Made by a program: the position numbers and the translations under genes
Shown here: positions 1 to 24,230 of the stretch, in pieces
Layout of the letters: each line of letters begins with the position of its first letter
Numbering within the stretch: position 1 is the first letter of the stretch
Notes under the pieces: model-generated
What the model was told of the DNA's origin: nothing
Database searches by the model: none
The model's input: the letters and a program-made list of their open reading frames with translations, nothing else
IMG/VR virus record: IMGVR_UViG_3300044808_000005
Location: 1 to 24,230 of that record
Strand: one strand, 5' to 3'
Source of the DNA: a virus
DNA length: 24,230 nt

Positions 1-468
1 GTCGCAGAAGGGGAGCAGCTCCTCATCTTCACCAGCTACGAGGACGAAGTCATCAACGCCCTCAAGGCCCGCATCCTCACCGCCTACCCTCACATCGAGG
101 TCGGACGCATCACCGGCAAGGAGAACTCGGCCAAGAAGGCTGCTGTCCAGGCTCGGTTCAACGACCCGGCTGACAACATGAGGGTCGTCATCGGCACCAC
201 GAGGGCCATGGGCATCGGCCTCAACCTCCAGCAGAGCTGCTCCAACTGCCTCTTCCTCGACCCGGACTGGAACCCCGGCGTCATGGAGCAGGCCGAGGAC
301 CGCCTCCACCGCCAGGGACAGGCGAGCAGCGTGAACGTCCACACCATCCGTGCTCGTGGCACCATCGACGGGTACATGACCGCCAAGCTCATGCGGAAGA
401 TCGACATGACCAACGGCGTCATCGAGCGTCAGGAGCTGCGACAGGCTCGTGACGACGGGCTGATCTAG
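1..468 (+). CDS. SNF2-family DNA helicase/ATPase, C-terminal part (5' end outside window)
   Basis: The reading frame is open from base 1, so the N-terminal half with Walker A and B is outside the window; 155 residues are visible. They form the second RecA-like lobe of a superfamily 2 SNF2-type ATPase: a strand reading LLIFTSYEDEV, the motif V region GTTRAMGIGLNL (residues 61-72 of the visible part) and the motif VI region QAEDRLHRQGQ with its arginine finger. In phages such proteins move along duplex DNA and usually sit with replication or recombination genes, which fits the polymerase and primase downstream. The gene ends 125 bases before the next gene, and a strong hairpin lies in that gap. 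The family call is firm; the exact role (replication, recombination or anti-restriction) cannot be read from the fragment. Confidence 0.9.
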   Translation, partial: VAEGEQLLIFTSYEDEVINALKARILTAYPHIEVGRITGKENSAKKAAVQARFNDPADNMRVVIGTTRAMGIGLNLQQSCSNCLFLDPDWNPGVMEQAEDRLHRQGQASSVNVHTIRARGTIDGYMTAKLMRKIDMTNGVIERQELRQARDDGLI

Positions 469-483
469 TGCGGCCGAGCCGGG

Positions 484-521
484 CAGGGTGGAAGGTGCTC
501 CGAAACGCACTTTCCACCCTG
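484..521 (+). terminator. 15-bp hairpin after the SNF2 helicase gene
   Basis: Bases 484-498 pair with 507-521 through 15 consecutive pairs (one G-U wobble) around an 8-base loop. The hairpin starts 15 bases after the helicase stop codon. No T-run follows, so it is not a textbook intrinsic terminator; it may be a transcript-end or processing structure. A weak promoter-like match follows (CTGGAC 519-524, 16 bases, TAGGGT 541-546) and may restart transcription before the gene at 594. Confidence 0.55.
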
Positions 522-593
522 GACCTCCTGGCTAGTGAGTTAGGGTTCAGTATCGAGTGGGAAATCAAACCAAAAGGAGAAGGGACAAATACC

Positions 594-1010
594 ATGGAGA
601 TCGAAGTCAGAGAAGGCGAGACGCTGGTGGAGGCCATCAAGCGCCAAGCCAAGGAGCAGACAGCGGCCGACCGCTCGATGGACGCCACGATCGTCCCGAC
701 CGGACTCAAGAAGATTCAGAAGGTCGAGAAGGTAGCCAAGGCGCCCTCGAAGTCGCCGAGCAAGAAGTCAACCCCGGCCAGCGCCCTCGGTGGCGACCCG
801 TCCGAGGGTCAGTCCAACCCGCAGGCCGCACAGATCTACTCGGCCATCCACGTCTACCAACGTGAGGGCGAGACGGACGGCAAGACTCGCTGGAACGCCA
901 ACCACGAGCGGGAAATGCACGGCCCGAATACTCTCGTGTTCTGCCACTTGCACATCTTCGGCGGCAGGTGCAACTCGAGCTGCACTGTCAAGATCGAGCA
1001 GGAGGACTGA
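594..1010 (+). CDS. Hypothetical protein with lysine/serine-rich linker and Cys/His C-terminus
   Basis: This 138-residue protein was not recognised. The frame is open back to a GTG at 468, but ATG 594 is preferred: it follows the purine-rich stretch AAAGGAGAAGGG (573-584), and the hairpin at 484-521 would otherwise lie inside the gene. Residues 1-35 form an acidic amphipathic helical segment. Residues about 42-62 are a basic linker rich in Lys, Ser, Pro and Ala. The C-terminal 50 residues contain a Cys/His cluster (FCHLHIFGGRCNSSC) that could bind a metal. It opens a run of tightly packed small genes: its stop at 1008-1010 is directly followed by the next ATG at 1011. Confidence 0.7.
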   Translation: MEIEVREGETLVEAIKRQAKEQTAADRSMDATIVPTGLKKIQKVEKVAKAPSKSPSKKSTPASALGGDPSEGQSNPQAAQIYSAIHVYQREGETDGKTRWNANHEREMHGPNTLVFCHLHIFGGRCNSSCTVKIEQED

Positions 1011-1238
1011 ATGCAATGTGAGGTAACGTACATGGGGGAGCCTAACCCTTCCCTTCAACGATGCCCTCGAGATGCTGTCGAGCGCATTACCATCGCAGTC
1101 GGCCCTCTTGAGCACGCAACAGTCGTGTTCGAGGGGGCTGTCTGTCGTGAGCACCGTCTCGAGATACAGGACGACCAGGAGGTTCACGTCCTCTACGAGC
1201 CGCTCAAGGTCGCCGGTGGCAGGCCGGAGATGAACTGA
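1011..1238 (+). CDS. Small hypothetical protein (75 aa)
   Basis: A 75-residue protein with no recognised family. The start is well supported: GGAGG at 1001-1005 lies five bases before ATG 1011, which immediately follows the stop of the previous gene. It has two cysteines near residues 3 and 18 and a third near 45 (AVCREHRLEI), and an alternating hydrophobic pattern that suggests a small beta-rich fold. The stop overlaps the next ATG (1238) by one base, so translation is probably coupled. Confidence 0.65.
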   Translation: MQCEVTYMGEPNPSLQRCPRDAVERITIAVGPLEHATVVFEGAVCREHRLEIQDDQEVHVLYEPLKVAGGRPEMN

Positions 1239-1591
1239 TGCCCGAGGAGTACACACAGGTTACGTGTGCCCTGTGTGAGACAGTGTTCGACTTCAACCGG
1301 CCGCAACTCATCCAGAACACCGATGGCACTGAGGCTGAGTCGATTGAGAACGTTGTGGTACTGTTCGTCACTCCTGACAACCAGGACTACTTCCCTCGAT
1401 TCTACTGCCGAAACCTCTGTGCAGCCGAATACGCTAGAGTCCACAACATTCGACTCCAACGGCCGGTGTCGTTCCCGGCCAGGTACTACGAGGCAATCGA
1501 GGAGGAGCCTGACCCGCAGCTACGAGCCACTGTCAACGACCAGAAGAGAACAGATCAAGTCGCCAAGGCCCCAAGGAGTCGATTCGCCTGA
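1238..1591 (+). CDS. Small hypothetical protein with possible zinc-binding cysteines (117 aa)
   Basis: A 117-residue unrecognised protein. The N-terminus has CALC (residues 10-13) followed by a hydrophobic segment, and a second pair of cysteines in FYCRNLCAAEYA around residue 60. The CxxC...CxxxC spacing looks like a small treble-clef or zinc-ribbon protein. The last 25 residues are polar and basic and probably disordered. Both ends overlap neighbours by one base (TGATG at 1236-1240 and again at 1589-1593), so it is translationally coupled within the same transcript. Confidence 0.65.
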   Translation: MPEEYTQVTCALCETVFDFNRPQLIQNTDGTEAESIENVVVLFVTPDNQDYFPRFYCRNLCAAEYARVHNIRLQRPVSFPARYYEAIEEEPDPQLRATVNDQKRTDQVAKAPRSRFA

Positions 1592-1773
1592 TGGACCAGC
1601 AACTCAATGACTACAGGCCGCTCTGCGACATGGCGGAGTGCAAAGAGGTTCAGTGCGGTGTCCCCTTCGAGGGCTACATCAAGTCTCGTTTCTACACGAT
1701 CCAGCTCCCTGTGCGGATTCGTCCGTGCAAGGTGCATCTCGATCAACTCAACCGGATAGCGGAGGTACGATGA
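1591..1773 (+). CDS. Small cysteine-containing hypothetical protein (60 aa)
   Basis: A 60-residue protein not matched to a family. Four cysteines (CDMAECKEVQC near residues 12-22, and one in RPCKVH near 46) with one histidine suggest a small metal-binding fold. The ATG overlaps the upstream stop by one base, AAGGAG lies at about 1571-1576, and the stop overlaps the next ATG (1770). The gene-to-gene coupling supports it as real despite its size. Confidence 0.55.
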   Translation: MDQQLNDYRPLCDMAECKEVQCGVPFEGYIKSRFYTIQLPVRIRPCKVHLDQLNRIAEVR

Positions 1774-2111
1774 AACCACTCAAAGGTCTAGTGTACGTCG
1801 CAGGACCGATGACCCTCGGCGTGCGTGAGGAGAACATCACCCAAGCAATGAGGGTCGGTACGATACTGAGGGGTGCTGGGTGGGCAGCCTTCTTGCCTCA
1901 GTTGAGCTACTATTGGGACGACCAGTTCCCTGCCTCGTGGGAAGAGTGGCTCGACTACGACGCCACCATCATCGAGCGGTGTGTCGCTGTCATCCGTATC
2001 CCAGGCGAGTCGAGGGGCGCTGACCGTGAGGAGGCATTCGCCGCCGAGCTAGGTGTCCCGGTGTTCTACTCAGCCAAGGAGTTCATCGAGGCGGGCGATG
2101 GCCTACTTTGA
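1770..2111 (+). CDS. DUF4406 / nucleoside 2-deoxyribosyltransferase-like protein
   Basis: A 113-residue protein with the hallmarks of the small DUF4406 / nucleoside 2-deoxyribosyltransferase-like fold: an N-terminal strand ending in VYVAGPMT (residues 8-15), a helix carrying an Asn and Ala-rich face, a W-rich middle, and a closing segment ESRGADREEAFAAELGVPVF in which the Ser-Arg-Gly and the helix glutamate match the nucleotide-binding region. Related enzymes cleave or exchange the base of deoxynucleosides or monophosphates, so a role in nucleotide salvage or base modification is possible but unproven. ATG 1770 follows GGAGG at 1761-1765 and overlaps the preceding stop. Phages often carry this gene near replication genes. 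Confidence 0.75.
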   Translation: MKPLKGLVYVAGPMTLGVREENITQAMRVGTILRGAGWAAFLPQLSYYWDDQFPASWEEWLDYDATIIERCVAVIRIPGESRGADREEAFAAELGVPVFYSAKEFIEAGDGLL

Positions 2112-2346
2112 CGGTCAATACAACAAGCATCACCCTCGACCTCTGACGAGAGGAGGACGTAAGCCTTGGCGAGCCTTCCTTTATACCAACAACCGACGAT
2201 ACTATCTCGGCAACTTCCGCACTAAGGAGGAAGCTGAGGAGGTAGAGCGTAAGGAGAAACTCCGCCGCCAGCGTGAGCTTCTCGAGGAATACCCTGATGA
2301 GATCAAGTCCCACCGCCAGCTATCCCTCCTTGACACTTCCCTGTAG
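2098..2346 (+). CDS. AP2-like / arm-type DNA-binding protein
   Basis: An 82-residue basic protein. The segment from about residue 25 to 60 (PWRAFLYTNNRRYYLGNF, then TKEEAEEVERK) has the pattern of AP2-like or integrase-arm DNA-binding domains: three short strands with conserved Trp and Tyr-Leu-Gly-x-Phe, then a helix of Glu/Ala. In phages this domain occurs alone or attached to HNH nucleases. Residues 60-82 are strongly charged. ATG 2098 lies 14 bases before the end of the upstream gene. The last codons hold the -35 element of the promoter for the next gene. It could be a small regulator or the remnant of a homing nuclease. Confidence 0.65.
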   Translation: MAYFDGQYNKHHPRPLTRGGRKPWRAFLYTNNRRYYLGNFRTKEEAEEVERKEKLRRQRELLEEYPDEIKSHRQLSLLDTSL

Positions 2347-2358
2347 GTCTAGTACGAT
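2330..2358 (+). promoter_or_regulatory. Sigma70-type promoter for a leaderless mRNA
   Basis: A perfect -35 TTGACA (2330-2335), a 17-base spacer and -10 TACGAT (2353-2358). Only seven bases separate the -10 from ATG 2366, so transcription would start at or next to the start codon. An inverted repeat GTCTA (2347-2351) / TAGAC (2358-2362) flanks the -10 and could be an operator half-site pair. Confidence 0.8.
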
Positions 2359-2365
2359 AGACACC

Positions 2366-2554
2366 ATGGAAGAGACTGTCTCTGACGGGGAAAAGCTGTT
2401 ACTCAACGGCAAACCATTCTTGTGTGACTGTGGTGGTGTGAGGTTCATCCACGTCACACATGAGGACTCGTGGAAGTGCGTATCGTGTGAAGCACGCTAT
2501 CGAAGGGAGAACGGTGGAAGAATTGACGCAGGCCCCACTGAGCCGGAGGGGTAA
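2366..2554 (+). CDS. Small zinc-ribbon protein, probably translated from a leaderless mRNA (62 aa)
   Basis: A 62-residue protein with a compact zinc-ribbon pattern: CDCGG (residues 19-23), then HEDSWKCVSCEARYRREN, giving C-x-C ... C-x2-C. The frame is open upstream to 2273, but ATG 2366 is chosen because the consensus promoter ends at 2358 and would place the transcript start at the ATG. No Shine-Dalgarno lies just upstream, as expected for leaderless translation, which is common in actinobacteria. The function is unknown; it may be a small DNA- or protein-binding adaptor. The tail (Asp/Gly/Pro/Glu) overlaps the start of the next gene. Confidence 0.65.
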   Translation: MEETVSDGEKLLLNGKPFLCDCGGVRFIHVTHEDSWKCVSCEARYRRENGGRIDAGPTEPEG

Positions 2555-2810
2555 GACGCTCGAGGTCGCCCGGCTGACTATCGAGTTTGCTGATGGGACT
2601 CAGGAAGTGTGGCACTTTCCTCCTGGTGCTGAACCTGCTCGCTACAGGCAGGGAGGTAACCGTCAGACAAAGCCGGAACAGTCCTGGGTGACTCACGAAT
2701 TGTGGTGGCAGAGTGACAAGATGGTCAACGGGACGCTACCTCCGCCTGCTCTGAACCCCGGCGACCCTATTGTCGACGACCACGGACGAGCGACAGGATT
2801 CGTCGCATGA
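2514..2810 (+). CDS. Small hypothetical protein (98 aa)
   Basis: An unrecognised 98-residue protein. Two starts are possible: ATG 2460, well inside the previous gene, and GTG 2514, which has AAGGGAGA (2503-2510) at good spacing and is preferred. The central part (LEVARLTIEFADGTQEVW) reads as a beta-hairpin, followed by a polar segment with several Trp and a Pro/Gly-rich tail. The stop overlaps the next ATG (2807) in an ATGA arrangement. There is no cysteine cluster, unlike its neighbours. Confidence 0.55.
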   Translation: MEELTQAPLSRRGKTLEVARLTIEFADGTQEVWHFPPGAEPARYRQGGNRQTKPEQSWVTHELWWQSDKMVNGTLPPPALNPGDPIVDDHGRATGFVA

Positions 2811-3121
2811 TTGACGGCGTGCAGTTTCTCTTAGCCATCGCTGTTGTAATTCTCATTTTCATCGTGGTGGATCGCATCGCAGCCTTTCTCTGGCCGGATC
2901 AGGATAAGGAGTTGATGGATGAGTGGCAAGCGATCCGAAAGACCCTCGATCAACCTGGCGCAAGCGTGCCAGAAGAGTTCTGGAAGAAAGTGGCCGACCG
3001 TACTGGTGCGACACCGACTCAGAACCAGGGTGCGGGCGCTCGCCCACCAACGAGGACGCTCCGGGGGGACATTATCCGGGTATGGGAGCGCTGCAAGCGA
3101 ACCATAAGAACAAGATTCTGA
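2807..3121 (+). CDS. Small membrane-anchored protein overlapping an HNH gene
   Basis: A 104-residue protein with one clear N-terminal transmembrane helix (about residues 7-29, FLLAIAVVILIFIVVDRIAA) followed by a charged helix and a Gln/Gly/Arg-rich tail. The start overlaps the upstream stop (ATGA). From residue 40 on, the gene shares DNA with the HNH gene at 2923 in a different frame, an overlap of 199 bases. The first 40 residues look like real membrane-protein sequence; the remainder may be constrained mainly by the HNH frame. Alternatives are a membrane protein truncated when the HNH gene arrived, or a sequencing frameshift. The function is unknown. Confidence 0.5.
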   Translation: MIDGVQFLLAIAVVILIFIVVDRIAAFLWPDQDKELMDEWQAIRKTLDQPGASVPEEFWKKVADRTGATPTQNQGAGARPPTRTLRGDIIRVWERCKRTIRTRF

Positions 3122-3246
3122 GTGACATAGACCCTGCCAACCTGGAGTGGAAGTGTGCGTCCTGTCACAAGATCATTGACTCGAGAACAGAGAAAGGCGT
3201 GAGTGAACATGGCGATGAATGGGGCTATGGCCTTCCAGGGGTGTAG
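2923..3246 (+). CDS. HNH endonuclease-like protein
   Basis: A 107-residue protein. The N-terminal helix (WRKRARRVLEESGRPYWC) leads into a Cys-containing turn (CDTDSEPGC), then ANHKNKILSDIDPANLEWKC and ASCHKIIDSRTEKGVS, which is the beta-beta-alpha metal core of HNH nucleases with the catalytic/metal histidines, the Asn and the CxxCH knuckle. The C-terminal tail containing GYG is also seen in short phage HNH proteins. GTG 2923 follows AAGGAG (2906-2911) with 11 bases between. Phage HNH proteins either nick DNA (homing) or assist packaging; this one is far from any packaging gene, so homing is more likely. Confidence 0.75.
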   Translation: MASDPKDPRSTWRKRARRVLEESGRPYWCDTDSEPGCGRSPTNEDAPGGHYPGMGALQANHKNKILSDIDPANLEWKCASCHKIIDSRTEKGVSEHGDEWGYGLPGV

Positions 3247-3255
3247 GGTACATGA

Positions 3256-3699
3256 ATGAACCCGCTCAGAGCGATTCTAGTCCTGCTCGGAATGTGGCTC
3301 GGACCAGTAAGCCTGGCTCCGGGTATATTCCCGGTGATCGAGACTTCTACGACTACGACGAGTACGTCAACGACCTTGCAGGTAGAGGAACCAACGACAT
3401 CGACCATAACGAACACGACGCTCCGATTGTCGAGCACAACCCTGACGACGATCCGTGTGGTTGTACCGGCTGATGACATCTGGTGGCAACTCGCCCTCTG
3501 CGAGGACGGAGGGAAAAACAGGCAGTTCGGCTCCTATCACGGCTACTTCCATTTTGCTCTTGCTACGTGGCATGGTGTGGGAGGGGATGGAGCCCCCGAG
3601 GATTACGACTACGCAACCCAACTCCACTTCGCCCAAATCCTCCAGCGACAAGAGGGTTGGTGGCCCTGGCCAGGCTGCAAAGCGAAGCTCGGCCTCTGA
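3256..3699 (+). CDS. Rpf-like (resuscitation-promoting factor) transglycosylase with signal peptide
   Basis: A 147-residue secreted muralytic enzyme. Residues 1-27 form a signal peptide or anchor (ILVLLGMWLGPVSLAPGIF). Residues 30-66 are a Thr/Ser-rich linker that would span the envelope. Residues 75-147 match the Rpf-type transglycosylase domain: WWQLALCEDGG with the catalytic glutamate at 83, an aromatic-rich FHFALATWHGVGG, and a C-terminal RQEGWWPWPGCKAKLGL; Cys82 and Cys141 are placed for the family's disulfide. Rpf domains cleave peptidoglycan glycan strands and wake dormant actinobacteria. It is followed directly by a two-helix membrane protein, with a one-base stop/start overlap, so the pair may form a lysis or envelope-altering unit distinct from the late endolysin. 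No strong Shine-Dalgarno was found. Confidence 0.85.
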   Translation: MNPLRAILVLLGMWLGPVSLAPGIFPVIETSTTTTSTSTTLQVEEPTTSTITNTTLRLSSTTLTTIRVVVPADDIWWQLALCEDGGKNRQFGSYHGYFHFALATWHGVGGDGAPEDYDYATQLHFAQILQRQEGWWPWPGCKAKLGL

Positions 3700-3905
3700 T
3701 GAAGAAACTGGCCTACCTTCTCCTCGGTATTTCCGCAGCGGGGCAAATAATCTCCATCCCTGCCTTCTTGCTCAAGTGGGTGAGTCCCGAGGTCATCGAC
3801 TTCATCACGAACCAACTCTCGTGGTTCGCCCTCCTGTATACGGCGATGTTGTTCGTTTACGAGGCGAGGAACCGAGAACATGACAAAGAATCCGAAGCTG
3901 GATGA
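3699..3905 (+). CDS. Two-transmembrane holin-like protein
   Basis: A 68-residue protein with two hydrophobic helices (about residues 4-26, AYLLLGISAAGQIISIPAFL, and 39-56, NQLSWFALLYTAMLFVYE) and a highly charged C-terminal tail (EARNREHDKESE). This size and layout are typical of small class II-type holins. ATG 3699 shares a base with the stop of the Rpf-like gene, so the two are co-translated. That context suggests it helps the muralytic enzyme or disturbs the membrane, but holins cannot be identified from sequence alone; any small membrane protein would look similar. Confidence 0.6.
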   Translation: MKKLAYLLLGISAAGQIISIPAFLLKWVSPEVIDFITNQLSWFALLYTAMLFVYEARNREHDKESEAG

Positions 3906-4050
3906 TCCGTGGCCCGCTGAACCAGATCGTCCTCACGACATGGAGAAGTTCATCCACATGGCGTTTATCGCTACGCTAAGCGAGCGCTTCATTGGCATCC
4001 AGTGCTCCTGTGGCACTAACTGGTGTGTGCCTCGCCTCGAGGTCGCCTGA
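3880..4050 (+). CDS. Small hypothetical protein (56 aa)
   Basis: A 56-residue reading frame. It begins at ATG 3880 after the purine-rich GAGGCGAGGA, overlaps the end of the holin-like gene by 26 bases, and its stop (4048-4050) shares a base with the next ATG. The N-terminus is acidic and Pro-rich (DDPWPAEPDRPHD), the middle is an amphipathic helix (FIHMAFIATLSERF), and the C-terminus has CSCGTNWC, a possible metal-binding cluster. It fills what would otherwise be a gap in a fully packed operon, which supports it as a gene. No family was recognised. Confidence 0.55.
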   Translation: MTKNPKLDDPWPAEPDRPHDMEKFIHMAFIATLSERFIGIQCSCGTNWCVPRLEVA

Positions 4051-4412
4051 TGGAGTATTGTACGTGTAAGTCCCCGCCTGGATACCTGTCGCTTCGAGAC
4101 GAACACAACACGTTTGTCTGTGGGAGCTGTCTCAAGCCTGCCTATCTCGTGTGGCTGGCAAGCGAGCGGTTCTGCGAGGAGTGCGATTGCAGTATCTACA
4201 CTCGATGGGCATTGATCTGCTCATCCTGTCAGACCGCCCTCCTTGATCTGCGGACGGACCTACAGACGGACGGCGTTTCGCTTGACCAGTGGCCGCCTAT
4301 CCTAACTGGGACGCAACTAGACCGGCCGCTAGTCACCTGGCGACGAGCGGCTGAAACGAGTGTGAGCACCTGGCCATGGAGATGGCAGAGCCATGAAACA
4401 TCAAGCAAGTAA
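4050..4412 (+). CDS. Zinc-ribbon hypothetical protein (120 aa)
   Basis: A 120-residue protein whose first 70 residues hold four cysteine pairs or near-pairs: CTC (4-6), CGSC (24-27), CEEC (43-46, with CDC following) and CSSC (57-60). This suggests two small zinc knuckles in tandem. The C-terminal 50 residues are Trp/Thr/Arg-rich with no recognisable fold, and may be partly constrained by the overlapping HNH gene at 4393. The ATG overlaps the upstream stop by one base. The function is unknown; such proteins in phage early regions often bind host proteins or nucleic acid. Confidence 0.6.
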   Translation: MEYCTCKSPPGYLSLRDEHNTFVCGSCLKPAYLVWLASERFCEECDCSIYTRWALICSSCQTALLDLRTDLQTDGVSLDQWPPILTGTQLDRPLVTWRRAAETSVSTWPWRWQSHETSSK

Positions 4413-4662
4413 GGTTCGACGTCAAGCTGTTCTGATTCGAGACGCTTACAAGTGTCAATACTGTGGCGAGCCTTGTAAGTCTGTCGATCATATCATACCT
4501 TGGAATTGGAGCCACAACGACTCTCTCGAGAACTTAGTAGCAGCATGTGTCGTGTGTAACTCAACGGCTGGAGGTACGAAGTTCCCGAGCTTCCTAGAGA
4601 AGAAGGATTATATCTTGCGTCGTCGAGCTAAACAAGCAGCTAGGAAAGGCAAGCGTGGCTGA
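4393..4662 (+). CDS. HNH endonuclease
   Basis: An 89-residue HNH nuclease. It has the first zinc knuckle CQYCG (residues 21-25), SVDHIIPWNW (the DH pair supplying the general base), SLENLVAACVVCNSTAGG with the conserved Asn and the second knuckle, and a basic C-terminus (RRRAKQAARKGKRG). Its size fits a stand-alone homing or nicking HNH protein. The gene is visibly AT-richer than the flanking genes and overlaps its upstream neighbour by 20 bases, consistent with acquisition as a mobile gene. The start follows GGAGATGG within the previous gene. Confidence 0.85.
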   Translation: MKHQASKVRRQAVLIRDAYKCQYCGEPCKSVDHIIPWNWSHNDSLENLVAACVVCNSTAGGTKFPSFLEKKDYILRRRAKQAARKGKRG

Positions 4663-4867
4663 GGAAGATGAATGCCCACACGGCATGGAGGACCCTTCCT
4701 GGTGCTCGATCTGCAAGCACAAGGGAGACATCATAGTTGAGATCGTCGAATACTCCTTTGACGCCAAGTACGAGGGCTTCTGTGAGGGGTGTAAAGAACT
4801 CATAGAGATCGGGCAGCCATGCGTCCATCTGTCCACAGGTAAGAATGTCCATCGGGAATGCTTCTAG
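4655..4867 (+). CDS. Small double zinc-knuckle protein (70 aa)
   Basis: A 70-residue protein starting at GTG 4655, after AGGAAAGG and eight bases before the HNH gene ends. It carries CPHGMEDPSWCSICKHK (residues 7-23), a C-x-H-x7-C-x2-C knuckle seen in many small actinophage proteins, and a second cluster FCEGCKELIEIGQPC followed by VHRECF. The acidic middle resembles a short beta-hairpin. It is the last gene of the left-hand small-gene run; the next 93 bases hold a promoter. The function is unknown. Confidence 0.65.
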   Translation: MAEEDECPHGMEDPSWCSICKHKGDIIVEIVEYSFDAKYEGFCEGCKELIEIGQPCVHLSTGKNVHRECF

Positions 4868-4880
4868 ACCTAGAAATCCC

Positions 4881-4908
4881 TTGCGAAACCCTGTCAGGTC
4901 AGTATAAT
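4881..4908 (+). promoter_or_regulatory. Strong sigma70-type promoter
   Basis: TTGCGA (4881-4886), a 16-base spacer and a perfect TATAAT (4903-4908). The start would fall near 4915, leaving a leader of about 45 bases that ends in a good Shine-Dalgarno (AGAAGGAG, about 4947-4954) before ATG 4961. Just upstream is the palindrome TTCTAG-AC-CTAGAA (4862-4875), containing TAGACC at 4865-4870. This is the closest match to consensus in the window, so the gene it drives is probably well expressed. Confidence 0.8.
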
Positions 4909-4960
4909 GGACTTAGACAGCCAAGGCAGACGGCCAGGCTGAGAAGAGAAGGAGCAGAGA

Positions 4961-5869
4961 ATGGCCAGCAAGGACAAGGCAACCGGAGGCTCCGGCACTC
5001 AGGTGATGATCTCGGCGGACGAGCTTCAGAACCTCGCCACCCGCATGAAGGAGCTGGACGCCAAGATCGCCAGCGCCTCGGGCAACGACGCAGCCGCTCG
5101 CAAGGCGTGGGTCGAGTCCCTCATCTCGCAGAACGCCGAGCAGGTCAACGGCATCGCCGACTCGGTCATCACCCAGCTCGCCGAGCTGGACTTCCCCACC
5201 CTCGTCGGGCTGGTCGCTCGCCTCGAGGACCGCATCAAGAGCGAGCTGGCCCCGAAGGTCGACGCCTACGTGGCCGAGGAGTTCCCCAAGACGCAGACCA
5301 CTTCCAAGGAGGAGGTCGAGACCCTCAAGACGGAGCGCAAGGAGCTGACCACTTCCTTCCGTGCGCTGCGTGAGGTCCTGAACTCGTTCAAGATCCCCAA
5401 CGACTTCGTGGAGGAGCCCAAGCGCTCCGGCGGTGGGCGTCCCGCTGGCTCGGGTGGCGGCTCGACCAAGAGCGGAGCCAACAAGGAGGGCTACCGCTAC
5501 TTCATCGACGGCAACAAGCGTCCGAAGAGCCAGAACTCCTTCTCGAGCGTCGCCTTCTACGCCACGACCAACTGCCCGACGAAGGTGATGGAGGCCAACG
5601 GCGTCTCCGCCGAGGACATCAAGAAGGCCAGCCCGAGGGCTCGCTGGACGGCCGGTGAGCTCAAGACCTTCCTGGGCGAGCAGGGCGTCAAGTTCGGTGA
5701 GGACGACACCTTCGAGGTCACCCTCCCCAACGGCAAGAAGGTCTCCGCCCGGCGCTTCACCGACGAGGACAAGATCGACCTCCAGATCGTCGACGACGCC
5801 AACGAGACCGGCACCGAGGCTCCCACGGCTGACGCCACGGAGCCTGTCGGGGCCGCAGCCGGGGTCTAA
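4961..5869 (+). CDS. Unknown, probably abundant phage protein (302 aa)
   Basis: This 302-residue protein was not recognised. Residues 1-145 are predicted mainly helical and partly coiled-coil, with regularly spaced Leu/Ala and many Lys/Glu. Residues about 148-176 form a flexible linker rich in Gly, Ser, Pro and Lys. Residues 176-275 look like a compact alpha/beta domain (GYRYFIDGNKRPKSQNSFSS, then TNCPTKVMEANGVSAEDIKK and a final beta pair FEVTLPNGKKVSARRF). The tail is acidic and Ala-rich. Codon use is much more GC3-biased than in the neighbours, and it has its own near-consensus promoter and Shine-Dalgarno, which suggests high expression. Its position ahead of the nuclease and recombination genes would suit a DNA-binding or host-takeover role, but this is inference. 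Confidence 0.75.
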   Translation: MASKDKATGGSGTQVMISADELQNLATRMKELDAKIASASGNDAAARKAWVESLISQNAEQVNGIADSVITQLAELDFPTLVGLVARLEDRIKSELAPKVDAYVAEEFPKTQTTSKEEVETLKTERKELTTSFRALREVLNSFKIPNDFVEEPKRSGGGRPAGSGGGSTKSGANKEGYRYFIDGNKRPKSQNSFSSVAFYATTNCPTKVMEANGVSAEDIKKASPRARWTAGELKTFLGEQGVKFGEDDTFEVTLPNGKKVSARRFTDEDKIDLQIVDDANETGTEAPTADATEPVGAAAGV

Positions 5870-5878
5870 CGACCTCGG
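5859..5878 (+). terminator. Small hairpin at the end of the 302-aa gene
   Basis: Bases 5859-5866 pair with 5871-5878 (eight pairs including one G-U) around a 4-base loop that contains most of the stop codon at 5867-5869. The following TAGAATCTCCTT is only weakly T-rich. It may reduce read-through into the promoter at 5889; the evidence is modest. Confidence 0.35.
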
Positions 5879-5888
5879 TAGAATCTCC

Positions 5889-5917
5889 TTGACCGAGCGG
5901 GCCTAGTCTGCTACGGT
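5889..5917 (+). promoter_or_regulatory. Sigma70-type promoter upstream of the structured leader
   Basis: TTGACC (5889-5894), a 17-base spacer and TACGGT (5912-5917). Six bases after the -10 there is a GTG (5924), the same spacing as at the promoters for the 2366 gene and for whiB, so the transcript would start at or near that GTG. Confidence 0.75.
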
Positions 5918-5923
5918 AAAGGT

Positions 5924-6067
5924 GTGAAGTCACGACCGCCGCTCGAGGGACTGGAGCTTTGTCCCTTCATCCTCCCTCGAGCGGTAGGTCGTGCCTCCAA
6001 GGGGGGCGTCGAGCACCCGGTGCGTCGCCGTCGGTCCTCGACTCCCCCCTTGAAGGTCGGAAGCTAG
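5924..6067 (+). CDS. Candidate leaderless leader ORF (47 aa)
   Basis: A 47-codon frame from GTG 5924 to TAG 6065-6067. It starts exactly where the promoter at 5889-5917 would begin transcription, and its stop codon lies at the Shine-Dalgarno of the nuclease gene (6066-6073). The peptide is basic and Pro/Arg-rich (for example LELCPFILPRAVGRA, then VRRRRSS), with no similarity I recognise. The codons cover both long hairpins, so translation would unfold them. It may be a regulatory leader peptide rather than a functional protein, or an accidental open frame in GC-rich DNA. Confidence 0.4.
   Translation: MKSRPPLEGLELCPFILPRAVGRASKGGVEHPVRRRRSSTPPLKVGS
5931..6052 (+). promoter_or_regulatory. Structured 5' leader with two long hairpins and an anti-Shine-Dalgarno loop
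   Basis: Hairpin 1: 5931-5937 pairs with 5987-5993 (7 bp) and 5939-5950 with 5973-5984 (12 bp), separated by a 1x2 internal loop, with a 22-base apical loop. Hairpin 2: 5998-6013 pairs with 6037-6052 with one mismatch in 16. Neither is followed by a T-run, so they are not simple terminators. In the loop of hairpin 1, GTCCCTTC (5961-5968) is perfectly complementary to GAAGGGAC (6067-6074), which contains the Shine-Dalgarno of the nuclease gene. An alternative stem GGGAC (5947-5951) / GTCCC (5961-5965) would compete with this. The layout suggests translational control in cis, or a separate small RNA. Confidence 0.65.
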
Positions 6068-6078
6068 AAGGGACTCTG

Positions 6079-7053
6079 ATGAGCGACGACACCACAACTC
6101 TGCCCAAGATCAGCCTCAACCAGGCATTGACCTGGGATCGCTGTCACTTCCTCTGGAAGCTCAAGTACGTCGACAAGTACGAGAAGCTGCGCCGAGGACA
6201 CAAGATGGAGTTGGGCAACATGGGACACGCCATGTTGTTCGATCTCTACAAGACCGGCCAGGACCACTCGGCCGACTTCGCAAACACCTGGCTCGAGGAC
6301 ATTCCCTCGCTAGATGGTGAGCAGATTCAGAACATCGCCACCGCTGTCTCCATGTTCAAGCTCTACAGGGAGATGTTTAGCCCGCAGGCTGACAAGGGAC
6401 TCACGACCGTCGAGCTCGAGTTCCACTTCGAGGTCGAGCTGGTCACACCGAAGGGCCGTCACTACATCCTCGAGGGCTACATCGACCGCATGTCCGTCGA
6501 TGACCGAGGGCTCCTCTGGATCGAGGACTACAAGTGGACGACAAAGTTCTGGAGCAGCCTCGAGTTGCTCATGGACCCCCAGCTTCCGCTCTACGCAGCC
6601 GCCCTACGTGCTCTGGGTCGCCCGGTACATGGCTGCATGGTCACTCAGGTCAACACGTACCCATACAAGGGTGACAACCGCTCGAAGAAAACCATCGACG
6701 AGTTGTTCAAGCGTGAACGCTTTGCCGTCTCGACTGACCAGACGGATGCTCTTCTCTACGAGTACGGACGTCAGATGGACGAGATCATCGACGCCCAAGA
6801 GTCGGGAGAACCCCTTCGCCGTTCCCTCCGCCGTGACTGTGGTGGAGGAACCACGTATCCCTGCGAGATGCAGGAACCATGCCTCATGGGCTTGAAAGGA
6901 CTCGATCCGGTCAGCTTTCTGGCCATGTCGAGCGACTACCAGCTCAAGGCGCCCCGCCCTGTAGACCGTCAGGACGGAGTGGCAGTACCTCTGCAAACGA
7001 GAACTCGTCTGCCAGAGATCACGGTCGACGACCAAACCATCATCCTCACCTGA
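6079..7053 (+). CDS. Cas4/RecB-like PD-(D/E)XK exonuclease with four-cysteine cluster
   Basis: A 324-residue nuclease of the RecB/Cas4 group. His50 lies in GNMGHAML, Asp136 in LEGYID, Asp150 and Lys152 in WIEDYK (the D-x-K active site), and Gln168/Tyr172 in PQLPLYAAAL (the QxxxY motif). Four cysteines at 22, 254, 262 and 268 match the iron-sulfur cluster layout of Cas4 and AddB: one near the N-terminus, three near the C-terminus. Such enzymes resect DNA ends to give single strands. With the Sak4-like ATPase and ssDNA-binding candidate just downstream it forms a likely recombination module; there is no CRISPR array here. ATG 6079 is chosen over upstream in-frame starts because AGAAGGGA (6066-6073) precedes it and the long leader is structured. 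Confidence 0.85.
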   Translation: MSDDTTTLPKISLNQALTWDRCHFLWKLKYVDKYEKLRRGHKMELGNMGHAMLFDLYKTGQDHSADFANTWLEDIPSLDGEQIQNIATAVSMFKLYREMFSPQADKGLTTVELEFHFEVELVTPKGRHYILEGYIDRMSVDDRGLLWIEDYKWTTKFWSSLELLMDPQLPLYAAALRALGRPVHGCMVTQVNTYPYKGDNRSKKTIDELFKRERFAVSTDQTDALLYEYGRQMDEIIDAQESGEPLRRSLRRDCGGGTTYPCEMQEPCLMGLKGLDPVSFLAMSSDYQLKAPRPVDRQDGVAVPLQTRTRLPEITVDDQTIILT

Positions 7054-7068
7054 AAGGCCACAACGAAC

Positions 7069-7254
7069 ATGGCTGAGATCAAGACCTACAAGAGTGACGT
7101 GGACGACACGGACATCGAGGGCAACGCCCTGGTGATCCTGACCGTCACCCGAGCGGCGGCCGGCGAGAGCAAGACCGTCCACATCTCGGAGGACCAGTTG
7201 GGCGACCTGATGGAGGAGTCCGAGGTCCTCGGCGCCCTGATCCTCTCCGACTGA
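7069..7254 (+). CDS. Small acidic hypothetical protein (61 aa)
   Basis: An acidic 61-residue protein. The first half reads as a beta-hairpin (GNALVILTVTRAAAGESKTV) and the second as an acidic helix (SEDQLGDLMEESEVLGALIL). No family was recognised. It starts 15 bases after the nuclease stop with GAAAGG at good spacing and ends one base before the next start codon. It could bind the nuclease or ATPase encoded on either side, but only position suggests this. Confidence 0.65.
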   Translation: MAEIKTYKSDVDDTDIEGNALVILTVTRAAAGESKTVHISEDQLGDLMEESEVLGALILSD

Positions 7255-7255
7255 C

Positions 7256-7453
7256 GTGGCGGAGTTCGACATCGTTGACGCCAGTGAGGGAGCAGCAAAG
7301 GCGAGTCCGTCTCAACCCCACGTTGATCGGCATTTCATCTTGGACTTGGCAGTTCGTCTCCATGCAGGCGTAGCGCTCGGTCCCGTCAACAACAACGCCG
7401 TCATCGAGACGGCAAGGGAGTTTGAGAGGTACATGTCCGAAACCGCTCCTTGA
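7256..7453 (+). CDS. Small hypothetical protein (65 aa)
   Basis: A 65-residue unrecognised protein starting at GTG 7256, one base after the previous stop, with no independent Shine-Dalgarno, so it is probably coupled. It contains a predicted helix (FILDLAVRLHAGVALG) and a second one near the C-terminus (AVIETAREFERYMSE). Its stop codon (7451-7453) lies inside the -35 box of the promoter for the Sak4-like gene. Confidence 0.6.
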   Translation: MAEFDIVDASEGAAKASPSQPHVDRHFILDLAVRLHAGVALGPVNNNAVIETAREFERYMSETAP

Positions 7454-7477
7454 CTTCTAGGGTCTAGGTGTGATACT
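7450..7477 (+). promoter_or_regulatory. Sigma70-type promoter with dyad around the -10
   Basis: TTGACT (7450-7455), a 16-base spacer and GATACT (7472-7477), with TACTGT (7474-7479) as an alternative -10. An inverted repeat GGGTCT (7460-7465) / AGACCC (7481-7486) brackets the -10 and is a plausible operator. The downstream leader of about 55 bases ends in AGGAGTAGGAGG before ATG 7537. Confidence 0.7.
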
Positions 7478-7536
7478 GTAAGACCCCAAGGTGAAATCCC
7501 CGACACTCCAAGCCAGAGCGCAGGAGTAGGAGGAAC

Positions 7537-8469
7537 ATGAGTGATGTGCCCACATGGATGGAGGGTCAACCCCAGCCATCCGCCCCGGAGGACCCGCATC
7601 CTCCCCAACCCGCCGTGTCAATTCAGGCTCCACAACCTGCGGCCCAAGCTCCGCCTGCCAATGCTCCGGCCATGGCACCGGAGCGGATGGAACTGCTCAA
7701 CCGGATCAACCCGGTGAGCGACAACCCCGGACCCTTCAAGGCGCTCATCTACGGGCCGAAGGGAGTGGGCAAGACGGTGTTCTGCTGTCGAGCCCCTCGT
7801 TGCATCTTGATCGCCGCCGAACCGGGGCAGCGGTCGTTGCTCAACCACCCGGAACTTCGCAACACTCCGGTGCTCCCCGTCAAGTCGTTCAACGACCTCG
7901 ACGAGATCGCCTGGGCCAAGCGGGAAGGCGATCTCGACAGATGGCTCGCCCAACGGTACGGGTGGACCGAGACAGTCATCACGTTCATCATCGACACAGT
8001 GAGCGAGATGGCGATCAAGACAGCCAGCGAGCTGCTCGACAAGGCGTGGCTCAAGGACCAGAACCGCAACCGCTTCATGGTATCGCAAGCCGAGTACCGT
8101 GTACGGAACGAGCTATTCCGGCGCCTCACGGCTGACTATGTTGACCTCGGGGTCAACTTCATCCTCACCGCCCACGAGTCCGAGGTCAAGGACGAGTCGA
8201 CGGGTAGCCTGTTCCTCCGGCCCGACTTGTCGGACGCCATGGCAGGCTCGATCGGGGGGCTGGTCGACGTACAAGGTCGGCTGACCCTCGAAGAAGGAGC
8301 AGATGGCGGCAATTACGTCCGTCGGCTCCAGGTCCACCCGACTCGTCGAGTGGATGCCAAGACACGTATCGGGGGCCTCCCGATCTACGTGGAAAACCCA
8401 TCCATCGAAGCACTCATCACCGCAGGCCAAGGTGCAGACGGCAGAGTGCTGGAAGGAGCATCAGCATGA
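7537..8469 (+). CDS. Sak4-like RecA-fold ATPase (phage recombinase, AAA_24 type)
   Basis: A 310-residue protein. Residues 1-48 are Pro/Gln/Ala-rich and probably disordered. The core has Walker A GPKGVGKT (73-80), a Walker B-like strand ITFIIDT (148-154) and a sensor-like strand FILTAHE (207-213), followed by a beta-rich end. This order and size match the short RecA-fold ATPases of the Sak4 type that phages use for single-strand annealing or strand exchange with an ssDNA-binding partner. That partner is probably the next gene, whose ATG overlaps this stop (ATGA). It has its own promoter at 7450 and a strong Shine-Dalgarno. The exact activity is inferred from family and context. Confidence 0.85.
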   Translation: MSDVPTWMEGQPQPSAPEDPHPPQPAVSIQAPQPAAQAPPANAPAMAPERMELLNRINPVSDNPGPFKALIYGPKGVGKTVFCCRAPRCILIAAEPGQRSLLNHPELRNTPVLPVKSFNDLDEIAWAKREGDLDRWLAQRYGWTETVITFIIDTVSEMAIKTASELLDKAWLKDQNRNRFMVSQAEYRVRNELFRRLTADYVDLGVNFILTAHESEVKDESTGSLFLRPDLSDAMAGSIGGLVDVQGRLTLEEGADGGNYVRRLQVHPTRRVDAKTRIGGLPIYVENPSIEALITAGQGADGRVLEGASA

Positions 8470-9050
8470 CAGACATGACAGGAGGCGGGCTTCCGCAGGG
8501 TATGGCTCCGGGGGGTGACGACTACATCGACCTCGACCTGACGGGAGTAGAGGCGATCCAGGGGTGGCTCCCTGTGCCGAACGGTGTCTACGTCCTCCAG
8601 ATCGCAGACGCCAAGATCGAGCTGGCAAAAGACCCTCGGAACAAGAACATCATCTTCCGAGACGTCGTGGTGGAGCACCCGCAATACACCAACCGCTCCA
8701 TCGGCATCGACCGCATCTTCATCCCGAACCGGGAGACGCAGACGCCCGAGGCCTACGAGAAGACCGCTGGGTTCTTCAAGGGCAAGCTCGAGGCCATCAC
8801 CGGCAGGCCGTACTCGGGCCGCATCAACGTGCGGGAGATGATCGGGCTCAAGTTCAAGGCCGTCGTGATGATGGTCGACGAGGGCTACGGTCTCCAGAAC
8901 AAGATCAACAACTACCTCCCGTACAACGCCGATACGAGCGGCATCGTCGTTCCGCAGACGGCTCCCGTTCCTCGGCCTCCGGGCGGCGGCTCCAATGGCG
9001 GAGGGGGTGCAGTTCAGGACCAGGCAGCAGCGGGACGTTTCCGCATCTAA
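8466..9050 (+). CDS. Probable ssDNA-binding protein (DUF669-like)
   Basis: A 194-residue protein. After a Gly-rich N-terminus, residues about 35-150 show the strand-rich pattern of OB-fold/DUF669-like phage proteins (VPNGVYVLQIADAKIE, then IIFRDVVVEHPQY, a helix FFKGKLEAITG and LKFKAVVMMVDEGYG). The C-terminus is Pro/Gly-rich and ends in AAGRFRI, a flexible tail as in many single-strand binding proteins, though not the classical acidic tip. It overlaps the Sak4-like gene by four bases, the usual partner arrangement. A strong terminator follows, so these two genes probably give a defined transcript. The ssDNA-binding role is inferred from context and fold pattern. Confidence 0.7.
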   Translation: MTDMTGGGLPQGMAPGGDDYIDLDLTGVEAIQGWLPVPNGVYVLQIADAKIELAKDPRNKNIIFRDVVVEHPQYTNRSIGIDRIFIPNRETQTPEAYEKTAGFFKGKLEAITGRPYSGRINVREMIGLKFKAVVMMVDEGYGLQNKINNYLPYNADTSGIVVPQTAPVPRPPGGGSNGGGGAVQDQAAAGRFRI

Positions 9051-9064
9051 GAAGGGACACTCAA

Positions 9065-9108
9065 GGGAGTCCGGCCGGATTAGATACCCGGTCGGGCTCC
9101 CTTCTTTT
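9065..9108 (+). terminator. Intrinsic terminator after the ssDNA-binding gene
   Basis: Bases 9065-9078 pair with 9088-9101 through 14 pairs (two G-U) around a 9-base loop, followed by TTCTTTT (9102-9108). It lies 15 bases after the stop at 9050 and only 18 bases before the next start codon, with no room for a promoter between, so the primase and polymerase genes depend on read-through. Confidence 0.85.
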
Positions 9109-9125
9109 CAGCAGCGAGGAGAGTT

Positions 9126-10880
9126 GTGTCGACTGTCACGCAGTCAATCACTACTTTCCTTGAGACTATATGGGGTGATGAGGAAGGCGTAGCCTACCTC
9201 GCATTCGCAGAGCGTGAACCCGGTGCCTCACGAGTTTCGACGTGGGATCGGAAGTTCTACTCCTGGCCACAGGATGCAGACTCCATTGTTGCCGACGTTA
9301 CGTCCAGGCGTGCGAGGGAGGAAGTGTACTACGCTCCCGCCCTGTTCAACCCTCGAGGAAAGCAAACAGCGGGCAAAGAGGACGTTAAGGGAGCACAAGT
9401 AGTATGGGTGGACTTCGATGGGGCAACGCCCACCGACTTGCTCGGCGTCGCCCCTCCCACAATTCGGGTTCAATCATCGCCCGGTCATGAGCACTGGTAC
9501 TGGCGGCTCGATTCATTCGTCCAGGTAGATCAGCTCGAGCGTATCAACCGAGCACTGGCCTACCTGTTCCATGCCGACTCGTCTGGCTGGGACGCTAACC
9601 AAGTCCTCCGACCACCGGAGACTTTCAACCATAAGCGCAAGGCGAAGGTTGACGTCGTAGAGTTCTCCCAAACGGCCCTCCCTGTAGGGTTTTTTCAAGG
9701 CTTACCCGAGCCTCCTCCGCTCGTGGAAGTACCTGAGCCGACTGAATTGCCGTCGGTCGAGGAAGTGGTGTTCAAGACACCAGTTCCCGAGAAGGTTTCT
9801 ACTCTGTTCCGCTCACAAGTAACTGAGCCTGGACGGGGCAAGGCGTTGATGTTCCTCGGCTATAGTTTTGCCGAGTTGAACCTGACCAACGCCGAAATCC
9901 TCACGCTGCTGTTGCACGCTGACGAGCGATGGGGTAAGTTCTACGGACGATCCGACCGCATGAAGCGGCTCATGGAAATCGTCACTCTGGCACGCCAAAA
10001 GTACCCATTCAAGTCTGAGGGACTTGCAACGGCGTCGATCGAGTTCATGGGGTTCGAGACCCTATTGGCGACCGAGATCAATCTCGAGTGGGTATGGGAA
10101 GGCTGGTTGCAGAAGGGCGGATACATGCTCTTGACTGGTCCTCCGGGGGTGGGTAAAACACAGTTCACTCTGTTCGCTGCGTGCATGTTTGCTCTTGGAC
10201 GTGATGCCTTCGGGCAAAGGATCGCAGAGCCTCGACGCATCGCCCTGTTCAGCCTCGAGATGGGGTTGGCTGACCTCAAGCAATTCATGATCTTGCTCAG
10301 CACACACTTCTCGCAAGAAGATCGTGATGTTCTTGAGAAGAACTTCCTGATCCTCCCCCTAGGTGAGCCTCTATACATCAACCGAGATGACGTCAAGGAA
10401 AAGGTCGAGGCGTCTATCGTGGCGCACAACCTGGATGGTGTCATGTTCGACTCGTTGTCATCCATGAGTGAGGGAGAAATCCGTGACGAAAAGACAGTCA
10501 AGCTCATCATGGATTGGAATGACCATATCCGTGCAAAGTACGGAGTATTTACCTGGATCGTCCATCATCACCGCAAGGCTACGAGTGATAATCGCAAGCC
10601 CAACAAGCTGGATGACGTTTACGGTCCTTATCTTCTTACAGCTCGAGCAACGACCGTATTCTGCCTATGGCCATCTCAGGTTGCAAACGCCCTCGAGGTT
10701 ATACCTCTCAAGGTTCGTCTTACCAGAAAGCCTGATAACTTCTACATTAGACGTGAACCCACTCTTGCCATGAGCAGGGTATCGAACGCTGCAATCATAA
10801 CCGCTGCACCTACAGGGGTGGAGGCGATTGTGGTGGTCGATGAGCCTACTGGTGGCAAGCCGAATCTCGGATTGGGGTAA
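9126..10880 (+). CDS. Bifunctional primase-helicase (prim-pol domain plus RecA-like helicase)
   Basis: A 584-residue two-domain replication protein. The N-terminal third resembles archaeo-eukaryotic-type primases: DFD at 96-98 (metal-binding acidic pair), SPGHEHWYW at 118-126 (the S-x-H motif) and LRPPETFNHK at 161-170 (nucleotide-binding motif). A Pro/Glu linker (about 192-225) leads to an AAA_25/RepA-like helicase: Walker A GPPGVGKT (338-345), FSLEM (375-379), Walker B VMFDS (439-443) and a conserved VHHHRK (479-484). It would unwind the fork and lay down primers for the polymerase encoded next. GTG 9126 is preceded by GAGGAG (9116-9121). Only one base separates its stop from the polymerase ATG. 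Expression should be dampened by the terminator just upstream. Confidence 0.85.
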   Translation: MSTVTQSITTFLETIWGDEEGVAYLAFAEREPGASRVSTWDRKFYSWPQDADSIVADVTSRRAREEVYYAPALFNPRGKQTAGKEDVKGAQVVWVDFDGATPTDLLGVAPPTIRVQSSPGHEHWYWRLDSFVQVDQLERINRALAYLFHADSSGWDANQVLRPPETFNHKRKAKVDVVEFSQTALPVGFFQGLPEPPPLVEVPEPTELPSVEEVVFKTPVPEKVSTLFRSQVTEPGRGKALMFLGYSFAELNLTNAEILTLLLHADERWGKFYGRSDRMKRLMEIVTLARQKYPFKSEGLATASIEFMGFETLLATEINLEWVWEGWLQKGGYMLLTGPPGVGKTQFTLFAACMFALGRDAFGQRIAEPRRIALFSLEMGLADLKQFMILLSTHFSQEDRDVLEKNFLILPLGEPLYINRDDVKEKVEASIVAHNLDGVMFDSLSSMSEGEIRDEKTVKLIMDWNDHIRAKYGVFTWIVHHHRKATSDNRKPNKLDDVYGPYLLTARATTVFCLWPSQVANALEVIPLKVRLTRKPDNFYIRREPTLAMSRVSNAAIITAAPTGVEAIVVVDEPTGGKPNLGLG

Positions 10881-10881
10881 G

Positions 10882-12813
10882 ATGCTAGTTCAGAGTCGTG
10901 AGCAGTTCGACAGTGCCGTAGATGTGCTCCGTGCCACACCGAGGGCAGCCTTCGATACTGAGACAAACGGCTTGCAGGTATACAAAGGACACCGGCTCTG
11001 TGGGGTGGCGGCATATGTCGAGCTTCAACAGCCGTACTCCCTGGGTATCTACTTTCCATTTCGCCACGAGCGAGGAACCAACCTCTTCAACGATTCGGAG
11101 AACCTGCCGCTTGAGTGGCTAGAGGAACTCGGTGGTGTGCTGGAACGTACTGATCTTACTACAATCTGGCACGGATTCCAGTTCGACGCCAAGATGCTTC
11201 GAGCGGATGGGATCGAGGTCAAGGGACCGATCTACGACACTCAAACTATGGCAAAGATTGTCGATGAGAATGCCAAGCATTCGCTCGGTGCTGTCGAGGC
11301 TACCTACCTTGGCACCACGACTAAGAAGGACACCGAGTCGAAGCATCTCAAGCCCTACTTGAAAGGCAAGAAAGACTACTCCAAGGTGCCTCCCCTGGAC
11401 ATGGAGCCTTACGCCATCAACGACACCAGGCTCACGCAGCTAGTCTGGTATCCGCTCGTTGAGGCGTTGAAGGCGCAGGAGATGTGGCACCTGTGGACAG
11501 ACCACGCAGATTTCCTCCGCCAGCTAGTCGAGATGGAGTGGGCAGGCATACCTGTCGATCAGGACCTCGCTCGATCACTGTCCGACAAGACTGAGGCCCG
11601 GATGCGGGAACTAGAGGATGCGATGGGATTCGATCCTCAGAAACGTGCCGTGCTGGCTCGTAACCTGTTCTGTGCTCCACCAGAAGGTCTTGGACTCCGT
11701 ATTCCACGTCGAGTAACATCTGACACCTCCCCCGAGTTTCCTCAAGGCTTGCCGGGTATGGATGAGGAGGAGTTGCTTGGCTGCATGAACCACGATCCCC
11801 TAGCGGACCAGTCCGAACAGGTGGGCAACGACCTCATCTCTAACGTACTGGAATACCGAGGCCTCGTCAAGGCAAATAGTACGTGGTATCGGGGATTCAT
11901 CCAGCACAGCGACAATCGTGGCAGCATCCACCCTAGCTACAACACGATTGGAGACCGAGACAAGTACGGGACGGTCACAAGTCGACTGACTTGCTCCGAG
12001 CCAAATATCCAGCAGCTCCCTCGTGACCCTGAGCGTGCTGTCTACAAGCTGCTCATCCCGGACTGGACCGACATGGACTTCGGAGGGTTGATCCATCGAG
12101 TCTGTCGTCATCGTCTGTACGTGGCGGACTATAGCCAGATTGAGTATCGTCTAGGCTCAGTCTACGCTGACGAAGAAGAAGTTCTCGAGATGTATCGTAT
12201 AGGTGGAGACGTGCATCAGGTGATTGCCAACAAGCTCGGTATCCCTCGCAATGATCCGAGAGGCGGACTAGACGGGAAGAAGGCCAACTTCACCCTCTAC
12301 TATGGAGCGTCCGGGGACACGGCTGCAAAGCTGCTCAAGATTCCAAAGGAGCAGGGGCAGGTCATCCACACTGAGTACTGGCAGGCACTTCCCAAGACAC
12401 GGAAGTTCATCTACCAGTGCACTCGTGCCGCCAAGCAGCGTGGGTACATCAAGCTCTGGAATGGTCGACGCCGACATTTCGTCAATGAGTGGGAGTTCCA
12501 CAAGGCGTTCAACTCACTCATCCAAGGTGGCGCTGCTCAAATCATGGAGCGGAGTATGGTCGAGTTCTTTCGACGTAAGGCTCCCTACAGGGTGGCGTTC
12601 CAGATTCATGACGCACTCGGCTTCATGGTTCCCGACGACTTCCGGGAGAAGTGGCTGGAGGAGATTCAGGAAATCATGGAGTGGCCTACTGCTGAGTTTC
12701 CGATCGCCTTCCCTATCGAGTTCAAGAACATTCACCCCGACCAGGAGATTCATGTCTGCTCATCCGACTGCCTTACCGAAACAGTTACGGATATTGAAGG
12801 AAGCCGGGTTTGA
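10882..12813 (+). CDS. polA: Family A DNA polymerase with 3'-5' exonuclease
   Basis: A 643-residue replicative polymerase. Exonuclease domain: FDTET (Asp25/Glu27), HGFQFD (Asp102) and YAINDTRL (Tyr177/Asp181), so proofreading residues are complete. Polymerase domain: SRLTCSEPNIQQLP (367-380), motif A VADYSQIEYR with Asp416, motif B GKKANFTLYYG (465-475) and motif C QIHDALGF (574-581) with catalytic Asp577. The glutamate that normally follows the motif C aspartate is replaced by Ala578. No 5'-3' exonuclease domain is present, as usual for phage enzymes. ATG 10882 is chosen because it directly follows the primase-helicase stop; upstream in-frame starts lie inside that gene. It shares 62 bases with the endonuclease VII-like gene. 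Confidence 0.95.
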   Translation: MLVQSREQFDSAVDVLRATPRAAFDTETNGLQVYKGHRLCGVAAYVELQQPYSLGIYFPFRHERGTNLFNDSENLPLEWLEELGGVLERTDLTTIWHGFQFDAKMLRADGIEVKGPIYDTQTMAKIVDENAKHSLGAVEATYLGTTTKKDTESKHLKPYLKGKKDYSKVPPLDMEPYAINDTRLTQLVWYPLVEALKAQEMWHLWTDHADFLRQLVEMEWAGIPVDQDLARSLSDKTEARMRELEDAMGFDPQKRAVLARNLFCAPPEGLGLRIPRRVTSDTSPEFPQGLPGMDEEELLGCMNHDPLADQSEQVGNDLISNVLEYRGLVKANSTWYRGFIQHSDNRGSIHPSYNTIGDRDKYGTVTSRLTCSEPNIQQLPRDPERAVYKLLIPDWTDMDFGGLIHRVCRHRLYVADYSQIEYRLGSVYADEEEVLEMYRIGGDVHQVIANKLGIPRNDPRGGLDGKKANFTLYYGASGDTAAKLLKIPKEQGQVIHTEYWQALPKTRKFIYQCTRAAKQRGYIKLWNGRRRHFVNEWEFHKAFNSLIQGGAAQIMERSMVEFFRRKAPYRVAFQIHDALGFMVPDDFREKWLEEIQEIMEWPTAEFPIAFPIEFKNIHPDQEIHVCSSDCLTETVTDIEGSRV

Positions 12814-13291
12814 GCTAACCGAACAACAGATAGAGGACTATTGGGCTACTCTAAAAGAGTGCTCGTCTTGTAAAACCTCACAACCAAGAACCGAGTTTGG
12901 TTTCAGTGAGAAGAACACAGACGGATTTCTCTCCAAATGTAGAGACTGCCTCAGTAGATATAGACAAACCAACGTCTATGGTATAACTGAGGAGGAACTA
13001 AAAGCTCTTCTCAGTTATCAGGGATTGAAGTGCGCCATCTGCAAACGTTATCTCACGCAGATGTCCAAGAAAAAGAAAACCAGAGTGTTCAGCGTAGATC
13101 ATAACCACAAGACCGGACGGGTAAGAGGTCTCTTGTGTTTTGTCTGCAACCGAACTCTACTAGGCATGTTCACTGAGGAGCGATTGCCTGAGATATTTAG
13201 GCGAGCAGCAGATTACCTCGAAAATCCACCAGCATTGGAGGCGATAGGTGAGCGGTTCATCCCTAAAAAAGAACCTGGAGATACTACGTAA
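12752..13291 (+). CDS. Endonuclease VII-like / HNH-type nuclease
   Basis: A 179-residue nuclease. Residues about 33-65 hold a first zinc site (CSSCKTSQP, then CRDCLSRYR). Residues 80-140 contain LKCAICKRY, VDHNHKTGRVRGLLC and FVCNRTLLGMF, the His-rich active site and zinc-bound core of the recombination endonuclease VII family, which cleave branched DNA in T4; many phage copies act as homing nucleases. ATG 12752 (AGGAG four bases before it) lies inside the polymerase gene; the frame is open further upstream, but that part is a shadow of the polymerase. The gene is clearly AT-richer than its neighbours and its codon use differs, pointing to recent acquisition. Confidence 0.85.
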   Translation: MSAHPTALPKQLRILKEAGFELTEQQIEDYWATLKECSSCKTSQPRTEFGFSEKNTDGFLSKCRDCLSRYRQTNVYGITEEELKALLSYQGLKCAICKRYLTQMSKKKKTRVFSVDHNHKTGRVRGLLCFVCNRTLLGMFTEERLPEIFRRAADYLENPPALEAIGERFIPKKEPGDTT

Positions 13292-13475
13292 CGCAGGATT
13301 CGCCGTCCCCGATAACGCTCTACGTTACGTTGAGGATCAAGAGTATCGACAACGAGGGATCAAGAGTGTGTGGTCCTGTCGATGTGGGTACATCTACGAG
13401 TCCTACATTGGAGGGCTCTTAGAGTTCAACCACAACTGCGGGAAATCCGCCAGGGAGATATGGTCTAGTCACTAA
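13248..13475 (+). CDS. Small zinc-ribbon-like protein (75 aa)
   Basis: A 75-residue protein starting at GTG 13248, six bases after GGAGG (13237-13241) and overlapping the nuclease gene by 44 bases. It has an N-terminal helix (LKKNLEILRNAGFAVPD) and a ribbon-like segment WSCRCGYIYES with a third cysteine in HNCGKS. The N-terminal helix resembles that of the upstream nuclease (LPKQLRILKEAGFELTE), which suggests a shared interaction or DNA-binding element. It is the last plus-strand gene; its stop lies in the convergent hairpin. The function is unknown. Confidence 0.65.
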   Translation: MSGSSLKKNLEILRNAGFAVPDNALRYVEDQEYRQRGIKSVWSCRCGYIYESYIGGLLEFNHNCGKSAREIWSSH

Positions 13476-13483
13476 CCATATCT
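13456..13483. terminator. Convergent hairpin at the meeting point of the two arms
   Basis: A perfect 9-bp inverted repeat, AGATATGGT (13456-13464) / ACCATATCT (13475-13483), with a 10-base loop. The plus-strand stop (13473-13475) and the minus-strand whiB stop (13465-13467) both lie inside it. On the plus side it is followed by a moderately T-rich stretch (TTGAGCTTTCTT); on the minus side it is not. It probably ends plus transcripts and limits read-through the other way. Confidence 0.65.
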
Positions 13484-13734
13484 TTGAGCTTTCTTCCGCC
13501 TAACATGGCACGGAGCCTCTTACGTTCCATGTCTGTAGTGCCTCCCCAAATCCCCTCGAGACCTGGATCAGCCAGTCCAGTATCGAGGCACTCTTCCTGT
13601 ACCGGACAGACTCGACAAATCGCCTTAGCCTTCGGTATCGTAGCGGTGTTCTCACGCTCCGGAAAGAAGAGTTCTTGAGGGTAGGCTCGGCAGAGACTCT
13701 TGGTACGCCAGGAATCTTCCGGCCATCCCTCCAC
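13465..13734 (-). CDS. whiB: WhiB-family iron-sulfur transcriptional regulator
   Basis: An 89-residue WhiB-like protein. Cysteines at 15, 40, 43 and 49 (C-x24-C-x2-C-x5-C) would hold a 4Fe-4S cluster, GIWGGT (61-66) is the family's signature turn that contacts the housekeeping sigma factor, and the C-terminus is basic (RKRLRAMLGGRKLK) for DNA contact. WhiB proteins are restricted to actinobacteria and their phages, which fixes the host group. Phage copies can redirect host transcription or block the host's own WhiB. GTG 13734 lies six bases from a -10 element, so the mRNA should be leaderless. It is the last minus-strand gene, downstream of the lysis genes but with its own promoter. Confidence 0.95.
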   Translation of the reverse strand: MEGWPEDSWRTKSLCRAYPQELFFPERENTATIPKAKAICRVCPVQEECLDTGLADPGLEGIWGGTTDMERKRLRAMLGGRKLKDMVSD

Positions 13735-13740
13735 AGGTCT

Positions 13741-13769
13741 ACGATGACAGGTCTAGCCTACCCTGTCAA
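13741..13769 (-). promoter_or_regulatory. Promoter for leaderless whiB mRNA
   Basis: On the minus strand, TTGACA (13769-13764) is followed by a 17-base spacer and CATCGT (13746-13741), a weak -10, then six bases and the whiB GTG at 13734. GGTCTA occurs twice here on the plus strand (13736-13741 and 13750-13755), overlapping the -10 and the spacer. The spacing matches the promoter for the 2366 gene. A weak -10 with a perfect -35 is compatible with activator-dependent or self-regulated expression. Confidence 0.65.
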
Positions 13770-13771
13770 GC

Positions 13772-14089
13772 CTAGCCCTTCCGTGACGTCTTATTCTTGC
13801 CTAGACGTCGAGCAAGAACTGGCCCGGAGAACTTCTTCCGAGCCGAGTTGGTCATCTGGTTGTATGTGTAGTCAGACGCCGACCCTCCTGACCTCTTTGC
13901 AGCTCGATCCGTGGCCCGCCCTGCTGCTCCCATGGCCGATCGAGTCTTACCCTTGGACGTGAGAGTCTGTGTCCCCGGCCTCAAAGACCCGGACTTCTGG
14001 AGCTGAGACGTGGCGATAGCAACCGCTTGAGGCTTCGCCATCCCACTCGCCTCAAGCTGAGAGATGAGCCGCTGCAAGATCGTCTGCAC
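13772..14089 (-). CDS. Small basic hypothetical protein of the late operon (105 aa)
   Basis: A 105-residue basic protein. Residues 1-40 form helices (MAKPQAVAIATSQLQKSG), followed by a Lys/Gly/Ser/Thr-rich region (GTQTLTSKGKTRSAMGAAGR, then ATDRAAKRSGG) and a basic tail. Short phage proteins with this 'IA...LQK.G...KGK.R..MG' pattern exist, but I know no assigned function. GTG 14089, four bases after the upstream stop, is chosen because the full helical segment is kept; ATG 14041 with a better purine stretch is an alternative (89 residues). Basic, flexible proteins of this size can be minor virion or DNA-associated proteins. Confidence 0.55.
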   Translation of the reverse strand: MQTILQRLISQLEASGMAKPQAVAIATSQLQKSGSLRPGTQTLTSKGKTRSAMGAAGRATDRAAKRSGGSASDYTYNQMTNSARKKFSGPVLARRLGKNKTSRKG

Positions 14090-14093
14090 GGAG

Positions 14094-14444
14094 TTAGTGC
14101 CTGATGGTTGTGGCGTCGGAAGGAGGTTCCTCGGATGATCTTGTGATCGTCTGAGGCCCTGGAATCTGCTCGCCAGACGCCAGCCCCAGCTTGTGCTCGA
14201 GATCCTGAACTCGCTCCTGCATCGCCGTGAGGTTGCTGTTGACCAGAACGTGAATCTCTTGTCGTTCCCTGGCAGCCCGGTCGTCTCTTGCCTTGGCCTC
14301 CGTCTCTCGTTCCCGAGCTTCGACTCGTGCTGCATCTCGAGCGTTATCCTGCTGACGGAGACGCATGTTGATCCACGCCTGTCCGAGAGCAAGGACGGTT
14401 CCACAGATGATTGTAACTACGGCTTCCAATGAGGGGCTGTTCAT
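14094..14444 (-). CDS. Holin-like membrane protein with coiled-coil tail
   Basis: A 116-residue protein with one N-terminal transmembrane helix (about residues 4-24, LEAVVTIICGTVLALGQAWI) and a long charged helix (about 25-85, Arg/Glu/Ala-rich with heptad-like spacing), then a polar tail. ATG 14444 is two bases after the endolysin stop and is preferred to the upstream TTG. Its position directly behind the endolysin and its single-span layout suggest a holin or a lysis-timing/spanin-like partner. The assignment rests on position and topology only. Confidence 0.65.
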   Translation of the reverse strand: MNSPSLEAVVTIICGTVLALGQAWINMRLRQQDNARDAARVEARERETEAKARDDRAARERQEIHVLVNSNLTAMQERVQDLEHKLGLASGEQIPGPQTITRSSEEPPSDATTIRH

Positions 14445-14446
14445 GG

Positions 14447-15019
14447 TTAGTAGTACCAAATGGTCGGGCTGCCCACTCGTGCGCCGGTTGTGTTGTTGGG
14501 GCCTTCTGCCCTCACGTCGACGTGGACACCGAGAGTGCCATCCAGACCGATACCGGAGAACCCCAGGTCGGCCAGGTCCTCGTGGTTGAGCTTGCCGGGA
14601 ATGTCACACGCCGTCCCGTAGAGATGCTGTGAGCTGGATGCCCCACCGATCTCGGCGTTGTGAGCGGGATCACGGTAGCCGCTGATGACCTTCACCGGCC
14701 CGACCACTCGACGGTATGCGTCGAGCCTGTTCAGCAGACGAGGGTGAACCTTGATCCATCCGTTGCCCTTGCTGGCGAACTCACGGAAGGAGAAGAACTC
14801 GGCACACCGGCCAGGTGCCCGACCGGCCTCGTTCCGCAGGCAGTCGAGCAGCGCCGCTTGGGTCTTGGGACCGGCGATGCCGTCGGCCTTGAGCTCGATG
14901 AAGGTGTACCCGAATTGGAAATCGGAGACGGCCTCCTTGGTCTTGGGACCGCTCTTGCCGTCCGCCTCGATGGGCCAACCGGCCTCTTGGAGAAGCTCCT
15001 GTATTTCAGTTACCGTCAC
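14447..15019 (-). CDS. Endolysin: peptidoglycan-binding domain plus M15-type peptidase
   Basis: A 190-residue lysin. Residues 1-60 form a PG_binding_1-like three-helix domain (IQELLQEAGWPIEADGKSGP, then TKEAVSDFQ and a second ADGIAGPKTQAALLDCL). Residues 75-190 are an M15 (VanY/D-Ala-D-Ala-type) zinc peptidase: VISGYRDPAHN, SSQHLYGTACDI with His132 and Asp139, and GVHVDVR with His166 as the third zinc ligand. It would cut the stem peptide of host peptidoglycan at lysis. GTG 15019 lies 17 bases after the upstream stop with AGTAGG nearby. No signal peptide is visible, so it needs a holin, probably the next gene. Confidence 0.9.
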   Translation of the reverse strand: MTVTEIQELLQEAGWPIEADGKSGPKTKEAVSDFQFGYTFIELKADGIAGPKTQAALLDCLRNEAGRAPGRCAEFFSFREFASKGNGWIKVHPRLLNRLDAYRRVVGPVKVISGYRDPAHNAEIGGASSSQHLYGTACDIPGKLNHEDLADLGFSGIGLDGTLGVHVDVRAEGPNNTTGARVGSPTIWYY

Positions 15020-15036
15020 TGTGGCCTACTTTCTGC

Positions 15037-17508
15037 TTATGAGACTTTCTTCACTCCCATGCCGGTGAGCAGGTTGAGAAGTCGTTCTCTGATTGACGAT
15101 TGCGAGTCACGAGCCAAACCGCCATATGGCCCCTGTGAAAGAAGATAGCGGATCAGGTTGTCGTTCTGCGGCGCCCCGCTAGGAAATCTCTTCTGTGTGG
15201 CGAGCTCATAGGGAGCCTTGATGAGTGGCGTCAGGTTGGATGCCGTCTGCTCCATGAACCCCTTGGGGCTGAGCATCGACAGCATGTCTGAGGGGATACC
15301 TGGCGCAGATACACGCCCTCCAGGCAGGCTAAAGAGACTCTGATCCTTGAGGTATTCAGGCAGCATGGCGTCGAGACCGGGGAACGGATCGTCAGGATCG
15401 TGAGGTACTCCCATCATCTGCGACAGAGCACTCGTAATCTTCGGCACCTTCGCCATCTTGCCCGGCGTCGTCAGTGTGTGCTCCAGCAGGACCGGAAGCT
15501 CCTTGCGAGTGTAGGTGTAGAAGGGAATGAACGTCCGCAACTTGCGCTCAGCCTGCGTCAGTTCCGAGTAATCGAAGTGGTACTTACGAACTCGTCCAGC
15601 AGCTTCCTCGACCGCCCGGTCGATGGACAGCCCACGCTTGAGACCTTTATCCATCGAGTCCATGAACGTCGCCATACGGACATACTTCTCACGCTTCTCA
15701 CCGAAGTTGGTGATAGTGTGCGCCAGTCCTCGCTCGTGACCACCAGTGACCTCTGTCTCGATGAATGAGGTCTCCAAACCGCCCTTGCGGTAGAGCCGCT
15801 CAACCTCCGGCTTCGTGAAGATATGGTCGCCCATCTTGATCGTGGTTCGTCCGGCCTCGTCACCGGCCTCAACCCCGACCATCTTCGCAGCCTTCTCGAA
15901 CCACTTCGGGTGCGTGCCAGCAAGGTGAGCATTGAACGCATCACCGAGCAGGTTGCGAACGTGGAACCCCGGCCTGTAGCTCGTTACCCACCGCTTCCAG
16001 GGAGCCTGAGCCTGGTTCATGAAGCTCTGCCAACGTGCAGAGACCTCGCCGTTAACGCCGAAAATCTCCTTGCTACGTTGGAGTGCCTTCTTGATTTCGG
16101 GGCTTTCACCCGGAAACCGCTTCATGACCTCATTCTCGAAGATGCGGTACTGATCCTTGCGGATTACTCGATCGTACTGTGCCACCAAGTTCTGAGGGGC
16201 TCGATCGAAGATTTCCTCCTTACCCCAATTGTAGTGCTTGATGTCCTCGAACTTGGCGTCACTGAGCTTGCCGGCCCGCTGGCTACCAGACTCCAGACGA
16301 GCCATCTCGTCCAGCTTGCCTTGAGTCCATTTGGCTGCGTCACGAAGCTCCGGTGCAAGGGTGTCGACCGTTCCGTCCTGGATAGCTGCTCGGATTGCCT
16401 TCTCTTCCTCCTTCGAGGTATGGGCGAATACGTCTCGAGCCTCACGAGCCAGATCGTCCACTCGTTGACGACCAACACCAGAGGAGATGCGTTGTAGGTT
16501 ATGGACCTCAGGATCGAGGCCATGACCCACCTTGAACGTATCGCCAACGAGCCTACCTATAGACGAACCCTTGACTCCGGCTGAGACAGCCTGTCCCGCC
16601 TTGTACGCTCGCTCACTCTGGATGATGGGTTTTCCCATGAAACGAAGTTCTGCAACTCGCTTTGTCAGCGGGTCAGCAAGGCCGCTTGCGGCCCCGGCCC
16701 CGGCCCTAGCTGCCCCCGTTTCTATGGCCCTGCCAGCCGCCTGAGCACCCTCTGCGACCTTCCCAGCGTCTAGTGCGAGTGTCTCAGCACCACGAGCACC
16801 AGGGGCGGCATACCTAAACGGTGCGAGCTTCTCGACGCCTTGCTCCCCAATCCTCGCCAGGTCTTGACCTACAGGGGCGGCTGCCTCACCGAGGGCACGA
16901 GCCCGTTGAGCGTCCATGGCGGCGTTCTCTGCCAACCGAGCAGGGTTCAGCTTGGTCGCTTGACCACTTGCGTCTCGCAGAAGGGTAGATGCGACGTGCT
17001 CCGCCTTGCTACCTTCCTCAGCCGCCTTACCGATCTTGGCGAGCTTGCCAGCCTCCTCGGCTACCTTCACCGCCTTAACGGTAGCCTCACCGCCCTTTAG
17101 CGCTCCCTTGGCGAGGGTTCCAGTACCGAGGGTGAGATAGGTGGTGGGGTCGAGACCGATGTCCAGAACGAGTCCCAATACGCCCTTGGCCGCACTGTTC
17201 TTCATTCCGCCTTGACCGAGCACATCGGAGAAGGTGGTTTTCTTCTTCCCCGAGAGTCCTGCTGCGAAGCCTTTGGCGAATCCGGTAGGCGACCCGATCA
17301 TGTTCTTGCTACTCGGGTGTGCCTTGTCAGTGTAGAGGGATCGCTTGGAACCCTCAGCCATGGCATACGTCCCTCGAGACAGTATGTCCATGAGCTTACC
17401 GAGAATATGCGGGTGGAAGTTGAGTCCTCCGCCGCCTCCGCCTCCAGGCTTGCCAGCGTAGTCAAGATTCATCTTGACCAGGCTCTGCCCCCGCTTGGCA
17501 GTAGGCAT
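15037..17508 (-). CDS. Large internal-virion-type protein (823 aa), DNA ejection candidate
   Basis: At 823 residues this is the largest protein in the window. It begins basic with a Gly tract, has Ala/Gly/Lys-rich hydrophobic stretches (about residues 105-150, GLVLDIGLDPTTYLTLGTG), a long helical middle, then the segment WVTSYRPGFHVRNLLGDAFN and a later KYHFDYSELTQAERKLRTF with FIPFYTYTRKELP. These two blocks recur together in large proteins that phages inject or carry in the head (large polyvalent-protein-type domains). I infer a virion protein released with the DNA, analogous in position to the T7 core proteins; no transglycosylase motif was found. The start overlaps the upstream stop (TAATG). 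Confidence 0.7.
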   Translation of the reverse strand: MPTAKRGQSLVKMNLDYAGKPGGGGGGGLNFHPHILGKLMDILSRGTYAMAEGSKRSLYTDKAHPSSKNMIGSPTGFAKGFAAGLSGKKKTTFSDVLGQGGMKNSAAKGVLGLVLDIGLDPTTYLTLGTGTLAKGALKGGEATVKAVKVAEEAGKLAKIGKAAEEGSKAEHVASTLLRDASGQATKLNPARLAENAAMDAQRARALGEAAAPVGQDLARIGEQGVEKLAPFRYAAPGARGAETLALDAGKVAEGAQAAGRAIETGAARAGAGAASGLADPLTKRVAELRFMGKPIIQSERAYKAGQAVSAGVKGSSIGRLVGDTFKVGHGLDPEVHNLQRISSGVGRQRVDDLAREARDVFAHTSKEEEKAIRAAIQDGTVDTLAPELRDAAKWTQGKLDEMARLESGSQRAGKLSDAKFEDIKHYNWGKEEIFDRAPQNLVAQYDRVIRKDQYRIFENEVMKRFPGESPEIKKALQRSKEIFGVNGEVSARWQSFMNQAQAPWKRWVTSYRPGFHVRNLLGDAFNAHLAGTHPKWFEKAAKMVGVEAGDEAGRTTIKMGDHIFTKPEVERLYRKGGLETSFIETEVTGGHERGLAHTITNFGEKREKYVRMATFMDSMDKGLKRGLSIDRAVEEAAGRVRKYHFDYSELTQAERKLRTFIPFYTYTRKELPVLLEHTLTTPGKMAKVPKITSALSQMMGVPHDPDDPFPGLDAMLPEYLKDQSLFSLPGGRVSAPGIPSDMLSMLSPKGFMEQTASNLTPLIKAPYELATQKRFPSGAPQNDNLIRYLLSQGPYGGLARDSQSSIRERLLNLLTGMGVKKVS

Positions 17509-18494
17509 TACTTCGCCAGCTTGAGCCGGGCTGCTTGTGCGTTCAGCAGAGCGGTGTTGAGCTTCTTACCACCTGGAGTCTTGTAGGAACCAAGAGACTT
17601 CGAGTCCATCCCCGACGCCGCAGCGAGGATATAATCCAGGGAGTTGGAGCCCTGAGCAAACCGAGGGTCTGCCTTGATCTCCTCCATGATGAGGTCGAAC
17701 GGGTTAGGAGCAGTCCCCGGCTTGTTTGACTGACGACGATCGTACTCAGCGTTCGTCAGTGCGAACTTGTCCTCCCACGACGGTCCAGCCGACTTGGCCG
17801 CACGAGACGCCGATGCTGCCTCACGCTGAGCGGTACGCTGGTCATTGACCAACTGCCGCTGGATCGTGAGCATCTCCTTCTGAGCGTCAGCGACAGCCTT
17901 CGCCGTCTGCTGGAGTTTCTGCTGCGTGAATCCGGCTCGTGTCTGAGCAGCCGACGTCGTGACAGTCTGCATCAAGCCCTGAATCTTACGAGATAGGTCC
18001 GCACGTCCTTGAGCCTCTGCCTGCTGAGCAGCCTGAACGCCTAGTTGAGCGACCGCCGACATGCCTGCGCCCAACTGTTGCAGGTTGCCCTGCCGAGACA
18101 ACGATGACTGCTTGTTGCGGAGGTCGAACGTCTGAGCCTGCTGAGCAAGACGTCCCTGAACCTCTGACAGAGCCCTCGGGTCCATGCCGAGACGGGAGGC
18201 GAACTCACCGATCTCGCCTTGGTTCTGTGCAGCCGCCGCCTGACCACCGAGACCAGCTCGGTCGTAGGCAGCACCGACGTTGTTCGCCGCCGTCCCATAG
18301 ATGCTCTGTGTTGTCTTGACTCCCTGCTGGAGGTCTCCAGTGAGTTGCTGGTAGTTCTTCTGGATGCCAGCATCCTGCGACGCTCCGAACTGCTGGATAC
18401 CGGCTGTTTGGGCAGCCTGCTCTGCGGCGATCTGCTCGAACGCCTTGGGGAGGTCCAGGTTGGGGTCGAGGTTGAGGAGCGGACGAGCAGCCAT
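17508..18494 (-). CDS. Ala/Gln-rich helical protein, internal virion candidate (328 aa)
   Basis: A 328-residue, strongly helical protein rich in Ala, Gln and Lys. Residues 15-230 are nearly continuous predicted helix with small residues at regular spacing (AAEQAAQTAGIQQFGASQDA, and similar), the composition of ejection or core proteins that form channels. The C-terminal 90 residues are more globular (DPRFAQGSNSLDYILAAASG). It sits between the Gln-rich and the 823-residue genes with one-base overlaps on both sides, so the three are made together. The role is inferred from composition and position. Confidence 0.6.
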   Translation of the reverse strand: MAARPLLNLDPNLDLPKAFEQIAAEQAAQTAGIQQFGASQDAGIQKNYQQLTGDLQQGVKTTQSIYGTAANNVGAAYDRAGLGGQAAAAQNQGEIGEFASRLGMDPRALSEVQGRLAQQAQTFDLRNKQSSLSRQGNLQQLGAGMSAVAQLGVQAAQQAEAQGRADLSRKIQGLMQTVTTSAAQTRAGFTQQKLQQTAKAVADAQKEMLTIQRQLVNDQRTAQREAASASRAAKSAGPSWEDKFALTNAEYDRRQSNKPGTAPNPFDLIMEEIKADPRFAQGSNSLDYILAAASGMDSKSLGSYKTPGGKKLNTALLNAQAARLKLAK

Positions 18495-19501
18495 CAGCGA
18501 GGCGCCCCCGGATAGGTATACATCGTTCCACGAGTCTGTCGCAGCCGCTCACCAGGGTCGATAGGACGGTCATCGAAGTACGTCGGGTTCTGAGCCTGAA
18601 TGGCAGCCGCAGTCTGAGGACCGATGATCCCGTCAGGACGGAGACCAAGGTCGAACTGCATCTGCTTGATCTCGTTGGGATCACGGAGGTTGTACTCCCT
18701 GTTCCACATCGAGATGTTGGAGTTCGTGTTGATCGGGGAGGCTATCGGAGACTGCGCCGCAGGCGAGTAGCTACCGTTTCCGGTGGGCATGGGCTGAGAG
18801 CTCGCAAGCGACTGCTGCTCAAGGGCACGAAGCTGCTGGTCGACCTGCTGTTGCTGAGCCGCCGCCTGCGACTGCTGCTGCTCGAGTTGCTGCTGTTCCC
18901 GAGCAGCTGCCTGCTGCGCCATCTGCTCTTGCTGCTGCTGCCACTTCCGGGTTTCGTCCCTCGCCGTCGCCCTCCCGGTTGCACCGGACTCAATCTCAGC
19001 CGCCCGCTGCTGGATACGCCGAAAAGCGTCCGCCTCAGACGTGGACATATCGCTCTGACCACGAGCATATGCCTGGTTGGCTCCCTGCACGGACTTCTGA
19101 AACTGCTCGCCAATCCGCTCTTGCCCGACGAGGTTCGCCCCTGAGTAACCTAGCCCACGGTCAGCCATGGCATTCAGGTGCCGCTCACGGTTCTGCGTGT
19201 TCTGCTTGTCGAGCTGATCCGCCGTCTGCGTGAAGTCCTCACCCAACCGCTGACGGCTCTGCTCGAACTGTGACTGGAGCGTAGGAACTTCCCCGAGGAG
19301 TCCACGCATCCCGGTGTCGTAGTCCTTATCGAAGTCCTGAGTCTCGCCAAACCGCCGCCCCAAGGCCCCCTGTAGGTTACTGAGAACCTCGTTAGCCTGG
19401 TTGTTCTGCTGAGGAAGTTGCTGGTCGCCTTGCTGCTGGCTCTGTAAAAGAGCCGCCACCGAAGGAGGCAGCCTTTTGAGTTGTTCTGCGGTAAGAGGCA
19501 C
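18494..19501 (-). CDS. Gln-rich coiled-coil protein with C-terminal PG_binding-like motif
   Basis: A 335-residue protein. The centre (about residues 185-240) is very Gln-rich, with runs of up to four Gln (for example EQQQLEQQQSQAAAQQQQ). On the plus strand the same stretch shows as clustered CTG/TGC triplets at about 18800-18950. Near the C-terminus, MQFDLGLRPDGIIGPQTAAA matches the core of a PG_binding_1 domain, also present in the endolysin. A virion protein that is both coiled-coil and peptidoglycan-binding would fit the tip of an ejection apparatus crossing the thick actinobacterial wall. GTG 19501 overlaps the upstream stop (TAGTG) and has GAGGAGAAGG just before it. Confidence 0.65.
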   Translation of the reverse strand: MPLTAEQLKRLPPSVAALLQSQQQGDQQLPQQNNQANEVLSNLQGALGRRFGETQDFDKDYDTGMRGLLGEVPTLQSQFEQSRQRLGEDFTQTADQLDKQNTQNRERHLNAMADRGLGYSGANLVGQERIGEQFQKSVQGANQAYARGQSDMSTSEADAFRRIQQRAAEIESGATGRATARDETRKWQQQQEQMAQQAAAREQQQLEQQQSQAAAQQQQVDQQLRALEQQSLASSQPMPTGNGSYSPAAQSPIASPINTNSNISMWNREYNLRDPNEIKQMQFDLGLRPDGIIGPQTAAAIQAQNPTYFDDRPIDPGERLRQTRGTMYTYPGAPR

Positions 19502-19680
19502 TACCTTCTCCTCATCCGACGCTCGAGCGCAGCTTTCCTGGGACGTCCATATTGTATGCCGCCGCCCTTATGGGCTGCGCTAGAAACTCCGTTATAGACG
19601 TTTTTCCCACGTGAGAACATTCCGATCTTCCCACGAGAATCCTTGACCCCTGAGAGCCGACGAAGCAGAGCAGCATTCAT
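19501..19680 (-). CDS. Small basic protein (59 aa)
   Basis: A 59-residue, very basic protein (RGKIGMFSRGKNVYNG, tail RPRKAALERRMRRR). ATG 19680 overlaps the preceding stop (ATGA), and the frame upstream of it is only a shadow. No family was recognised. Its charge suggests it binds DNA or an acidic virion surface. Both junctions are coupled, so it belongs to the late operon. Confidence 0.6.
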   Translation of the reverse strand: MNAALLRRLSGVKDSRGKIGMFSRGKNVYNGVSSAAHKGGGIQYGRPRKAALERRMRRR

Positions 19681-20021
19681 GACAGCACCAACTCCCCTAC
19701 TGCAACCCACTGAATCGAGACAGCCGTGATCGACAGAGCCATGGCACTTGTAAAAACTCGAACCCTCATCTGACCGGAGGACGTTGGCGTGCAAGCCACG
19801 AAGCAGGCTCCCGCTGACGCATCCACACCGAGACATGCTACGCAGTTGTCAACACTCGCCAGGCCAGTAGCGAACGTGCCATCTCCTGTTATCACTGTGA
19901 CGCCACTCATCACGTCTTGCATTCGCTCGAATACGTTCTCCAAGCGAGAGAAGTTGTACCCGATGTAGCTTTCGAGTCCTTCGTCGATGTTGGCGTAAGG
20001 CCGCAACCCGAGCTTAGGCAT
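19677..20021 (-). CDS. Hypothetical late protein, beta-rich C-terminus (114 aa)
   Basis: A 114-residue protein. The N-terminus has a helical, aromatic segment (LESYIGYNFSRLENVFERMQ); residues 40-114 alternate hydrophobic and small residues like a beta-sandwich (GVTVITGDGTFATGLASVDN, ending VAVGELVLS). This layout is seen in small tail or decoration proteins, but I cannot name one. ATG 20021 (nine bases after GGAGG) is preferred to ATG 20027 (three bases after it). Confidence 0.6.
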   Translation of the reverse strand: MPKLGLRPYANIDEGLESYIGYNFSRLENVFERMQDVMSGVTVITGDGTFATGLASVDNCVACLGVDASAGACFVACTPTSSGQMRVRVFTSAMALSITAVSIQWVAVGELVLS

Positions 20022-20250
20022 CGTCATCTACCTCCGGCTCAAACCCGATGTAGGACGGAAGATCATCGAGAATCATCTGCCGAACACGAGGGTCAGGAAA
20101 CTCCTTGATAAGTAGAGCCTCCACGGCTGCTCTACGTCTCACGTTACGAGCCCTCTTTTTATCGGCGGTTCGAGCCGGCCTGGTAGTCGCTACAGGGATG
20201 GTGGCCAGGATGAGTTCGATGTCGTACCTGGTGGGAGAGTTTAGGTTCAT
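20014..20250 (-). CDS. Small hypothetical late protein (78 aa)
   Basis: A 78-residue protein, basic in the middle (RTADKKRARNVRRRAAVEAL) and acidic at the end (EPEVDDDA). Mostly helical, not recognised. The ATG overlaps the stop of the nozzle-like gene (ATGA), and the 3' end contains the Shine-Dalgarno of the next gene. It may be a small accessory of the tail or a chaperone. Confidence 0.6.
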   Translation of the reverse strand: MNLNSPTRYDIELILATIPVATTRPARTADKKRARNVRRRAAVEALLIKEFPDPRVRQMILDDLPSYIGFEPEVDDDA

Positions 20251-21767
20251 ACTGCTTGCTCGATGTGTCGAGCCTTGGTCATGTGCAAGGCGTAGCTATA
20301 GAGCGTCACGGGGTTGGCATGGGTAGCCGTGAAACGTGAACGCCAAGCTCGGAAGTATCCTGGCCCGGTCAGCTTCTGCTCTTCTTGAGTGGCCGTGGCG
20401 GTGCCATTCAGAGTCAGGATCGTATCCCCCTCGACGACATGCATGACAGAGAAGACCCCGGCCCCACGCATCTCAACGCCGACCCACTTGCCTCGCTTAC
20501 GCTCAGTGGGAGACCCGAAGTCGAACTCTTTGATCTCAGCCGCTGCCTCGTAGTTTGCTGCGTCGTCTTGGTATCTGGACTCCCCGAACTTGTAGACCTT
20601 TCCGTTGGAGGTTCGATCTCCTGAGTACACCCCTTTGAGCACAGAGTTGAGAATTACTGAGACGAATACGTGAGGCTTGATCCCAACCGGGCTCCACTTC
20701 GTCCATCCCTTCTGCTTGATGTGGTACACAAGATAGTTGTACGAGGCTCCTGAACCTGACCACGGAATCGTCAGCAACGACGCCCACGTCAGAGTCGACC
20801 ATGTGTTCCAGGTAGGAGCGATCGGGAAGGTCTCCAGAGCAAGGACGTACTTGTCCTGCCAGATAAAAGCCGATGAGGCATTGATTGTGGCGCTCGACAC
20901 GATAATGGCATCGAAGAAAGGCGAGATGGCAGACGAGATGTTTCGGACTGAGTTTCCATCAGTCTGATACACCCCTCGCACACTGAGAAAGTAGATGACC
21001 CCCTCATAGAGAACGAGGGTGTTCTTTGACACGCACCCGATCTCTGCGTTGAACGGACGGAGAATCCACGCCGTTGTGTCCGATCCCTGCACGTAGAGAA
21101 TCCACATCGCACCTGCCTTGAATACGATGAGGTAGTCCTGTACGTTCTGAACGGCAATGAGAACATCACCGTCACCTTCTCCAACTCCTACGTAGTTCGT
21201 GGCAGGCCAGCCAGTCGCCGTGAAATCGAACGGGTTTGAGAAGTAGATACGAGAGGCTACCGACCCAGCTCCATAGGAGTTCAGGACAAACAAACGATCC
21301 TTGAACACCTTGCACTGAGAACCCATCGGCGAGCCTGTGATAGCTGTGGCCGTCGTGCCGTCCCATTGAACGACAGTAGCGTCTCGACGCACCATGTAAA
21401 ACTTGTCCGTGTATTGAACTCCATGCTCCACGTTGCCCCACGGACCACCGGCGATGAGTGTCCAGGTGGCTCCATCCGTCGACGTGTAGAGGTTTGTCCC
21501 GGCTCGTGCAATGAACTGCTGCACAGAGGACGTGTTGAAGAAACCGAGAATCCTTACCGAGTTAGCGCCGAAGTCCGCTCCACCCTGAACAGCGTCGTCG
21601 TGGGCAGTACGCCAACCTGTCCTCTTAATCAGTTCTCCACCGTCTGACAGGTCAAAATTGACGGCATCCGTCAGTTCGGTATCAGCAATTGCATTGGCGG
21701 TCTCGCCGATATTGAGGCCCTTCCAGTGACGGACCTTGGCTACGGTCTCTCCGGTGGCTTGAGGCAT
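20247..21767 (-). CDS. Beta-propeller tail nozzle/hub-like protein
   Basis: A 506-residue protein built of repeated beta-blades: VQYTDKFYMVRRDATVVQW, DRLFVLNSYG, SRIYFSNPFDF, QDYLIVFKAGAMWIL, GVIYFLSVRGVYQTDGN. Sequences of this pattern, starting with a short strand region about nascent 'GLN...' and a DNA-proximal N-terminus, belong to short-tail tube/nozzle proteins such as T7 gp12 or the P22 gp10-type stabilising protein; similarity is at the level of fold pattern. ATG 21767 overlaps the upstream stop (TGATG) and is preferred to an in-frame start at 21800. It follows two fibre-like genes and the adaptor, the usual tail-gene cluster of podoviruses. Confidence 0.7.
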   Translation of the reverse strand: MPQATGETVAKVRHWKGLNIGETANAIADTELTDAVNFDLSDGGELIKRTGWRTAHDDAVQGGADFGANSVRILGFFNTSSVQQFIARAGTNLYTSTDGATWTLIAGGPWGNVEHGVQYTDKFYMVRRDATVVQWDGTTATAITGSPMGSQCKVFKDRLFVLNSYGAGSVASRIYFSNPFDFTATGWPATNYVGVGEGDGDVLIAVQNVQDYLIVFKAGAMWILYVQGSDTTAWILRPFNAEIGCVSKNTLVLYEGVIYFLSVRGVYQTDGNSVRNISSAISPFFDAIIVSSATINASSAFIWQDKYVLALETFPIAPTWNTWSTLTWASLLTIPWSGSGASYNYLVYHIKQKGWTKWSPVGIKPHVFVSVILNSVLKGVYSGDRTSNGKVYKFGESRYQDDAANYEAAAEIKEFDFGSPTERKRGKWVGVEMRGAGVFSVMHVVEGDTILTLNGTATATQEEQKLTGPGYFRAWRSRFTATHANPVTLYSYALHMTKARHIEQAV

Positions 21768-22327
21768 CAGGCTACCGCCACGAGTCTCATTGACGCCCAT
21801 GTGGTATAGGTAACGGCATCGAGAATGATCGTTACACCAGAGTTCTGATACACAGAAACTTCGGCGTAGTCACCGGCGTCGAAGTAGCACTCTCCCGCAT
21901 GAGTCTGTTCTGCGAACCAAATCGAGTTCGGGTTGGATTGTCCGGAGAACAGACTGGTCAATGCGACCCCCGCCGCACTGTATCTATACGCCTGAAAGAC
22001 ACGAATACCGCCAGGAGCGTAAATCTGCATCTGAACTCCGCTCTGAACCCGGTACGTGCCTGCTACCGGAGCAAAAAGTTTGGTGGGTGCAGCAACGTCC
22101 CAGAGATTAGCCGTGTCGTAGTCCTCGGCTGTCCATTGAACAGGAACAACCGTAGCGTGTACGATGTTTTGAGCGGTTGCACGAGTTACTCGACACCGAG
22201 GCGGCTTGGCGATGGCTAAGAGTCCGGCGTCGATCTTGGCCATGTTGTCGGACACGTCAGTCGTGACGTTTGCGAGATCAGCCGGAGCAGGCTTTCGAAG
22301 AAGAAGATGCGGAGTGGACGTCGCCAT
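21767..22327 (-). CDS. Fibre/receptor-binding-like protein, paralogue 2 (186 aa)
   Basis: A 186-residue protein paralogous to the one encoded just upstream. The N-terminal 45 residues (LLLRKPAPADLANVTTDVSD, then NMAKIDAGLLAIAKP) form the short virion-attachment segment common in phage tail-fibre and spike proteins. Residues about 60-186 are beta-rich with a jelly-roll (C1q/TNF-like) alternation: YDTANLWDVAAP, AGTYRVQSGVQMQI, GDYAEVSVYQNSG. Such head domains usually form trimers and bind host receptors. ATG 22327 overlaps the upstream stop (TAATG). Receptor binding is inferred. Confidence 0.65.
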   Translation of the reverse strand: MATSTPHLLLRKPAPADLANVTTDVSDNMAKIDAGLLAIAKPPRCRVTRATAQNIVHATVVPVQWTAEDYDTANLWDVAAPTKLFAPVAGTYRVQSGVQMQIYAPGGIRVFQAYRYSAAGVALTSLFSGQSNPNSIWFAEQTHAGECYFDAGDYAEVSVYQNSGVTIILDAVTYTTWASMRLVAVA

Positions 22328-22884
22328 TACGGGAGTCCCACCAACTTGGCAGTAGCCCACATGACATACGCCGGGTCAAGGTTGAGTACTGCTCCGGCGT
22401 TGTGATACGCCATGCACTCTACATAATCACCTACCGCCATGTTCATATCACACTCAACCGTCCCACCACAGTACCACGAGGCGTTAGGAGTAAAGTGTGA
22501 GATGGCGATGATGGTTGCAACGCCACCGATAGCAGTAGTTCTTTGGAGAAATAACGAGCGCTGACCACCAGCCGCCGAGATAGCAAACTGCGCTCCAAAG
22601 GAGAAGTTGTAAGTTCCTGCTACCGCACAGGTGAGTCGAGACGGTTGACCAGCCGCCCAAAAGACCGCCGTATCGTAGTCAACAATAGTCCAGACCATCG
22701 CTGAGGACACAGCTGAGCCAACCGCCTGAGCAGTAACCCTTGACACACGAGCACGCCGTGGCTTGGCGACCGCTAGGACTCCTGCGTCAATCTTGTCGTA
22801 GTTGTCGTCGAGGTCCGCAAGGTAGTTGACGAGATCGACGCCATCAGGCTTGCGGAGGTTGAGGAACGGAGTGTTAGTCGCCAT
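22327..22884 (-). CDS. Fibre/receptor-binding-like protein, paralogue 1 (185 aa)
   Basis: A 185-residue protein with the same layout as its neighbour: NLRKPDGVDLVNYLADLDDN, then YDKIDAGVLAVAKP as attachment segment, then a jelly-roll-like beta domain (AGTYNFSFGAQFAIS, GDYVECMAYHNAGAVLNLD). About 33 of the first 53 residues are identical between the two proteins, and the C-terminal parts share the GDY and aromatic pattern but differ in most surface positions. The ATG overlaps the adaptor stop (TAATG). The two could form hetero-oligomers or give two receptor specificities. Confidence 0.65.
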   Translation of the reverse strand: MATNTPFLNLRKPDGVDLVNYLADLDDNYDKIDAGVLAVAKPRRARVSRVTAQAVGSAVSSAMVWTIVDYDTAVFWAAGQPSRLTCAVAGTYNFSFGAQFAISAAGGQRSLFLQRTTAIGGVATIIAISHFTPNASWYCGGTVECDMNMAVGDYVECMAYHNAGAVLNLDPAYVMWATAKLVGLP

Positions 22885-23519
22885 TACCAGTCTCCTCCGT
22901 CACCTGGGAGCGCTCGTACCGCCGGGAAGGAGTCGCCACCCCCTGTAGCTCGATCGTGTGCTGCGTCGTTCGTTCGGAGTTCGACGTCAGCCTTCATACG
23001 ATCTGCCGCATTCCACTGTCCGTCCGTCTCATACGCCCTCTCGAGACAGCGGCGAACAATGGCCTCGTGGTACTGCTCAGGAATCTCGAAAACATCTGTC
23101 GGAACTACTACAGGGGCAGGGCGCTTGGTATGAGTGACCGTGATTATCCCCAGGTTATCCGGTGGTGTGGGGAAAACTTCGATACCGTTCTCACGGTATG
23201 CCCAATACGACGGAGTGTCTGTGCCGTATCCTGTGGCTCCACGGCCGGGGAAGCGGGAGTCGAGCTCCGCCCTGGAGATCATCTTGATGACGACACCGTT
23301 ATACGTCACTCGCTGGACCTCGAGCATGTTAGCGATAACGTATCGAGATTGTAGGGCGACCGACGCCGTAGTTGTGTCAGTCTGGTTGAGCTTCGTCTTG
23401 CGAACGATGTCGAGTTGGGCATCTGTGGCCCAACGAGCGATGTCATCGGTGGTGATGACCGCTCCGGCGACGTCCCCGAACTGCTTGGTTACTCGAGTTT
23501 GGACTTCACTCAGCAGCAT
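22884..23519 (-). CDS. Head-tail adaptor protein
   Basis: A 211-residue protein with the pattern of phage adaptor/head-completion proteins of short-tailed phages: N-terminal helices (VQTRVTKQFGDVAGAV, ARWATDAQLDIVRKT), a beta region with FPTPPDNLGIITVTHTKRPA, and a helix IPEQYHEAIVRRCLERAYE followed by a polar, flexible C-terminus. It would sit between the portal and the tail nozzle. It overlaps its upstream neighbour by 14 bases. The fold-pattern match is good but based on eye only. Confidence 0.7.
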   Translation of the reverse strand: MLLSEVQTRVTKQFGDVAGAVITTDDIARWATDAQLDIVRKTKLNQTDTTTASVALQSRYVIANMLEVQRVTYNGVVIKMISRAELDSRFPGRGATGYGTDTPSYWAYRENGIEVFPTPPDNLGIITVTHTKRPAPVVVPTDVFEIPEQYHEAIVRRCLERAYETDGQWNAADRMKADVELRTNDAAHDRATGGGDSFPAVRALPGDGGDW

Positions 23520-24009
23520 CAGGCACCCTCGTCCCGCTCCTGGTGCGAACCATGCACGGCATTGTAGCGCTCATGACGATGGTCTCGCCCCTATTCCTGC
23601 CGGGGAGGGTGTAGGTGTCCAGTGGGGAGCGGATGATGGCCTCGGTCATTTCACGAGCCTCTTCCTTCTCTTCCTCATACCGACGTTGTACCTCCGCAGC
23701 AGCACGACCGTTCACGTTTTCGAGACGTGACAAGATGTCGTGCCGCTGCGTGTCGGCCAGGTATAGCCGCTCCAGGACTTGAGCATCCAACGACCAGACG
23801 CCAAAGACCAGGCGCTCATGCCCGTCAGGACACAGCTCCATGATCCGGTAGGGCGGGTCGTCGAACTCGCCACCTCGGTCTGGATCGAGGTACTTGACCC
23901 GTAGGTTGGGGTCGTACTCACGGATACGTCGAACGATGTCCAACGTATCCGCCTCGACATAGACTCCGGCAGCAAGCTCGACGAGCCGCTGGTCGAGGTC
24001 GAAGCCCAC
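23506..24009 (-). CDS. Hypothetical structural-operon protein (167 aa)
   Basis: A 167-residue protein. GTG 24009 overlaps the upstream stop (TAGTG); the longer frame above it is out of context. Residues 1-80 are mixed (VYVEADTLDIVRRIREYDPN, then RVKYLDPDRGGEFDDPPYRI), and residues 85-140 form a long charged helix (AAAEVQRRYEEEKEEAREMT). The C-terminus is basic. I do not recognise it; a head-assembly or minor capsid role is suggested only by its place between a possible capsid gene and the adaptor. Confidence 0.6.
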   Translation of the reverse strand: MGFDLDQRLVELAAGVYVEADTLDIVRRIREYDPNLRVKYLDPDRGGEFDDPPYRIMELCPDGHERLVFGVWSLDAQVLERLYLADTQRHDILSRLENVNGRAAAEVQRRYEEEKEEAREMTEAIIRSPLDTYTLPGRNRGETIVMSATMPCMVRTRSGTRVPDAAE

Positions 24010-24230
24010 TAGCCCTCGATGACGTCCCGAAGCTCGCCGTGAGCGTTGCGCTGGGAGGTCCCGATCTCCCAATACTGCTTCATGAGACCTTCCCAGGCGT
24101 CGAAGTCCTTGACCCACTTGAGGATGGAGTTGTCCTTGTCCATCCAGGCCCATGGCTTGTTACGGTAGATCTTCACGACGTCCTCGGTGATGAACGTCAT
24201 CCGGTTGGGCCGAGCGTCGACGTCCTCGAC
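24009..24230 (-). CDS. C-terminal end of a structural protein, possibly the major capsid protein (partial)
   Basis: The frame is open to the window edge, giving at least 73 residues, so the start is outside. The end reads MTFITEDVVKIYRNKPWAWM, then SILKWVKDFDAWEGLMKQYW and a final RNAHGELRDV. The mix of aromatic residues with the closing 'RNAHG.L.D' is reminiscent of capsid C-termini in short-tailed phages, and the position just before head-completion and tail genes fits a capsid gene. The identification is tentative, since most of the protein is missing; an internal ATG at 24200 would otherwise give a 63-residue protein. Confidence 0.55.
   Translation of the reverse strand, partial: VEDVDARPNRMTFITEDVVKIYRNKPWAWMDKDNSILKWVKDFDAWEGLMKQYWEIGTSQRNAHGELRDVIEG

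Follow-up and report, generated by a model that had tools for sequence, protein, structure and literature searches.

A structured leader of two tandem hairpins between a conserved promoter and a Cas4-like phage nuclease gene, possibly a gene-boundary element

The Cas4-like nuclease gene of the viral record IMGVR_UViG_3300044808_000005 (IMG/VR) is preceded by a promoter and two strong tandem hairpins, and we tentatively favour a reading in which these hairpins form a gene-boundary element inside an untranslated 5' leader that is partly attenuating or processed. The original prediction had seen here a structured leader at the start of the nuclease mRNA, behind a promoter, which senses translation; the structured leader and the promoter have held, the sensing of translation has not.

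The window, i.e. the whole analysed record of 24,230 bases, carries genes for a WhiB protein, a Sak4-like protein, a primase/helicase, polymerase A and an endolysin together with virion genes, a gene content that most probably marks it as a piece of an uncultured actinobacteriophage. No DNA-level similarity to the record was present in the phage collection and scans with single proteins recovered no relatives, while profile scans with the polymerase and the helicase yielded the syntenic phage loci used here as relatives (handles beginning with L). Profiles of the nuclease and of g4961, the last gene upstream of the hairpins, revealed no loci beyond these, and the helicase profile had no match in cellular genomes. 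The syntenic order is g4961 ... nuclease, Sak4, (ssb-like), primase/helicase, polA, and the closest relatives (L092-L097, L113) have 41-47% of the helicase residues in common with the record. Promoter counts were taken over 64 syntenic loci. Besides, the record shows a 15-nt inverted repeat (484-521, 93% complementary) early in the 468-1010 frame, whose gene start may be further downstream, and an ORF at 4393-4662 that by eye resembles a small HNH endonuclease. In Microbacterium phage Shocker, a gap of 252 nt (L008:9141-9392) contains a piece resembling a tRNA T-arm (CCTGGTTCAAGTCCAGG) as well as a perfect hairpin some 15 pairs long.

Like g4961, the promoter and all leader features, the nuclease gene (6079-7053) lies on the plus strand. 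Its product is a PD-(D/E)XK (Cas4-like) nuclease (PF12705, E 5e-16; phrog_1218 exonuclease, E 3e-28); Arthrobacter and Gordonia phages have nucleases of this type under the annotation 'Cas4 family exonuclease'. Translation is assigned to ATG 6079 because the resulting MSDD start is also that of the L097 nuclease, a predicted leaderless gene; on this agreement, TTG 5959 was rejected as the start. The Shine-Dalgarno sequence GAAGGGAC occupies 6067-6074, and the duplex of this region with the 16S tail amounts to -11.7 kcal/mol. Directly upstream of the nuclease, three other loci (L043:1197-1333, L044:4940-5076, L051:4369-4463) have a common GGTGGG..GGGCG..CGCCCACC arrangement, kept amid otherwise diverged sequence and possibly a pseudoknotted RNA.

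The promoter (5889-5917) combines a -35 element TTGACC (5889-5894), a spacer of 17 nt and an extended -10 element TACGGT (5912-5917) with TGC just 5' of it, and thereby follows the actinobacterial sigma-70 pattern (TTGAC, about 17 nt, TANNNT, here with TGN). Its prediction ahead of the nuclease is supported by the relatives: the class TTGAC / TGN / T[AT]NNNT, no more than 260 nt ahead of the nuclease reading frame, is found in 11 of the 64 loci vs 0.41 expected. This enrichment is about 27-fold, with a Poisson p of about 1e-12 (2e-11 with this record left out) that is optimistic, since the pattern was picked after several such sites had been seen. No part of the finding has gained stronger new support than this. 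The predicted transcription start lies 0 nt from the nuclease start in L097, 22-46 nt in eight loci, 155 nt in this record and 197 nt in L044, i.e. at most 46 nt in 9 of the 11 phages with this promoter class. As far as these distances tell, the long hairpin leader is an addition in this phage and not a common part of the promoter-nuclease unit. In L097 (5607-5642), the ATG of the predicted leaderless nuclease follows six bases past the -10. Two Jasmine-type Arthrobacter phages (L009:4721-4764, L030:4831-4874) carry a perfect, operator-like inverted repeat of 16 bases across the -10 of the nuclease promoter, and a further promoter-like site of the record (7450-7479, TTGACT..TGATACTGT) precedes the Sak4-like gene at 7537.

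Hairpin 1 (5931-5993; -42.7 kcal/mol, z -8.0) has a pyrimidine-rich loop, five weak inner pairs and a stem of 20 pairs with one bulged base (5986), so that the predicted coordinates stand while the predicted count of 19 pairs is corrected. Hairpin 2 (-43.0 kcal/mol, z -5.7) has a core at 5998-6052, extendable to 5994-6056, with 9+6 pairs around one mismatch in addition to outer and inner helices. For both hairpins alike, 0 of 200 shuffles fold as stably, which puts both far beyond chance, and nowhere else in the record is a 70-nt stretch as stable as here. No U-tract terminator was called at either of them, the main stem of hairpin 2 being trailed by TT only (TTGAAGG). Rfam had 0 matches in the record at the gathering cut-off and nothing credible in strict and permissive searches, covariance models of the relatives' hairpins did not match this record, and the record holds no second copy of the two-hairpin element. 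Among the relatives, no sequence homolog of the leader was found. Another strong hairpin of the record, with a TTCTTTTC tail, lies at 9048-9108 between the 8466-9050 gene and the primase/helicase, and strong structures occupy this pre-helicase place also in L097, L014, L113 and L092.

The gene-boundary reading draws on what follows g4961 in other phages. This gene (4961-5869) encodes a function-unassigned protein with an acidic tail in several relatives and has homologs, by alignment and HMM, in at least 12 phage loci; its structure prediction is poor (pTM 0.32), too uncertain for interpretation. Within about 20 nt of the end of the g4961 homolog, eight loci (L092, L093, L094, L095, L097, L014, L113, L029) show a strong hairpin, often a tandem pair and in some cases with a T-rich tail, and in these eight the site is among the top 0.4% of 70-nt windows and ranks 1-3 among gene ends. 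The next feature is a promoter-like site (L092, L093, L095, L113), a predicted tRNA (L097) or another ORF. The stems of L092-L094 are largely kept amid sequence changes, and the L092 hairpin, unlike the element of this record, is called as a terminator with a U-tract. In L006, L049 and L128, the site is unremarkable by gene-end rank. Over all relatives the rank test gives p 0.023, and 0.072 if the close trio enters as one, which is moderate evidence.

In this record, about 45 extra nt with the promoter separate the g4961 stop from hairpin 1, so that the hairpins lie downstream of the promoter, whereas in the relatives they lie upstream of it. Since the record's hairpins have no sequence match to those of the relatives, their equivalence is positional only. 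The recurrence of hairpins after g4961 whatever gene comes next favours a gene-boundary role, and the conserved promoter upstream of the record's hairpins favours partial attenuation or processing over efficient termination, because an efficient terminator at this place would silence that promoter. Against the gene-boundary reading stand the moderate rank test, the three non-fitting loci, the reversed order of promoter and hairpins, the missing U-tract and the missing sequence homology of the hairpins. According to this reading, two rigid tandem hairpins that come after g4961 would constitute the boundary element. As the hairpins are downstream of the nuclease promoter, transcripts from about 5924 would begin with a leader made almost entirely of them and probably left untranslated. 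The hairpins would lower and separate expression at the RNA level, as an inefficient terminator or attenuator and/or as a cleavage and stabilisation point; read-through from g4961 would be cut, the amount of nuclease-operon mRNA would be set, and ribosomes would then initiate independently at the Shine-Dalgarno sequence at 6067.

Less likely, though still worth weighing, is that, by analogy with hairpins between T7 early genes, the hairpins serve RNase III-type processing and/or stabilise the mRNA as a 5' structure, in either case without termination. Hairpin 1 would offer about two turns of nearly perfect duplex, and hairpins return at gene boundaries of the group, such as those past g4961 and past the gene that precedes the helicase, which suits this explanation as well.

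We consider it unlikely that the structured leader by itself, with no leader ORF needed, tunes translation initiation of the nuclease. Such tuning would be in line with a second leader hairpin found just before the nuclease in three relatives (L092:5608-5672, L093:5361-5421, L094:3843-3908), which has a stem of 16 pairs (97.9% of cells paired; three pairs changed at both positions) and a GGAA/GATGA internal loop that does not vary and holds an ATG in the nuclease reading frame. This ATG is a possible second nuclease start (MTRPTSS). Slid versions of the alignment all pair far worse; the covariation score is reached by 34 of 500 shuffles, a control that with n=3 sequences is only suggestive. 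From the compensatory changes in this hairpin, it appears that structured nuclease leaders recur in the group. However, it is not homologous to the record's hairpins, as its covariance model R1 matches its own three members only, and the predicted fold leaves most of the record's Shine-Dalgarno sequence unpaired. Neither this hairpin nor the post-g4961 hairpins matched described families in the searches run.

Equally unlikely is translational control by the leader, in which a ribosome on a leaderless 47-codon ORF would open hairpin 1 and shift the pairing between 5961-5968 and 6067-6074. The ORF (5924-6067) exists as predicted, with GTG at the predicted transcription start and 47 codons plus TAG, a stop that overlaps the nuclease Shine-Dalgarno sequence. 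Its coding statistics are weak: the codon score is -0.04, and 98% of equally long pieces from genes of this phage score higher, although none of the other five frames does better. The ORF has neither a Pfam family match nor a homolog in the relatives. The stretch is GC-rich, with the nuclease frame and the minus strand also open over most of it, and an ORF of 47 codons is unremarkable there; on these statistics, it is probably not a gene. The octamer GTCCCTTC (5961-5968) is indeed the reverse complement of the Shine-Dalgarno sequence, but does not lie wholly in the loop as had been proposed, half of it (5965-5968) being part of the weak inner helix. An equally long complement to the Shine-Dalgarno region arises in 8% of dinucleotide-shuffled leaders, or in 1% with only the loop shuffled, and by itself is weak evidence. 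Opening the octamer costs 1.8 kcal/mol, and the loop-Shine-Dalgarno pairing appears affordable and thermodynamically possible in the model, with 4.8 kcal/mol for opening vs -12.5 kcal/mol for the duplex; its helix enters the predicted minimum-energy fold once 5924-5951 is blocked. In positional equivalents of the relatives, the best complement to the next Shine-Dalgarno sequence is 0-7 nt vs 8 here. The translation-sensing switch is not supported: leaders in relatives with the same promoter class are mostly short or lacking, the ORF scores poorly and positional equivalents do not share the octamer match. A version in which the leaderless ORF and a kissing pair between loop and Shine-Dalgarno sequence keep the nuclease silent as long as no ribosome crosses the leader or stalls in it is quite improbable. 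The idea that hairpin-1 loops of the group mimic the 16S tail was tested and dropped. In positional equivalents, the affinity of the loop for Shine-Dalgarno sequences did not consistently exceed that of shuffles.

This same affinity result speaks against a free-standing small RNA of about 130 nt that would end past hairpin 2 and act via its pyrimidine-rich loop, in a 6C-like manner, or otherwise. The arrangement of a promoter and two hairpins with nothing else between would fit, and sRNAs with C-rich loops are active in actinobacteria (PMC10470900), but the Rfam 6C covariance model gave no match in the record at the gathering cut-off or at E<=10, and the U-tract is missing; we give this explanation little credence. 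Least probable is a nascent RNA antiterminator that modifies RNA polymerase by two stem-loops at the start of an early transcript: the layout is like that of HK022 putL (PMC9378689), but the element is longer, single in the record and absent from the other promoter-proximal leaders of the group.

Taken together, this phage group has a common early promoter before a Cas4-like nuclease, with leaders that have diverged from zero to about 200 nt and structured leader elements in at least three forms. Given these diverged leaders, how phages limit such nucleases becomes a testable question. Among known systems, HK022 put RNA resembles the element in layout only: putL, about 70 nt, likewise places two stem-loops just downstream of an early promoter (PMC9378689), and differs in size and in the points named above. 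The mycobacterial 6C/B11 sRNA also has two hairpins and a loop, rich in pyrimidines, that can pair with a G-rich Shine-Dalgarno sequence; here, besides the lack of an Rfam match, such a loop is present in hairpin 1 only. With leader-peptide attenuators and loop/Shine-Dalgarno sequestration, the leader has in common a short ORF and a possible alternative pairing at the Shine-Dalgarno sequence, unlike them in that ORF and complementarity were not found in relatives. Intrinsic or partial terminators at phage gene boundaries are alike in their strong GC-rich hairpins after a gene and ahead of the next unit, whereas the hairpins of this record stand downstream of a promoter and without a U-tract. 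In T7, RNase III processes hairpins between early genes. The putative site of this record differs by its position at the transcript start, but it has the same kind of long stem between early genes, here of 20 pairs.
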